Origin: Streptomyces rubradiris
GTDB lineage: Bacteria > Actinomycetota > Actinomycetes > Streptomycetales > Streptomycetaceae
Direction: 5' to 3'
Length of the DNA: 64,000 bases
Assembly (NCBI RefSeq): GCF_016860525.1
Contig: NZ_BNEA01000001.1
Coordinates: 1,629,501 to 1,693,500, forward strand
Position numbers and translations under genes: made by a program. The notes below the pieces were generated by a model. That model saw nothing but the letters and a program-made list of their open reading frames with translations. It did no database searches and was not told the origin of the DNA. Shown piece by piece: positions 1 through 64,000 of the stretch. Position 1 is the first letter of the stretch. Each line of letters begins with the position of its first letter.

Positions 1-538
1 AGACCGTCAGGCCGCGGAAGGACCGGGTGCCCCGGTAGTGGATGGGGCCGGCGGCGCGGGTCTGGGCGTCGAAGTACCGGTAGTCCCGTTTCCTCGTCAG
101 GAAGGGCCATTTGAACTCGATGCCCTCGCGCCGGACCGGGTCGCCGTCGACCGTCTCGCCGGTGGCGTGCACGGGGTCCTGGCTGTGGGCGTCGAAGATG
201 TACCTTTCGGGCACCTTGGAGACCATCTTGCCGTCGGGGCCCTGGACGTAGGACAGGCTGTCCCAGACGACGACCGGCCGTCCCGCCGTCCTCTCGATCC
301 GCCGCGCGGCCTCCACGTCGCCCTTGAGGGTCTGCACGATGGTGACCTTGGGGACCTTCTTCGCGCGCATGGTGCCGTAGTCGAGGAGGGTGGCGTCGCG
401 GGCCTCCAGGACCATCGCCTGGTACTGGTGGGCGGGGACGCGGGCCAGACGCGGGAAGGCGTACCAGCGCAGCAGCGGGGCCAGCGCGGCGCAGCACACG
501 GCGCAGGCGAGCAGGACCAGGCTTGCCGTGCGGCGCAT
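1..538 (-). CDS. DUF3068 (PorA-like) membrane protein, 3' part missing
   Basis: The visible 179 codons start at the ATG read from 538 (MRRTASLVLLACAVCCAAL), which gives one N-terminal membrane helix or signal anchor. A soluble part follows, with YQAMVLEARDATLLDYGTM, then VPKVTIVQTLKGDVEAA, then VVWDSLSYVQGPDGKMVSK. This succession is what I know from the actinobacterial DUF3068 family, whose members have one helix at each end and an extracytoplasmic middle. The C-terminal half, including the second helix, lies beyond the left edge. The biochemical role of the family in Streptomyces is not established, and the PorA name is only a family label. The gene lies 26 bp downstream of the small membrane peptide gene at 565-699 and is probably cotranscribed with it. 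Confidence 0.8.
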   Translation of the reverse strand, partial: MRRTASLVLLACAVCCAALAPLLRWYAFPRLARVPAHQYQAMVLEARDATLLDYGTMRAKKVPKVTIVQTLKGDVEAARRIERTAGRPVVVWDSLSYVQGPDGKMVSKVPERYIFDAHSQDPVHATGETVDGDPVRREGIEFKWPFLTRKRDYRYFDAQTRAAGPIHYRGTRSFRGLTV

Positions 539-564
539 GGCGGCTCCCTCCCGGACGGGCGCGG

Positions 565-699
565 CTAGGGGTGTGCCGGCACCGTCGTCAGCAGCGGTTC
601 GGGGGATGTCCGGCCCGACGGCCGGCCCAGCGCGCTGATCGCGAGGACCAGGGCGAACGCGAGGGCGAGACCGGTCGCGGCGGCGATCAGGGCGCGCAT
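565..699 (-). CDS. SPW_0924-type 44-residue membrane peptide
   Basis: A 44-residue frame starts at ATG 699 with MRALIAAATGLALAFALVL, a single membrane helix, and ends EPLLTTVPAHP. I recognise this as the conserved Streptomyces SPW_0924 family from its size, the opening MRALIAAATGLA and the ending TTVPAHP. No function is known to me. It precedes the DUF3068 gene on the same strand by 26 bp, so the two probably form a small unit for the cell envelope; that link is inference. The gene is too short for usual length cut-offs and is easily missed. Confidence 0.75.
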   Translation of the reverse strand: MRALIAAATGLALAFALVLAISALGRPSGRTSPEPLLTTVPAHP

Positions 700-828
700 G
701 CGGGGCCTCCCGGCGGACGGTCGTGGCCTGACTGGACTGGCCGGCCGCCCGCGGCTGCTGACGGCCCGTCAGGTCCGGCACCGTAGCAACACGCGGGCGA
801 GATGAGAACAGCGCCGCGGGCACGAACG

Positions 829-863
829 AGGGCGCCCTCCCCGGCGAGCGGGGAGGGCGCCCT
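829..863 (-). terminator. Hairpin terminator downstream of the transglycosylase gene
   Basis: A perfect 15-bp GC-rich stem (829-843 pairing with 849-863) with a 5-nt loop GCGAG lies 20 bp beyond the stop of the leftward transglycosylase gene. It has no T-tract, which is common for Streptomyces terminators. Confidence 0.8.
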
Positions 864-882
864 GGTGGTGTGCCGCGCGGCG

Positions 883-2652
883 TCAGGAGGAGGCGGACGC
901 GTCGGGGGCGGGGCTGTCCGAGGAGGTGGACGGGTCCGGCGTGGGAACGGCCGGGGAACCGGCTGCTTCCACCGTCAGCGGGACGGTGAGCGTCGCGCCG
1001 CCCGCGGTGGTGACGCGGAGCAGGAAGGTGCCGGCGGTGTCGTCGGCGTACAGCTTGGGCAGCGTGAGCAGGCCGTTCGCGTCCGTCCGGAGGCCGGTGA
1101 GGGAGCGTACGGGCTTTCCGGTGGCGTCCTTGAAGTAGGGGCCCTTGTCGTTCGCCCTGGCGTCGATGAGGGACTTGACCAGGGTGGCGGTGACCGCGAC
1201 CTTGCCCGCGGCGGCACCCCGGTACGTCGCCTTCACCTGCACCTGCTCGGCGAATTCCGCGCCCGCGGCGCAGATCAGCGGGTCGGTGCCGGTGCGGGCC
1301 AGGGCGTCGGCGACGCGCTCGGTGACGGTCGCCGTGTAGTCGACGCCCTTGACCTGGCGGCCCACCACGGCGGCGGTGACCTTGAAGTCGCCCGTCTTCT
1401 CCCCGGCCTGGAGCGGCGGGGCGAGCGCGACGCCCTTGGCGTCGGTGGCGACCGTCGCGACGGTCTCGCCGTTCGCGAAGGTGGCGTCGGTGTCACCGGT
1501 GAGCGTGAACCTGATCCTGACCTTGGCGACGGACTTGCCGACCTTGGTCTCGGCGCGCACCCCGATCCGCTCGGTGAAGGCGTCGCCGGTCATCGCGGTG
1601 AGCTTCCCGGTGCCCGTGCCCGTCAGGTGGTCCACGAGGTCGGTGGGCGTCCCCGGGGTCGTCGGCGGGGGCGTGGGCGGGACCGGCGGCTTCGAAGGCT
1701 CGGGCGTCTCCTTGCCGCCGTTGCCCCCGTGCTCGTTGCCGGGCTTGTGGGGCTTGGGGGCCGGCTTGGTCGTCGGCGGCCGCGTCGGGCGGGGGGACGG
1801 GGACGGGACGCGCCGGGTGCCCTCGTCGCTGCGGTGCTCCGGGACGCCACCGGTGCCGTCGGGGATGGTGTGGGTGCCCTTGCGGTAGTACTCCATCCAG
1901 TTCAGGACCAGGTCGAGATAGTCCTGCGAGTTGTTGTAGCTGAGGATCGCGCTGTGCAGGTCGGCCTCGCGGGACAGGTCCCAGTCGTTGCGGCACAGGT
2001 AGTGGCCCGCGGCGAGCGCGGCGTCGTAGATGTTGTTCGGGTCCTTCTTGCCGTCGCCGTTGCCGTCACGGCCGGCCCAGGCCCAGGTGGACGGGATGAA
2101 CTGCATGGGCCCGACGGCCTGGTCGTACGTGCTGTTGCCGTCGTACGCGCCGCCGTCGGTGTCCGGTATGAGGGCGAAGCCGTTGCCGTCGAGCTGCGGA
2201 CCCAGGATCCGGTGCAGGGTGGTGCCGTCGGCGTCGACCTGCCCGCCGCGGGCCTGCCCGGACTCGACGTTGCCGATGGCGGCCAGCAACTGCCAGGGCA
2301 TGTTGCAGCCGGGCTTGGAGGTGCGCAGTTCGGCCGCGGCCTTCTTGTAGGCGTCGAGGACCGTCGCCGGAATGCCGGCCTCCGCGTCTCCCCGGGAGAC
2401 GGGTGTCCCGACGGGGGCCGAGGGGCTGGGCGCGGGGCTCTTCAGCGGTGGAAGGTCCGTGTAGTACGGGGAGTTGCCGGTGGCGCCGCCGATGCCGTCC
2501 GGTACCGAGTCCGTGGCTCCGGCCGTCGTGGGTCTGTTGTCCTCGCCGGCCACTCCCGGAGCCTGGGACGCGGACAGAGCCGCGACCGCCGCCGCGGCCA
2601 CGGCGGTGCTCGCCGCTCCCTTGCGCAGTCGCCTGCCGATATGCGCCGCCAT
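883..2652 (-). CDS. Secreted lytic murein transglycosylase with C-terminal repeat region
   Basis: This 589-residue protein should cleave peptidoglycan glycan strands outside the membrane. It starts with a signal peptide (MAAHIGRRLRKGAASTAVAA, then an Ala-rich core). Residues ~100-255 form an SLT-type lysozyme fold: IGNVESGQARGG carries the probable catalytic Glu130, followed by AVGPMQFIPSTWAW and a DGNGDGKKDPNN calcium-like loop, then AALAAGHYLCRNDWDL and YNNSQDYLDLVLNWMEYY. Residues ~270-335 are a Pro/Lys-rich linker that could span the wall. Residues ~340-560 contain two Ig-like stretches (VRIRFTLTGDTDATF; FLLRVTTAGGATLTVPLTVE), perhaps for wall or substrate binding. A Ser/Asp/Pro-rich tail ends the protein. 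The gene is monocistronic and transcribed away from the DUF4184 gene. The enzyme class is clear; the role of the C-terminal half is not. Confidence 0.9.
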   Translation of the reverse strand: MAAHIGRRLRKGAASTAVAAAAVAALSASQAPGVAGEDNRPTTAGATDSVPDGIGGATGNSPYYTDLPPLKSPAPSPSAPVGTPVSRGDAEAGIPATVLDAYKKAAAELRTSKPGCNMPWQLLAAIGNVESGQARGGQVDADGTTLHRILGPQLDGNGFALIPDTDGGAYDGNSTYDQAVGPMQFIPSTWAWAGRDGNGDGKKDPNNIYDAALAAGHYLCRNDWDLSREADLHSAILSYNNSQDYLDLVLNWMEYYRKGTHTIPDGTGGVPEHRSDEGTRRVPSPSPRPTRPPTTKPAPKPHKPGNEHGGNGGKETPEPSKPPVPPTPPPTTPGTPTDLVDHLTGTGTGKLTAMTGDAFTERIGVRAETKVGKSVAKVRIRFTLTGDTDATFANGETVATVATDAKGVALAPPLQAGEKTGDFKVTAAVVGRQVKGVDYTATVTERVADALARTGTDPLICAAGAEFAEQVQVKATYRGAAAGKVAVTATLVKSLIDARANDKGPYFKDATGKPVRSLTGLRTDANGLLTLPKLYADDTAGTFLLRVTTAGGATLTVPLTVEAAGSPAVPTPDPSTSSDSPAPDASASS

Positions 2653-2968
2653 AGAGTGAACCCCTCCCGTGGACGCCCGCGCGTCCGTCTCCGTCGCTGC
2701 CTGCCTCGCTCTGGTGTGACGGTTGACCCGGTGCTCTGGTTGCCCCTGTTCCGCCGTCGCGTCCGAGCGCCGTGTGTCACCGTGCGCCCGGCAAGGGACC
2801 CTGGTGACCCTACGACAACTTGTTGTGGACGGGCACGCGTTGGTACCCGAAGTTCACCGGTCGGCCAACCCCGGTTGTCACACGGACCCTTCCAGCGGCG
2901 TCGCGGATACTGGCCGGATCCGGTCACCGGCGGTCCCGTACGGGCCGGCGTACGCTCAGGAGGCTCTG
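2653..2968. other. Divergent intergenic region between transglycosylase and DUF4184 genes
   Basis: No gene is supported in these 316 bp. The region must hold both divergent promoters. The only structure I see is a short inverted repeat ACAAC-TT-GTTGT at 2815-2826, next to CTACGAC, whose reverse strand reads TAGGGT in a possible -10 position for the transglycosylase. I looked for a ydaO-type c-di-AMP riboswitch, known upstream of some actinobacterial wall hydrolases, and did not find its conserved GGGGAACC-type elements. Confidence 0.4.
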
Positions 2969-3829
2969 TTGCCGTTCACGCTCAGCCATGCGGCGGCGGT
3001 GCTGCCCGCGGTCCGCCGGGACGGCGGCGGGCGGGGCCGGCTGGTACCCGCCGTGCTCGTGGCCGGCTCCTGCGCGCCCGACCTGCCGTACTACGCGGCC
3101 GATGTCCTGCCGGGTGGAATGGGGTTCGGCTCGGTCACGCACGCGTTCGCCGCAGTCGTCACGGTCGATGTGCTCCTCGCCTGGGCGCTCGCGGGGCTGT
3201 GGCTACTGGCCCGGGAGCCGTTGCTGGCGCTGCTGCCGCGGGCGTGGCAGGGGCGGCCGGCCGTCCTGCTCGGCTGCCGGGCGCCCCGCGGGCGCGTGCG
3301 GGGCGCGTCGGTGGTCCGGTGGTACGCCTCCGCGGTGCTCGGCGCGCTGACCCATGTGGTGTGGGACGCGTTCACCCATCACGACCGGTGGGGTACGCGG
3401 CTGATCCCGGCCATCGGACGGGCCCGTCCGGCGGGCGTGCCGCTGTACACCTGGCTGCAGTACGGGTCGTCGGCGGCGGGCGCCGTGCTGATCGTGGTGT
3501 TCCTGGTCCGGGCGCTACGGCGGCTGCCCGGTGGGGCGCCCGTGGGAGTGCCGGTGCTGTCCGTACGGGACCGGTGGTGGGCGCTGGCGGTGATCGGGGG
3601 CTGCGCGCTGGCGGGGGCGGTGCAGCGGACGGCCCACTGGCGGGAGCGTGGCGGTACGGGGGCGCGGCCGTGGGACCTGGTGCCCACCCTGTGTTTCGGG
3701 GTGGGCGCGGGGCTGGTGCCGGGGCTGCTGGTGTACGCCGTGGGGGTCAGGGTCTGGCGTCCGGCCGCTGGTCGCGGGGGTGACGGTGGGGTGGTCGGTG
3801 CGGGCCGGGGGCGTTCGGTCTCGCGGTGA
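2969..3829 (+). CDS. DUF4184 family membrane protein
   Basis: The start is TTG 2969, five bases after a perfect AGGAGG (2958-2963). It gives MPFTLSHAAAVLPAVRRDG-like family N-termini (here LPFTLSHAAAVLPAV). The 286-residue product has about five or six hydrophobic helices (VTVDVLLAWALAGLWLLA, AAGAVLIVVFLVRAL, WWALAVIGGCALAGAV, LVPGLLVYAVGVRVW) and polar motifs SCAPDLPYYA and HVVWDAFTHHDRWG. The His/Asp-rich DAFTHHDRWG segment resembles metal-dependent membrane hydrolases of the YdjM/DUF457 kind, but DUF4184 has no proven activity. It is a single gene. Its 3' end overlaps the convergent hypothetical gene by 83 bp. Confidence 0.85.
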   Translation: MPFTLSHAAAVLPAVRRDGGGRGRLVPAVLVAGSCAPDLPYYAADVLPGGMGFGSVTHAFAAVVTVDVLLAWALAGLWLLAREPLLALLPRAWQGRPAVLLGCRAPRGRVRGASVVRWYASAVLGALTHVVWDAFTHHDRWGTRLIPAIGRARPAGVPLYTWLQYGSSAAGAVLIVVFLVRALRRLPGGAPVGVPVLSVRDRWWALAVIGGCALAGAVQRTAHWRERGGTGARPWDLVPTLCFGVGAGLVPGLLVYAVGVRVWRPAAGRGGDGGVVGAGRGRSVSR

Positions 3830-4148
3830 GGGGTGCGACGAAGACCGTGAGCTTGTTCCGGGGGCGCGCTCTGGGGAGCAGGGCGAGCGCGAGGGCGAGG
3901 TAGCCGCGGGCCAGGTCGGACCACTGGCGCCAGTCGGGGACGCGGGCGGGGCGGGCGGTGAGCCCGCGGCCGAGGCCCTTGGTGACGGTGCGGACGGTCG
4001 TGGCCAGGTCGGCCGGGATGCGGGCGGTGCTTGCGCCGGCCGCGAGGGCCGGGACCGGCGCGGCGGGCGCGGCCTGCGCCGAGGCGACACCCGCCCAGGC
4101 CCCGGCGACTGCCTCGGGCGTCCGGCGGTGAAGCATGCGTATACCCAT
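3747..4148 (-). CDS. Conserved hypothetical basic protein
   Basis: The 133-residue frame from ATG 4148 (MGIRMLHRRTPEAVAGAWAG; alternative ATG 4136) has a central segment STARIPADLATTVRTVTKGL and RVPDWRQWSDLARGYLALAL that I recall as a conserved Streptomyces protein without assigned function. The segment LARGYLALALALLPRAR is a possible short membrane-associated helix. The last ~25 residues are a Pro/His/Arg tail. That tail overlaps the convergent DUF4184 gene and may be poorly conserved. There is no clear neighbour relation. The conserved middle argues that the frame is real; the exact ends are less sure. Confidence 0.55.
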   Translation of the reverse strand: MGIRMLHRRTPEAVAGAWAGVASAQAAPAAPVPALAAGASTARIPADLATTVRTVTKGLGRGLTARPARVPDWRQWSDLARGYLALALALLPRARPRNKLTVFVAPLTARPNAPGPHRPPHRHPRDQRPDARP

Positions 4149-4416
4149 GCCCGCAGTGTTGCGGCTGCGGACGGTGGGGGGCGTTTTGACGGGGGCCACG
4201 AGAGTGACGGGCCCTCCGGGGGTTGGGCGGGGCGCAGGGGGCGAGGGCCGCTTTCCGGGTGGCGGCTGGGCTGGGCTGTGCTGCCGCTCTTCCGCCGCTC
4301 TCGGTGACGGTCGGGCGGTGTCCCGGCGGGCGGCCGGTGCCGCGGCGGAGAGGGGCACCGAGCGGAGCGCGAAGGCTCTGGTCGGTGCGGGGCGCGCTCT
4401 CCGCCGCCCGGCGGGG

Positions 4417-7143
4417 TCAGTGGGCCGCTGATTCCCAGTCCGGGCCGACGCCGACCGAGACGTCCAGGGGGGCCCTCAGCTGGACGGCGTTCGCCATCTC
4501 CCGGCGGACGATCTCCTCCGTGACCTCCCGCTCGCCGGGGGCGATCTCCAGGACGATTTCGTCGTGGACCTGGAGCAGCATGCGGGACTTCAGGTCCGCC
4601 GCCCGCAGCGCGCCGTCCACCTTCAGCATGGCGATCTTCACGATGTCCGCCGCCGTGCCCTGGATGGGCGCGTTCAGGGCCATGCGCTCGGCCGCCTCGC
4701 GGCGCTGGCGGTTGTCACTGTTGAGGTCGGGCAGGTAGCGGCGGCGGCCGAAGAGCGTCGCCGTGTAGCCCGTGGCGCGCGCCTCGTCGACCGCCCGGCG
4801 CAGGTAGTCCCGCACCCCGCCGAAGCGTTCGAAGTAGGCGTCCATCAGGGCACGGGCCTCGCCCGCGTCGATGTTCAGCTGCTGGGAGAGGCCGAACGCG
4901 GACAGACCGTAGGCGAGGCCGTACGACATCGCCTTGATCTTGCGGCGCATCTCCGCGTCCACCGCCTGCGGCTCGACCCCGAACACCTGGGACGCGGCCG
5001 TGGTGTGCAGGTCCTCGCCGGAGGTGAACGCCCGGATCAGGCCCTCGTCCTCGGAGAGGTGGGCCATCACGCGCAACTCGATCTGGCTGTAGTCCGCGGT
5101 CATCAGGGACTCGAACCCCTCGCCGACCACGAAGCCCCGGCGGATCGCCCGGCCCTCGTCGGTGCGCACGGGGATGTTCTGCAGGTTCGGGTCGGTGGAG
5201 GACAGGCGTCCGGTCGCGGCCACCGTCTGGTTGAACGTGGTGTGGATGCGGCCGTCGCCCGCGATGGTCTTGATCAGGCCCTCGACGGTCACCCGGAGCT
5301 TCGCCTGCTCACGGTGGCGGAGCATGATCACGGGCAGTTCGTTGTCGGTCTGGGTGGCGAGCCAGGCCAGGGCGTCGGCGTCGGTGGTGTAACCGGTCTT
5401 GGTCTTCTTGGTCTTCGGCAGCGCCAGCTCGCCGAAGAGGACCTCCTGGAGCTGCTTGGGCGAGCCCAGGTTGAACTCGCGGCCGGCCGCCGCGTGCGCC
5501 TCCTTCACGGCCTGCTGCACCGCGCCCGCGAACATCTGCTCCATCGCTTCCAGGTGCGCCCGGTCGGCGGCGATGCCGTGCCGCTCCATGCGGGCGAGCA
5601 GCGCGGAGGTGGGCAGTTCCATGTCCTGGAGCAGGTCGGCGGCGCCGACCTCCCTCAGGCGGCCCTCGAACGCCTCGCCCAGGTCCAGGACCGCGCGGGC
5701 CTGAACCATCAGCGCCTCCGCCTCGGCGCCCTCGTCCGCGCCGAAGGCCAGCTGACCGTCGGCAGCGGCGGCGGGGGTCAGCTCGCGGTGCAGGTACTCC
5801 AGGGACAGCGCGTCCAGGTCGAAGGAGCGGCGGCCGGGCTTGACCAGGTACGCGGCGAGCGCGGTGTCCATGCCGACGCCCTCGACGCGCCAGCCGTGCT
5901 CGGCGAAGACCCGCATGGCGCCCTTGGCGTCGTGGAACACCTTGGGCCGGCCGGCGTCGGCCAGCCAGGCGGCGAACGCGTTCTCGTCGGCCTCGTCCAG
6001 CTCGGACGGGTCGAACCAGGCCGCCGGTCCCCCGGGCGCGGCGAGCGCGACCTCGGCGACCGAGCCGGTGCCCAGGGCCCAGGTGTCGACGGTGGCGACG
6101 CCCAGCGGCCCGGCGGTGTGTTCGGCGAGCCAGGGGGCCAGCTCGCCGGTGCGCAGGATTCTGCCGTCGATCTCGACGCCGTCGGCGGTGACCGGGGCGG
6201 TCTCGGTCTCCTCCGTGCCGGGGTCGACGGCGAAGAGACGCTCGCGCAGGGACGGGTTGCGGATCTCCAGGGTGTCGAGGACCATCGCCACGGCCTTGCG
6301 GTCGTACGGGGCCCGCTCCAGGTCGGCGACCGTCCTGGACAGCTCGACCTGCCGCTCCAGCTCGGTGAGGACGCGGTTGAGCTTGACGGACTCGAGGTGG
6401 TCCCGGAGGTTCTGGCCCGCCTTGCCCTTGACCTCGTCGACCCGCTCGACCAGCTCGGCGAAGGAGCCGAACTGGTTGATCCACTTCGCTGCGGTCTTCT
6501 CGCCGACGCCGGGGATGCCGGGCAGGTTGTCGGACGGGTCGCCGCGCAGGGCCGCGAAGTCCGGGTACTGGGCGGGCGTCAAGCCGTACTTCTCGAAAAC
6601 CTTCTCCGGGGTGAACCGGGTCAGCTCCGAGACGCCCTTCGTCGGGTACAGCACGGTGATGTTCTCGGTGATCAGCTGGAAGGAGTCGCGGTCGCCGGTG
6701 ACGATCAGCACCTCGAAGCCCTCGGCCTCGGCCTGGGTGGCGAGGGTGGCGATGACGTCGTCCGCCTCGAACCCCTCGACGGCGAAGCGCGGGGCGTGCA
6801 TGGCGTCGAGGAGCTCGCCGATCAGCTCCACCTGGCCCTTGAACTCGTCGGGGGTCTTGGAGCGGTTCGCCTTGTACTCCGTGAACCGCTCGGAGCGCCA
6901 GGTCTTGCGGGAGACGTCGAAGGCCACCGCGAAGTGCGTGGGCGCCTCGTCACGCAGGGTGTTGGCCAGCATCGACGCGAAACCGTAGATCGCGTTCGTC
7001 GGCTGGCCGGTCGCGGTCGTGAAGTTCTCCGCGGGCAGCGCGAAGAACGCGCGGTAGGCCAGCGAGTGCCCGTCCATGAGCATCAGCCGGGGACGGGAGC
7101 CGCCGGGGGTCTTGTCGGTCTGCTTCGGTGCTGTCTCTGCCAC
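4417..7143 (-). CDS. polA: DNA polymerase I
   Basis: This 908-residue enzyme fills gaps and removes RNA primers in replication and repair. The N-terminal ~300 residues are the 5'-3' exonuclease (MLMDGHSLAYRAFFALPAEN; GDRDSFQLI; NLPGIPGVGEKTAAK). Residues ~320-500 correspond to the 3'-5' exonuclease domain, which looks degenerate in actinobacteria. The C-terminal polymerase domain has TTFNQTVAATGRLSSTDPNL (motif 1), TADYSQIELRVMAHLSEDE (motif A), RRKIKAMSYGLAYGLSAFGL (O helix) and LLQVHDEIVLE (motif C). The start was set at GTG 7143 (VAETAPKQTDKT), because the open frame further upstream is low-complexity and runs through the repeat tract. Length matches Streptomyces PolA. It is monocistronic and transcribed divergently from the fdhF-like gene. 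Confidence 0.97.
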   Translation of the reverse strand: MAETAPKQTDKTPGGSRPRLMLMDGHSLAYRAFFALPAENFTTATGQPTNAIYGFASMLANTLRDEAPTHFAVAFDVSRKTWRSERFTEYKANRSKTPDEFKGQVELIGELLDAMHAPRFAVEGFEADDVIATLATQAEAEGFEVLIVTGDRDSFQLITENITVLYPTKGVSELTRFTPEKVFEKYGLTPAQYPDFAALRGDPSDNLPGIPGVGEKTAAKWINQFGSFAELVERVDEVKGKAGQNLRDHLESVKLNRVLTELERQVELSRTVADLERAPYDRKAVAMVLDTLEIRNPSLRERLFAVDPGTEETETAPVTADGVEIDGRILRTGELAPWLAEHTAGPLGVATVDTWALGTGSVAEVALAAPGGPAAWFDPSELDEADENAFAAWLADAGRPKVFHDAKGAMRVFAEHGWRVEGVGMDTALAAYLVKPGRRSFDLDALSLEYLHRELTPAAAADGQLAFGADEGAEAEALMVQARAVLDLGEAFEGRLREVGAADLLQDMELPTSALLARMERHGIAADRAHLEAMEQMFAGAVQQAVKEAHAAAGREFNLGSPKQLQEVLFGELALPKTKKTKTGYTTDADALAWLATQTDNELPVIMLRHREQAKLRVTVEGLIKTIAGDGRIHTTFNQTVAATGRLSSTDPNLQNIPVRTDEGRAIRRGFVVGEGFESLMTADYSQIELRVMAHLSEDEGLIRAFTSGEDLHTTAASQVFGVEPQAVDAEMRRKIKAMSYGLAYGLSAFGLSQQLNIDAGEARALMDAYFERFGGVRDYLRRAVDEARATGYTATLFGRRRYLPDLNSDNRQRREAAERMALNAPIQGTAADIVKIAMLKVDGALRAADLKSRMLLQVHDEIVLEIAPGEREVTEEIVRREMANAVQLRAPLDVSVGVGPDWESAAH

Positions 7144-7459
7144 GTCACCGATCCTGCCACGAGCCACTGACAACCCGGACCGCCCGCCCGCGGCCGGTAT
7201 GGTCCCGGACACGGCGAGCGGCGCCGTGCGCCGTCCCACGCGAAAGCCGTGCGCCGTCCCTCGCGAAAGCCAGGCGCCGTCCCCCGCGAGAGAGGTGCGC
7301 CGTCCCCCGGTGAGCCGTCCCTCGGTAAAGAGCGGCGAAAGACACACCCCACCGCGGGCAATGGTCCCGGCCGTCGCCCGCCCGACCGGTGTCGGTGTCA
7401 GTGCCCCGTGGGAGGATCGGCAGCGGTACTTCTCACACGCAGTCGAAGGGGAGCGTGCG
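7144..7459. other. polA / fdhF-like divergent intergenic region with repeats
   Basis: No gene is supported in this 316-bp stretch. Its centre is the degenerate repeat tract described separately. A GAAGGGGAG ribosome binding site at about 7445-7453 serves the rightward oxidoreductase gene, whose ATG is 7460. Confidence 0.5.
7226..7328. repeat. Degenerate ~22-25 bp tandem repeats
   Basis: About four copies of a unit close to GTGCGCCGTCCCNCGCGAAAG follow one another: GTGCGCCGTCCCACGCGAAAG at 7227, GTGCGCCGTCCCTCGCGAAAG at 7249, then GGCGCCGTCCCCCGCGAGAG, then GTGCGCCGTCCCCCGGTGAG and a decayed GCCGTCCCTCGGTAAAG. Copies lose similarity from left to right. The tract lies between the two divergent genes and extends the spurious open frame upstream of polA. 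Confidence 0.75.
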
Positions 7460-9772
<2,313 letters not shown>

Positions 9773-9821
9773 GCGTTTGCTCAGCGAGCAGAGTGGTGTA
9801 CGACGGACGGAGCCGGGCCCC

Positions 9822-10313
9822 ATGGGTGAGCAGCAGCAAGTGAAGTTCCCGCAGCAGGTCATCGACGAGTACTCCGCGCTCGGCGTGGACTTGCCCGCCC
9901 TGTTCTCGGCCGGGCACCTGGGCACCCGCATGGGCGTGCAGATCCTGGAGGCCTCGGCGGACCGGGTGGTCGGGACCATGCCGGTGGAGGGCAACACCCA
10001 GCCGTACGGCCTGCTGCACGGGGGCGCCTCCGCGGTGCTGGCGGAGACGCTGGGCTCGGTCGGCTCCATGCTGCACGGGGGCGTCTCCAAGATCGCGGTC
10101 GGGGTGGACCTCAACTGCACCCACCACCGCGGGGTCCGCTCGGGCCTGGTGACGGGCGTGGCCACGCCGGTGCACCGGGGCCGGTCGACGGCGACGTACG
10201 AGGTCGTGATCAGCGACGAGGAGGGCCGCCGGGTCTGCTCCGCCCGCCTGACCTGCCTCCTCCGGGAAGTCCGCCCGGGCGACGAGCCCCCCGCCCGGAC
10301 CACCGCGAGCTGA
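9822..10313 (+). CDS. PaaI family hotdog thioesterase
   Basis: The 163-residue protein starts at ATG 9822 (MGEQQQVKFPQQVIDEYSAL) and carries the hotdog fold signature GNTQPYGLLHGGASAVLAET, with the HGG loop, and GVDLNCTHHRGVRSGLVTG. These proteins hydrolyse acyl-CoA thioesters, often of aromatic or short-chain acids, as dimers or tetramers in the cytoplasm. The residue Glu in LAET aligns with the usual catalytic acid. It follows the FdhF-like gene by 49 bp on the same strand. The substrate cannot be told from sequence. Confidence 0.88.
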   Translation: MGEQQQVKFPQQVIDEYSALGVDLPALFSAGHLGTRMGVQILEASADRVVGTMPVEGNTQPYGLLHGGASAVLAETLGSVGSMLHGGVSKIAVGVDLNCTHHRGVRSGLVTGVATPVHRGRSTATYEVVISDEEGRRVCSARLTCLLREVRPGDEPPARTTAS

Positions 10314-11296
10314 CCCGAGGCCCGCTTCCGAGGGGCAGGGGCCGCGGGCCGGGTCCACAAGCGGTACCCCATTCACCCCTCCGGAAGCGTCGCCCCGGCC
10401 CCGCTCCCCCTGGTGGCTTCGGCGCGGGGTCGGTGAGGTGGCCGCCGGCCGGGCGCGAGGACGCCGGAGCCCGGAGAGGGCACACGCGCGCGGAGTGGCG
10501 CACAGCCCGGTCAGCGGGTCGTGGCGGGAGTGGGGAGAGGACACACGCGCAGGGCACACGCGCGCGGGGCGGCGGACGAGGCCCCTACGCAACGCGGCCC
10601 GGCGGGCGGACCCGCGCGCCCCGGCCGCCCGGCGCGTCCGCCACCGGCGGCACGCCCTCGCCTGAACCGCCCTCCCGGAAAGCGGCGGCCTCCTCCACGC
10701 CACCCGGCCGCGCCAGCCGCCACCGCGCGCCGCTCGGCCGCCCGCGACGCGTCCCGCCCGGAGATCTGTCACCGGCCACGGAACCCGCAATTCCGTTCCG
10801 CGCCGAGGCGTGTTCCGTCCGCAAGATCACCGTAACGACGCACGTGACGAAATGCGGAAAAGCCCCCAGGAATGCCGGACTCCCTTTCCTTGCCGTAACC
10901 CTGCGTAATACGCGCGCAATATGGAGGCGGCGCTTCACCCGGGACCGAACCGCGCGGAGCATCTCTCCGAGGCGCCGGAAGTCACTTGTGGCAACAGTTC
11001 ACGGTCATCAGCAAAACAGCCGACACCCCTGAATTGATCATGGCAGGTCCAGCGGGTTCTCGGAATGCGGACGGCGCGAATCAGCCTGAATTCCTCCTTC
11101 CCGCCCTCCGGGTACCGCTGTGCATTACGCCGTGTCATAACAAGAGAGTCACAGCCTCGGTCAGACACTCCTCCACGTTCCCCGCACACGCTTAGAGTCA
11201 CCGCCAGTCACCGCGCCTTCGGTTTGTCAATTCAGCGCGGCGCGCGACTCCGCCGCGTCCATGGGGAAGCGGTTGTGCCTGGGGAAAGGACTGATC
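10314..11296. other. 980-bp region without a convincing gene upstream of livK
   Basis: I see no frame with family character on either strand. Around 10474-10569 there are imperfect repeats of GAGAGGGCACACGCGCGCGG (10474-10493, 10535-10550 shortened, 10551-10569). The base composition falls to lower GC between about 10800 and 11200, as expected for a regulated promoter region; AGTCAC occurs three times there (11150-11210). TTAGAGT near 11194 is a possible -10 for livK. GTAAC motifs occur at 10832 and near 10900, but their partners do not fit the GlnR spacing. The rest holds nothing I can name. Confidence 0.4.
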
Positions 11297-12526
11297 GTGC
11301 GTCAACGTTCGCTTATCGCCCTCACCGCCGCGCTGGCCGCGGGAGCGCTCACCCTCACCGCCTGCGGCTCGCGCGACAGCGGCGACGAGGGCTCCGGCAA
11401 GGACGGCGGCGGCACCGTCGTCATCGGCGTCGACGTCCCCCTGACCGGCGACCTGTCCGCCATGGGCCTCGGCATAAAGAACTCGGCGGACCTGGCCGCC
11501 AAGAACGCCAACAAGCGGAACTTCGTCAAGGGCGTCACCTTCACGACGGAGGCCCTGGACGACCAGGCACAGCCGTCCGCCGGCCAGCAGAACGCCTCCC
11601 GGTTCGTCTCCGAGAAGGAGGTCCTCGGCGTCGTCGGCCCGCTGAACAGCTCGGTCGCCGAGTCGATGCAGAAGGTCCTGGACGACGCCGGACTGGTCCA
11701 GGTCTCCCCGGCGAACACCGGCCCGTCCCTGTCCCAGGGGCCGAACTGGCAGACCAAGAAGGAGCGCCAGTACAAGGCCTACTTCCGTACCGCGACCACG
11801 GACGCGATCCAGGGCCCGTTCGCCGCCCAGTACGTCTTCAACACGGCCAAGAAGAAGAAGGTCTTCGTCATCGACGACAAGAAGACCTACGGCTCCGGCC
11901 TCGCCAGCACCTTCACCCAGGAGTTCAAGAAGCTCGGCGGCCAGGTGGTCGGCACCGAGCACATCAACCCCGACACGAAGGACTTCTCCGCCGTCGCCAC
12001 CAAGGTGAAGAACTCGGGCGCCGAAGTCGTCTACTACGGCGGTGAATACCCGCAGGCCGGCCCGCTCAGCAAGCAGATCAAGGCTTCCGGCGCCAAGATC
12101 CCGCTCGTCGGCGGCGACGGCGTCAAGGACGACACCTACATGAAGCTGGCGGGCGCCGAGAGCACCGGCGACCTCACCACCTCCGTCGGCGCCCCGGTCG
12201 AGGATCTGCCCTCCGCCGAGCAATTCGTCTCCGACTACAAAGCCGCCGGCTACAAGGAGGGCTACTCCGCCTACGGCGGCTACGCCTACGACTCCGCCTG
12301 GGCGATCATCGAAGCCGTGAAGAAGGTCGTCGAGGCCAATGGCGGCGAACTCCCCTCCGACGCCCGCAAGAAGGTCACCGAGGCCATGCAGAGCGTGTCC
12401 TTCGACGGCGTGACCGGCAAGGTCTCCTTCGACCAGTACGGCGACGCCACCAACAAACAGCTGACCGTGTACGCCGTGAAGAACGGTGCCTGGGTTCCCG
12501 TCAAGTCCGGTACGTACACCGGCTGA
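11297..12526 (+). CDS. livK: Branched-chain amino acid ABC transporter substrate-binding lipoprotein
   Basis: The 409-residue protein captures Leu/Ile/Val or related amino acids outside the membrane and delivers them to LivHM. GTG 11297 is the start, six bases after GGGGAAAGGA. The signal peptide RQRSLIALTAALAAGALTLT ends in a lipobox LTAC, so the mature Cys would be lipidated by Lgt (encoded at 55.1-56.1 kb). The periplasmic-binding-protein type 1 fold shows IGVDVPLTGDLSAMGLGIKN, VVGPLNSSVAESMQKVLDDA and VFVIDDKKTYGSGLASTFTQ. It is followed by a strong hairpin and then livHMGF, all in one direction, so it should be the most expressed gene of the operon. Substrate range inside the Leu/Ile/Val family is not fixed by sequence. 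Confidence 0.95.
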   Translation: MRQRSLIALTAALAAGALTLTACGSRDSGDEGSGKDGGGTVVIGVDVPLTGDLSAMGLGIKNSADLAAKNANKRNFVKGVTFTTEALDDQAQPSAGQQNASRFVSEKEVLGVVGPLNSSVAESMQKVLDDAGLVQVSPANTGPSLSQGPNWQTKKERQYKAYFRTATTDAIQGPFAAQYVFNTAKKKKVFVIDDKKTYGSGLASTFTQEFKKLGGQVVGTEHINPDTKDFSAVATKVKNSGAEVVYYGGEYPQAGPLSKQIKASGAKIPLVGGDGVKDDTYMKLAGAESTGDLTTSVGAPVEDLPSAEQFVSDYKAAGYKEGYSAYGGYAYDSAWAIIEAVKKVVEANGGELPSDARKKVTEAMQSVSFDGVTGKVSFDQYGDATNKQLTVYAVKNGAWVPVKSGTYTG

Positions 12527-12551
12527 TCCCCGCGCCTGAACCTCTCGCGAG

Positions 12552-12588
12552 CCGCGCGGGGCGCTGTTTCCACCGGCGCCCCGCGCGG
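12552..12588 (+). terminator. Perfect 13-bp hairpin between livK and livH
   Basis: CCGCGCGGGGCGC (12552-12564) pairs perfectly with 12576-12588 around an 11-nt loop, 25 bp after the livK stop and 52 bp before livH. It has no T-tract. It could be a partial terminator or an RNA end that stabilises livK mRNA, allowing more binding protein than permease. Confidence 0.75.
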
Positions 12589-12640
12589 ACCCGCATCCGG
12601 CCACATCCCTCGCACTTTCCGAACGCTCGGAGGACATGCG

Positions 12641-13570
<930 letters not shown>

Positions 13571-13576
13571 GATTCG

Positions 13577-15400
13577 ATGACCACACAGACCACCGCACCC
13601 GACACCCCCGGCGCCCACGAGGCCGACGCCCCGACCGGCCTGCTGCCCCTGCCGGAGAAGGCCGCCCGCGCCCTCGCCCTCGGCGGCAGCGTTCTCACGG
13701 CCCTGTCCACCTTCCTCGCCTGGACCTGGACCGCCGACTTCCCCGGCGACCTCACCGTCTACGGCTACCCCGGCGGCCTCCAGGTCCTCGTCCTCGTCGG
13801 CGCGCTCCTCGCCAGCCTCGTCGCCCTCGCCTCCTACGGGGTCAGGGGCCTGCGCCGGCTGGTACCCGCCGGAGCGGACCCGGCCCTGCGGCTCGCCACC
13901 CTGGCCGCCTTCGCCACCAGCTGGTACACGGTCCTCGCGATCAGCGCCGACCTCGGCGGACTCGTCAACCTCGAACCCGGTGGCTTCCTCGTCGCCCTGA
14001 CCAGCCTCGCCGCCCTCGCCGGCGCCCTGGCCCTGCCCTTCCGGCGGCCCGAGCCCGACCCTGCCGACCCCGACGACACCGGCTGGGCGAGGACCAGGCA
14101 CCGCCTCGCGCACGCGTGGGCGACCACCAAGGCCCTCTTCGCCGCCGACTCCCCCCGGCCCGTGCCCGCGCTGCCCTCCTACGCCGAGATCCTGATCATC
14201 ATCGGGGTCCTCGCACTCGGCCTGACCGTCTTCACCTATGGCATCGGCACCGAGTACGACGAACAGTTCATCGGCTTCCTGATCACCGCGGGCCTCGGTT
14301 TCGCCGCCCTCAACAAGGCCGGCCTGATCACCCATGCCTCGCAGATCACCGCCCGGCATCAGAACATCACCATCTGCGGCGCCTTCGTCGCGGCCGCGCT
14401 GTTCCCCTTCACCCAGACCGACGACCAGTACGCCACCCTCGGCGTCTACATCCTGATCTTCGCCACCGTCGCCCTCGGCCTGAACATCGTCGTCGGCCTC
14501 GCCGGCCTTCTCGACCTCGGATACGTCGCCTTCCTCGGCGTCGGCGCCTACGCCGCCGCCCTGGTCTCCGGCTCCCCCAGCTCACCGTTCGGCGTCCACT
14601 TCCCGTTCTGGGCCGCCGTACTCGTCGGCGCCGCCGCCTCCCTGATCTTCGGCGTGCTGATCGGCGCCCCGACCCTGCGGCTGCGCGGCGACTACCTCGC
14701 CATCGTCACCCTCGGCTTCGGCGAGATCTTCCGCATCACCGCCAACAACCTCGACGGCACCTCCGGACCCGACATCACCAACGGCTCCAACGGCGTCTCC
14801 TCCATCCCCAACCTCGACCTCGGCTTCGACTTCGGTGCTCAGCACGACCTCGGCGGCTTCACCATCGGCCGATTCGCCAACTACTTCTTCCTGATGCTGA
14901 TCATCACCGCCGTCGTGGTGCTGGTCTTCCGTCGCAGCGGCAACTCCCGCATCGGACGCGCCTGGGTGGCCATCCGCGAGGACGAGACCGCCGCGCTCGC
15001 CATGGGCATCAACGGCTTCCGGGTCAAACTCATCGCCTTCGCCGTCGGCGCCTGCCTCGCCGGACTCGCCGGCACCGTCCAGGCCCATGTCACCTACACC
15101 GTCACCCCCGAGCAGTACCTCTTCGCCGGCCCCATCCCGCCCAACTCCGCCTTCCTGCTCGCCGCGGTCGTCCTCGGCGGCATGGGCACCATCAGCGGCC
15201 CGCTGATCGGCGCCGCCCTGCTCTTCCTCATCCCCAACAAGCTCCAGTTCCTCGGCAACTACCAGCTCTTCGCCTTCGGCGTCGCCCTCATCCTGCTGAT
15301 GCGGTTCCGCCCCGAGGGCCTCATCCCCAACCGGCGCCGCCAACTCGAATTCCACGAGGACGCCGAAGCACCCACCCTCCTGACGAAGGCGGGGGCCTGA
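13577..15400 (+). CDS. livM: Branched-chain amino acid ABC transporter permease LivM with N-terminal extension
   Basis: The 607-residue protein is the second permease subunit. The C-terminal ~330 residues are the standard LivM core (VGLAGLLDLGYVAFLGVGAY; LRLRGDYLAIVTLGFGEIFR; AVVLGGMGTISGPLIGAALL). The first ~270 residues are an extra part with several hydrophobic helices (LGGSVLTALSTFLAWTW; VLVLVGALLASLVALASYG; AEILIIIGVLALGLTVFTYG) separated by acidic loops. Long LivM forms are usual in Streptomyces; the extension has no assigned function. Start ATG 13577 lies 7 bp after livH. Confidence 0.93.
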   Translation: MTTQTTAPDTPGAHEADAPTGLLPLPEKAARALALGGSVLTALSTFLAWTWTADFPGDLTVYGYPGGLQVLVLVGALLASLVALASYGVRGLRRLVPAGADPALRLATLAAFATSWYTVLAISADLGGLVNLEPGGFLVALTSLAALAGALALPFRRPEPDPADPDDTGWARTRHRLAHAWATTKALFAADSPRPVPALPSYAEILIIIGVLALGLTVFTYGIGTEYDEQFIGFLITAGLGFAALNKAGLITHASQITARHQNITICGAFVAAALFPFTQTDDQYATLGVYILIFATVALGLNIVVGLAGLLDLGYVAFLGVGAYAAALVSGSPSSPFGVHFPFWAAVLVGAAASLIFGVLIGAPTLRLRGDYLAIVTLGFGEIFRITANNLDGTSGPDITNGSNGVSSIPNLDLGFDFGAQHDLGGFTIGRFANYFFLMLIITAVVVLVFRRSGNSRIGRAWVAIREDETAALAMGINGFRVKLIAFAVGACLAGLAGTVQAHVTYTVTPEQYLFAGPIPPNSAFLLAAVVLGGMGTISGPLIGAALLFLIPNKLQFLGNYQLFAFGVALILLMRFRPEGLIPNRRRQLEFHEDAEAPTLLTKAGA

Positions 15401-15405
15401 CCACC

Positions 15406-16242
15406 ATGACCACCGACACCACCCGGGGCACCGCCCCCGACACCGCCGTCCCCGGCCCGACCGTCCTCGACGCCCGCGGCGTCACCATGCGCTTCGGCGG
15501 CCTCACCGCCGTACGCGGCGTCGACCTCACCGTGGGCGCCGGCGAGATCGTCGGCCTCATCGGACCCAACGGCGCCGGCAAGACCACCTTCTTCAACTGC
15601 CTGACCGGCCTGTACGTCCCCACCGAGGGCGAGGTCCGCTACCAGGGCACCGTCCTGCCCCCCAAGCCCTTCAAGGTCACCGCGGCCGGCATCGCGCGCA
15701 CCTTCCAGAACATCCGGCTGTTCGCCAACATGACCGTCCTGGAGAACGTGCTCGTCGGCCGGCACACCCGCACCAAGGAGGGCTTCTGGTCCGCCGTACT
15801 GCGCGGCCCCCGCTTCCACCGCGCCGAACGCTTCTCCCGGCAACGGGCCACGGAACTCCTGGAGTTCGTCGGCCTCGCCGCCAAGGCCGAACACCTCGCC
15901 CGCAACCTGCCCTACGGCGAGCAGCGCAAACTCGAGATCGCGCGCGCCCTGGCCAGCGAACCCGGACTGCTGCTGCTCGACGAGCCGACCGCCGGCATGA
16001 ACCCGCAGGAGACCCGCGCCACCGAGGAACTCGTCCTCGCCATCCGGGACATGGGCATCGCCGTCCTCGTCATCGAGCACGACATGCGCTTCATCTTCAA
16101 TCTGTGCGACCGGGTGGCCGTCCTCGTACAGGGCGAGAAACTGATCGAGGGCGACAGCGCCACCGTCCAGGGCGACGAACGGGTGATCGCGGCCTACCTC
16201 GGCGAGCCCTTCGAGAACGCGCCCGGCAAGGAGGACGACTGA
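15406..16242 (+). CDS. livG: Branched-chain amino acid ABC transporter ATP-binding protein LivG
   Basis: The 278-residue cytoplasmic ATPase starts at ATG 15406, six bases after the livM stop. Walker A is GLIGPNGAGKTTFFNCLTG. The signature region is the LivG variant NLPYGEQRKLEIARALA, Walker B is LLLLDEPTAGMNP, and the switch His is in LVIEHDMRFIF. The stop overlaps the livF start (ATGA at 16239-16242 region), a sign of coupled translation for a 1:1 heterodimer with LivF. Confidence 0.96.
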   Translation: MTTDTTRGTAPDTAVPGPTVLDARGVTMRFGGLTAVRGVDLTVGAGEIVGLIGPNGAGKTTFFNCLTGLYVPTEGEVRYQGTVLPPKPFKVTAAGIARTFQNIRLFANMTVLENVLVGRHTRTKEGFWSAVLRGPRFHRAERFSRQRATELLEFVGLAAKAEHLARNLPYGEQRKLEIARALASEPGLLLLDEPTAGMNPQETRATEELVLAIRDMGIAVLVIEHDMRFIFNLCDRVAVLVQGEKLIEGDSATVQGDERVIAAYLGEPFENAPGKEDD

Positions 16243-16958
16243 TGACCGCACTGCTCGAAGTCGAGGACCTCCGCGTCGCCTACGGCAAGATCGAGGCCGT
16301 CAAGGGCATCTCCTTCACCGTCGAGGCCGGAGAGGTGGTCACCCTCATCGGCACCAACGGCGCCGGCAAGACCACCACCCTGCGCACCCTGTCCGGGCTG
16401 CTCAGGCCGGCCGGCGGGCAGATCCGGTTCGACGGCAGATCGCTGAGGAAGATCCCGGCCCACCAGGTGGTCGCCCTCGGCCTCGCCCACTCCCCCGAGG
16501 GCCGGCACATCTTCCCGCGCATGACCATCGAGGACAACCTGCGGCTCGGCGCCTTCCTGCGGAGCGACAAGCCGGGCATCGAGAAGGACATCCAGCGCGC
16601 CTACGACCTCTTCCCCATCCTCGGGGAGCGCCGCAAGCAGGCCGCCGGCACCCTCTCGGGCGGCGAGCAGCAGATGCTCGCGATGGGCAGGGCGCTGATG
16701 TCCCGGCCGAAGCTGCTGATGCTGGACGAGCCGTCCATGGGCCTGTCGCCGATCATGATGCAGAAGATCATGGCGACGATCGCGGAGCTGAAGGCGCAGG
16801 GCACCACGATCCTGCTGGTCGAGCAGAACGCCCAGGCGGCGCTCTCCCTCGCGGACCGGGGTCATGTCATGGAGATCGGCACCATCGTGCTGTCCGGGAC
16901 CGGCCGGGACCTGCTGCACGACGAGTCGGTACGGAAGGCGTACCTGGGCGAGGACTGA
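16242..16958 (+). CDS. livF: Branched-chain amino acid ABC transporter ATP-binding protein LivF
   Basis: The 238-residue partner ATPase starts at ATG 16242, overlapping the livG stop. Walker A TLIGTNGAGKTTTLRTLSG, signature TLSGGEQQMLAMGRALM and Walker B LLMLDEPSMGLSP are complete. The SPEGRHIFPRMT segment is typical of LivF. It is the last gene of the operon; a strong bidirectional hairpin follows 16 bp later. Confidence 0.96.
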   Translation: MTALLEVEDLRVAYGKIEAVKGISFTVEAGEVVTLIGTNGAGKTTTLRTLSGLLRPAGGQIRFDGRSLRKIPAHQVVALGLAHSPEGRHIFPRMTIEDNLRLGAFLRSDKPGIEKDIQRAYDLFPILGERRKQAAGTLSGGEQQMLAMGRALMSRPKLLMLDEPSMGLSPIMMQKIMATIAELKAQGTTILLVEQNAQAALSLADRGHVMEIGTIVLSGTGRDLLHDESVRKAYLGED

Positions 16959-16974
16959 CCCCGCGGGACCGGCA

Positions 16975-17010
16975 CGAGGCCCGCGCCCCTTCCCCGGGGC
17001 GCGGGCCTCG
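16975..17010. terminator. Bidirectional terminator between livF and the ANTAR regulator gene
   Basis: A perfect 15-bp stem (16975-16989 with 16996-17010) with loop TTCCCC sits between the convergent ends of livF (16958) and the leftward regulator gene (17026). Confidence 0.88.
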
Positions 17011-17025
17011 TCGCACCGGTCGTGC

Positions 17026-17685
17026 TCAGCCCTTCTTGGCCGCCTTCTTCTCCTCGTTGTCCGCGATGACCGCCTCGGCGACCTGCTGCATCGACATGCG
17101 GCGGTCCATGGAGGTCTTCTGGATCCAGCGGAAGGCGGCGGGCTCGGTCAGCCCGTACTCGGTCTGCAGGATGGACTTCGCCCGGTCGACCAGCTTGCGG
17201 GTCTCCAGCCGCTGGGTGAGGTCGGCGACCTCCTTCTCCAGCTGCCTCAGCTCGGCGAACCGGGAGACGGCCATCTCGATCGCCGGGACGACGTCGCTCT
17301 TGCTGAAGGGCTTGACCAGGTAGGCCATGGCACCGGCGTCCCGGGCGCGCTCCACCAGGTCGCGCTGGGAGAAGGCGGTGAGCATCAGGACGGGCGCGAT
17401 GGACTCCTCGGCGATCTTCTCGGCCGCGGAGATGCCGTCGAGCTTGGGCATCTTCACGTCCAGGATGACCAGGTCCGGCTTGTGCTCGCGGGCCAGCTCG
17501 ACGGCCTGCTCACCGTCTCCGGCCTCACCGACGACGGTGTACCCCTCCTCCTGGAGCATCTCCTTCAGGTCGAGCCGGATCAGGGCCTCGTCCTCGGCGA
17601 TGACGACACGGGTCGTCAGCGGAGGCACGTGCGACTTGTCGTCGTCGGTCACGTCTACGGGCTGGGGCGACTCGGGGGCGGTCAC
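17026..17685 (-). CDS. pdtaR: ANTAR-domain response regulator (PdtaR-like)
   Basis: The 219-residue protein has a receiver domain (VVIAEDEALIRLDLKEML; phospho-acceptor Asp76 in LVILDVKMP; TAFSQRD; YLVKPF) followed by a helical RNA-binding ANTAR domain (ETRKLVDRAKSILQTEYGL, EPAAFRWIQKTSMDRRMSM). Such proteins bind paired hairpins in nascent RNA and prevent termination when phosphorylated. The closest characterised relative I know is Mycobacterium PdtaR (Rv1626), paired with kinase PdtaS; no kinase gene is in this window. The start is GTG 17685, seven bases after AAGGAG. It lies tail to tail with livF and head to head with the tRNA-Leu gene. Confidence 0.93.
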   Translation of the reverse strand: MTAPESPQPVDVTDDDKSHVPPLTTRVVIAEDEALIRLDLKEMLQEEGYTVVGEAGDGEQAVELAREHKPDLVILDVKMPKLDGISAAEKIAEESIAPVLMLTAFSQRDLVERARDAGAMAYLVKPFSKSDVVPAIEMAVSRFAELRQLEKEVADLTQRLETRKLVDRAKSILQTEYGLTEPAAFRWIQKTSMDRRMSMQQVAEAVIADNEEKKAAKKG

Positions 17686-17779
17686 TGAGGCTCCTTGATA
17701 CGGGGCAGGGGCTCTGCTCCCAGAAGGGTACCTAGCTGCGGGGACAGGCGGTGAACCGGTACACTCCCGGAAGTGCCTC

Positions 17780-17863
17780 GCCGGGTTGGCGGAACAGGCA
17801 GACGCTGATGTCTCAAACACATCTGTCCGAGAGGACGTGCGGGTTCGAGTCCCGCACCCGGCA
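17780..17863 (+). tRNA. tRNA-Leu (anticodon CAA)
   Basis: An 84-nt class II tRNA. The acceptor stem 17780-17786 pairs with 17856-17862, with discriminator A17863. The anticodon stem is GATGT/ACATC with loop CTCAAAC, so the anticodon CAA (17814-17816) reads UUG. The long variable arm GTCC-GAGA-GGAC and the T arm GCGGG-TTCGAGT-CCCGC confirm leucine type. CCA is not encoded. TACACT at 17760-17765 is a plausible -10 element. Confidence 0.97.
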
Positions 17864-17870
17864 CGCTCCG

Positions 17871-17907
17871 AAGTGGAGGATCACGTTCGCGTGATCCTCC
17901 ACTTTTT
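17871..17907 (+). terminator. Intrinsic terminator of tRNA-Leu
   Basis: A perfect 15-bp stem AAGTGGAGGATCACG (17871-17885) with loop TTCG and its complement (17890-17904) runs into five Ts (17903-17907). It begins 7 bp after the tRNA and is one of the few classical terminators in the window. Confidence 0.95.
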
Positions 17908-17945
17908 GTCGCGTGTCGCCACGATCGCTCACGCAGTGTGTCCGC

Positions 17946-18734
17946 ATGAACTTCCATGGCACTGATGTGCGACAGAAGGCTCTGACGCTCCTTCGAGGCG
18001 GCGCGAGGAACGCGGACGTAGCTCGAAAGCTGGGCGTACCCAACGGGACGATCAGCTACTGGAAGCATCTCGACCGGGCCCGGCGCGGGGAATGCCCAGG
18101 GCGACACGACCCGCCCTGCCCGCGGTGCGACGGACGCCCCCTCGACAGCGCGGCCTACAGCTACCTCCTGGGCCTCTATCTCGGTGACGGCCACATCAGC
18201 CGTTACGCGGGGCATCGAACACCCAACCTCATGATCACCTGCTCGGACACGTGGCCTGGCCTCATGGACGCGTGTGAGCGGGCCATGCGCGTCGTGTTCC
18301 CCGGAAACTCGGTCTGCCGCGTCCGGAAAAAGGGCTGCCACAACGTGAAGGTCTACTCGAGGCACCTGCCCTGTGTTTTCCCCCAGCACGGCCCGGGCAA
18401 GAAGCACGAGCGCCCGATCGTCCTGGCCCTCTGGCAGCAAGCCATCGTCGACGCCCACCCCTGGGATTTCATCCGAGGCCTCATCCACTCCGATGGATGC
18501 CGCATCACCAACTGGACGACCCGTGTGGTCGCCGGTGAGCGCAAGCGGTACGAGTATCCGCGCTACTTCTTCACCAACACCTCGGCCGACATCATCCGTC
18601 TCTTCACCGACACTCTCGACAAGCTCGGTATCGAGTGGAAGACGCTCAACCAGAGCCGTGCGGCCGTGACCATCTCCGTCGCCAAGAAGGCCTCCGTATC
18701 CCTCATGGACGCCCACGTGGGCCCCAAGTACTGA
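17946..18734 (+). CDS. HTH-LAGLIDADG protein (free-standing homing endonuclease-like)
   Basis: The 262-residue frame from ATG 17946 (MNFHGTDVRQKALTLLRGG; an in-frame GTG at 17913 would add 11 residues) begins with a helix-turn-helix, NADVARKLGVPNGTISYWK, residues ~22-41. A Cys/His cluster CPGRHDPPCPRC follows at 50-61. Two LAGLIDADG-like motifs come next, YLLGLYLGDG (73-82) and FIRGLIHSDG (175-184), each with the acidic residue at the expected end and about 100 residues apart, as in two-motif monomeric homing endonucleases. It starts 39 bp behind the tRNA-Leu terminator and ends 15 bp before the convergent pyk. I recall near relatives beside tRNA genes in other Streptomyces, usually labelled HTH protein. 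Nuclease activity is inferred. Confidence 0.8.
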   Translation: MNFHGTDVRQKALTLLRGGARNADVARKLGVPNGTISYWKHLDRARRGECPGRHDPPCPRCDGRPLDSAAYSYLLGLYLGDGHISRYAGHRTPNLMITCSDTWPGLMDACERAMRVVFPGNSVCRVRKKGCHNVKVYSRHLPCVFPQHGPGKKHERPIVLALWQQAIVDAHPWDFIRGLIHSDGCRITNWTTRVVAGERKRYEYPRYFFTNTSADIIRLFTDTLDKLGIEWKTLNQSRAAVTISVAKKASVSLMDAHVGPKY

Positions 18735-18749
18735 AGGGGCCCGGGAAGG

Positions 18750-20186
18750 TCACTTCGGTCTGTCGTCCTCGCCGATGTGGTGGACGCGGACCATGTTGGT
18801 GGAGCCGGAGACGCCGGGCGGGGAGCCCGCGGTGATCACCACCATGTCGCCCTTCCGGCAGCGGCCGTACTGCAGGAGCAGCTCGTCGACCTGGTCGACC
18901 ATGGCGTCCGTGGAGTCCACGTGCGGGCCGAGGAAGGTCTCGGTGCCCCAGGTGAGGCTGAGCTGGGAGCGGGTGGCCGGCTCGGGGGTGAAGGCGAGCA
19001 GCGGGATCGGTGAGCGGTAGCGGGAGAGCCGGCGGGCGGTGTCCCCGGACTGGGTGAACGCGACCAGGAACTTCGCGCCGAGGAAGTCGCCCATGTCGGC
19101 GGCGGCCCGGGCGACCGCGCCGCCCTGGGTGCGCGGCTTGTTCCGCTCGGTCAGCGGCGGCAGCCCCTTGGCCAGCATGTCCTCCTCGGCCGCCGCGACG
19201 ATCTTCGCCATGGTGCGCACGGTCTCGATCGGGTACTTGCCGACGCTGGTCTCGCCGGAGAGCATCACCGCGTCCGTGCCGTCCAGGACCGCGTTGGCGA
19301 CGTCGGAGGCCTCGGCGCGCGTGGGCCGGGAGTTCTCGATCATGGAGTCCAGCATCTGGGTGGCGACGATCACCGGCTTGGCGTTGCGCCGGGCGAGCGT
19401 GATGGCGCGCTTCTGGACGATCGGCACCTGCTCCAGCGGCATCTCCACACCCAGGTCGCCGCGCGCGACCATGAGTCCGTCGAAGGCGGCCACGATGCCG
19501 TCGAGGTTCCGTACCGCCTGGGGCTTCTCGATCTTGGCGATGACCGGGAGGCGGCGGCCTTCCTCGGCCATGATCCGGTGCACGTCCACGGCGTCGTCGC
19601 CGCTGCGGACGAAGGAGAGGGCGACCAGGTCGAAGCCGGTGCGCAGCGCCCAGCGCAGGTCGTCCTCGTCCTTCTTGGACAGGGCGGGGACGGAGACGGC
19701 CACGCCGGGGAGGTTCAGTCCCTTGTGGTCGGAGACGACACCGCCTTCGATCACCCGGGTGTGCACGCGGGGGCCGTCGACCTCGGTGACCTCCAGGCAG
19801 ACCTTGCCGTCGTCGACGAGGACGCGCTCGCCGGGGGTGACGTCGGCGGCGAGGCCGGCGTAGGTGGTGCCGCACCGGTGGCGGTCGCCCTCGACGCCGT
19901 CCTCCACGGTGATGGTGAAGGTGTCGCCGCGTTCAAGGAGTACCGGTCCCTCGGCGAAGCGGCCGAGCCGGATCTTCGGGCCTTGAAGGTCGGCGAGGAT
20001 GCCGACGCTGCGGCCGGTCTCGTCGGCCGCTTTGCGCACTCGCCGGTAGCGCTCCTCGTGCTCGGCGTGCGTGCCGTGGCTGAGGTTGAACCGGGCGATG
20101 TCCATTCCGGCCTCGACCAGTGCCTTGATCCGGTCGTACGAGTCGGTGGCGGGCCCCAGTGTGCAGACGATTTTTGCTCGGCGCAT
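18750..20186 (-). CDS. pyk: Pyruvate kinase
   Basis: This 478-residue glycolytic enzyme transfers phosphate from PEP to ADP. It starts at ATG 20186 with MRRAKIVCTLGPATDSYDRI. Substrate and metal sites show MDIARFNLSHGTHAEHEERY, GPKIRLGRF, VIAKIEKPQAVRNLDGIV, DGLMVARGDLGVEMPLEQVP and IVATQMLDSMIENSRPTRAE, followed by the C-terminal regulatory domain. Length is standard. A 7-bp GGGCCCC/GGGGCCC hairpin (18719-18725 with 18736-18742) spans the convergent gap to the LAGLIDADG gene. It is monocistronic. Confidence 0.97.
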   Translation of the reverse strand: MRRAKIVCTLGPATDSYDRIKALVEAGMDIARFNLSHGTHAEHEERYRRVRKAADETGRSVGILADLQGPKIRLGRFAEGPVLLERGDTFTITVEDGVEGDRHRCGTTYAGLAADVTPGERVLVDDGKVCLEVTEVDGPRVHTRVIEGGVVSDHKGLNLPGVAVSVPALSKKDEDDLRWALRTGFDLVALSFVRSGDDAVDVHRIMAEEGRRLPVIAKIEKPQAVRNLDGIVAAFDGLMVARGDLGVEMPLEQVPIVQKRAITLARRNAKPVIVATQMLDSMIENSRPTRAEASDVANAVLDGTDAVMLSGETSVGKYPIETVRTMAKIVAAAEEDMLAKGLPPLTERNKPRTQGGAVARAAADMGDFLGAKFLVAFTQSGDTARRLSRYRSPIPLLAFTPEPATRSQLSLTWGTETFLGPHVDSTDAMVDQVDELLLQYGRCRKGDMVVITAGSPPGVSGSTNMVRVHHIGEDDRPK

Positions 20187-20447
20187 GGGTCGAGCCTATG
20201 GCTTACCGGCGGGTAGAGAATTGGCGCCGCATGACTACTCAACGGCCTTTTGGCGAAGGGTTTTTGACAAGTGTTGAAGTGTGCGGACGGCTGCTCCGAT
20301 GAGCGGATGGCGTGCGGCCGGGGAGGGTGGTGAGCGGGGCCTCACGGGGAACGGGTCACCAGATCGCAACCTTGCGGACCTGTTGCCGTAGGTCATGCCC
20401 AGGTCAGAATCTACGCGCGTTGTCCACATCGTCGAGGAGACCGAGAG

Positions 20448-22265
20448 ATGCCGTTGAACCGCCGGAAGTTCCTGAAGAAGTCCGCCGTCACCGGAGCGGG
20501 TGTGGCGATCGCCGGCGCGGCGGCGGCCCCGGCGGCCGAGGCGGCGCAGGACCACCACCGGCCCGGACGCCCCGGGCACCCCGTGAAGCGGTACTCGCTG
20601 ACCGTCATGGGCACCACCGACCTGCACGGCCACGTCTTCAACTGGGACTACTTCAAGGACGCGGAGTACTCCGACAAGGCGGGCAACGCGATGGGGCTCG
20701 CCCGGATCGCCACCCTGGTGAACCAGGTGCGCGCGGAGAAGGGCCGCCGCAACACCCTGCTGCTGGACGCCGGTGACACCATCCAGGGCACCCCGCTGAC
20801 CTACTACTACGCCAAGGTCGACCCGATCACCGCCAAGGGCGGGCCGGTGCATCCGATGGCGCGGGCGATGAACGCGATCGGGTACGACGCCGCGGCCCTC
20901 GGCAACCACGAGTTCAACTACGGCATCGAGACGCTGCGGAAGTTCGAGGACCAGCTGGACTTCCCGCTGCTCGGCGCGAACGCGGTGGACGCCAAGTCGC
21001 TGCGGCCGGCCTTCCCGCCGTACTTCATGAAGACCTTCCACGTGCCCGGCGCCAAGCCGGTCAAGGTCGCCGTCCTCGGTCTGACCAACCCGGGCATCGC
21101 GATCTGGGACAAGGCCTACGTCCAGGGGAAGCTGGCGTTCCCGGGGCTGGAGGAGCAGGCCGCGAAGTGGGTGCCGAAGCTGAGGTCGATGGGCGCGGAC
21201 GTGGTCGTGGTGTCGGCCCACTCGGGCACCTCGGGCACCTCGTCCTACGGCGACCAGGTGCCGTACGTGGAGAACGCGGCGGCGAACGTGGCCCGGCGGG
21301 TCCCGGGTATCGACGCGATCCTGGTCGGTCACGCGCACGTGGAGATCCCGGAGCTGAAGGTCGTCAACGAGGAGACCGGCAGGACCGTCGTGCTGTCGGA
21401 GCCGCTGTGCTACGCCGAGCGGCTCACCCTCTTCGACATCGAGCTGGAGTTCCGCAAGGGCCGCTGGGAGGTCGAGTCGGTCTCCGCGTCCCTGCGCGAC
21501 TCCCGGACCGTCGCCGATGACCCGGAGATCACCAGGCTGCTCGCCGACCAGCACCAAAAGGTCGTCGCGTACGTCAACCAGGTCGTCGGCCGCGCGACCG
21601 AGCCCCTGACCACGGCCGAGGCCCGCTACAAGGACGCCCCGATCATCGACCTGATCACCAAGGTCCAGGAGGACGTGGTGAAGGCGGCGCTCGCGGGCAC
21701 CGAGTACGCCGCGCTGCCGGTGCTCGCCCAGGCCTCGCCGTTCTCCCGGACCTCGGAGATCCCGGCCGGCGATGTGACGATCCGGGACCTGTCCAGCCTG
21801 TACGTCTACGACAACACGCTGGTCGCCAAGTTGCTCACGGGCGTCCAGCTGCGCGCCTACCTGGAGTACTCGGCGGAGTACTACGTCCAGACGGCCCCCG
21901 GTGCCGCGGTCGACGTGGAGAAGCTGACCAACGCCGGCGGGCGTCCGGACTACAACTACGACTACGTGTCGGGGCTGTCGTACGACATCGACATCGCCCA
22001 GCCGGCCGGGTCGCGGATCAGGAACCTGACCTTCGGCGGGGCTCCGCTGGACGACGGCGGGCAGTTCGTGCTCGCGGTGAACAACTACCGTGCCAACGGC
22101 GGCGGTGCCTTCCCGCACATCGCCTCCGCCAAGGAGCTGTGGTCGGAGTCGACGGAGATCCGCACCCGGATCGCGGAGTGGGTGACCGCGAAGGGGGTGC
22201 TGGACCCGAAGGACTTCGCCTCGGTGGACTGGAGGCTGGTGCGGGGCGGCACGCCGGTGTTCTAG
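20448..22265 (+). CDS. Tat-exported bifunctional metallophosphatase / 5'-nucleotidase
   Basis: The 605-residue protein begins with a Tat signal (NRRKFLKKSAVTGAGVAIA, cut after AAEA). The metallophosphoesterase domain shows VMGTTDLHGHVFNWDYFKD, LLLDAGDTIQGTPLTYYYAK, ALGNHEFNYGIET and ILVGHAHVEIPE. The C-terminal 5'-nucleotidase domain (from ~residue 390) shows DVTIRDLSSLYVYDNTLVAK and VSGLSYDIDIAQPAGSRI. It probably recovers phosphate and nucleosides from extracellular nucleotides or 2',3'-cyclic nucleotides. The ATG is preceded by GGAGACCGAGAG. It is transcribed away from pyk and ends next to a decayed gene on the other strand. Confidence 0.93.
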   Translation: MPLNRRKFLKKSAVTGAGVAIAGAAAAPAAEAAQDHHRPGRPGHPVKRYSLTVMGTTDLHGHVFNWDYFKDAEYSDKAGNAMGLARIATLVNQVRAEKGRRNTLLLDAGDTIQGTPLTYYYAKVDPITAKGGPVHPMARAMNAIGYDAAALGNHEFNYGIETLRKFEDQLDFPLLGANAVDAKSLRPAFPPYFMKTFHVPGAKPVKVAVLGLTNPGIAIWDKAYVQGKLAFPGLEEQAAKWVPKLRSMGADVVVVSAHSGTSGTSSYGDQVPYVENAAANVARRVPGIDAILVGHAHVEIPELKVVNEETGRTVVLSEPLCYAERLTLFDIELEFRKGRWEVESVSASLRDSRTVADDPEITRLLADQHQKVVAYVNQVVGRATEPLTTAEARYKDAPIIDLITKVQEDVVKAALAGTEYAALPVLAQASPFSRTSEIPAGDVTIRDLSSLYVYDNTLVAKLLTGVQLRAYLEYSAEYYVQTAPGAAVDVEKLTNAGGRPDYNYDYVSGLSYDIDIAQPAGSRIRNLTFGGAPLDDGGQFVLAVNNYRANGGGAFPHIASAKELWSESTEIRTRIAEWVTAKGVLDPKDFASVDWRLVRGGTPVF

Positions 22266-22288
22266 GAATCCCGCGTTCTCCAGGTCGT

Positions 22289-22377
22289 TCACAGGTCCAG
22301 CAGGGACAGGTCGACGGAGTCGGCGATCGCCTTGGCACCGGCGTCGTCGACGTGCACGCCGTCGCCAGGACTCGTCG
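22289..22377 (-). pseudogene. C-terminal remnant of an SGNH/GDSL hydrolase
   Basis: Read leftward, the stretch encodes SPGDGVHVDDAGAKAIADSV followed by DLSLLDL and a stop at 22289-22291. DGVH-(x)2-DAG is the block that carries the catalytic Asp/His of SGNH hydrolases and normally sits near the C-terminus. In the same frame a TGA occurs about 15 codons upstream of this block, and no Gly-Asp-Ser block is present, so only the tail of a gene remains. It lies between the nucleotidase and the hydroxylase gene. Confidence 0.55.
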
Positions 22378-22507
22378 GGGCGGATGACGGGGGAACGGTG
22401 GGCGGTGATCCAGGTCATGGTCGTGATCGGCGTCAACGCCCCACCGTGGGGGGCTTGTTCCGGCCCGCCGGTCCGGGTTCGGCGGGTGTGTTCGGGGGCC
22501 GGGGCGG

Positions 22508-23920
22508 TCAGGGTCCGTCGATCAGCGGGGTGAGCCGCTTGGGCTGCCGGGCCGGTGGCACCCGGTCCGCCGGGTCGTCGAGGCCGAAGGAGGTGAAGGC
22601 GGTCCGGGTGGGCAGCGGGTAGGTCTCCTTTCCGGTGAGGGAGTTGAGGATGGTGGCGCTGCGCCAGGCGGCGAGGCCGAGATCGGGGGCCCCGACGCCG
22701 TGGGTGTGCAGCTCGGCGTTCTGGACGTAGACCGAGCCGGTGACCGAGGGGTCGAGGACGAGGCGGAACTCCTCGTCCACGCGGGGGCGTTCGCTGCTGT
22801 CGCGGCGGATGTAGGGGTCGAGTCCGGCGAGGAGCCGGCCGAGGGGGCGTTCGCGGTAGCCGGTGGCGAGGACGACGGCGTCGGTGGTGAGCCGGGAGCG
22901 GGTGCCCTGCTGGAGGTGTTCCAGGTGCAGTTCGACGGTGCTGGTGGCGATCCGGCCGGCGGTGCGGACGCGGACGCCGGGGGTGAGGACGGCGTCGGGC
23001 CAGCCGCCGCCGAGGGTGCGCCGGTACAGCTCGTCGTGGATGGCGGCGAGGGTGCCGGCGTCGATGCCCTTGTACAGCTGCCACTGGGCGGCGACCAGCC
23101 GGTCGCGGACGGGTTCGGCGAGCGCGTGGAAGTAGCGGGTGTAGTCGGGGGTGAAGTGTTCCAGGCCCAGTTTGGAGTACTCCATGGGGGCGAACGCCTC
23201 GGTGCGGCCGATCCAGTGCAGCCGTTCCCGGCCGGCCGGGCGGTGCCGCAGCAGGTCGAGGAAGACCTCGGCGCCTGACTGTCCGGAGCCGACGACGGTG
23301 ACGTGTCCGGCGGCGAGGACGGTGTCGCGGTGGGCGAGGTAGTCGGCGGCGTGCAGGACGGGCACGCCGGGGGCGTCGACCAGGGGCTGGAGGGGGTCGG
23401 GTACGTAGGGGGCGGTGCCGATGCCGAGGACGATGTTGCGGGTGTACGTGCGGCCCAGGGCCTCTGCCTCGCCTTCGGTGTCGAGCTGGGTGAAGTCGAC
23501 CTCGAAGACGTCCCGTTCGGGGTTCCAGCGGACGGTGTCGACCTGGTGGCGGAAGCGCAGACCGGGCAGTTGCTGGGCGACCCAGCGGCAGTAGGCGTCG
23601 TACTCGGCGCGCTGGATGTGGAAGCGCTCGGCGAAGTAGAAGGGGAAGAGGCGTTCGCGGTTCCTGAGGTAGCTGAGGAAGCTCCAGGGGCTGGTGGGGT
23701 CGGCGAGGGTGACGAGGTCGGCGAGGAACGGCACCTGGATGGTGGCGCCCTCGATGAGCAGCCCGGGGTGCCAGTCGAAGCCGGGGCGCTGTTCGTAGAA
23801 GACGGCGTCGAGTTCGGCGAGCGGGTGGGCGAGGGCGGCGAGGGAGAGGTTGCAGGGGCCGATGCCGATGCCGACCAGATCGCGTGGGGAGGTCGGCTCG
23901 TGGCGTGGGGGGTGGGTCAT
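22508..23920 (-). CDS. Lysine/ornithine N-monooxygenase, DesB-like
   Basis: The 470-residue flavoenzyme starts at ATG 23920 inside the stop of the upstream decarboxylase gene (ATGA). It has the FAD site DLVGIGIGPCNLSLAALAH, the substrate and FAD segment FEVDFTQLD preceded by FYFAERFHIQRAEYDAYCRW, the NADPH site HVTVVGSGQSGAEVFLDLL and the ATGY motif VVLATGYRERPLGRLLAGLD. The family N-hydroxylates primary amines. DesB makes N-hydroxycadaverine for desferrioxamine, and the sequence reads very like DesB. Here no acyltransferase (desC) or NIS synthetase (desD) follows, so the product is uncertain. Cytoplasmic; translationally coupled to the decarboxylase. Confidence 0.88.
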   Translation of the reverse strand: MTHPPRHEPTSPRDLVGIGIGPCNLSLAALAHPLAELDAVFYEQRPGFDWHPGLLIEGATIQVPFLADLVTLADPTSPWSFLSYLRNRERLFPFYFAERFHIQRAEYDAYCRWVAQQLPGLRFRHQVDTVRWNPERDVFEVDFTQLDTEGEAEALGRTYTRNIVLGIGTAPYVPDPLQPLVDAPGVPVLHAADYLAHRDTVLAAGHVTVVGSGQSGAEVFLDLLRHRPAGRERLHWIGRTEAFAPMEYSKLGLEHFTPDYTRYFHALAEPVRDRLVAAQWQLYKGIDAGTLAAIHDELYRRTLGGGWPDAVLTPGVRVRTAGRIATSTVELHLEHLQQGTRSRLTTDAVVLATGYRERPLGRLLAGLDPYIRRDSSERPRVDEEFRLVLDPSVTGSVYVQNAELHTHGVGAPDLGLAAWRSATILNSLTGKETYPLPTRTAFTSFGLDDPADRVPPARQPKRLTPLIDGP

Positions 23921-25293
23921 CGGGGGGTGTTTCCTTCGACGAGTTCGAGCAGGCGGGCCAGGTCGTCCGGCCGGCTTCGGGGGTTGAGGACGGTGGCCTT
24001 GAGCCAGAGCCGGCCGTCGAGCCGGGCCCGGCCGAGCACGGCCCGGCCTTCGTGCAGGAGTCTGCGGCGGACGGCGGCCACGGCGTCGTCGGCGGCTGCG
24101 GCGGGGCGGAACAGGACGGTGCTGATGACGGGCCGGTCGTAGAGCTCGAAGCCGGGGTGTTCGGCGATCAGGGCGGCGAACTCGCGGGCGCGGGCGCAGA
24201 CCTGGTCGACCAGGGCGCCGAGGCCGTCGCGGCCCAGTGTTCTGAGGGTGACGGCGATCTTCAGGATGTCGGGGCGGCGGGTGGTGCGCGGGGAGCGGCC
24301 GAGCAGGTCGGGGAGGCCGGCCTCGGTGTCGTCGGCGGCGTTCAGGTAGTCCGCGCGCTGGTGGAGGGTGGCCAGTTCGTCCGGGCGGGCCACGGCGAGC
24401 AGGCCGGCGGCGGCCGGCTGCCAGCCGAGTTTGTGCAGGTCCAGGGTGACGGTGTGGGCGGCGTCGAGCCCGGCGAGCCGGTCGCGGTGCCGGTCGCTGA
24501 AGAGCAGGCCGCCGCCGTAGGCCGCGTCGATGTGCAGCCGGGCGCCGTGGGCGGCGCACAGGGCGGCGATCTCGGGCAGCGGATCGATGAGGCCGGCGTC
24601 GGTGGTGCCGGCGGTGGCGGCGACCAGCACGGGGCCGGCAAGCGCGGTGAGGGCTTCGGCGAGGGCGGCCGGGTCGAGGGTGCCGCGGGGGGCCGGGAGG
24701 ACGACCGGGGCGGGCAGGCCGAGCAGCCAGGCGGCGCGCGGCAGCGAGTGGTGGGCGCCGGCGCAGCAGACGAGGCGCAGGCCGCTGCCGTGCGCCTCGC
24801 GGGCGAGCAGCAGGGCGAGTTGGTTGGACTCGGTGCCGCCGGTGGTGACGAGGGCGTCGGTGAGGCCGGCCGTGCGGGCGAGGGTGCGGGTGACGGCGGC
24901 TTCCAGGGCGGAGGCGGCCGGGGCCTGGTCCCAGGAGTCCAGGGAGGGGTTGAGGGCGCTCGCGGCGAGGTCGGCGGCGGTGGCCACGGCGAGCGGGGGG
25001 CAGTGCAGATGGGCGGCGCACAGCGGGTCGGCGGGGTCGGCGGCGCCCGCGGCGAGGGCCCGCACGATGTCGTGCAGGGCGCCGGGGTCGCCGGTGTCCG
25101 GCAGGGGGTCGCCGAGGGCGGCGGCGACGCGCGCGGTGACGGCGTCGGGGCCGCCGGCGGGCAGCGGGCCGCCGCGCTCGGCGGCGCCGGCGGCGAGGGC
25201 GTCGAGCACGGTGGCGAGGAGGGGCCGCAGGGCCTCGGGGCCGCCAGGACCCGAGGCGAGCGGCGGCGTGCTCAGGGCCGCTTCTGCGGTCAT
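23917..25293 (-). CDS. PLP-dependent amino acid decarboxylase, DesA-like
   Basis: The 458-residue group II decarboxylase starts at ATG 25293 behind GGAGGAGAG. It shows TTGGTESNQLALLLAREAHG, AGAHHSLPRAAWLLGL, ATAGTTDAGLIDPLPEI, the PLP-aspartate segment ARLHIDAAYGGGLLF and the Schiff-base Lys288 in TLDLHKLGWQPAAAG. Relatives act on lysine, ornithine, 2,4-diaminobutyrate or aromatic amino acids. Coupling to a DesB-like N-hydroxylase suggests lysine to cadaverine (or ornithine to putrescine). The N-terminal ~90 residues are Ala/Gly-rich and variable. No DmdR-type iron box was seen in the 154-bp upstream gap. Confidence 0.87.
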   Translation of the reverse strand: MTAEAALSTPPLASGPGGPEALRPLLATVLDALAAGAAERGGPLPAGGPDAVTARVAAALGDPLPDTGDPGALHDIVRALAAGAADPADPLCAAHLHCPPLAVATAADLAASALNPSLDSWDQAPAASALEAAVTRTLARTAGLTDALVTTGGTESNQLALLLAREAHGSGLRLVCCAGAHHSLPRAAWLLGLPAPVVLPAPRGTLDPAALAEALTALAGPVLVAATAGTTDAGLIDPLPEIAALCAAHGARLHIDAAYGGGLLFSDRHRDRLAGLDAAHTVTLDLHKLGWQPAAAGLLAVARPDELATLHQRADYLNAADDTEAGLPDLLGRSPRTTRRPDILKIAVTLRTLGRDGLGALVDQVCARAREFAALIAEHPGFELYDRPVISTVLFRPAAAADDAVAAVRRRLLHEGRAVLGRARLDGRLWLKATVLNPRSRPDDLARLLELVEGNTPR

Positions 25294-25447
25294 GGGCTCT
25301 CCTCCGGGGCAGGGGAACGCCGGGCGGGCCTGCCGGGCCCGTGTGGGTGGAGTGCCAGCTTGTACCGGAAGAGAGCCCTGTGTCCCCGATGCCCGGCGAA
25401 CGGAACCCGAAAGTGTGTACTGCTCTTGCCCCGAAGTGGCCGGTCGG

Positions 25448-26275
25448 CTAGGGCCGGAAGTCCGCGGCGTGGTCGCGGGCCCACTGGTCGAAGGCGCGGG
25501 CCGGGGTGCCGGTGATGTCCCCCACGGTGCCGGTGATCTCGGGGGGCACGCCGACGGCCTGTGCGACGGTCTCCAGCAGCCGGCCGAGCATCTGCGGCGG
25601 TACGTGCGGGAACAGCTCCGGGCCGGCGTCGGCCGGGTCGATCTCCTCGAACGTCAGCTTCCTGCCGAGCGCGTCGCCGATGGTGGCGACCTGTTCGGCG
25701 TTGCTGGTGGCCGCGGGCCCGGTCAGCCGGTGCACGGCGCCCTCGTGGCCGTCGTCGAGCAGGACGCGCTCGGCGACGGCGGCGATGTCGTCCTCGTGGA
25801 TGGGCGCGGAGAGCGCGTCGGCGTGGACGCCGCGGACGGTGTCGCCGCCCGCGCGGATCTGCGGGGCGTACTGGAGCGCGTTGGTGGCGAAGGCGTTGGG
25901 CCGCAGGAAGGTCCAGGCGAGCCCGCTGTCGCGGATGTGCCGCTCGACGGTGGCGTGCGCGACGTGGATGGGGTGGGTCTCGTCGGCGCCTTCCCGGACG
26001 ATGCCGCTGGAGAGCAGGAGGGCGTGGCGTACGCCGTGTTCACGGGCGGCCGCGAGCAGCGGGGCGGTGGCGGCCTGGGCGTACAGGAAGATCTTCGTGG
26101 CGCCGGTGAACAGGGCGGCGGGGTCGTCCGGGCGGAACGCCACCACCTCGGCCCGCTCGGGCAGGCCGGCCCGTGCGGGGTCGCGGGTCAGTGCCCGCAC
26201 GGGCTGTCCCGCGGCGAGGAGCCGGTCGACAAGGGCACGGCCGACGTTGCCGGTCGCGCCGGTCACTACGATCAC
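25448..26275 (-). CDS. NmrA-like NAD(P)-binding protein
   Basis: The 275-residue atypical SDR starts at GTG 26275 (MIVVTGATGNVGRALVDRLL), with the GxxGxxG nucleotide loop at the N-terminus. HALLLSSGIVREGADETHP, FLRPNAFATNALQYAPQI and GDTVRGVHADALSAPIHEDD are typical of the NmrA/quinone-oxidoreductase-like group. The usual YxxxK pair is absent, so it may sense NAD(P) redox state rather than catalyse, or reduce quinones like QorB. It lies between the decarboxylase and pepN, all leftward, with gaps of 92-154 bp. Confidence 0.85.
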   Translation of the reverse strand: MIVVTGATGNVGRALVDRLLAAGQPVRALTRDPARAGLPERAEVVAFRPDDPAALFTGATKIFLYAQAATAPLLAAAREHGVRHALLLSSGIVREGADETHPIHVAHATVERHIRDSGLAWTFLRPNAFATNALQYAPQIRAGGDTVRGVHADALSAPIHEDDIAAVAERVLLDDGHEGAVHRLTGPAATSNAEQVATIGDALGRKLTFEEIDPADAGPELFPHVPPQMLGRLLETVAQAVGVPPEITGTVGDITGTPARAFDQWARDHAADFRP

Positions 26276-26367
26276 GGTGCTGCCTCCAGGGCTCGGACGA
26301 TCACTGTCCGCCCGAGCCTAGGGAGCGCGGCCCGCGGGCCGCATCGTCGGCAGGGACCAGCCGAGTC

Positions 26368-28878
26368 CTACGCCGTCGGTCGTACGCCCTCCTGTGCCGG
26401 CCGGTGTGCTTCGCGGACGCGCAGGGCGCGGGCGAGGTCGTCCAGGCGGTCGGCGAGGGCGCGGCGCAGCGCCGGGGTGAGGTCGTCGGCGCGCAGGCAC
26501 TCCTCGCCGAGCCGGAGGTTCTCGGTGTCGACGGCGTGGGCGGGGAAGCACCAGCGGCCGGCGGCGGTGGCGATGGCGGGGCCGCGGCGGGCGGCGACGG
26601 CGGCCACGTCGGCGTAGAAGCGCGGTACGTACGGGCGGACCAGTTCGGCCTGTTCGGGCTGCCAGAAGCCTTGGGCGGTGGCGGTGAAGAGGTAGTTGGA
26701 CAGGTCGTCGCCCGCGAACATCGCCGCCCAGGCGGCGCGCTTGGCCTCCGGGTCGGGCAGCGCGGCGCGGCAGCGGGCGGCGCCCTCCTGGCCGGCGGCG
26801 CTCGGGTCGCTCGCCAGTTCTGCGGCGATGGCGGCCTCGTCGGTGGCGCCGAGCACGGCGAGCCGGGCGAGGATGCGCCAGCGCAGTTCGGGGTCGAGTT
26901 CGGGGCCGCCGGGCACGGTGCCGTCGGTGAGCCAGGCGGTGATGGTCTCGGGGTGGGCGGCCACGTCGATCAGGTGCCGTACGGCGATCAGCCGCAGGCC
27001 GGGGTGGTCGCCGTCCTCGGTGCGGCGCAGCAGGTCGCGGCAGAGGGAGGTGAGGGTGGCCAGGGCGGCCGGCCGGTGGGCCGGGGCGAGGTACTGCTGG
27101 GTGAGCTGGCCGGCGGCGAAGGCGAGGACGCCCTGGGCGACGGCCAGGTCGGTCTCGCGGGGCAGGTGGGCGCGGGCCAGCTCCAGGTAGGCGGCGGGCG
27201 CCAGGTCGCCGTCGCGTACGGCGTCCCTGAGGGCGTTCCAGACGACCGCGCGGGTGAGCGGGTCGGGCAGTCCGGACAGCCCGGTGCGGAGGGTCTCGGC
27301 GGAGGCGGCGTCGAAGCGGATCTTGGCGTAGGTGATGTCGCCGTCGTTGAGGACGATCAGCGCGGGGCGCTTGCCGATGGGCTGCGGGTCGGTCTGCGGC
27401 AGGTCGAGGTCGATGCGTTCGCGCAGTACCAGTCGGCCCTCGTCGGCGAGGTCGTGGTCGTACAGTCCGGCGCCGAGGCGGTGCGGGCGGCTGCCCGCGC
27501 GGTCGACGGTCAGCGCGCAGGTGCCGCCGGCGGCGGTGACCGTGGGCACGAGGGTGTCGACGCCGGTGGTGCGCAGCCAGCTGTCGGCCCAGGCGGAGAC
27601 GTCGCGGTCGGTGGCCGAGGCGAGGGAGTCGATGAAGTCGGCGAGGGTGGCGTTGCCGAACCTGTGCCGGGCGAAGTGGGTGTTGATGCCGGCGAGGAAG
27701 TCCTTCTCGCCGATCCAGGCGGCGAGCTGGCGCAGCGCGGAGGCGCCCTTGGCGTAGGAGATGCCGTCGAAGTTGAGCAGGGCGGAGGCCGTGTCGTCGA
27801 CGTGGTCGGGGGCGACCGGGTGAGTGGTGGGGCGCTGGTCGGCGTCGTAGCCCCAGGCCTTGCGGGTGACGCCGAACTCGGTCCAGGGGCCGGTGAAGCG
27901 GGTGGCCTCGGCGGTGGTCTGGTAGCCCATGTACTCGGCGAAGGACTCGTTCAGCCAGATGTCGTCCCACCACTTGAGGGTGACGAGGTCGCCGAACCAC
28001 ATGTGGGCCATCTCGTGCGCGATGACCATGGCGCGGGACTGCCGTTCGGTGTCGGTGACGGCGGAGCGGTAGACGAACTCGTCGCGGAAGGTGACCAGGC
28101 CCGGGTTCTCCATGGCGCCGGCGTTGAACTCGGGGACGAACGCCTGGTCGTAGGAGTCGAAGGGGTAGGGCTCCTCGAACTTCTCGTGGTAGCGGTCGAA
28201 GCACGCGCGCGTGACGTCGAGGATCTCGTCGGCGTCGAGGTGGGGGGCGAGGGAGCGGCGGCAGTGGACGCCGAAGGGCAGCCCGCGGTGTTCGGTGCGC
28301 ACCGAGTGCCAGGGGCCTGCGGCGACGGCGACCAGGTAGGTGGAGATCGGCGGGGTGGGCGCGGCCTGCCAGACGCCGTCCCCCTGGCGGGTGGTGACGC
28401 TGTTGGCGAGGACGGTCCAGCCCTCGGGCGCCTTGACGCCGACCTCGAAGACGGCCTTCAGGTCGGGCTGGTCGAAGGCGGCGAAGACGCGCTGGACGTC
28501 GTCCATGAACAGCTGGGTGTAGACGTACGTCTCGCCGTCGCTGGGGTCGGTGAAGCGGTGCATGCCCTCGCCGGTGCGGGAGTAGCGCATGGCGGCGTGG
28601 ACGCGCAGCTCGTGCTCGCCGGCGGTGAGGTTCTTCAGCGGCAGCCGGTTCCCGTTGAGGAGGCCGGTGTCGAGCGGCTGTCCGTCGAGCGTGACGCCGC
28701 GCAGCTCGGCAGGCTTCAACTCGACGAACGTGTCCCCGTCGAACCGGGTGGTGAACCGGATCGCGGTGCGGGAGTCGAAGGCCTCGTCGCCGGTGGTGAG
28801 GTCGAGTTCGACCGTGTACCGGTGGACGTCGAGGATCTCTGCTCGGAGCTGCGCTTCATCGCGCGTGAGTACGGACAT
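26368..28878 (-). CDS. pepN: Aminopeptidase N (M1 metallopeptidase)
   Basis: The 836-residue enzyme removes N-terminal amino acids from peptides in the cytoplasm. From the chosen start ATG 28878 (MSVLTRDEAQLRAEILDVHR; ATG 28887 is possible), the exopeptidase motif GAMEN is at ~254-258. The zinc site is HEMAH (288-292) with the third ligand Glu311 in NESFAEY, the canonical HExxH-18-E. The proton donor region shows SYAKGASALRQLAAWIGEKD. The ERAP1-like C-terminal half is complete. Its length fits actinobacterial PepN. Monocistronic by spacing. Confidence 0.95.
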   Translation of the reverse strand: MSVLTRDEAQLRAEILDVHRYTVELDLTTGDEAFDSRTAIRFTTRFDGDTFVELKPAELRGVTLDGQPLDTGLLNGNRLPLKNLTAGEHELRVHAAMRYSRTGEGMHRFTDPSDGETYVYTQLFMDDVQRVFAAFDQPDLKAVFEVGVKAPEGWTVLANSVTTRQGDGVWQAAPTPPISTYLVAVAAGPWHSVRTEHRGLPFGVHCRRSLAPHLDADEILDVTRACFDRYHEKFEEPYPFDSYDQAFVPEFNAGAMENPGLVTFRDEFVYRSAVTDTERQSRAMVIAHEMAHMWFGDLVTLKWWDDIWLNESFAEYMGYQTTAEATRFTGPWTEFGVTRKAWGYDADQRPTTHPVAPDHVDDTASALLNFDGISYAKGASALRQLAAWIGEKDFLAGINTHFARHRFGNATLADFIDSLASATDRDVSAWADSWLRTTGVDTLVPTVTAAGGTCALTVDRAGSRPHRLGAGLYDHDLADEGRLVLRERIDLDLPQTDPQPIGKRPALIVLNDGDITYAKIRFDAASAETLRTGLSGLPDPLTRAVVWNALRDAVRDGDLAPAAYLELARAHLPRETDLAVAQGVLAFAAGQLTQQYLAPAHRPAALATLTSLCRDLLRRTEDGDHPGLRLIAVRHLIDVAAHPETITAWLTDGTVPGGPELDPELRWRILARLAVLGATDEAAIAAELASDPSAAGQEGAARCRAALPDPEAKRAAWAAMFAGDDLSNYLFTATAQGFWQPEQAELVRPYVPRFYADVAAVAARRGPAIATAAGRWCFPAHAVDTENLRLGEECLRADDLTPALRRALADRLDDLARALRVREAHRPAQEGVRPTA

Positions 28879-28995
28879 GAAGGCCATGCTGCCTGATGCC
28901 GCCGGCAGCGCACAGGGTCGGACCGGTACACCGGCCCCGGCCCCCGTGCGCACCCGGTGCTGCCGCTTCCCCGCGGCGTCCTGGGCGGTGCCCGG

Positions 28996-30282
28996 TCAGT
29001 GCCCCGCCGGCGCGTCGTGCGCCGGTTGCCCGTTGTGGGTGCTCTCGGCGATCCGCTCGTGGTGCCGGATCACCTCGGCGATGATGAAGTTCAGGAACTT
29101 CTCCGCGAAGGCCGGGTCGAGCTTGGCGTTCTCGGCGAGCACGCGCAGCCGGGCGATCTGCCGGGCCTCGCGGGACGGGTCGGCGGGCGGCAGCTGGTGC
29201 TGCGCCTTGAGCCGGCCGACCTGCTGGGTGGCCTTGAAACGCTCGGCGAGCATGTGGACGACGGCCGCGTCGATGTTGTCGATGCTGTCGCGCAGCCGCT
29301 CCAGTTCCTGGCGGACCTCGGGGTCGATGGCACCGGGGCCGGTGTTGCTGGTCGTCATGAGGGCCAACCCTATGCGCTGCGCGGGCCGCGTCGACGGGGT
29401 GTCCGAGGACTGGATCAGCGGCGGGTCGCCGGGGTCGGGGACGCGGTCGCTCCAGCCGCCGGGCACGGTGCGGCCCTGCTGGGCGCGGAAGCGTACGGGG
29501 GCGAGGCCGACGCGCCGGGTGAACAGCCGGGAGAAGTAGGCGGGGTCGTCGTAGCCGACGCGGCGGGCGACGGCGGCGACGGGCAGCTCGGTGGTGGCGA
29601 GGAGTTCCTTGGCCCGGCCGAGGCGGATGCCGAGCAGGTAGTCCTTGGGGCTGCAGCCGGCCGCGCGGCGGACCGCACCGCGCAGCTCGGCGGTGGTCAT
29701 GCCGTGCCGGGCGGCGTGGTCGGCGACGCTCATCGGGGTGCAGGCGTCCCGGGCCAGGGCGGTGAGCACCTGGTCGCCGCCCTGGGCGAGGTCGGCGCGG
29801 GCGCGGCGCAGGGCGACAAGGAGTTCGTGCACGGCCGCCGCGGTCTCGGCCTGGAGCAGGGGGTTGCCGGGGCGGGCGGCGCGGGCGATGCGGGCGATGA
29901 CGGTGCGCGGGCCGGAGGCGTCGGCGAGCGGGGTCACGGGCCGGTCGGGGTCGATGTAGCCGAGTTCGCGGTAGGCGGCCGTGGCGGGCCCGGCGAAGTC
30001 CACGAAGCCCTCGTCCCAGCCGGTGTCCGCATCGGGCGCGTAGTGGTGGGGCACGCCGGGGGTGAGCCACAGCAGCGCGGGCGCGGTGACGGTCGTGCGG
30101 CGGCCGTCGGCGCCCCGGTACCAGCCGCCGCCGGAGCTGATCACCACGGCCACGTGGTGGTCGAGGGTGCGCGGGCCGACGGTGGGCAGCGCGCCGTGCT
30201 GGAGGCCGACGCCGAGGCAGACCAGGCCGAGGCGGTGGTGGGCGGGGCCGGGGCTGAAGAACCGCATCCAGGTCCGGTACAT
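28996..30282 (-). CDS. AraC-family regulator fused in frame to chorismate mutase
   Basis: A single open frame of 428 codons runs from ATG 30282 (MYRTWMRFFSPGPAHHRLGL). Residues ~1-150 form an AraC-type cupin sensor (ALLWLTPGVPHHYAPDADTG). Residues ~185-275 form the double HTH (MSVADHAARHGMTTAELRGA; VAAVARRVGYDDPAYFSRLF). After a ~35-residue linker (IQSSDTPSTRPAQRI), residues 309-428 form a complete AroQ-type chorismate mutase (LERLRDSIDNIDAAVVHMLA; KATQQVGRLKAQHQLPPADP; FLNFIIAEVIRHHERIAEST). The mutase alone would start at ATG 29358 (MTTSNTGPGAIDPEVRQ, 120 residues) behind ATAGGG. No stop separates them, so either a fusion is made or the mutase is also started internally. The mutase converts chorismate to prephenate for Phe/Tyr. 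Confidence 0.75.
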   Translation of the reverse strand: MYRTWMRFFSPGPAHHRLGLVCLGVGLQHGALPTVGPRTLDHHVAVVISSGGGWYRGADGRRTTVTAPALLWLTPGVPHHYAPDADTGWDEGFVDFAGPATAAYRELGYIDPDRPVTPLADASGPRTVIARIARAARPGNPLLQAETAAAVHELLVALRRARADLAQGGDQVLTALARDACTPMSVADHAARHGMTTAELRGAVRRAAGCSPKDYLLGIRLGRAKELLATTELPVAAVARRVGYDDPAYFSRLFTRRVGLAPVRFRAQQGRTVPGGWSDRVPDPGDPPLIQSSDTPSTRPAQRIGLALMTTSNTGPGAIDPEVRQELERLRDSIDNIDAAVVHMLAERFKATQQVGRLKAQHQLPPADPSREARQIARLRVLAENAKLDPAFAEKFLNFIIAEVIRHHERIAESTHNGQPAHDAPAGH

Positions 30283-30409
30283 CGGCGCTCCTCACGGCGG
30301 GATGTGCGGCGCGGTTTTGTCCAAGCAGCGCCGATCTTCGTCCATGGCGCCGGGTGCCGGAAGGGGGCGAGGCTGGGGCGGAGGCAGGAGGCCGCGGCGG
30401 GGAGGGCGC

Positions 30410-32164
30410 TTGAGCGAGTTCACGGTGGGGGAATCGGGGTTCTGCGTGGACGGGCGCCCGGTGCGGCTGCTGTCCGGGGCACTGCACTACTTCCGGGTGC
30501 ACGAGGCGCAGTGGGGGCACCGGCTGGCCATGCTGCGGGCGATGGGCCTGAACTGCGTGGAGACCTACGTCCCGTGGAATCTGCACGAGCCGCGCCCGGG
30601 AACGTTCCGGGACGTGGGGGCGGTCGGCCGGTTCCTGGACGCGGTCGCCGCGGCGGGGATGTGGGCGATCGTGCGGCCGGGTCCGTACATCTGTGCCGAG
30701 TGGGAGAACGGCGGGCTTCCGGCGTGGCTGACGGGCGAGGTGGGCACGCGCGCGCGTACGCGTGACGCGCGCTGTCTGGCCCGCGTCCGCCTCTGGTTCA
30801 CCCGGCTGCTGCAGGAGATCGTGCCCCGCCAGAGCGACCGGGGCGGTCCGGTGGTCCTGGTCCAGGTGGAGAACGAGTACGGCAGCTACGGCAGCGACAC
30901 CGGCTACCTGGAGGAGCTGGCCGGTCTGCTGCGCGCCGAGGGGGTCACCGCGGCGCTGTGCACCTCGGACGGTCCGGAGGACCACATGCTGACCGGGGGT
31001 TCGCTGCCGGGGGTGCTCGCCACGGTGAATTTCGGCTCCCACGCGCGCGTGGCGTTCGACACGCTGCGCCGGCACCGCCCGGAGGGGCCGCTGATGTGCA
31101 TGGAGTTCTGGTGCGGCTGGTTCGACCACTGGGCCGGCGAGCACGCCGTACGGGATCCGGCCGAGGCCGCCGGGGCGCTGCGGGAGATCCTGGAGTGCGG
31201 GGCGTCGGTGAACCTCTACCTGGCGCACGGCGGGACGAGTTTCGGGGGCTGGGCGGGCGCCAACCGGGGCGGGGCGCTGCACGAGGGCCCGCTGGAGCCG
31301 GACGTGACGTCCTACGACTACGACGCGCCGGTGGACGAGTACGGCCGCCCCACGGAGAAGTTCCGGCGCTTCCGCGAGGTGCTGGCCGGGTACGCGCCGG
31401 GTCCGCTGCCCGGGTTGCCGGCGCCGCCCGCCGTGCTGGGCGCCCCGGCCGAGGCCGCGCTCACCGGCTGGGCGTCCCTGGCGGGGGTGCTCGGGGCACT
31501 GGGCGGGCCGGAGACGGTCACGCCGGTGCCGCCGACGTTCGAGGAGCTGGGGATCACCCGGGGCCTGGTCCGTTACACGGTCGAGGTGCCCGGCCCGCGC
31601 CGGCCCTACCCGCTGTCCGTGCGCGGCCTGCGCGACCTCGCCGTGGTGTACGTCGACGGGGAGCGGGCCGGGGTGCTCACGGAGGCGGAGCCGCGGCTGG
31701 CGGTGCCGGTCGCGGGGCACGCGCGCGTGGAGCTGTGGGTGGAGTCCCTGGGGCGGGTGAACTACGGGCCCCGGCTGGGGGAGCCGAAGGGGATCACCGG
31801 CGGCGTCCTGCACGAGCGGCAGTATCTGCACGGGGTACGCGCGCGTGGGCTCGATCTGGACGCGTTCGCCGGTGGTGTGGCCGCGGTGCCCTTCGGTGCG
31901 CCGCCCGGCAGGCACGCGCCGGGGCTGTACCGGGGCTCGGTCACGGTCCGCGGGGCCGGGGACGCCCGGCTGGAGCTGCCCGGCCGGACCCGCGGGTTCG
32001 TCTGGATCAACGGCTTCAACCTGGGCCGTTACTGGTCGGCGGGCCCCCAGCGGTCGCTGTACGTGCCCGGGCCGGTGCTGCGGGAGGGCGAGAACGAGGT
32101 GTGGGTGCTGGACCTGGACGAGGGCCGGCCGGACGCGCCGGCTCCGCGCTTGCTGCCGGTGTGA
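30410..32164 (+). CDS. GH35 beta-galactosidase
   Basis: The 584-residue glycosidase shows the GH35 N-terminus DGRPVRLLSGALHYFRVHEA, LNCVETYVPWNLHEPRPGTF, VRPGPYICAEWENGGLPAWL and VVLVQVENEYGSYG, which carries the acid/base Glu. The nucleophile Glu is in CMEFWCGWFDHWAGEH. C-terminal beta domains follow, with GFVWINGFNLGRYWSAGPQR, which is typical of family 35. No signal peptide is visible, so it is probably cytoplasmic and acts on imported galactosides. The start is TTG 30410 behind GGAGGG (short spacing); ATG 30344 would add 22 unlikely Gly/Arg-rich residues. It is transcribed divergently from the AraC-mutase gene, which might regulate it. Confidence 0.88.
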   Translation: MSEFTVGESGFCVDGRPVRLLSGALHYFRVHEAQWGHRLAMLRAMGLNCVETYVPWNLHEPRPGTFRDVGAVGRFLDAVAAAGMWAIVRPGPYICAEWENGGLPAWLTGEVGTRARTRDARCLARVRLWFTRLLQEIVPRQSDRGGPVVLVQVENEYGSYGSDTGYLEELAGLLRAEGVTAALCTSDGPEDHMLTGGSLPGVLATVNFGSHARVAFDTLRRHRPEGPLMCMEFWCGWFDHWAGEHAVRDPAEAAGALREILECGASVNLYLAHGGTSFGGWAGANRGGALHEGPLEPDVTSYDYDAPVDEYGRPTEKFRRFREVLAGYAPGPLPGLPAPPAVLGAPAEAALTGWASLAGVLGALGGPETVTPVPPTFEELGITRGLVRYTVEVPGPRRPYPLSVRGLRDLAVVYVDGERAGVLTEAEPRLAVPVAGHARVELWVESLGRVNYGPRLGEPKGITGGVLHERQYLHGVRARGLDLDAFAGGVAAVPFGAPPGRHAPGLYRGSVTVRGAGDARLELPGRTRGFVWINGFNLGRYWSAGPQRSLYVPGPVLREGENEVWVLDLDEGRPDAPAPRLLPV

Positions 32165-32308
32165 GGGCCGTTCGCGGGTGCGGTCTGTCCGGCCGGCACC
32201 CGGATCCCTTCGTGAGGGCCGTTCACCGGGACCCTCCCGGGTACGGTTTCGCCGAGGCCCTCCCGCCTACAGTGGAGGGGAGTTCCGGCGGCTTCAGGGG
32301 GTGCCGAC

Positions 32309-33190
32309 GTGGCCAACGGCGGACCGGTCGAGCACGGCTACCCGCACCTGGAGACGGTGCGGGCCGCCATCACCGCGCTGTACCGGCGGCTGTCCCGGGA
32401 CACCATCGAGACGTTCTCGGCCAGCGTGGCCCCCGCCGACGTGGCCTTCTGCGACACGGACGACCTGCATCTGGGCGCGCAGCGGGTGGCCCGGGAGATC
32501 GTGCGGCACTTCCGGCTGCCGGACGCGCGGCTGATCGTCGGCTTCCGGGAGATGACCCACGCGGCGAACGTCGAACTGGCGGCGGGCCCCGAGTACTTCG
32601 TCGAGCTGAACGACCGGTTCCGCACCCATCGCGCCGACATCGGCGCGGCCCTCGCCCACGAGGTGGCGCACGTCTATCTGCACCGCCTGGACCTCGCCTT
32701 CCCCACCACGGCGGAGAACGAGATCCTGACGGACACGGCGACGGCCTACCTGGGCGCGGGCTGGCTGCTGCTGGACGCCTACCGGGAGGACGCGGTCTCC
32801 TCCCAGAAGCTGGGCTACCTCACCCCGGAGGAGTTCGGTTACGTCCTGGCCAAGCGGGCACTGCTGTTCGGCGAGGACCCGTCCTCGTGGTTCACCAGCC
32901 CGCAGGCCTACACCGCCTACGTCAGGGGCAGGGACCGGGCCCGCCGGGACGAACGGCAGCCGCCGCTCGCCGCCGCCGGCTGGGCGGGCCGCCGCCGGTA
33001 CGCCCACGACCGCCGGCACGCCTTCGCCGGCCCGCCGGCCACGCCGTACGCCTTCGCCGCCGACCCCGCCGGCCGGCTCCGGGTCTCCTTCCCCTGCCCC
33101 ACCTGCCACCAGCGGATCAGGGTGCCGGTACAGGGGCGGGTACGGGCGCGGTGCGGGTTGTGCCGGACGGTGCTGGAGTGCGATACGTAG
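32309..33190 (+). CDS. Putative zinc metallopeptidase with C-terminal zinc ribbon
   Basis: The 293-residue protein starts at GTG 32309. Residues 117-121 are HEVAH in IGAALAHEVAHVYLHRLDL, followed by TTAENEILTDTATAYLG, where Glu138 or Asp142 could be the third ligand, as in gluzincin-like peptidases. At the C-terminus CPTCHQRIRVPVQ and CGLCRTVLEC form a four-Cys zinc ribbon. The N-terminal ~100 residues (AITALYRRLSRDTIETFSAS; VARLIVGFREMTHAAN-like) have no family I can name. No membrane segment or signal is visible. It lies 144 bp behind the galactosidase with its own leader, so a shared operon is not certain. Peptidase activity is inferred from the motif only. Confidence 0.7.
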   Translation: MANGGPVEHGYPHLETVRAAITALYRRLSRDTIETFSASVAPADVAFCDTDDLHLGAQRVAREIVRHFRLPDARLIVGFREMTHAANVELAAGPEYFVELNDRFRTHRADIGAALAHEVAHVYLHRLDLAFPTTAENEILTDTATAYLGAGWLLLDAYREDAVSSQKLGYLTPEEFGYVLAKRALLFGEDPSSWFTSPQAYTAYVRGRDRARRDERQPPLAAAGWAGRRRYAHDRRHAFAGPPATPYAFAADPAGRLRVSFPCPTCHQRIRVPVQGRVRARCGLCRTVLECDT

Positions 33191-33227
33191 CCCTCTTGGG
33201 AGGTCCGGGTGCTACGAGCGGGGTCGT

Positions 33228-34133
33228 CTACGTCCCGTACACCCGTCCCGGCGGCTCCGCCCGAGCCAGCAGTCTCCGGGCCGCCTCCCCCGCCCCGGCC
33301 GGTGTCCAGCGGGCGCCCTTGTCGGTGGTGGGACCGGGGCGCCAGCCCTCCATGACGGTGATCCGGCCGCCCTCCGCCTCGAACACCCGGCCGGTCACCC
33401 CGGCGCTCCCGGCCGAGCCGAGCCAGACCACGAGCGGGGAGACGTTTTCGGGTGCCATGGCGTCGAAGCCGGTGGCCGGCGCCGCCATGGCCGTGGCGAA
33501 GGCACGTTCCGTCATACGGGTCCGGGCGGCCGGGGCCACGGCGTTGACCTGGACGCCGTAGCGGGCCAGTTCGGCCGCCGCGACGAGCGTGAGGCCGATG
33601 ATCCCGGCCTTGGCGGCGCTGTAGTTGCCCTGCCCGACCGAGCCCAGCAGACCGGCCCCGCTGCTGGTGTGGACGACCCGGGCGACCGGGGTGCGCCCGG
33701 CCCTGGCCGTGGCCCGCCAGTGGCCGGCGGCGTGCTTGAGCGGCAGGAAGTGACCCTTCAAGTGGACACGGATCACGGCGTCCCAGTCGTCCTCGGTGAG
33801 GTTGACCAGCATGCGGTCGCGCAGGAACCCGGCGTTGCTGACGAGGGTGTCGAGCCGGCCGTAGGTCTCGACGGCGGTGCGGACCAGGCCGGCCGCGCCC
33901 GCGTCGGTGGCGATGTCGGCGCCGTGCGCCACCGCGTCACCGCCCGCCGCCCGGATCTCGGCCACGACGGCGTCCGCCGGGTTCTGCGGGTCCGGCGCGC
34001 CGTCCAGCGCCACGCCGAGGTCGTTGACGACGACCCGGGCGCCCTCGGCGGCGAAGGCCAGGGCATGGGCCCGGCCGAGCCCCCGGCCGGCCCCGGTGAC
34101 GGCGACGACCCGGCCCGCGCAGATACCGCTCAT
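33228..34133 (-). CDS. SDR dehydrogenase, Rv3548c-like (HIP degradation cluster)
   Basis: The 301-residue short-chain dehydrogenase starts at ATG 34133. It has the cofactor loop VVAVTGAGRGLGRAHALAFA, NDLGVALDG, NAGFLRD, the catalytic Ser in VVHTSSGAGLLGSVGQGNYS with the YSAAK motif, and a C-terminal extension EGGRITVMEGWRPGPTTDKG seen in MFE/HSD17B4-type acyl-CoA SDRs. By position and type it corresponds to Rv3548c in the KstR2 regulon. It sits 1 bp behind the next SDR gene and is transcribed leftward from operator 1 (35095-35111). Precise substrate unknown; probably a hydroxyacyl-CoA of the ring C/D pathway. Confidence 0.87.
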   Translation of the reverse strand: MSGICAGRVVAVTGAGRGLGRAHALAFAAEGARVVVNDLGVALDGAPDPQNPADAVVAEIRAAGGDAVAHGADIATDAGAAGLVRTAVETYGRLDTLVSNAGFLRDRMLVNLTEDDWDAVIRVHLKGHFLPLKHAAGHWRATARAGRTPVARVVHTSSGAGLLGSVGQGNYSAAKAGIIGLTLVAAAELARYGVQVNAVAPAARTRMTERAFATAMAAPATGFDAMAPENVSPLVVWLGSAGSAGVTGRVFEAEGGRITVMEGWRPGPTTDKGARWTPAGAGEAARRLLARAEPPGRVYGT

Positions 34134-34134
34134 C

Positions 34135-35046
34135 TCAGCTGTCCTTCCGGGGAGTCGGTACGGGTACGTGGGGCGCGGCGGCGTCCAGGAACGCGGGCCG
34201 TTCCCCGCCGCCGTGCACGTGCAGGCCGGCCCCGCTGATGTACGCGGCGGCGTCGGAGGCGAGGAACACGGCGGCGGCGCCGACGTCGGCGGGGAGCGCG
34301 AGCCGGCCCAGCGGGACGGTGCGAGAGACGGCGGCCGTCCCGTCGGGGCCGCCGTAGTGGAGGTGGGCGAGCTCGGTGTGGACCATGCCGACCACGAGCG
34401 TGTTGACCCGGACCTCCGGCGCCCACTCCACGGCCATGGACGCGGCCAGGCTGGCGAGCCCCGCCTTGGCCGCGCCGTAGGCGGCCGAGCCGGGCGAGGG
34501 ACGGGTCCCGCTGACGCTGCCGATCATCAGAACCGAGCCCCTGCTGCGCCGGAGGTGGTCGTAGGCGGCGAGGGACGCGGTCAGCGGGGTGATCAGGTTC
34601 AGCTCGACGACCTTGGCGTGCCGTTCGGCGCCGGCGTCGGCGAGACGCCGGTGGGGCGTGCCGCCGGCGTTGTTGACCAGGACGTCGAGGCGGGGCAGTC
34701 CGGCGAAGAAGGCGCGGACGGCGGGCGGGTCGCGCAGGTCCAGCGGGACGAAGCCGACGCCGGGCACGGGCCGGTCGGGGGGCCGGCGGGCGCAGGCCAG
34801 GACGTGGGCGCCCGCCTCGGCGAAGGCCCGCGCGATTCCGGCGCCCACGCCCCGGGTGCCGCCGGTGACCACGACCGTCCTGCCGCGCAGTGAGCTGTCC
34901 GCGGGCCGGTCGCCCGCAGGAGGGTTGCCCGCAGGCCGGTCGCCCGCAGGAGGGTTGCCCGCAGGAGGGTTGCCCGCGGGCCGCTGGTCCGCGGGGCTCG
35001 CCGGGCGCTCGTCCGCAGGCCGGTTGTCCACAGGGGGGTTATCCAC
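34135..35046 (-). CDS. SDR oxidoreductase with repeat-encoded N-terminal extension, Rv3549c-like
   Basis: The 303-residue SDR starts at GTG 35046. Residues 1-50 consist of Pro/Ala repeats (DNRPADERPASPADQRPAGN and copies of NPPAG and DRPAG) encoded by a 15-bp minisatellite. The enzyme proper begins at SSLRGRTVVVTGGTRGVGAG, with NNAGG, GSVLMIGSVSGTRPSPGSAA and YGAAK. By order it matches Rv3549c of the mycobacterial KstR2 regulon. The extension looks like a recent sequence expansion; no other ATG/GTG closer to the fold has a good ribosome binding site. It lies immediately upstream of the first SDR gene (1-bp gap) and 86 bp from echA20 across operator 1. Confidence 0.83.
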   Translation of the reverse strand: MDNPPVDNRPADERPASPADQRPAGNPPAGNPPAGDRPAGNPPAGDRPADSSLRGRTVVVTGGTRGVGAGIARAFAEAGAHVLACARRPPDRPVPGVGFVPLDLRDPPAVRAFFAGLPRLDVLVNNAGGTPHRRLADAGAERHAKVVELNLITPLTASLAAYDHLRRSRGSVLMIGSVSGTRPSPGSAAYGAAKAGLASLAASMAVEWAPEVRVNTLVVGMVHTELAHLHYGGPDGTAAVSRTVPLGRLALPADVGAAAVFLASDAAAYISGAGLHVHGGGERPAFLDAAAPHVPVPTPRKDS

Positions 35047-35047
35047 A
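34901..35047. repeat. 15-bp coding minisatellite containing two DnaA-box matches
   Basis: Between 34901 and about 34982 six units alternate GCCCGCAGGAGGGTT and GCCCGCAGGCCGGTC, encoding NPPAG and DRPAG. Diverged units continue to 35047 and end in TTGTCCACA (35024-35032) and TTATCCACA (35039-35047), both fitting the Streptomyces DnaA-box consensus and exactly one repeat period (15 bp) apart. Confidence 0.85.
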
Positions 35048-35094
35048 GGGCCTCCCGCTGGTCCGCGTCGGCTGCTAGCTTCGAAGCCATCGCA

Positions 35095-35111
35095 CCTAAC
35101 AAATGTTTGGT
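35095..35111. promoter_or_regulatory. KstR2-like operator 1
   Basis: CCTAACAAATGTTTGGT lies between the divergent SDR pair and echA20. Its core AACAAATGTTTGGT agrees with the published mycobacterial KstR2 consensus AnCAAGnnCTTGnT at 8 of 10 fixed positions. The reverse complement of the site at 41382-41398 is the same 17-mer with one base different. Confidence 0.7.
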
Positions 35112-35132
35112 GGAAAGGTAGCTGATGCGTCC

Positions 35133-35885
35133 ATGGGTGTCTCCTGTTCGTCCCCGGAAAAGGGGATTTCCGTAGTCACCGTCGACTTCCCGCCGGTCAA
35201 CGCCCTGCCGGTGCGCGCCTGGTTCGCCCTGGCCGAGGCCGTGCGCGAGGCCGGCCGGGACCCGGGGACCCGATGTGTGGTGCTGGCCGCCGAGGGCCGC
35301 GGGTTCAACGCGGGCGTGGACATCAAGGAGATACAGGCGGCCGGGCAGGACGCTCTGATCGGAGCCAACCAGGGCTGCGCGGAGGCGTTCGCGGCGGTCT
35401 ACGAGTGCGGGACACCGGTCGTCGCGGCCGTGCAGGGCTTCTGCCTGGGCGGCGGGATCGGCCTGGTGGGCAACGCGGACGCGGTGGTGGCGAGCGAGGA
35501 CGCCTTCTTCGGGCTGCCCGAGCTGGACCGGGGCGCGCTGGGCGCGGCGACCCACCTGGCCCGGCTGGTCCCGCAGCACCTGATGCGCACGCTGTATTTC
35601 ACCGGGCGCACGGTGAGCGCCGCCGAGCTGCACGGGCACGGCTCGGTGTGGCGGGTGGTCCCGCGCGCCAAGCTGCCGGGTGCGGCGCTGGGGCTGGCCC
35701 GGGAGATCGCCGCGAAGGACGGCCGGCTGCTGCGCATGGCCAAGGCCGCGATCAACGGCATCGACCCGGTCGATGTGCGCCGCAGCTACCGCTTCGAGCA
35801 GGGCTTCACCTTCGAGGCCGGCCTCAGCGGACTGGCCGGCCGGGTCCGCGACACGTTCGGGAAGCAGGGGAAGGAGGGGGCGTAG
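35133..35885 (+). CDS. echA20: Enoyl-CoA hydratase/hydrolase family EchA20 (steroid ring D opening)
   Basis: The 250-residue crotonase-fold protein starts at ATG 35133 (MGVSCSSPEKGISVVTVDFP). It contains PPVNALPVRAWFALAEAV, AEGRGFNAGVDIKEIQAAG, VYECGTPVVAAVQGFCLGGG, GLPELDRGALGAATHLARLV and the C-terminal SYRFEQGFTFEAGLSG. These match what I remember of Mycobacterium tuberculosis EchA20 (Rv3550) almost block for block. That enzyme opens ring D of the HIP-derived CoA ester. A frame upstream of 35133 overlaps the operator and is unlikely to be translated. ipdA follows after the stop without a gap, so the genes are cotranscribed. Confidence 0.9.
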   Translation: MGVSCSSPEKGISVVTVDFPPVNALPVRAWFALAEAVREAGRDPGTRCVVLAAEGRGFNAGVDIKEIQAAGQDALIGANQGCAEAFAAVYECGTPVVAAVQGFCLGGGIGLVGNADAVVASEDAFFGLPELDRGALGAATHLARLVPQHLMRTLYFTGRTVSAAELHGHGSVWRVVPRAKLPGAALGLAREIAAKDGRLLRMAKAAINGIDPVDVRRSYRFEQGFTFEAGLSGLAGRVRDTFGKQGKEGA

Positions 35886-36737
35886 ATGGGCGACAAGACG
35901 ATGACCGCCGAGGAGGTGGTGTCCCGGCTGGCGAGCGGCATGACCCTCGGCATCGGCGGCTGGGGCTCCCGGCGCAAGCCGATGGCGCTGGTCCGGGCGC
36001 TGCTGCGGTCCGGCATCGGCGATCTCACGGTCGTCTCCTGCGGCGGCCCGGACATCGGCATGCTGGCCGCCGCCGGCCGGATCCGCAAGCTGGTCACGGC
36101 CTTCGTCACCCTGGACTCCATCGCGCTGGAACCGCACTACCGTGCGGCGCGCGAGCACGGGGGCCTGGAGCTGACGGAGATAGACGAGGGGATGTTCCTG
36201 TCCGGGCTGCGGGCGGCGGCGCAGCGGCTGCCGTTCCTGCCGGTGCGCGCGGGCATCGGCTCGGACGTCATGCGGGTCAACCCGGAGCTGAGAACGGTGA
36301 CGTCGCCGTACGCGGACGCGGAGACGCTGGTGGCGATGCCGGCGCTGCGGCTGGACGCGGCCCTGGTGCACGTCAACCGCGCCGACCGGCTGGGCAACGG
36401 GCAGTACCTGGGCCCGGACCCGTACTTCGACGACCTGTTCTGCGAGGCGGCGGACGCGGCCTACGTCTCCTGCGAACGGATCGTGGACACCGCGGAGCTG
36501 ACGAAGGCGGCCGGACCGTGGTCGCTGCTGCTCAAACGGCTCGCGGTGACCGGTGTGGTGGAGGCACCGGACGGCGCGCACTTCACGTCCTGCGCCCCGG
36601 AGTACGGCAGGGACGAGGAGTTCCAGCGGTGGTACGCGGCCACGCCCTGGCCGGACTTCGCCGGCCGCTTCCTCGGCGCCGACGAGGCGGCGTACCGGGC
36701 GGCGGTCGGGAAGTGGCGGACGGAGCAGGGACGATGA
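35886..36737 (+). CDS. ipdA: IpdA, alpha subunit of COCHEA-CoA hydrolase (CoA-transferase fold)
   Basis: The 283-residue protein starts at ATG 35886 behind GGAGGGGGCG and directly after echA20. It has the class I CoA-transferase alpha fold: ASGMTLGIGGWGSRRKPMAL, TVVSCGGPDIGMLAAAG, LTEIDEGMFLSGLRAAAQRL, LVHVNRADRLGNGQYLGPDP. GWGSRRKPM and the pairing with ipdB point to IpdAB (Rv3551-3552), a ring C hydrolase that has lost CoA-transferase activity. The stop overlaps the ipdB start (ATGA), as expected for subunits made 1:1. Confidence 0.92.
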   Translation: MGDKTMTAEEVVSRLASGMTLGIGGWGSRRKPMALVRALLRSGIGDLTVVSCGGPDIGMLAAAGRIRKLVTAFVTLDSIALEPHYRAAREHGGLELTEIDEGMFLSGLRAAAQRLPFLPVRAGIGSDVMRVNPELRTVTSPYADAETLVAMPALRLDAALVHVNRADRLGNGQYLGPDPYFDDLFCEAADAAYVSCERIVDTAELTKAAGPWSLLLKRLAVTGVVEAPDGAHFTSCAPEYGRDEEFQRWYAATPWPDFAGRFLGADEAAYRAAVGKWRTEQGR

Positions 36738-37507
36738 GGGCCACCCGCGCCGAGTACTGCGTGATCGCCTGCGCCGAGGCCTGGCGCGGCGCCGGTGAGG
36801 TGCTGGCCTCCCCGATGGGTCTGATCCCGTCGCTGGGCGCGCGGCTGGCCCGGCTCACCTTCGCGCCGGACCTGCTGCTGACCGACGGCGAGGCACTGCT
36901 GGTCCGGCCGGACGGCACCCCGGAGGGCTGGCTGCCCTACCGGCAGCACCTGGAGCTGGTGGCGGGCGGCCGGCGGCACGTGATGATGGGCGCGAGCCAG
37001 CTCGACCGGTACGGCAACCAGAACATCTCCTGCGTCGGCGACTGGGCCCGCCCGCGCAGACAGCTGCTCGGGGTGCGCGGCGCTCCGCTCAACACACTGA
37101 ACAATCCCACGAGTTACTGGGTGCCGAGGCATTCCCGGCGGGTGTTCGTGGAGCGCGTGGACATGGTGTGCGGGGTCGGGTACGACCGGGCGGCCGGTCT
37201 GGGCGGCGCGGCCCGGTACCACCGCGTCGCCCGGGTGGTCACCGACCTCGCCGTCCTGGACTTCGCCACCCCCGACCACTCCATGCGGCTGGTCTCGGTG
37301 CATCCGGGGGTGACCGTCCGGCAGGTCGGGGAGGCGACGGGCTTTCCCCTGAGCGTCCCGGCCGACGTCCCGCCCACCCGCGATCCCGAGGCCGCGGAAC
37401 TACGCCTGATCCGCGAGGTCTTGGACCCGGCGGGTGCCCGGACCCGCGAGGTGCCGGAGAGCACGGCGGCTGACGGAGACCGACACCGGCCCGAGGGACG
37501 GCACTGA
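36734..37507 (+). CDS. ipdB: IpdB, beta subunit of COCHEA-CoA hydrolase
   Basis: The 257-residue partner starts at ATG 36734 in an ATGA overlap with ipdA. It shows RAEYCVIACAEAWRGAGEVL, ASPMGLIPSLGARLARLTFA, HVMMGASQLDRYGNQNISCV and VPRHSRRVFVERVDMVCGVG, as in IpdB (Rv3552). The C-terminal ~15 residues (ESTAADGDRHRPEGRH) are low complexity and of the same make-up as the repeats behind the gene. The stop TGA (37505-37507) overlaps the start of the small frame that leads to ipdC. Confidence 0.92.
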   Translation: MRATRAEYCVIACAEAWRGAGEVLASPMGLIPSLGARLARLTFAPDLLLTDGEALLVRPDGTPEGWLPYRQHLELVAGGRRHVMMGASQLDRYGNQNISCVGDWARPRRQLLGVRGAPLNTLNNPTSYWVPRHSRRVFVERVDMVCGVGYDRAAGLGGAARYHRVARVVTDLAVLDFATPDHSMRLVSVHPGVTVRQVGEATGFPLSVPADVPPTRDPEAAELRLIREVLDPAGARTREVPESTAADGDRHRPEGRH

Positions 37508-37578
37508 TGGAGACCGGCACCGGGTCGAGGGGGCCGGGCCGGATGGGGACCGGCACCGGGTCGAGGGGGCCGGGCCCG
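37507..37578 (+). repeat. Tandem 36-bp duplication
   Basis: Two adjacent 36-bp units, 37507-37542 and 37543-37578, share ACCGGCACCGGGTCGAGGGG and GGCCGGGCC and differ at about two positions near their ends. They lie in the ipdB-ipdC gap and keep the small frame open. Confidence 0.9.
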
Positions 37579-37671
37579 ACGGGGGTCCGTGCCGAGCCGG
37601 GGAACAGCGGGCCGCCGAAGACCCCGCAGAAGGCGACGACGAGCCCGGCGGCGCATGGGACGGAGGGCTGA
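37507..37671 (+). CDS. 54-codon small reading frame bridging ipdB and ipdC
   Basis: An ATG overlapping the ipdB stop (TGATG at 37505-37509) opens a frame that closes exactly on the ipdC start (TGATG at 37669-37673). It encodes METGTGSRGPGR and MGTGTGSRGPGP (a duplicated 12-residue unit), then TGVRAEPGNSGPPKTPQKAT and a short tail ending HGTEG. The composition is Gly/Pro/Thr/Arg-rich, without helix or motif. Double start-stop coupling would keep ribosomes moving from ipdB to ipdC. The 11-bp sequence CTGATGGAGAC occurs at both ends (37504-37514, 37668-37678), so the segment probably arose by duplication at the original ipdB-ipdC junction. A functional peptide is not supported by similarity. Confidence 0.4.
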   Translation: METGTGSRGPGRMGTGTGSRGPGPTGVRAEPGNSGPPKTPQKATTSPAAHGTEG

Positions 37672-38729
37672 TGGAGACGGCGCTGACCCGGCTGGTCGGG
37701 GTGCGGTATCCGATCGTGCAGACCGGGATGGGATGGGTGGCCGGGCCGCGTCTGGTGTCGGCGGCGGCGAACGCCGGTGCCCTCGGCATCCTGGCGTCCG
37801 CGACGATGCCGCCCGGCCGGCTCCGGGAGGCGATACGGGAGGTCCGGTCCCGCACCGGGGCGCCGTTCGGGGTGAACCTGCGGGCCGACGCGGGCGACGC
37901 GGCCGACCGGGTGCGGATCCTGCTGGAGGAGGGGGTCCGGGTGGCCTCCTTCGCCCTGGCCCCCTCCCCCGGGCTGATCGCGGAGCTGAAGGCGGCGGGA
38001 GTGGTGGTGATCCCGTCCGTCGGGGCCCTGCGGCACGCCGAGAAGGTGGCGGCCTGGGGCGCGGACGCGGTGCTGGTGCAGGGCGGCGAGGGCGGCGGGC
38101 ACACCGGCGAGGTGGCGACGAGCGTGCTGCTGCCGCAGGTGGTGGACGCGGTGGGAATCCCGGTCGTGGCGGCGGGCGGCTTCTTCGACGGGCGGGGCCT
38201 GGTGGCGGCGCTGGCGTACGGGGCGGCCGGGGTGGCGATGGGCACGCGGTTCCTGCTCACCTCCGACTCCACGGTGCCGGACGCGGTGAAGGCCCGGTAC
38301 CTCGCGGCGACGGTCCGGGATGTCACGGTGACCCGCGCGGTGGACGGCCTGCCGCACCGGATGCTGCGCTCGGAGCTGGTGACGGCCCTGGAGCGGTCGG
38401 GCCGGCTCCGCGCCCTCGCCCACGCGGTACGGCGGGCGGCGGGCTTCCGGCGGCTGTCGGGGCTGACCTGGCGGCAGTTGCTCCGGGACGGCCTCGCCCT
38501 CCGGCACGGCAAGGACCTGTCCTGGAGTCAGACGCTGCTGGCGGCCAACACGCCGATGCTGCTGAAGTCGGCGATGGTGGACGGCCGTACGGACCTGGGG
38601 GTGATGGCGGCCGGGCAGGTCACCGGGGTGATCGGCGACCTGCCGTCGTGCGCGGAGCTGGTGCAGCGGATCATGAGGGAGGCGGAGGAGGTGCTGACCG
38701 GACTGGAGAAGCTGAGAGGCGCCCGGTGA
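37671..38729 (+). CDS. ipdC: IpdC, flavin-dependent reductase of the nitronate monooxygenase fold
   Basis: The 352-residue TIM-barrel flavoprotein starts at ATG 37671 behind CGGAGGG. METALTRLVGVRYPIVQTGM, GWVAGPRLVSAAANAGALGI, GAPFGVNLRADAGDAADRV, LVQGGEGGGHTGEVATSVLL and VVAAGGFFDGRGLVAALAYG define the NMO-like FMN barrel. The gene follows ipdAB as in Rv3553, which reduces an intermediate of HIP breakdown. Streptomyces carries other NMO-like proteins, so the IpdC call relies mainly on context. It ends convergently with fadA6 31 bp away. Confidence 0.88.
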   Translation: METALTRLVGVRYPIVQTGMGWVAGPRLVSAAANAGALGILASATMPPGRLREAIREVRSRTGAPFGVNLRADAGDAADRVRILLEEGVRVASFALAPSPGLIAELKAAGVVVIPSVGALRHAEKVAAWGADAVLVQGGEGGGHTGEVATSVLLPQVVDAVGIPVVAAGGFFDGRGLVAALAYGAAGVAMGTRFLLTSDSTVPDAVKARYLAATVRDVTVTRAVDGLPHRMLRSELVTALERSGRLRALAHAVRRAAGFRRLSGLTWRQLLRDGLALRHGKDLSWSQTLLAANTPMLLKSAMVDGRTDLGVMAAGQVTGVIGDLPSCAELVQRIMREAEEVLTGLEKLRGAR

Positions 38730-38760
38730 GCCGGGGCGCGGACGGGCTGCGGGCGCCCGG

Positions 38761-39918
<1,158 letters not shown>

Positions 39919-39941
39919 GACAACTCCCTACGGGAAAGGGG

Positions 39942-40553
39942 CTATTCGCGTACGGCGATCCCGTCCAGCACCATCGACAGGTACTGGCGGGCGATCTCCT
40001 CGGGGCTGTGCTTGCCGCCGGGCCGGTACCAGGAGGCGGCGACCCACACGGTGTCCCGGACGAACCGGTAGGTGAGCCGGATGTCGAGGTCCGCGCGGAA
40101 GACCCGCTCGGCGACCCCGCGTTCGAGCGTGCTGAGCCATGCCTTCTCGAACCGGCGCTGGGACTCGGCGAGGAAGGCGAACCGGTCCTGGGCGACGAGC
40201 TGCCGGCTCTCCTTCTGGTAGATCGCGACGGCGGCGCGGTGCCGGTCGATCTCCCGGAAGGACTCGGTGACCAGGGCTTCGAGGGTCTCGCGGGGCCCCA
40301 GCTCGGAGGCGAGGACGGTGTCGTAGCCGTCCCACAGCTCGTCGAGGAAGGTCCGCAGGATCTCCTCGAGCATCGACTCCTTGGAGTCGAAGTGGTAGTA
40401 GAGGCTGCCCGCGAGGATTCCGGCGTGGTCGGCGATCCGGCGGACGGTGGTGGCGTTGTAGCCGTGCTCGGCGAAGACCTCGGCAGCGGTGCTGAGGAGC
40501 TCGCCGCGCCGGGCCGCTGCCGCGGTCACCTGGGGTTTTTTCTTGGTCGGCAC
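39942..40553 (-). CDS. kstR2: KstR2-type TetR repressor
   Basis: The 203-residue regulator starts at GTG 40553 (MPTKKKPQVTAAAARRGELL). The HTH is AAEVFAEHGYNATTVRRIAD HAG-region, followed by AGSLYYHFDSKESMLEEIL. The ligand domain contains YQKESRQLVAQDRFAFLAES and YRFVRDTVWVAASWYRPGGK, which resembles the corresponding block in mycobacterial KstR2 (Rv3557c) closely. KstR2 represses until it binds HIP-CoA. It is transcribed from the ipdF side, whose promoter holds operator 2, so autoregulation is likely. Targets in this window should be both operators. Confidence 0.88.
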   Translation of the reverse strand: MPTKKKPQVTAAAARRGELLSTAAEVFAEHGYNATTVRRIADHAGILAGSLYYHFDSKESMLEEILRTFLDELWDGYDTVLASELGPRETLEALVTESFREIDRHRAAVAIYQKESRQLVAQDRFAFLAESQRRFEKAWLSTLERGVAERVFRADLDIRLTYRFVRDTVWVAASWYRPGGKHSPEEIARQYLSMVLDGIAVRE

Positions 40554-40579
40554 GCACCCATTGTGATCTGCTCCGGCCG

Positions 40580-41365
40580 TCAGGCGTGCTGGCTGCTGAC
40601 GGCGACGACCTCGCCGGTCATGTAGGAGGAGTAGCCGGAGGCGAGGAAGACGATCACGTTGGCCACCTCCCAGGTCCGGGCGGGCCGGCCGAATGCCTCC
40701 CGTTCGGTCAGCTCGGCGAGCAGGCCGGGGGTGGTGACCTTCTCCAGGTGGGGGTGGAGGGCGAGGCTGGGCGCGACCGCGTTGACCCGGACGCCGAACG
40801 CGGCGGCCTCGACGGCCGCGCACCGGGTCAGCGCCATCACCCCGGCCTTGGCGGCGGCGTAGTGGGCCTGTCCGGCCTGGGCGCGCCAGCCGAGGACGGA
40901 GGCGTTGTTGACGATGACTCCGCCGCCGGCCCGGCGCATCGCGCGCAGGGCGGCGCGGGTGCAGCGGAAGGTGCCGCCGAGGGTGACGTCCAGGACGCGG
41001 GACCACTCCTCGTCGGTCATGTCGGCGAGGGCGGAGGTGCCGCCGAGTCCGGCGTTGTTGACGACGACGTCCAGCCGGCCGTGCGCGGCCGTGGCCGTCT
41101 CGAACAGCGCCCGCACCTGGGCGTCGTCGGTGACGTCGCAGGGCGTCGCGGTGACCGCGCCGGGGAACTCCCGGCCCAGTTCCCGCTCGTGCTCCTTGAG
41201 GCGGCGCGGGTGGGCGTCGCTGATCAGCACCCGTGCGCCCTCTTCCAGGAAGCGGCGGGCGGTGGCCGCGCCGATGCCGGTGCCGGCCGCGGCGGTGACG
41301 ACGGCGGTGCGGCCGCGGAGCAGTCCGTGCCCGGGGACGTAGGCCGGGCTCTCGACGCCTGTCAT
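40580..41365 (-). CDS. ipdF: IpdF-type SDR dehydrogenase
   Basis: The 261-residue SDR starts at ATG 41365. VPGHGLLRGRTAVVTAAAGT and GIGAATARRFLEEGARVLIS form the cofactor loop. NNAGLGGTSALADMTDEEWS, VIVNNASVLGWRAQAGQAHY and AAAKAGVMALTRCAAVEAAA match IpdF (Rv3559c) in detail, including the GWRAQ segment and the terminal FLASGYSSYMTGEVVAVSSQ. IpdF oxidises the 5-hydroxy group of 5-OH-HIP-CoA. It is the first gene of the leftward unit with kstR2 and fadA6 and lies 38 bp from the acyl-CoA dehydrogenase start across operator 2. Confidence 0.9.
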   Translation of the reverse strand: MTGVESPAYVPGHGLLRGRTAVVTAAAGTGIGAATARRFLEEGARVLISDAHPRRLKEHERELGREFPGAVTATPCDVTDDAQVRALFETATAAHGRLDVVVNNAGLGGTSALADMTDEEWSRVLDVTLGGTFRCTRAALRAMRRAGGGVIVNNASVLGWRAQAGQAHYAAAKAGVMALTRCAAVEAAAFGVRVNAVAPSLALHPHLEKVTTPGLLAELTEREAFGRPARTWEVANVIVFLASGYSSYMTGEVVAVSSQHA

Positions 41366-41381
41366 AGGGCCACGCTAACCT

Positions 41382-41398
41382 ACCAAACACTTGTTAGG
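41382..41398. promoter_or_regulatory. KstR2-like operator 2
   Basis: ACCAAACACTTGTTAGG lies in the 38-bp gap between the divergent ipdF and acyl-CoA dehydrogenase starts. The reverse strand reads AACAAGTGTTTGGT, matching AnCAAGnnCTTGnT at 9 of 10 fixed positions. It is one base different from operator 1 over 17 bp. Confidence 0.75.
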
Positions 41399-41403
41399 GA
41401 AGG

Positions 41404-42555
41404 GTGGTGACGGCGGTGGACCTGTCGCTCTCCACGGTGGACGAGGAGTTCCGCGCCGAGGCCCGGGCGTGGCTGGCGGCGCATGTGCCGCGCACCCCGC
41501 TTCCGTCCCTGGAGACGGCGGAGGGTTTCGCGGCCCACCGCGCCTGGGAGGCCGAACTGGCCGCGGACCGCTGGTCGGTGGTGTCGTGGCCGGAGCGGTA
41601 CGGCGGGCGGGACGCCGGGCTGCTGCGGTGGCTGGTGTTCGAGGAGGAGTACTGGGCGGCGGGGGCGCCTGGCCGGGTGGGGCAGAACGGGATCAGCCTG
41701 CTCGCGCCGACGCTGTTCGCGTACGGCACCGAGGAGCAGCGCGCGCGGGTGCTGCCGCCGATGGCCACCGGCGAGGTGGTGTGGGCGCAGGCCTGGTCGG
41801 AGCCGGAGGCGGGCTCGGACCTGGCCGCGCTGACCTCCCGGGCGGTGCGGACGGACGGCGGCTGGCTGCTGGCCGGGCAGAAGACCTGGTCCTCGCGGGC
41901 CGCGTTCGCCGACCGGGCCTTCGGCCTGTTCCGCAGCGACCCGGCGGCGCCTGAGCCGCACCAGGGGCTCACGTATCTGATGTTCGACCTCCGGGCCCCC
42001 GGGGTGACGGTCCGTCCGATCGGCAGGCTGGACGGCAGACCGGCGTTCGCGGAGGTCTTCCTGGACGGGGTGTTCGTCCCGGACGAGGACGTGATCGGCG
42101 AGCCGGGGCAGGGCTGGCGGATCGCGATGTCCACGGCGGGCGACGAGCGCGGGATCACCCTGCGCTCCCCGGGCCGCTTCCTGGCCGCCGCCGCGCGGCT
42201 GCGGGAGCTGTGGCGGGCCCAGGGCTCGCCCGCGCACGCCCGGGCCCGGGTCGCCGACGCCCTGGTCCGGGCGCGCGCCTACCAGCTGTTCGCCTACGCC
42301 GCCGTCTCCCGCCTGCTGGAGGGCGCCCGGCTCGGGCCGGAGTCCAGCATGAACAAGGTGTTCTGGTCCGAGCTGGACCTGGCGCTGCACGAGACGGCGC
42401 TGGATCTGCTGGGCCCGGAGGGCGAGCTCGCCGACGGCGCCTGGGCCGAGGGGTACGTCTTCGCGCTGGCCGGGCCGGTCTACGCGGGCACGAACGAGAT
42501 CCAGCGGGACATCGTCGCCGAGCGGCTGCTCGGCCTGCCGAAGGGACGCCGCTGA
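41404..42555 (+). CDS. Acyl-CoA dehydrogenase, FadE30-like subunit
   Basis: The 383-residue flavoprotein has the acyl-CoA dehydrogenase fold with FSTVDEEFRAEARAWLAAHV-like N-terminus (here LSLSTVDEEFRAEARAWLAA), WPERYGGRDAGLLRWLVFEE, QAWSEPEAGSDLAALTSRAV and the C-terminal FAD/CoA block GPVYAGTNEIQRDIVAERLL. FadE30 (Rv3560c) lies at the same place in mycobacteria but on the opposite strand. Starts GTG 41404, 41407 and 41416 are all possible; GGGAAGGG precedes them by 0-12 bp. The next gene starts inside the stop (TGATG), so the two products probably form one heteromeric enzyme, as known for steroid FadE pairs. Confidence 0.85.
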   Translation: MVTAVDLSLSTVDEEFRAEARAWLAAHVPRTPLPSLETAEGFAAHRAWEAELAADRWSVVSWPERYGGRDAGLLRWLVFEEEYWAAGAPGRVGQNGISLLAPTLFAYGTEEQRARVLPPMATGEVVWAQAWSEPEAGSDLAALTSRAVRTDGGWLLAGQKTWSSRAAFADRAFGLFRSDPAAPEPHQGLTYLMFDLRAPGVTVRPIGRLDGRPAFAEVFLDGVFVPDEDVIGEPGQGWRIAMSTAGDERGITLRSPGRFLAAAARLRELWRAQGSPAHARARVADALVRARAYQLFAYAAVSRLLEGARLGPESSMNKVFWSELDLALHETALDLLGPEGELADGAWAEGYVFALAGPVYAGTNEIQRDIVAERLLGLPKGRR

Positions 42556-43508
42556 TGCGCTTCCACCCCGACGCCGGGCAGCGGGCGTTCGCCGGTTCGC
42601 TGCACGCGCTGCTGACCGCCGCCGGCACCCCGGCGGTGGCCCGGGACTGGGCCCGCGGCGACCACGCGCGCGGGCGCGCGCTGTGGTCGCGGATCGCCGG
42701 GGCGGGGGTGTTCGGGCTCGCGGTGGCGGAGGAGTACGGCGGGGCGGGGCCGCATCCGGTGGACCTGGCGGTGGCCTTCGTGGAGCTGGGCCGGCACGCG
42801 GTGCCCGGTCCGCTGGCCGAGACGGTCGGGGCGGCCGTGCTCCTCGCCGGATCGGCGTCGGCGCGGCGCTTCCTGCCCGAGCTGGCGGCCGGGACGGAGC
42901 TGGCGACGGTGGCGGCGCCCGGGGGCTGGGCCGTCGACGGCGACGCGGCCTCGGTGCGGCTGCGCCCGGCGGCCGAGGGCCTGTATCTGTCCACGGCGCC
43001 GCCCGGCCCGGCGCGCCGTTCCCTGGACCCGGCCCGCCGGCTGACCCGGCTCGCCCCCGCCGGTGAACTCCTGCGCGCCGCCGCGCCGTACGACCGGGCG
43101 CTGCTGTGGACCCGGCTGGCCACCGCCGCGCAGGCCCTCGGCGTGGGGCTGGCGCTGCTCGACCGGACGGTGGACCACGTGCGGCGCCGCACCCAGTTCG
43201 GCGTGCCCGTCGGCTCCTTCCAGGCCGTCAAGCACCGCCTGGCCGACGCGAAGACCGCCCTGGAGTTCGCCCGCCCCCTGGTGTTCGGCGCGGCGGTGTC
43301 CCTGCGCCCGGCGGAGGTGGCCGCCGCGAAACTGGCCGCGGGCGAGGCGGCGTACACGACGGCGCGGACGGCGCTGCACCTGCACGGCGCGATCGGGTAC
43401 ACGGCGGAGTACGACCTGTCCCTGTGGCTGACCAAGGCCCGGGCGCTGCGCTCGGCGTGGGGCACGCCCGAGGAGTGCCGGGACCTGGTGCTCGCCCAAG
43501 GGCTCTAG
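42555..43508 (+). CDS. Acyl-CoA dehydrogenase-like partner subunit
   Basis: The 317-residue protein starts at ATG 42555 in a TGATG overlap with the preceding gene. It is shorter than a self-sufficient acyl-CoA dehydrogenase. It has GVFGLAVAEEYGGAGPHPVD, the helical domain RTQFGVPVGSFQAVKHRLAD and LHLHGAIGYTAEYDLSLWLT. It lacks the usual middle beta-domain motif with WxT/S. Such divergent subunits form alpha2beta2 enzymes with a FadE30/28-like partner in steroid side-chain and ring degradation. Its stop TAG overlaps the convergent merR stop (CTAG at 43505-43508). Confidence 0.82.
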   Translation: MRFHPDAGQRAFAGSLHALLTAAGTPAVARDWARGDHARGRALWSRIAGAGVFGLAVAEEYGGAGPHPVDLAVAFVELGRHAVPGPLAETVGAAVLLAGSASARRFLPELAAGTELATVAAPGGWAVDGDAASVRLRPAAEGLYLSTAPPGPARRSLDPARRLTRLAPAGELLRAAAPYDRALLWTRLATAAQALGVGLALLDRTVDHVRRRTQFGVPVGSFQAVKHRLADAKTALEFARPLVFGAAVSLRPAEVAAAKLAAGEAAYTTARTALHLHGAIGYTAEYDLSLWLTKARALRSAWGTPEECRDLVLAQGL

Positions 43509-43846
43509 GCGGTCGTGGTCAGCAGCCGGGTCAGCGAGGCGCGGGAGCCCTCCAGGCGGGCGATGCGTTCCTCGATGCCCTGCAACTGCTCGACCAGCAC
43601 CGGGGTCAGGCACGGCTCGACCTCGGCCTCGCTGCCGCACACGCAGTCCAGGACCTCGCGGATGACCCGGGTGGGCAGTCCGGCGTCCAGGAGGGCGCGG
43701 ATCCGGCGTACGGTCCGGGGGGCGCCGTCGTCGTACACGCGCTGCCCGCCGGGGGTGCGGCCGGCGACGAGCAGCCCCTGCTCCTCGTAGTACCGCAGCA
43801 GCCGGACGCTCACGCCGGTCGTACGGGCCAGCTCCCCGATCCTCAC
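43505..43846 (-). CDS. MerR-family regulator with a C-x-C-x8-C motif
   Basis: The 113-residue regulator starts at GTG 43846, six bases after AGGGGG (GTG 43861 is less likely). The winged HTH is VRIGELARTTGVSVRLLRYY and EEQGLLVAGRTPGGQRVYDD. The dimerisation helix LTPVLVEQLQGIEERIARLE closes the protein. Between them VLDCVCGSEAEVEPCLTPVL holds three Cys, which could sense metal or redox changes. It is divergent from the aldo/keto reductase gene and presumably controls it through the palindrome at 43872-43891. Confidence 0.87.
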   Translation of the reverse strand: MRIGELARTTGVSVRLLRYYEEQGLLVAGRTPGGQRVYDDGAPRTVRRIRALLDAGLPTRVIREVLDCVCGSEAEVEPCLTPVLVEQLQGIEERIARLEGSRASLTRLLTTTA

Positions 43847-43867
43847 TGTGAACCCCCTCACATCCGC

Positions 43868-43899
43868 TTGAAGCTCACATCCATGTCAGCTCCTAGCGT
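43868..43899 (+). promoter_or_regulatory. MerR-type promoter of the aldo/keto reductase gene
   Basis: TTGAAG (43868-43873) and TAGCGT (43894-43899) are separated by 20 bp (19 bp to CTAGCG), the overlong spacer typical of MerR-activated promoters. The spacer contains the near-perfect palindrome AGCTCACAT-CC-ATGTCAGCT (43872-43891, one mismatch). A start 7-8 bases after the -10 would fall on or next to ATG 43907, so the mRNA may be leaderless. Confidence 0.7.
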
Positions 43900-43906
43900 C
43901 ACAGCC

Positions 43907-44779
43907 ATGACGAACCCGACTGTATTCCGCATCGGTGGCGACCTGGAGGTCCGGCGGATCGGCTACGGCGCGATGCGCCTGGCGAACGCCCCGCACGAGC
44001 GGTCCGGCATGACCGCGCCCATCTGGACCGCCCCCACCGACCGCGCCGACGCCGTACGGCTGCTGCGCCGGGCCGCCGAGCTGGGCGTGACCCTGTTCGA
44101 CACCGCCGACGCCTACGCGCTGGGCTCCAACGAGGAGTTGCTGGCCGAGGCGCTGCACCCCTACCGCGACGGCGTCGTGATCGCCACCAAGGCGGGTGTG
44201 CTGCGGCCCAGCCCGACGGAGTGGATCACCCACGGGCACCCGGCGTACCTGCGACAGCAGGCCGAGCTGAGCCTGCGCCGACTGCGCACCGACCGCATCG
44301 ACCTGTTCCAGCTGCACCGCATCGACCCGGACTATCCGCTCGCGGACCAGATCGGCGCCCTCAAGCAGCTCCAGGAGGAGGGCAAGGTACGGCACATCGG
44401 GCTGTCGGAGGTCTCGGTGGCGGAGCTGACCGCCGCCTCGGCCATCGCGCCGATCGCCAGTGTGCAGAACGTGTACAACCTGGCCACCCGCGGCCATGAC
44501 CCGGTGATCGACCACACCGCCGAGGCCGGCATCGCCTTCCTGCCGTACTTCCCGGTCGCCATGGGCGCGCACGCGGCCGACGGCGGGCCGCTCGCCGCCG
44601 TCGCCGCGGAACTCGGCGCGACCCGCGCGCAGACCGCCCTGGCCTGGCTGCTGCACCGCGCGCCGAACATCGTCCCGATCCCCGGCACCTCCTCCCCCGC
44701 GCACCTGGCGGAGAACGTCGCCGCGCTCGGGCTCACCCTCACCGAGGAGCAGTTCGAGCGGATCGACGCGGGCGGGTGA
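43907..44779 (+). CDS. Aldo/keto reductase
   Basis: The 290-residue (beta/alpha)8 NADPH-dependent reductase starts at ATG 43907 (MTNPTVFRIGGDLEVRRIGY); ATG 43883 would lie inside the operator. The tetrad is visible: Asp and Tyr in TLFDTADAYALGSNEELLAE, Lys in VVIATKAGVL, His in RIDLFQLHRIDPDYPL. NADP-binding IPGTSSPAHLAENVAALGLT is at the end. No ribosome binding site precedes it, in line with leaderless translation. It reduces aldehydes or ketones of unknown identity. A divergent merR gene and a terminator behind it make it a self-contained stress or detoxification unit (inference). Confidence 0.9.
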   Translation: MTNPTVFRIGGDLEVRRIGYGAMRLANAPHERSGMTAPIWTAPTDRADAVRLLRRAAELGVTLFDTADAYALGSNEELLAEALHPYRDGVVIATKAGVLRPSPTEWITHGHPAYLRQQAELSLRRLRTDRIDLFQLHRIDPDYPLADQIGALKQLQEEGKVRHIGLSEVSVAELTAASAIAPIASVQNVYNLATRGHDPVIDHTAEAGIAFLPYFPVAMGAHAADGGPLAAVAAELGATRAQTALAWLLHRAPNIVPIPGTSSPAHLAENVAALGLTLTEEQFERIDAGG

Positions 44780-44803
44780 CGCCCGGTCGGGCACATGCAA
44801 CGA

Positions 44804-44842
44804 CGCCTGCCCAGTGTCCGGTCGGGGACAGGCGGGCAGGCG
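44804..44842 (+). terminator. Hairpin behind the aldo/keto reductase gene
   Basis: CGCCTGCCC (44804-44812) pairs with 44834-44842, and an inner TGTCC pairs with GGACA (44815-44819 with 44826-44830). It begins 25 bp after the stop. Confidence 0.7.
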
Positions 44843-44882
44843 CCGTCAGTGTTCCGTACGCCTTTGTACGTAACGTCTGTGC

Positions 44883-44907
44883 GGGCCCCGGGAGGTCCCC
44901 GGGGCCC
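44883..44907 (-). terminator. Hairpin terminator downstream of gltD
   Basis: GGGCCCCGGG (44883-44892) pairs perfectly with 44898-44907, loop AGGTC, 14 bp beyond the leftward gltD stop. Confidence 0.75.
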
Positions 44908-44920
44908 GGTGTGTCGCGCG

Positions 44921-46376
44921 TCAGACCGCCAGGGCGCGGTCCGTCGGGCGGATCGGGGCCGGCAGGTCGCTGGCCCCGGTCAGGTAGCGGTCGACTCCGC
45001 GGGCGGCCGAGCGGCCCTCCGCGATCGCCCAGACGATGAGGGACTGGCCGCGGCCGGCGTCACCGGCGACGAACACACCCGGCACGTTGGTCTGGAAGTC
45101 GGCGTCGCGGGCGATGTTACCCCGTTCGTCGAGGTCTAGACCAAACTGCTCGACCAGGCCGTTCTCCCGGTCGGTGCCGGTGAAGCCCATGGCGAGGGTC
45201 ACCAGCTGGGCCGGGATCTTCCGCTCGGTGCCCGGCTTCGGGGTCAGCCTGCCGTCGATGAACTCCACCTCGGTGAGATGCAGCCACTGGACGTTGCCGT
45301 CCTCGTCGCCCTCGAAGTGGGTGGTGGAGACGGAGTAGACCCGCTCGCCGCCCTCCTCGTGGGCCGAGGTGACCTTGTAGAGCATCGGGAAGGTCGGCCA
45401 GGGCTGGGCGACCGGGTTCCGCTCGTCGTTCGGGCGGGGCATGATCTCCAGCTGGGTGACGGAGGCCGCGCCCTGCCGGTGGGCGGTGCCGACGCAGTCC
45501 GCGCCGGTGTCGCCGCCGCCGATGACGACGACGTGCTTGCCCTCGGCGGAGACGGGCGGCACCACGTAGTCGCCCTCCTGCACCTTGTTGGCCAGGGGCA
45601 GGTACTCCATGGCCTGGTAGACGCCCTTCAGCTCCCGGCCGGGGACGGGAAGGTCGCGGGCGGTCGTGGCACCGGCGGCGATCACGATCGCGTCGTAGCG
45701 CTTCTTCAGGTCGGTCGCCTTGATGTCGCGGCCGATCTCCACGCCGGTGCGGAACCGGGTGCCCTCCGCGCGCATCTGCTCGATACGGCGGTTGATGTGC
45801 CGCTTCTCCATCTTGAACTCGGGGATGCCGTACCGCAGGAGGCCCCCGACGCGGTCCGCGCGCTCGTAGACGGCGACCGTGTGGCCGGCCCGGGTCAGCT
45901 GCTGGGCGGCGGCGAGCCCCGCCGGGCCCGAGCCGATGACCGCGACGGTCTTGCCGGACAGGCGCTCGGGGATCTGCGGGGCGACGTCCCCGGTCTCCCA
46001 CGCCTTGTCGATGATCGAGACCTCGACGTTCTTGATGGTGACCGGCGCCTGGTTGATGCCCAGCACGCAGGCCGACTCGCACGGGGCCGGGCAGAGCCGG
46101 CCGGTGAACTCCGGGAAGTTGTTGGTGGCGTGCAGCCGCTCGGAGGCGGCGGCCCAGTCCTCGCGGTAGGCGTAGTCGTTCCACTCGGGGATCAGGTTCC
46201 CCAGCGGACAGCCGTTGTGGCAGAACGGGATGCCGCAGTCCATGCAGCGGCTGGCCTGCTTGCTGATGATCGGCAGCAGGGAGCCGGGGACGTAGACCTC
46301 GTTCCAGTCCTTGACCCGCTCGGCGACGGGGCGGGTCTCGGCGACCTCACGGCCGTGGTTCAGGAAGCCCTTCGGG

Positions 46377-46384
<8 letters not shown>
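44921..46384 (-). CDS. gltD: Glutamate synthase (NADPH) small subunit
   Basis: The 487-residue subunit passes electrons from NADPH to GltB. It starts at ATG 46384 ([20 protein letters not shown]). The N-terminal iron-sulfur domain has [20 protein letters not shown] and [16 protein letters not shown] and NADPH sites are [20 protein letters not shown] and [20 protein letters not shown], and the C-terminal [20 protein letters not shown] closes the FAD site. The start overlaps the gltB end by 8 bp, so the two subunits are coupled. Confidence 0.97.
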
Positions 46385-50972
<4,588 letters not shown>

Positions 50973-51058
50973 CGGCTCTCCCGTCGTCGTCATCTGGCAT
51001 GTGGCAGGTGCCGAGGGACGACGTTGGCCCTCTGCGTGAGATCTGCGATGAGATCAAA

Positions 51059-51074
51059 ATTTCGTGCAGGTTAC
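51059..51074 (-). promoter_or_regulatory. GlnR-like box upstream of gltB
   Basis: On the gltB strand the sequence reads GTAAC-CTGCAC-GAAAT. This fits the actinobacterial GlnR consensus gTnAc-n6-GaAAc with only the last base different. It lies 87-102 bp before the gltB start, a sensible place for nitrogen control. Confidence 0.55.
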
Positions 51075-51390
51075 ATGATGGAGCGGTTCCCGGGAACCGG
51101 ATAGTTCATTCCAGCATGCGGACACCGCGGTCGCGGCGGAGGTGCCGCGCGAACGCGGCGGATGCCGTGTGGTGACGGCGCGGTGCCGTCCGGGACGGCG
51201 GGTGCCGTGCGGTGACGGCGACGTTGTGGGGGGCCGTGACGGACAGGATCGGTCGGATCGCGTCCGGCGCGGCCCGAGGGGGCCGGAGCGGGCGTCATCA
51301 CCCGTCCCGAGGGGGCGCGGCAGGCGTCATTGCCCACAGCGCTTACGGCTCATGCCCCGCGGCGAAGCAGTCGAAACCAGCTGGTAACGA

Positions 51391-51418
51391 GTACTTATGC
51401 GGCCCATCGCATAGGTAC
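51391..51418 (-). terminator. 11-bp inverted repeat downstream of the VIT1/CCC1 gene
   Basis: GTACTTATGCG (51391-51401) faces CGCATAGGTAC (51408-51418), one mismatch, spacer GCCCAT. It lies 9 bp beyond the leftward transporter stop, which suggests a terminator. The mixed AT/GC arms differ from the pure GC hairpins elsewhere in the window, so a protein-binding site is also possible. Confidence 0.5.
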
Positions 51419-51426
51419 CGGTCGGG

Positions 51427-52158
51427 CTATCCTACGGCCGTTCCGAACAGACTGCCCAGGGCGTACGTCACACCGGCCGCCGCACCGCCCAGCCCGAGCT
51501 GCCGCAGTCCGCTGAACCACCAGGTCCGCGCGGTCACCTTGGCCACCACGGCACCGCAGGCGAAGAGCCCGGCGAGGGCGAGCAGCACGGCGGGCCACAG
51601 CGCGGTCGCGCCGAGCAGGTACGGCAGGACGGGCAGCAGGGCGCCCAGGGCGAACGACCCGAACGACGACACGGCGGCGACCAGCGGGGAGGGCAGGTCG
51701 CCGGGGTCGATGCCCAGCTCCTCACGGGCGTGGATCTCCAGGGCCTGCTCGGGATCGCTGGACAGCTGCCGGGCGACCTGCCGGGCCAGCTCCGGCTCCA
51801 CCCCGCGGGCCGCGTACAGCGCGGCCAGCTCCGCCTCCTCGTCCTGCGGGTGCTTGCGCAGCTCACGGCGCTCGACGTCGAGTTCCGCCTCGACCAGTTC
51901 GCGCTGGGAGGCGACGGAGGTGTACTCCCCGGCCGCCATGGAGAAGGCACCGGCCGCGAGGCCGGCGAGACCGGTGATGACAATGGTGTGCTGGCTCACG
52001 GAGCCGCCGGCCACGCCGGTCATCAGGGCGAGGTTGGAGACCAGGCCGTCCATGGCGCCGAAGACCGCGGGCCGCAGCCATCCCCCGTTGACATCGCGGT
52101 GGGTGTGGTTGTCACGGTGCGCTTCGTGCAGCGCCGCCTCGGTTTCGATGATGGCCAT
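51427..52158 (-). CDS. VIT1/CCC1 family iron/manganese transporter
   Basis: The 243-residue membrane protein starts at ATG 52158 behind GGAGAGC-type sequence on the reverse strand. It has NGGWLRPAVFGAMDGLVSNL, the first-helix signature, then GGSVSQHTIVITGLAGLAAG, FSMAAGEYTSVASQRELVEA with metal ligands, a cytoplasmic Glu-rich domain (VERRELRKHPQDEEAELAAL), and three C-terminal helices (PLVAAVSSFGSFALGALLPV; LWPAVLLALAGLFACGAVVA; LGGAAAGVTYALGSLFGTAV). The family exports or stores Fe2+ or Mn2+. In bacteria it probably detoxifies excess metal across the plasma membrane. A TTAGC palindrome in its promoter fits metal control. Monocistronic. Confidence 0.9.
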   Translation of the reverse strand: MAIIETEAALHEAHRDNHTHRDVNGGWLRPAVFGAMDGLVSNLALMTGVAGGSVSQHTIVITGLAGLAAGAFSMAAGEYTSVASQRELVEAELDVERRELRKHPQDEEAELAALYAARGVEPELARQVARQLSSDPEQALEIHAREELGIDPGDLPSPLVAAVSSFGSFALGALLPVLPYLLGATALWPAVLLALAGLFACGAVVAKVTARTWWFSGLRQLGLGGAAAGVTYALGSLFGTAVG

Positions 52159-52177
52159 GCGGGCCCCCCAGGAGAGC

Positions 52178-52197
52178 TTAGCCAAAGCTAACTTTGG
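52178..52197. promoter_or_regulatory. Overlapping palindromes in the VIT1/CCC1 promoter
   Basis: TTAGC-CAAA-GCTAA (52178-52191) and CCAAAG-CTAA-CTTTGG (52182-52197) are two perfect inverted repeats sharing bases, 20-39 bp upstream of the transporter ATG. TTAG...CTAA half-sites recall DtxR-family (IdeR/DmdR/MntR) boxes, although the spacing differs from the classical 19-bp iron box. Confidence 0.6.
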
Positions 52198-52404
52198 ACT
52201 GGTTCTACTTTTCGACAAGCCCAAATCTACGCCGCCGGCTCGCCCTTCGCCAGCAAGGAAAGGCTCCGCTAACCTGCGGTTTCCGCTTCCGGCCGCCCAC
52301 CTGTGGGGCACCTCCGCACGCCCCGGCACCCGCACCCGGACGGCGGAACGCGCCGGACTCCCGGAAGCCGCACACCTGGGCCGCCCAGGAGGATGATTCG
52401 GGGC

Positions 52405-52632
52405 ATGACGCCCACAGCACAGCAAAGCAGCACCCCGGCTCCGAGCGCGCTCGCCGGTACCCGCACCGGTGCCCCGGCCGCAGCCACCCGCCGCACCCCC
52501 CGGTCGCGCTCCGCCGGGGAACTCCCCGCCCGGACACCCACCGGGACCGCCCACGGGACCGCCGTCCGGGGCGCCGGCCGGGCCCGCGAGCGGGCGTCCA
52601 CCGCGCCGGGAGGCCGCCCGTGCTCCGTCTGA
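52405..52632 (+). CDS. Small Thr/Ala/Arg-rich reading frame upstream of the ADP-ribosylglycohydrolase gene
   Basis: ATG 52405 (MTPTAQQSSTPAPSALAGTR) opens 75 codons that overlap the start of the next gene (GTG 52620) by 13 bp; ATG 52393, directly behind AGGAGG, is in the same frame. The frame has no motif and a composition dominated by Thr, Ala, Arg and Pro. It might be a leader frame for coupling, the stub of a decayed gene, or chance. The good AGGAGG argues for some translation. I do not recognise a family. Confidence 0.25.
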   Translation: MTPTAQQSSTPAPSALAGTRTGAPAAATRRTPRSRSAGELPARTPTGTAHGTAVRGAGRARERASTAPGGRPCSV

Positions 52633-53981
52633 CCTGGGTCCAGCCGGAGGACCTGCTGGGTCACGAACTGCGCCAGGCCCGCCTGGACGGGCGCGAGCCG
52701 AAGGCGGTCGAGGCGCGCTGGCGGACGGCCGGCGGCCCCGACGCGCCGGAGCGGACCGGCGCCTCCGCGCACCGCGTCTCCCGCTACCTTCGCCTGCTGG
52801 CGGAGGACCTGCTGGACGAACTCGCCGACCTGCCCGGCCGCTTCGCCGAGGACGAGCCGACCGACCTGGCCCGCATCGAGTCCCTGTGCCCCGACTGGCC
52901 CTCCAGGACGTCCGCCACCGCACCGGACCCCCGCGCCCTGGAAGCCGCCTGGCTCGGCCGGGCCATCGGCTGCCTCCTCGGCAGACCCGTCGGAAACCTC
53001 CCCCTCGACGGCATCCGCGCCCTCGCCGCTGCGGCCGGAAACCGGCCCCTCACCGGCTACTTCACCGCCCGAGGCGTGCCCGAGGACCTCCTCGCCGCCC
53101 TCCCCTGGGACCCCCGCCGCGCCACCGGCTGCCTGGCCGAGGACATCGACGGCATGCCCGCGGGCGACGACCTCGACCACCCGCTCCTCAATCTGCTGCT
53201 GCTCCGGCGCCACGGACGGCACTTCGGCACCGACGACGTCGCCCGGATCTGGCTCGACGAGCTGCCGCCCGGCCGCACCACCACCGCCGAGCGCGTCGCC
53301 TACCGCAATCTGCTCTGCGGCATCGAGCCCCCGCACACCGCCCGCCACCGCAACCCGTTCCGCGAGTGGACGGGCGCGCTGGCCCGCGCCGACGTGCACG
53401 GCTGGACCAACCCCGGCGACCCGGCCGGCGCCGCCGGACAGGCGTACCGCGACGCGGTCCTCACCCACACCGCCAACGGCGTCTACGCGGCGATGTTCAC
53501 CGCCGCCGTCATCGCCACCGCCGCCTGGGGCACCCACGACGTCCACGCCTGCCTGCGGGCCGGCCGGGCGGTGATCCCGCCCCGCTCCCGGCTGGCGGCG
53601 GCCGTCGACCACGCCGTCCGACTGGCCCGGACCACCGAGGACTTCGAGGACCTCGTGGACGAACTCCACGCCCGCTACGCCGCCACCCACCACCGGGCCC
53701 ACGCCGTCCCCAACACCGCGCTGATCGCCGCCGCCCTCACCCACGCCGACGGCGACTTCGCCGGCTCCGTCTGCCGTGCCGTGTCCGGCGGCTGGGCCAC
53801 CGCCTCCGCCGGCGCGACCGCGGGCAGCGTCGCCGGGCTCCTCGCCGGGTCCCCCGGCGCGCTGCCCGAACGCTGGCGGGCGCCGCTGAAGAACCGGCTC
53901 GCCAGCGCCCTCGCCGAGTTCGACGGCTGCGGCTTCGACACCCTCGCCCACCTCACGCACCTGGAGGCGATCCGCCCATGA
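52620..53981 (+). CDS. ADP-ribosylglycohydrolase family protein lacking the conserved metal ligands
   Basis: The 453-residue protein starts at GTG 52620, six bases after GGGAGG. The N-terminal ~100 residues are a helical extension. From ~108 it follows the ADP-ribosylglycohydrolase fold: AAWLGRAIGCLLGRPVGNLP, ENIDGMP-like AEDIDGMPAGDDLDHP (Asp183/184), ERVAYRNLLCGIEPP, ARADVHGWTNPGDPAGAAGQ, LTHTANGVYAAMFTAAVIAT. The family's last metal-binding block, normally GGWDTDSNGAT or GGDTDT, is here GGWATASAGAT (393-397), so two Asp and one Asn are Ala. Removal of ADP-ribose is therefore doubtful. The stop overlaps rbsK (ATGA), linking the product to ribose salvage. Confidence 0.85.
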   Translation: MLRLTWVQPEDLLGHELRQARLDGREPKAVEARWRTAGGPDAPERTGASAHRVSRYLRLLAEDLLDELADLPGRFAEDEPTDLARIESLCPDWPSRTSATAPDPRALEAAWLGRAIGCLLGRPVGNLPLDGIRALAAAAGNRPLTGYFTARGVPEDLLAALPWDPRRATGCLAEDIDGMPAGDDLDHPLLNLLLLRRHGRHFGTDDVARIWLDELPPGRTTTAERVAYRNLLCGIEPPHTARHRNPFREWTGALARADVHGWTNPGDPAGAAGQAYRDAVLTHTANGVYAAMFTAAVIATAAWGTHDVHACLRAGRAVIPPRSRLAAAVDHAVRLARTTEDFEDLVDELHARYAATHHRAHAVPNTALIAAALTHADGDFAGSVCRAVSGGWATASAGATAGSVAGLLAGSPGALPERWRAPLKNRLASALAEFDGCGFDTLAHLTHLEAIRP

Positions 53982-54871
53982 CCCACATCGCGGTCCTCGG
54001 CAGCACCAACATGGACCTGGTCACCTATGTCGACAAGGCGCCCCGGCGCGGGGAGACCGTGACGGGGCGGGAGTTCCGTACGGTGCCCGGCGGCAAGGGC
54101 GCCAACCAGGCGATCGCCGCGGCCCGGGCCGGCGCGACCGTCTCGATGATCGGCGCGGTCGGCACCGACGCCTACGGTGCGCGGCTGCGCGACACCCTCG
54201 AACACTCCGGCGTGGACACCGACTTCCTGCGCACGGTTCAGGGCCCGTCCGGCACCGCGCACATCGTGGTGGACGCCGAGGGCGGCAACGCGATCGTCGT
54301 CATCCCCGGCGCCAACGGCACCGTGGACCACCTCTCCCCCGGCGACGAGGGGGTGATCGCCACCGCCGACGCCCTGCTGCTGCAACTGGAGATCCCGCTC
54401 GCGGCGGTCGTCGCGGGCGCCCAGGCAGCCCGCCGGCACGGGGTCCGTACGGTCCTCACCCCGTCCCCGGTCCAGCCGCTGCCGTCCGAGTTGCTGGACG
54501 CCGTCGACCTGTTGGTGCCGAACGAGTACGAGGCGGTCACCCTCACCGGCCGCACCGACCCGCGCGAGGCGGCTGCGGCCCTGCTGGAACTGGTGCCGGA
54601 GGTGGTCGTCACCCTGGGCGCGACCGGCTGCCTGTATCTGACCCGGGGCGCCGGGCCGCTCGTGGTCCCCGCGCCCCGGGTGACCGCCGTCGACTCCACC
54701 GGCGCGGGCGACACCTTCGTCGGCGCGCTCGCGGTGGCCCGCGCCGAGGAGAAACCGGTACGCGAGGCCCTGGCCTGGGCGGCCGCCGCGGCGGCGGTCT
54801 CCGTCCAGCGGGAAGGGGCCTCGGCGTCGATGCCGTACCGTCCGGAGATCGAGGCGCAGTACGGCACGTGA
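53978..54871 (+). CDS. rbsK: Ribokinase (PfkB family)
   Basis: The 297-residue kinase starts at ATG 53978 in an ATGA overlap. It has the PfkB signatures VPGGKGANQAIAAARAGATV and VDSTGAGDTFVGALAVARAE, with the catalytic Asp in GAGD. The N-terminal IAVLGSTNMDLVTYVDKAPR binds the sugar. It phosphorylates ribose (or another pentose/nucleoside) at the 5' position. Being coupled to an ADP-ribosylglycohydrolase-like gene suggests use of ribose freed from ADP-ribose or nucleosides. Confidence 0.92.
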   Translation: MTHIAVLGSTNMDLVTYVDKAPRRGETVTGREFRTVPGGKGANQAIAAARAGATVSMIGAVGTDAYGARLRDTLEHSGVDTDFLRTVQGPSGTAHIVVDAEGGNAIVVIPGANGTVDHLSPGDEGVIATADALLLQLEIPLAAVVAGAQAARRHGVRTVLTPSPVQPLPSELLDAVDLLVPNEYEAVTLTGRTDPREAAAALLELVPEVVVTLGATGCLYLTRGAGPLVVPAPRVTAVDSTGAGDTFVGALAVARAEEKPVREALAWAAAAAAVSVQREGASASMPYRPEIEAQYGT

Positions 54872-54979
54872 GCGCCCGCCTCCGTGCGCGGACGCGGCTC
54901 TTCTGTCCGCCGTGACGGCGATCGACCACGACGGCGGTGTCCGGCGGCGCCGCGCCCACCGCGCGCCACCGCCCGCACA

Positions 54980-55017
54980 CGCCGAGGGCGCCCGGATTGT
55001 TCCGGGCGCCCTCGGCG
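54980..55017. terminator. Bidirectional terminator between rbsK and lgt
   Basis: A perfect 16-bp stem (54980-54995 with 55002-55017), loop ATTGTT, lies between the convergent rbsK and lgt genes. Three GAACCG(G/A)CGG copies follow between 55020 and 55085. Confidence 0.88.
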
Positions 55018-55084
55018 TCGTAGAACCGGCGGTGAGCTCGTCGTCGCAGAACCGACGGCCGGTCCGTCGTCGTGGAACCGGCGG

Positions 55085-56068
55085 TCAGACCTTCTTCGCC
55101 GGCTTCGCCTCGTCCTCCGGCGTTTCCCCGGCCGGCTCCTCGGCGTCCCCGGTCTTCGTCTCCCCGGCGCCGTCGACAGCCTCGGTGCCCCCGGAATCCT
55201 TCGCCTCGCCGCCGGCGGCAGCCTCCGTACCCCCGGCCGGACCGCCGGAGGCGAGCGCGGGTTCGACCACGGCCTCCCGGCCCGGCCGCTGCTTGCCCAC
55301 CACCACGATGTACGCCACCGCCAGCAGGAAGACGAGCAGCGCGGTCCAGACGTTGAGGCGCAGGCCCAGGATGTGGTGGGCGTCGTCCACCCGCAGGTAC
55401 TCGATCCAGCCGCGGCCCGCGCAGTACGCGGCGACGTACAGGGCGAACGCCCGGCCATGCCCCAGCTTGAAGCGGCGGTCCGCCCAGATCACCAGCAGAC
55501 CCACGCCGACGCACCACAGGGATTCGTAGAGGAACGTCGGGTGGTAGTACCCCGGCACCCGGCCGCCCTCGGCGGAGGTGATGTGCAGCGCCCAGGGGAC
55601 GTGGGTCTCCCGGCCGTACAGCTCCTGGTTGAACCAGTTGCCCCAGCGGCCGATGGCCTGCGCGAACGCGATGCCGGGCGCGACGGCGTCGGCGTACGCG
55701 GGCATCGGGATGCCCCGGCGCCGCGCGCCGATCCAGGCGCCGAGCGCGCCGAGCGCGATCGCGCCCCAGATGCCCAGGCCGCCCTCCCACACCTTGAAGG
55801 CGTCCACCCAGTCACGGCCCTCGCTGAAGTACAGCTCGTAGTCCGTGATCACGTGGTAGAGCCGGCCGCCGACCAGGCCGAACGGCACGGCCCAGACGGC
55901 GATGTCGGCGACCGTGCCGGACTGCCCGCCGCGGGCGATCCAGCGCTTGTTGCCGAACCAGACGGCAACGAAGACGCCGATGATGATGCAGATGGCGTAG
56001 CCGCGCAGCGGGATGGGGCCGAGGTACAGCACCCCGTGCGACGGGCTGGGGATGTAGGCAAGGTTCAT
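55085..56068 (-). CDS. lgt: Prolipoprotein diacylglyceryl transferase
   Basis: The 327-residue membrane enzyme transfers diacylglycerol from phosphatidylglycerol to the lipobox Cys of prolipoproteins such as LivK. ATG 56068 (MNLAYIPSPSHGVLYLGPIP) is preferred over ATG 56098 because it fits family N-termini. Signatures: LRGYAICIIIGVFVAVWFGN, GGRLYHVITDYELYF, GRWGNWFNQELYGRETHVPW (the Lgt signature Arg/Asn/Glu) and HPTFLYESLWCVGVGLLVIW. About seven helices; the last ~65 residues are a Glu/Gly/Thr-rich tail ending KPAKKV, usual in actinobacteria. Confidence 0.96.
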   Translation of the reverse strand: MNLAYIPSPSHGVLYLGPIPLRGYAICIIIGVFVAVWFGNKRWIARGGQSGTVADIAVWAVPFGLVGGRLYHVITDYELYFSEGRDWVDAFKVWEGGLGIWGAIALGALGAWIGARRRGIPMPAYADAVAPGIAFAQAIGRWGNWFNQELYGRETHVPWALHITSAEGGRVPGYYHPTFLYESLWCVGVGLLVIWADRRFKLGHGRAFALYVAAYCAGRGWIEYLRVDDAHHILGLRLNVWTALLVFLLAVAYIVVVGKQRPGREAVVEPALASGGPAGGTEAAAGGEAKDSGGTEAVDGAGETKTGDAEEPAGETPEDEAKPAKKV

Positions 56069-56146
56069 GGCAGGTCCGACGCTACCGTGCCGGGCCATGG
56101 GGAGGGCAAGCAGCCCGGCTACGGGTCCATAACGGGGCGTGGACGC

Positions 56147-56920
56147 TCACCCCCGGTCGGCCGCCTCCACCAGCTGCTTCAGCTTGGCCGGGGTCATCGT
56201 GTGGTCCTCGTAGATGTTCTTGCCGTCGAGCAGCACGGTCGGGGTGCCGCCGAAGTCGCCGGACTTGAACGCCTGGTGGGACTTGTCGACCCAGCCGTCG
56301 TGGGTGCCGTTGCGGACGCACTCGCCGAAGGCGGGGGTGTCCAGGCCCTTCACCTTGCCGGCCAGCTCGATCAGCTTGCCGTTGTCCGCGAAGGCGTCGT
56401 CGGTCTCCTTGGGCTGGTTGGCGAACAGCACGTCGTGGTAGTCACGGAACTTTCCGGCGTCCTGGGCGCAGGCCGCGGCGTTGGCGGCGCGCAGCGAACC
56501 GGTGCCGCCGAGGTTGCCGTCGATCAGCCGGACCAGGTGGTACTCGATCCGGAGCTTGCCGGCGTCGGTCAGTTCGTGGAGCGTCGGCCGGTACGCCGCC
56601 TCGAAGGCCTGGCAGGCCGGGCAGCGGAAGTCCTCCCAGACGGTGAGCGTCGACCTGGCGCCGTCCTTGCCGACCGGGATCGCGAGGCTGTCCTTGCCCT
56701 GCGCGCCCGAGGGGGCCACCGCGGGGCCCGCCTTGGTGCTCTCGTCCTTGCCGGCGTTCGCGGCGACGACGCCGATCACCGCCGCCAGGCCCAGGACGCA
56801 GACGACGCTCGCGCCCACGATCAGCGCCCGCCGTCGCTTGTCCGCGGCCTTCTGCTTCTCGCGCTCGACCGCCAGCCGCTCCCGGGCGGTGCGCTTTCCG
56901 TCACGGTTCTTCTCGCTCAC
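56147..56920 (-). CDS. Membrane-anchored DsbA-like thioredoxin-fold protein
   Basis: The 257-residue protein starts at GTG 56920 behind GGGGGTGT. A basic cytoplasmic part (SEKNRDGKRTARERLAVERE) is followed by one helix (ALIVGASVVCVLGLAAVIGV) and an extracytoplasmic thioredoxin fold. The redox motif is CPAC in WEDFRCPACQAFEAAYRPTL, the cis-Pro is in GGTPTVLLDGKNIYEDHTMT, and a second Cys pair lies in AACAQDAGK and FGECVRNG. It probably oxidises thiols of exported proteins. It sits between trpA and lgt on the same strand, separated from trpA by a terminator. Confidence 0.9.
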   Translation of the reverse strand: MSEKNRDGKRTARERLAVEREKQKAADKRRRALIVGASVVCVLGLAAVIGVVAANAGKDESTKAGPAVAPSGAQGKDSLAIPVGKDGARSTLTVWEDFRCPACQAFEAAYRPTLHELTDAGKLRIEYHLVRLIDGNLGGTGSLRAANAAACAQDAGKFRDYHDVLFANQPKETDDAFADNGKLIELAGKVKGLDTPAFGECVRNGTHDGWVDKSHQAFKSGDFGGTPTVLLDGKNIYEDHTMTPAKLKQLVEAADRG

Positions 56921-56934
56921 ACCCCCAGAACGAA

Positions 56935-56961
56935 CCGGGGAGGCGCAGCGCGCCTCCCCGG
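56935..56961 (-). terminator. Terminator of the trp genes
   Basis: A perfect 12-bp stem (56935-56946 with 56950-56961) with loop AGC lies 69 bp beyond the trpA stop and 15 bp before the DsbA-like start. Confidence 0.8.
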
Positions 56962-57029
56962 TCCGAGGTCCACCCGTTCGAGTGACCGAATCATCCGGTA
57001 CGGGACATCGGCCCGTCACCGCTCCGTGT

Positions 57030-57848
57030 TCACGCCTGGCCGCGGACGCCCTTCGCCAGATCCCCGGCCAGCTCACGGACCGCGGCGAGGCCGGCGGCCT
57101 CGTCCGGCGCGTCCAGCATCCGCTTCACGAACGCCGAGCCGACGATCACGCCGTCCGCGAAGCCGGCGACCTCGGCGGCCTGGGCCTGGTTGGAGACGCC
57201 GAGGCCGACGCAGACGGGCAGGCCGGTGCCGGTGGCGCGGGTGCGCCGGACCAGGTCCTGGGCCTGCGCGCCGACGGACTCACGGGTGCCGGTGACGCCC
57301 ATCAGCGAGGCGGCGTAGACGAAGCCGCTGCCCGCCGCGGTGATCTCGGCGAGCCGCTCGTCCTTGCTGCTCGGCGCCACCACGAAGACCGTCGCGAGGC
57401 CGTGCTTCGCGGCGTGCTCGCGCCACAGCGCCGACTCCTGCACCGGCAGGTCGGGCAGGATGCAGCCGGCGCCGCCCGCCTCGGCCAGCTCGGCGGTGAA
57501 GCGCTCGACGCCGTAGCGGTCGATGGGGTTCCAGTACGTCATGACGAGGATCGGCTTCCCGGTGGCCCGGTATGCCTCCCGGACCGTGCGCATGACGTCG
57601 GCGATCCGCACGCCACCGCGCAGGGCGATGTCGTCGGCGGTCTGGATGACCGGGCCGTCCAGGACCGGGTCGCTGTGCGGCAGGCCGACCTCGACCACGT
57701 CCGCGCCGCTCTCCAGGACGGCCTTGATCGCCTCGATGCCGCCGTCCACGGTCGGGAACCCGGCCGGGAGGTAGGCGATGAGCGCGGACCGGCCCTCGGC
57801 CCTGGCGCCCGCGAGGGTGTCCGACAGCAGCTGGATGTTCCCGCTCAC
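57030..57848 (-). CDS. trpA: Tryptophan synthase alpha chain
   Basis: The 272-residue subunit cleaves indole-3-glycerol phosphate to indole. It starts at GTG 57848 inside the trpB stop (GTGA). [20 protein letters not shown], the catalytic Asp region [20 protein letters not shown] and the catalytic Glu in [19 protein letters not shown], and the phosphate site [20 protein letters not shown] with [12 protein letters not shown] are intact. It is the last trp gene before a terminator. Confidence 0.97.
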
Positions 57849-59128
57849 TTGGCGTCCCCCTCGATCTCGGCGGTGTCGGCGGCGTCGGCCGCGACCTCGG
57901 CGTCGGTGTCGTACAGGCCGAAGTAGCGCGCGGCGGTGTCCATGTCCTTGTCGCCGCGGCCGGAGAGGTTGACGACGATCAGACCCTCCGGGCCCAGCTC
58001 GCGGCCGACCTCCAGGGCGCCGGCCAGGGCGTGGGCGCTCTCGATGGCCGGGATGATGCCCTCGGTGCGCGACAGCAGGCGCAGTGCCCGCATGGCCGCG
58101 TCGTCGGTGACCGCGCGGTACTCGCCGCGGCCGGAGTCCTTCAGGTAGGAGTGCTCGGGGCCGATGCCCGGGTAGTCCAGACCGGCCGAGATGGAGTACG
58201 GCTCGGTGATCTGGCCCTCGTCGTCCTGGAGGACGTAGGAGCGGGAGCCGTGCAGGACGCCGGGCTCGCCGGCGGTGAGGGTGGCCGCGTGCTCGCCGGT
58301 CTCGACGCCGTGGCCGGCCGGCTCGCAGCCGATCAGGCGGACGCCCGCGTCGGGGATGAAGGCGTGGAAGAGGCCGATGGCGTTGGAGCCGCCGCCGACG
58401 CAGGCGACGGCCGCGTCCGGCAGCCGGCCGGCGCGCTCCAGGAGCTGGCGGCGGGCCTCGACGCCGATGACCCTGTGGAAGTCGCGGACCATGGCCGGGA
58501 AGGGGTGCGGGCCGGCGACCGTGCCGAACAGGTAGTGGGTGTGGTCGACGTTGGCGACCCAGTCCCGGAACGCCTCGTTGATGGCGTCCTTCAGGGTGCG
58601 GCTGCCGGACTTCACGGCGACGACCTCGGCGCCGAGCATGCGCATCCGGGCGACGTTGAGGGCCTGGCGCTCGGTGTCGACCTCACCCATGTAGATGGTG
58701 CAGTCCAGGCCGAACAGCGCGCAGGCGGTGGCCGTGGCGACGCCGTGCTGGCCGGCCCCGGTCTCGGCGATGACCCGGGTCTTGCCCATGCGCTTGGTGA
58801 GCAGGGCCTGGCCGAGCACGTTGTTGATCTTGTGGGAGCCGGTGTGGTTGAGGTCCTCGCGCTTGAGGAAGACGCGGGCGCCGCCGGCGTGTTCGGCGAA
58901 GCGGGGGACCTCGGTGAGCGCCGACGGGCGGCCGGTGTAGTTCACCAGCAGGTCGTCGAGTTCGCGGGCGAACTCGGGGTCGTTCTTGGCCTTGTCGTAC
59001 TCGACGGCGACCTCGTCCACGGCGGCGACGAGGGCCTCCGGGATGAACTTGCCGCCGAACGCGCCGAAGTAGCCCTCGGCGTCGGGGACCTGACCCTCCG
59101 GGTCGGGGATGAAGAATGCGCTGGGCAT
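57845..59128 (-). CDS. trpB: Tryptophan synthase beta chain
   Basis: The 427-residue PLP enzyme joins indole and serine. It starts at ATG 59128 ([20 protein letters not shown]). The PLP Lys is in [20 protein letters not shown], the catalytic Glu in [20 protein letters not shown], and the phosphate loop in [20 protein letters not shown]. The tail after [20 protein letters not shown] is acidic and Ala-rich. The gap to trpM is 133 bp and holds two small hairpins. Confidence 0.97.
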
Positions 59129-59223
59129 GCGGAAACCTCACGGTGAGTTTCTGGGAGAAAACCGATCGCCGTGGGGCTCGGGTCGTCTGTCGGCTGCGGG
59201 CCGTATGTGGCTTGTCGCGCCCG

Positions 59224-59273
59224 CGCGGCGGTAGCCGCGTATCAGATGGAGTCCCGCGCCCCTAACGGGCGCG
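59224..59273 (-). promoter_or_regulatory. Two small hairpins between trpM and trpB
   Basis: CGCGCCC (59255-59261) pairs with 59267-59273 around CTAAC; on the coding strand this loop contains the trpM TAG stop (59262-59264). A second 6-bp stem, 59224-59229 with 59234-59239 (loop GGTA), follows. Translation of the trpM end would open the first stem, so it could couple trpM translation to trpB expression. Confidence 0.5.
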
Positions 59274-59429
59274 CTGCCATCGACGCCCGTTGACCTGCCC
59301 GGGTTCGTCACCGATGACGTACCGGACGCGACGGCCGTGCACGCGCCGCGCGGGTGCGCGACAGCCGCGCGGACGGCAGCCGCGCGCCAGGCGCGCGTGC
59401 CGCTCCACGGTCGTCAGGGTGGGAGTCAT
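59262..59429 (-). CDS. trpM: TrpM, small regulatory protein of tryptophan metabolism
   Basis: A 55-residue frame starts at ATG 59429 (MTPTLTTVERHARLARGCRP) and continues RVRYVIGDEPGQVNGRRWQR before the stop. The position between trpC and trpB and the MTP..LT..ERHARLARGCRPRGC start match TrpM of S. coelicolor, described as a small protein that modulates tryptophan biosynthesis and differentiation. The product is very basic. It lies 20 bp behind trpC. It falls below common length cut-offs. How it acts is not known to me beyond that report. Confidence 0.8.
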   Translation of the reverse strand: MTPTLTTVERHARLARGCRPRGCRAPARRVHGRRVRYVIGDEPGQVNGRRWQRAR

Positions 59430-59449
59430 CGGCACCAGCCTAGCGGGAG

Positions 59450-60259
59450 TCAGCCCCGGCCGTGCCGCAGTGCGGGGTGCTCGCCCGCGGCAACCAGGTC
59501 GGCGACGGCCGCCTTCGGGTCGCGGCCGGTGACCAGGGACTCGCCGACCAGGACCGCGTCGGCGCCGGCGTTGGCGTAGGCGATCAGGTCGTGCGGGCCG
59601 CGCACCCCGGACTCGGCGACCTTCACGAGGTGGTCGGGGATCTCCGGGGCGACCCGCTCGAAGGTGCCACGGTCGACCTCCAGCGTCTTGAGGTTGCGCG
59701 CGTTGACGCCGATGACCTTGGCGCCCGCGTCCACCGCCCGCTCGACCTCTTCCTCGTCGTGCACCTCGACCAGCGGGGTCAGGCCGATGGACACCGCGCG
59801 CTCGATCAGCGACTCCAGGGCCGGCTGGTCCAGGGCGGCCACGATCAGCAGCGCGAGGTCGGCGCCGTACGCGCGGGCCTCCCACAGCTGGTACGACGTG
59901 ACGATGAAGTCCTTGCGCAGCACCGGGATGTCGACGCGGGCGCGGACGGCCTCCAGGTCGGCGAGCGAGCCGCCGAAGCGGCGCTGTTCGGTGAGGACGG
60001 AGATGACGGACGCGCCGCCCGCCTCGTAGTCCGCGGCGAGGCCGGCCGGGTCGGCGATGGCGGCCAGCGCGCCCTTGGACGGGCTGGACCGCTTGACCTC
60101 GCAGATCACCTTGACGCCGTCGCCCTTGAGCGCGGCCACCCCGTCCTTGGCGGCGGGGGCCTTGGCCGCGCGCTCCTTGAGCTCGTCGAGGCTGACACGG
60201 GCCTGCCGCTCGGCGAGGTCGGCACGGACTCCGTCGATGATCTCGTCGAGCACACTCAC
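59450..60259 (-). CDS. trpC: Indole-3-glycerol phosphate synthase
   Basis: The 269-residue TIM-barrel enzyme starts at GTG 60259 ([20 protein letters not shown]). [16 protein letters not shown] carries the catalytic Lys/Glu pair, [20 protein letters not shown] the second Lys, [20 protein letters not shown] the substrate Glu, and [20 protein letters not shown] with ESGVRGPHD the phosphate side. The gene closes the CPI ring for indole formation. A gap of 141 bp separates it from the DUF2752 gene, so it may have its own promoter. Confidence 0.97.
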
Positions 60260-60400
60260 GCGAGCGGCCCCCTTCCAGACGGTGGGTTCCTTCAGGCTCT
60301 TCGCAGCCTGTGGTCAATGCGATGGTATCCGCAGCGGTGCGGTGGCTTCGCATCCGGTTGACGGCGGTCCCACTTCGTGGACGTCCGTGCTCCGGCGCGG

Positions 60401-60895
60401 TCAGGGGCGCAGCCAGCCGCCGAACGGCAGGTTCCGCAGGACGGTGAACGCCAGCAGCAGGGCGACGACGGTCCACAGCTGTACGGGGCCGAGGCCGAGC
60501 CGCAGCGGCCGACCGCGGGCCGCGCGGGCCGTCCAGACGGTCCACAGTACGGCGAAGCCCAGGTAGGCGGCCACGGCCGGCGCGTTGGCGTGCAGCGCGG
60601 CGAGCAGGTCGCCGTGGACGAACGCGTGCGCGCTGCGCAGTCCGCCGCAGCCCGGGCAGTACAGGCCGGTGAGCAGGTACAGGGGGCAGGCGGGGTAGTG
60701 GCCGCTCTCGTTGGGGTCGACCGCGCCGACGTAGGCGAAGGCCCCGGCCACGGCCGCGAACAGCCCCAGGGGGACGGCGAGCCGGCGCCGGACGGGCACG
60801 GCGGGCGGCGCCGGCCGCTGTGCGCCGGGGGGCACGGGGTGGTGCGGGGCACCGCCGGGAACCTCTGGCGGGGCCGTACGGCTGTCGGCGTTCAC
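60401..60895 (-). CDS. DUF2752 membrane protein
   Basis: The 164-residue protein starts at GTG 60895. After a ~35-residue Pro-rich N-terminus it has three to four helices (AVPLGLFAAVAGAFAYVGAV; AYLGFAVLWTVWTARAA; LWTVVALLLAFTVLRNL). The DUF2752 hallmark is CPLYLLTGLYCPGCGGLRSA followed by HAFVHGDLLAALHANAP. The function of the family is unknown; the CPGCGG block suggests metal or thiol chemistry at the membrane. It lies in the trp gene group between a HGxxPAAW gene and trpC, an order I recall from other Streptomyces. Confidence 0.88.
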   Translation of the reverse strand: MNADSRTAPPEVPGGAPHHPVPPGAQRPAPPAVPVRRRLAVPLGLFAAVAGAFAYVGAVDPNESGHYPACPLYLLTGLYCPGCGGLRSAHAFVHGDLLAALHANAPAVAAYLGFAVLWTVWTARAARGRPLRLGLGPVQLWTVVALLLAFTVLRNLPFGGWLRP

Positions 60896-61032
60896 GCGGG
60901 CATTCTGCCCCGGACGGTATGGCTCCGCCCGCCGGGCGGGCCCAGGAGCGGTCGCGGTCCAGCGGGCCGGAGAACGAGAGGCGGTCCGCACCCCTGCCGG
61001 ACGCCGGGCCGCCTCTCGGGGAAAGCCTGGGC

Positions 61033-61290
61033 TCAGCGGCCCGCGGCGGCCGGCTCCGGGGTCGCGGACGCGCGCGTCACGACGGCGCTCTGCTTCGGCT
61101 GGCCGAGGCCCATGGCCCGCATGATGCCGCCGACCACGCCGCCGAGGAGCGTGAGCGCCATACCGGCCCAGAAGCCGACGGGCTGGGCCATCACCATGAA
61201 GGCGCCCGCGACGCAGAAACCGATGAAGGCGATGATGACACCGGTCCAGGCGGCCGGGGTGTGACCGTGGCCGTGGCTGCTGCCCGCCAT
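61033..61290 (-). CDS. HGxxPAAW family small membrane protein
   Basis: The 85-residue protein starts at ATG 61290 (MAGSSHGHGHTPAAWTGVII). The namesake HGHTPAAW is at residues 8-15. Two helices follow (GVIIAFIGFCVAGAFMVMAQ; GFWAGMALTLLGGVVGGIM), then a short tail. The family is found in actinobacteria beside trp genes and has no known function. It is 137 bp from the DUF2752 gene and 152 bp from the next upstream gene on the same strand. Confidence 0.92.
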   Translation of the reverse strand: MAGSSHGHGHTPAAWTGVIIAFIGFCVAGAFMVMAQPVGFWAGMALTLLGGVVGGIMRAMGLGQPKQSAVVTRASATPEPAAAGR

Positions 61291-61442
61291 GACTTGCTCC
61301 TCGTTGTTGCTGATCTACGTGTCGGATGAGGCGTCGTACGCTCGCCGCGTCCATTGTCCCGTAGGCGTGCGCGCGCCGGACGCGGGGGTGGCGTCTGGTT
61401 CGCCACACCGCTTCGGGCCGTGCCGCTTCGGGCCGTGCCGGT

Positions 61443-62081
61443 TCAGGCGCCCGTCGGGTCCTCGCCCCGGTCCAGGGCCTTCCAGATCTCCTCGGGCCGC
61501 TCCGGGTCGGCCGGGCGGGCGGTGCGCCGGGGGCGGGCGGCGCCACGTTCGTAGCGGCCGGACATCGCGGGCCACAGCCGGCCGTAGCGCAGGGCGAGCA
61601 GCCCGGCGAGCAGGATCAGCAGCCCGCCGGCGGCCGCGACGTACGGCCAGCCGGTGTTGGTGAGCGCGTGGACGGTGGCGGAGCTGTCGCCGCTCACCTC
61701 GGCGGCCCGCTCGTCCAGCGCGGAGCCGTCGGAGACGGCCGCCAGGGCGGCGACGGCGATACCGGCACCGGACAGCGCGAGCAGCCCGGCGACGACGAGG
61801 CGGCCGGCCCGGCGGACGGCGAAGACCGCGACGAGCGCGGCGAGGCCCACTATGGCGAGCGCCGCGGGGACGCCCGTGACGTCGCTGCCCTTGGCCGTCA
61901 GCGGGAACGCTCCGCCGGCCACCGCCGCGGTGCCCTCCGCCCAGCGCTGCCGGGTCGCGAGCAGCGCCACGGCCGCGCCGAGCGCGCCGAACAGCAGGGC
62001 CACGGCGAGGCTCCGCCGGCCGGACCGGGCGGATGCGGGGGCTTCGGAACGAAGGTGAGGTACGGCAGTCACGTACTCCAC
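61443..62081 (-). CDS. Trp biosynthesis-associated membrane protein (TIGR02234)
   Basis: The 212-residue protein starts at GTG 62081 (MEYVTAVPHLRSEAPASARS) or at GTG 62072. It has four helices (LAVALLFGALGAAVALLATR; VPAALAIVGLAALVAVFAV; LVVAGLLALSGAGIAVAALA; YVAAAGGLLILLAGLLAL) and the family blocks TRQRWAEG and TNTGWPYVAAAGG. A cytoplasmic tail GRYERGAARPRRTARPADPE ends WKALDRGEDPTGA. The family occurs next to trpE in actinobacteria, hence its name; its role is not known. It is 52 bp behind trpE. Confidence 0.93.
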   Translation of the reverse strand: MEYVTAVPHLRSEAPASARSGRRSLAVALLFGALGAAVALLATRQRWAEGTAAVAGGAFPLTAKGSDVTGVPAALAIVGLAALVAVFAVRRAGRLVVAGLLALSGAGIAVAALAAVSDGSALDERAAEVSGDSSATVHALTNTGWPYVAAAGGLLILLAGLLALRYGRLWPAMSGRYERGAARPRRTARPADPERPEEIWKALDRGEDPTGA

Positions 62082-62133
62082 TATCGCCTGAACCCCCCGC
62101 GCACCGGCACCCGGGGTTGCTATGAGAAGCGCC

Positions 62134-63612
62134 CTATCGCCCGAGGCGGTTCGCCGTGTGCACCGCCCGCAGCACCGCCGCCGCCTTGTTGCGGCACTCC
62201 TGGTCCTCGGCGACCGGGTCGGAGTCCGCGACGACGCCCGCGCCGGCCTGGACGTACGCGACGCCGTCGCGGAGCAGGGCGGTGCGGATGGCGATCGCGG
62301 TGTCGGAGTCGCCGGCGAAGTCCAGATAGCCGACGCAGCCGCCGTACAGGCCGCGCCGGGACGGCTCCAGTTCGTCGATGATCTGCATCGCGCGGGGCTT
62401 GGGGGCGCCGGAGAGGGTGCCGGCCGGGAAGCACGCGGTGAGCACGTCGAAGGCGGTGCGGCCGGGGGCCACCTTGCCGGTGACGGTGGAGACGATGTGC
62501 ATCACGTGCGAGTAGCGCTCGATGGACATGAAGTCGACCACCTCGACCGAGCCGGGCTCGCAGACCCGGCCGAGGTCGTTGCGGCCGAGGTCGACCAGCA
62601 TCAGGTGCTCGGCGCGCTCCTTGGGGTCGGCGAGCAGTTCCTCGGCGAGCGCCTGGTCCTCCTGCGGGGTGGCCCCGCGGTGCCGGGTGCCGGCGATGGG
62701 GTGGACCATCGCGCGCCCGTCCTCGACCTTCACCAGCGCCTCCGGGGAGGAGCCGACGACGTCGAAGCCGTCGAAGCGGAACAGGTACATGTACGGCGAC
62801 GGGTTGGTGGCCCGCAGCACCCGGTAGACGTCCAGGGCGCTCGCCGTGCAGGGGGTCTCGAAGCGCTGGGAGGGCACGACCTGGAAGGCCTCGCCCGCGC
62901 GGATGCGCTCCTTGATGTCCTCCACGGCCCGCTGGTAGTCGGCGCCGCCCCAGCGGGCGGTGTACTCGGGCAGCTCGGAGGGCGGCAGGTGGGCCGGGGG
63001 CTGGGAGACCGGGCGGGAGAGGTCGGCCTCCATGGCGTCCAGGCGGGCCACGGCGTCCGCGTACGCCTCGTCGACGCCGGTGTCAAGGTCGTTGTGGTTG
63101 ATCGCGTTGGCGATCAGCAGGACCGAGCCCTCCCAGTGGTCCATCACCGCGAGGTCGCTGGTCAGCAGCATGGTCAGCTCGGGCAGCCGCAGCTCGTCGT
63201 GCTCGCCGGGGCCGATCTTCTCCAGGCGGCGGACGATGTCGTAGCCCAGGTAGCCGACCATGCCGCCGGTGAAGGGCGGCAGGCCCTCCTGGTGCGGGGT
63301 GTGCAGGGTCTGGAGGCTGGCGCGCAAGGCCGCGAGGGGGTCGCCGTCCGTGGGGACGCCGACGGGCGGGGTGCCGATCCAGTGGGCCTGCCCGTCCCGG
63401 GCGGTGAGCGTGGCCGCGCTGCGGACCCCGACGAAGGAGTACCGGGACCAGGAGCGGCCGTTCTCCGCGGACTCCAGCAGGAAGGTGCCGGGGCGTTCGG
63501 CGGCGAGTTTGCGGTAGAGCGCGACCGGTGTGTCACCGTCGGCCAGGAGCTTGCGGGTGACCGGGATGACGCGCCGGTCGCCGGCCAGCTTGCGGAAGGT
63601 CTCTAGATCCAT
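62134..63612 (-). CDS. trpE: Anthranilate synthase component I
   Basis: The 492-residue enzyme commits chorismate to tryptophan. It starts at ATG 63612 ([20 protein letters not shown]). The feedback site [18 protein letters not shown] carries the LLES motif for Trp binding. The chorismate-binding domain shows [79 protein letters not shown] and [20 protein letters not shown]. No trpG lies in this window. It is 11 bp behind hisI, so histidine and tryptophan genes may share a transcript. Confidence 0.97.
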
Positions 63613-63623
63613 GGCGGCCGACC

Positions 63624-64000
63624 TTACGACGCGGACGCCGGAGTGGCGGCGTCCGCGTTCTTCAGGAGCACGTCTTCGTCGAAGCAGGTGCGCGCGCCGG
63701 TGTGGCAGGCGGCCCCCACCTGGTCGACCCGGACCAGCAGGGTGTCGCCGTCGCAGTCCAGCGCGACCGACTTCACCCACTGGACGTGGCCGGAGGTGTC
63801 GCCCTTGACCCAGTACTCCCGGCGGCTGCGCGACCAGTAGGTGCAGCGGCCGGTGGTCAGCGTGCGGTGCAGTGCCTCGTCGTCCATCCAGCCGAGCATG
63901 AGCACCTCGCCGGTGTCGTACTGCTGGGCGATGGCGGGGACGAGCCCGTCGGCGCTGCGCTTGAGCCGCGCGGCGATCTCCGGGTCGAGGCTGCTGGGCC
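63624..64000 (-). CDS. hisI: Phosphoribosyl-AMP cyclohydrolase, 5' end missing
   Basis: The frame is open to the right edge. The visible part reads [20 protein letters not shown], then [20 protein letters not shown], the substrate block [20 protein letters not shown], the metal-binding [20 protein letters not shown] and CHTGARTCF. These are the HisI signatures with all Zn/Mg ligands (DCD, CH). It opens the adenine ring of PR-AMP in histidine synthesis. Only about ten N-terminal residues should be missing. trpE follows 11 bp later on the same strand. Confidence 0.95.

Follow-up and report, generated by a model that had tools for sequence, protein, structure and literature searches.

The eleven genes at positions 33228-43508 of the window, the 64,000-nucleotide stretch of Streptomyces rubradiris DNA that was analysed, are, on the evidence of their sequences, a KstR2-type cluster for the HIP (ring C/D) part of steroid degradation, which confirms the observation of the first-pass annotation. 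The cluster carries two operator-like boxes and is complemented by a second, unlinked locus on contig C15, in a genome that yielded no intact copy of KshA, KstD or HsaC. Together these features probably make up a working but split C/D-ring pathway, repressed by KstR2 and receiving a ready-made bicyclic acid. It is the gene set that mycobacteria use on the last two steroid rings, without three intact genes for the first two; as the genus is largely alike in this respect, what feeds the module becomes a testable question.

The window cluster and its operators

All eleven genes (Table 1) are reciprocal best BLAST hits of, and collinear with, those of the complete KstR2 cluster of Aldersonia kunmingensis (L085/L133), at 50-68% identity, in a test restricted on both sides to the window genes and the Aldersonia cluster region in place of whole genomes. 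The counterparts of ipdAB, ipdC, ipdF, echA20 and fadA6 thus stand together, with a KstR2 counterpart and a FadE31/FadE32 pair among them. IpdA, IpdB and KstR2 match solved Rhodococcus or mycobacterial proteins, and the next-best non-Ipd match of IpdA and IpdB, glutaconate CoA-transferase, reaches only 81 and 61 bits. NCBIfam equivalog cut-offs are passed by SDR2, EchA20, FadA6 and IpdF and a subfamily cut-off by SDR1, with models none of which is named for the HIP pathway; NCBIfam gave no informative model for IpdA, IpdB or KstR2. The role proposed for SDR1 is that of the HIP side-chain hydroxyacyl-CoA dehydrogenase.

Table 1. Coordinates of the cluster genes, the predicted operators and the C15 homologues
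Feature	Position	Strand	Evidence
SDR1, Rv3548c-type short-chain dehydrogenase	33228..34133	-	NCBIfam PRK07791 471 bits (cut-off 373); Aldersonia reciprocal best hit, 65%
SDR2, Rv3549c-type short-chain dehydrogenase	34135..34872	-	PRK07856 350 bits (cut-off 255); reciprocal best hit, 59%; start uncertain, open frame extends to 35046
KstR2 operator-like box AACAAATGTTTGGT	35098..35111	+	divergent SDR2/EchA20 promoter; 2 mismatches to mycobacterial motif
EchA20, HIEC-CoA hydrolase (ring D opening)	35133..35885	+	PRK07938 396 bits (cut-off 260); reciprocal best hit, 65%
IpdA, COCHEA-CoA hydrolase alpha subunit (ring C opening)	35886..36737	+	PDB 6co6_A 325 bits
IpdB, COCHEA-CoA hydrolase beta subunit	36734..37507	+	PDB 6co6_B 291 bits
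IpdC, 5-OH HIC-CoA reductase homologue	37671..38729	+	reciprocal best hit, 62%; PF03060 NMO (match made on the longer frame 37434-38729)
FadA6, thiolase	38761..39918	-	PRK07801 692 bits (cut-off 591); reciprocal best hit, 68%
KstR2, TetR-type repressor	39942..40553	-	PDB 2ibd 227 bits; 4w97 (KstR2) 200 bits; next TetR 74
IpdF, 5-oxo/5-OH dehydrogenase	40580..41365	-	PRK07831 434 bits (cut-off 336); reciprocal best hit, 64%
KstR2 operator-like box AACAAGTGTTTGGT	41382..41395	-	divergent IpdF/FadE31 promoter; 1 mismatch to mycobacterial motif
FadE31, acyl-CoA dehydrogenase alpha-type subunit	41404..42555	+	65% to Aldersonia FadE31; FadE31 clade
FadE32, acyl-CoA dehydrogenase beta-type subunit (MOODA-CoA dehydrogenase component)	42555..43508	+	reciprocal best hit, Aldersonia FadE32, 50%
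FadE30/FadE33 (IpdE1/IpdE2) homologues	C15:4638451-4639599 and C15:4653943-4655343		
FadD3-family ligase	C15:4663862-4665466		NCBIfam FadD3 model 773 bits (cut-off 657)

Predicted KstR2 palindromes lie at both divergent promoters, and both match exactly the form of the box in Streptomyces, mostly AACAA(A/G)(T/C)GTTTGGT. When one mismatch at most is allowed, each of 40 loci, some 20 kb in length, and the BHT-5-2 locus of 31 kb contain exactly two boxes of this form, the three of the 40 relatives whose fetched locus is missing KstR2 retaining them as well; no such box arose when the window was Markov-shuffled 20 times. Since the Streptomyces form was derived from these same loci, the mycobacterial motif, given as AnCAAGnnCTTGnT in the excerpted text of PMC3068626, is the only independent test. 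At up to two mismatches it has 28 matches in the window, where 5.2 would be expected, and 26 of the 28 lie elsewhere than at the two promoters, so that the weight is carried by the position and conservation of the boxes and not by their count.

The two window dehydrogenases and a second locus on C15

The two dehydrogenases had been read in the first-pass annotation as a FadE30-like pair, and the FadE31-33 set as absent; neither statement is borne out. The first is 65% identical to the FadE31 of Aldersonia (472 bits) but shares only 35% with Aldersonia FadE30 (222 bits), and falls inside the FadE31 clade with support 100/100, in a tree where the joining of two long branches, FadE30 being neither, may be false. 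The second scores 142 bits on the IpdE2 model, on which other FadE32 proteins score 125-138 and FadE33 proteins 237-286. These identities and the tree rule out FadE30 for the pair; FadE31 and FadE32 are therefore present, and no FadE30/FadE33 (IpdE1/IpdE2) and no FadD3 was found in the cluster. The local absence of FadD3 had been correctly noted, and the suggestion that missing genes are kept elsewhere proved right for FadD3, FadE30 and FadE33, whose homologues lie within C15:4638451-4665466. FadD3 is likewise absent from the fetched 20-kb loci of all 40 relatives; that of G318 lies 24 kb from ipdB and hence outside the fetched stretch.

The second locus spans about 35 kb. On the NCBIfam FadD3 model its ligase outscores the Aldersonia FadD3 (749 bits), and its FadE30 is placed in the FadE30 clade with support 94/97. 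Its FadE33 shares no more than 40-45% identity with the FadE33s of complete clusters; on the IpdE2 model it reaches 213, short of a cut-off of 450 that those in-cluster proteins miss as well, and a neighbouring dehydrogenase reaches 161. Beyond these three homologues the block holds 29 called genes, some of them not catabolic, among which are two thiolase-fold/OB-fold pairs, two more acyl-CoA dehydrogenases, a CoA ligase, a cyclase-type hydrolase, an HsaB-like flavin reductase (197 bits, cut-off 230) and an amidohydrolase whose nearest matches are DitZ and PtmU3; a literature search on DitZ gave papers on other subjects alone. One thiolase-fold protein, which adjoins its OB-fold partner gene, gives 331 bits to the 'lipid-transfer protein' of PDB 6ok1, which we take to be Thermomonospora Ltp2. 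It is a putative counterpart of the Ltp2-ChsH2 steroid side-chain aldolase, but the locus around it contains no ring A/B genes. The presence in the block of both an Ltp2-type protein and a DitZ/PtmU3-like hydrolase fits a different or larger substrate. Apart from FadD3, FadE30, FadE33 and the Ltp2-like and HsaB-like proteins, the genes of the locus are at most 48% identical to the steroid clusters compared, and many have no match there.

The promoters of the second locus share a palindrome of their own, different from the KstR2 box; at up to three mismatches, the only control run, it occurs 30 times in 100 kb against 18.6 expected, the largest count in 20 shuffles being 25. KstR2 boxes of the Streptomyces form were sought in 100 kb around the second locus, with none at up to two mismatches; two hits at three mismatches were seen. 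The different palindrome and the lack of a KstR2 box mean that control of the second locus by KstR2 is not supported.

Ring A/B genes and the distribution of the module

None of the intact KshA, KstD and HsaC that mark a 9,10-seco degrader was found in this genome, which is rated 100% complete: the sole KshA copy (C1:171414-172222) is broken, with no Streptomyces-form KstR2 box at up to two mismatches in the 60 kb around it; KstD gives no match at E<=1e-20 and leaves a remnant of about 400 bp; and the best HsaC match has an E of 9.7e-11. Six MlaD-domain (mce) matches, which may or may not be of the Mce4 steroid-importer type, stand in a row at C15:986.7-992.6 kb. According to the first-pass annotation, best hits to unrelated beta-oxidation paralogues, or a lack of induction by any steroid-derived substrate in a genome without steroid genes, would speak against it. 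The outcome is divided: the best hits, in the reciprocal search against the Aldersonia cluster, are to true counterparts, but the genome yielded no intact kshA, kstD or hsaC.

The same division is seen across 392 sampled genomes, taken to be Streptomyces from the named IpdB matches. IpdB is found in 277 of them (13 weak matches, E 5e-47 to 6e-23, being left out) and HsaC, counted up to E 1e-70, in 38, so that 239 of the 277 retain IpdB without HsaC; KstD is retained in 18 of the 39 such genomes tested. A matching FadD3 accompanies IpdB in 267 of the 277, five FadD3 matches being left out as too weak (E 1e-116 to 1e-131) and a few retained ones (E 1e-155 to 1e-200) being possibly of the in-cluster kind. 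In raw counts that ignore shared ancestry, IpdB and FadD3 are both present in 267 of the 392 genomes, both missing in 110 and discordant in 15; for IpdB and the Ltp2-like gene the figures are 265, 113 and 14.

The gene order of the window recurs in the 40 other loci fetched from the genus, of which five carry inserted genes, five are without SDR2 and three without KstR2, so that the arrangement is not due to chance. Genes were called in 12 of the best 80 of the 269 loci from the contig scan, and the few calls in L037, L038 and L041 are explained by a simple gene caller that suits high-GC DNA. A FadE30 of 59-65% identity lies outside the cluster, with none inside, in 38 of 41 IpdB-positive genomes tested; in 32 of these 38, according to the coordinates listed (the other six being unlisted), it is 23-50 kb from FadD3 or Ltp2. 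The remaining three have an in-cluster FadE30 and no second one outside, a proportion that is not a genus frequency, since the 40 compared loci were chosen from listed, mostly single-contig IpdB matches and lean towards window-like genomes.

With the C/D half marked in 277 genomes against 38 for the upper-half marker HsaC, the degradation of rings C/D and of rings A/B would be pathways travelling apart. In the portions consulted, one survey describes steroid breakdown as rare in Streptomyces and lacking in 55 of 57 genomes (PMC4810484), ksdD, hsaA, hsaC and hsaB are listed in Streptomyces SCUT-3 (PMC7181669), and the open-licence literature gives no description of the C/D module as common in the genus. 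The module without A/B genes would point to some substrate in soil that those portions do not yet name. Its spread is also a reason to revisit a 1977 title, in the reference list of PMC5380842, on HIP metabolites formed by Streptomyces rubescens.

Proposed pathway and competing explanations

In the pathway we propose, every reaction step, the binding of KstR2, its effector and the substrate are transposed from studies of other actinobacteria. The substrate, HIP or a bicyclic compound close to it, would enter the cell ready-made, and the unlinked FadD3 would form its CoA ester, which would clear both divergent promoters of KstR2. Beta-oxidation of the propanoate side chain would begin with FadE30/FadE33 (IpdE1/IpdE2), the unlinked pair, and be completed by a hydratase, whose gene is not yet assigned, the window SDRs and FadA6. 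IpdF and IpdC would then oxidise ring C, EchA20 would open ring D and IpdAB ring C; FadA6 would remove acetyl-CoA, and FadE31/FadE32 would begin the breakdown of the linear remnant. Against this scheme stand the lack of KstR2 boxes at the second locus, the Ltp2-type and DitZ/PtmU3-like proteins there, the relatives that retain the boxes with no KstR2 in the fetched locus, and the distance of the second-locus FadE33 from the in-cluster ones. Because of the broken KshA the known 9,10-seco route is apparently closed to the strain, and an HIP-type acid left by steroid-degrading neighbours is the likeliest substrate, though the odds for it are somewhat below even.

Could the second locus instead supply the module with a bicyclic CoA ester made not from a four-ring steroid but from a terpenoid, from a secosteroid or from some other hydrindane, its FadD3, FadE30 and FadE33 acting on that substrate? 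The further enzymes that it encodes and its own palindrome speak for this, as does the presence of its Ltp2-like gene with IpdB in far more genomes than have HsaC. No substrate is known, however, most of its genes are distant from the steroid clusters or unmatched in them, and the ring-opening enzymes of the module are conserved as in steroid degraders; we regard this as possible but rather doubtful. Equally tentative is its extension to the genus, by which many, perhaps most, Streptomyces might have an unrecognised two-regulon route to the C/D module in which rings A and B are never opened, the second locus converting a non-steroid or already-opened polycyclic soil compound to the bicyclic CoA ester.

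The broken KshA and the KstD remnant, both genes being intact in G181, the nearest relative found, could suggest that the cluster is the leftover of a complete steroid pathway being lost in this strain. This is unlikely: all eleven frames are open, their dN/dS against six relatives is 0.11-0.68 (0.11-0.50 against five, 0.20-0.68 against G181), both boxes keep the exact Streptomyces form, and most IpdB-positive genomes keep IpdB without HsaC. It is just as improbable that the strain degrades whole steroids by ring A/B enzymes too divergent to be recognized here; the Ltp2-type protein, the HsaB-like reductase, the MlaD-domain run and the KstD genes kept by HsaC-minus relatives would agree with it, but the broken KshA and the failure to find KstD or HsaC in a complete genome weigh against it. 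That the eleven genes are ordinary beta-oxidation paralogues foreign to the HIP pathway draws on the size of the SDR, crotonase and thiolase families, one SDR family having 104 matches in this genome; counterparts in order, the KstR2 regulator and the boxes rule out general paralogues, and we give this reading almost no credence.

The split organization preferred here has partial parallels. With the KstR2 regulon of Mycobacterium and Rhodococcus (Rv3548c-Rv3564), as it appears in the excerpts of PMC5380842 and PMC3068626, the window shares the eleven counterparts in the order of Aldersonia, KstR2 and palindromic boxes at two corresponding divergent promoters; it differs in its outlying FadD3, FadE30 and FadE33 under another palindrome, in the Streptomyces form of the box and in that kstR2 has no box of its own immediately upstream. 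The complete steroid clusters, a minority of the genus by HsaC, contain the same module. In one example, G318, ten of the eleven module genes are 71-86% identical to those of the window (the window FadE32 being closer to that of BHT-5-2) and, unlike the window cluster, which is without FadE30 and FadD3, are joined to KstD, HsaABCD, KshAB, FadE30 and FadE33, with FadD3 at some distance. In Saccharopolyspora hirsuta, according to the consulted part of PMC8708139, fadD3 likewise lies outside the C/D cluster, whereas fadE30 and fadE33 are within it and full cholesterol degradation is reported.

Composition and state of the module

The reading best supported by the sequences is that S. rubradiris would carry a live, split C/D-ring pathway, entered below the ring A/B stage. 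In the window, gene calling gives eleven open genes (33228-43508) in four runs of alternating direction, within a genome of 9.05 Mb, 22 contigs and a completeness rating of 100%. The genome's IpdB shares 98% identity with a recorded S. rubradiris sequence. IpdA and IpdB match PDB 6co6 with 325 and 291 bits, CoA-transferases scoring far lower, and the regulator scores 200-227 bits to KstR2 proteins of known structure, where the next TetR reaches 74. The reactions assigned to the module genes are those established in mycobacteria and rhodococci, as given in an excerpt of PMC5380842. Comparison with five relatives puts the dN/dS of the eleven genes at 0.11-0.50, and comparison with the very close G181 at 0.20-0.68. 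These values, obtained by simple counting in GC-rich DNA, disfavour the view of the module as a dead relic.

In Aldersonia kunmingensis, our reference with a complete KstR2 cluster, FadE30, FadD3, FadE31, FadE32 and FadE33 lie all together. The gene at 41404 shares 65% identity (472 bits) with its FadE31 versus 35% (222 bits) with its FadE30, an assignment supported by the tree, and the gene at 42555 is the FadE32 counterpart (50%). The FadE30-like pair of the first-pass annotation is thus FadE31 and FadE32, and its statement that FadE31-33 were absent holds for FadE33 alone; it was right that FadD3 is missing. The cluster is then without FadD3, FadE30 and FadE33. According to an excerpt of PMC8708139, FadE30 and FadE33 are IpdE1 and IpdE2, the two subunits dehydrogenating 5-OH-HIP-CoA, and the missing set therefore forms one functional unit, that of HIP side-chain activation and first dehydrogenation.

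Features of the proposed split pathway and of the ring B remnants in S. rubradiris
Feature	Position	Remarks
SDR1, SDR2	window, first run within 33228-43508	leftward
EchA20, IpdA, IpdB, IpdC	window, second run	rightward
FadA6, KstR2, IpdF	window, third run	leftward
FadE31, FadE32	window, last run	rightward
FadE30	C15:4638451-4639599	62%, 417 bits to the in-cluster FadE30 of BHT-5-2
FadE33-like gene	C15:4653943-4655343	213 bits on the IpdE2 model
FadD3	C15:4663862-4665466	49% to Aldersonia FadD3; next paralogue 38%
Broken KshA	C1:171414-172222 (L024)	sole KshA relative; frame shifts, most of first 100 residues gone
KstD remnant	about C1:181611-182013 (L024)	~400 bp; intact in G181

The second locus and the KstR2 boxes

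Homologues of the missing genes lie on contig C15, unlinked to the module. The block that holds them (C15:4630548-4665466, about 35 kb, 32 called genes) is mostly kept in G255, G005 and G348 and partly in G318. Its FadD3, at 773 bits, exceeds the 657-bit cut-off of the NCBIfam FadD3 model and its FadE30 falls within the FadE30 clade (94/97); on the IpdE2 model, in-cluster FadE33s score 237 and 286 bits, FadE32s 125-142 and another dehydrogenase of the second locus 161. An Ltp2-type protein is encoded there too; it scores 331 bits against PDB 6ok1 and 575 bits on NCBIfam PRK07855, whose cut-off is 469. Other products of the locus include OB-fold partners, a CoA ligase, additional dehydrogenases, a cyclase-type hydrolase and an amidohydrolase whose nearest relatives are DitZ and PtmU3.

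Over C15:4630548-4676595 (L191, L129, L130) this conserved catabolic locus has a promoter palindrome of its own. The palindrome CTGACGGnCCGTCAG occurs in 8 copies at ≤1 mismatch (C15:4632095-4672138), all just upstream of called genes, and in 5 or 6 copies in each of the corresponding stretches of four relatives; its shuffle control, run only at ≤3 mismatches, gave 30 found versus 18.6 expected. A perfect copy, CTGACGGCCCGTCAG, stands at 758-772 of the window, far from the module. Over 100 kb around the second locus, the Streptomyces form of the KstR2 box, a consensus derived from loci of the genus, is absent at ≤2 mismatches.

The mycobacterial KstR2 motif AnCAAGnnCTTGnT (from an excerpt of PMC3068626) matches the module's two divergent promoters at 41382-41395 (1 mismatch) and 35098-35111 (2 mismatches), with 26 further matches at ≤2 mismatches elsewhere in the window. 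With ≤3 mismatches allowed, all but one (83) of the 84 promoter regions of the window, BHT-5-2 and 40 further loci of the genus contain a match; the exception is in L177, where gene calls overlap. At ≤1 mismatch, the Streptomyces form yields 82 sites over the 41 loci other than the window, exactly two per locus, also in L177. In three relatives (L163, L164, L165) both boxes are kept, and the KstR2 gene was not found in the fetched 20 kb.

Distribution, ring A/B genes and substrate

The following are raw counts over 392 genomes of the genus, shared ancestry being ignored. IpdB is found in 277 (E≤1e-80, 13 weaker matches dropped), FadD3 in 272 (E≤1e-150, 5 dropped) and the Ltp2-like gene in 267 (E≤1e-120). 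IpdB and FadD3 occur together in 267 genomes, IpdB only in 10, FadD3 only in 5 and neither in 110; for IpdB and the Ltp2-like gene the figures are 265, 12, 2 and 113. Among 41 IpdB-positive genomes, FadE30 lies only outside the cluster in 38, at 23-50 kb from FadD3 or Ltp2 in 32 of these (the other 6 have no listed coordinates), and only inside it in 3; the two placements seem to substitute for one another, in a sample leaning to window-like genomes. None of 8 IpdB-negative genomes has a FadE30 above 42% identity.

HsaC (E≤1e-70) is restricted to 38 genomes, all IpdB-positive, leaving 239 IpdB-positive genomes without it. G318 is a complete example: KstD, HsaABCD, KshAB, FadE30 and FadE33 adjoin the module there, and FadD3 lies 24 kb from ipdB. 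KstD and intact KshA are present in 5/5 HsaC-positive genomes tested; among 39 IpdB-positive, HsaC-negative ones, S. rubradiris included, KstD is kept in 18 and intact KshA in G181 only. The KstD homologues of HsaC-negative genomes show 49-57% identity (e.g. G197 C1:5067788-5069422). The S. rubradiris genome has no KstD at E≤1e-20, and its best HsaC match is at E 9.7e-11. Its broken KshA and KstD remnant look like what is left after the loss of genes for steroid ring B: G181 has two intact KshA genes and KstD at C13:185884-201873, and the comparison is consistent with a fusion of two KshA paralogues and loss of the intervening stretch. A separate meta-cleavage-like cluster of G181 (C2:315716-321990, L214) encodes HsaC relatives (39-41%) and an HsaD relative (39%) that could pass wrongly for steroid genes. 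Six consecutive MlaD-domain (mce) matches lie at C15:986.7-992.6 kb of S. rubradiris.

What would feed a pathway entered below ring A/B has two candidate answers. HIP may be supplied by neighbours, as the title of a 1977 paper, reportedly on HIP and Streptomyces rubescens, would suggest. Alternatively, the second locus may itself prepare the substrate, a serious possibility in view of the surplus enzymes encoded there and of the locus's close co-occurrence with IpdB.

Finally, a contig filed as Acidobacteriaceae (L036) has a KstR2 cluster of actinobacterial type that includes a FadE30, a frame of FadD3 size and an extra EchA-type gene, which would reflect either transfer or a mis-binned contig.
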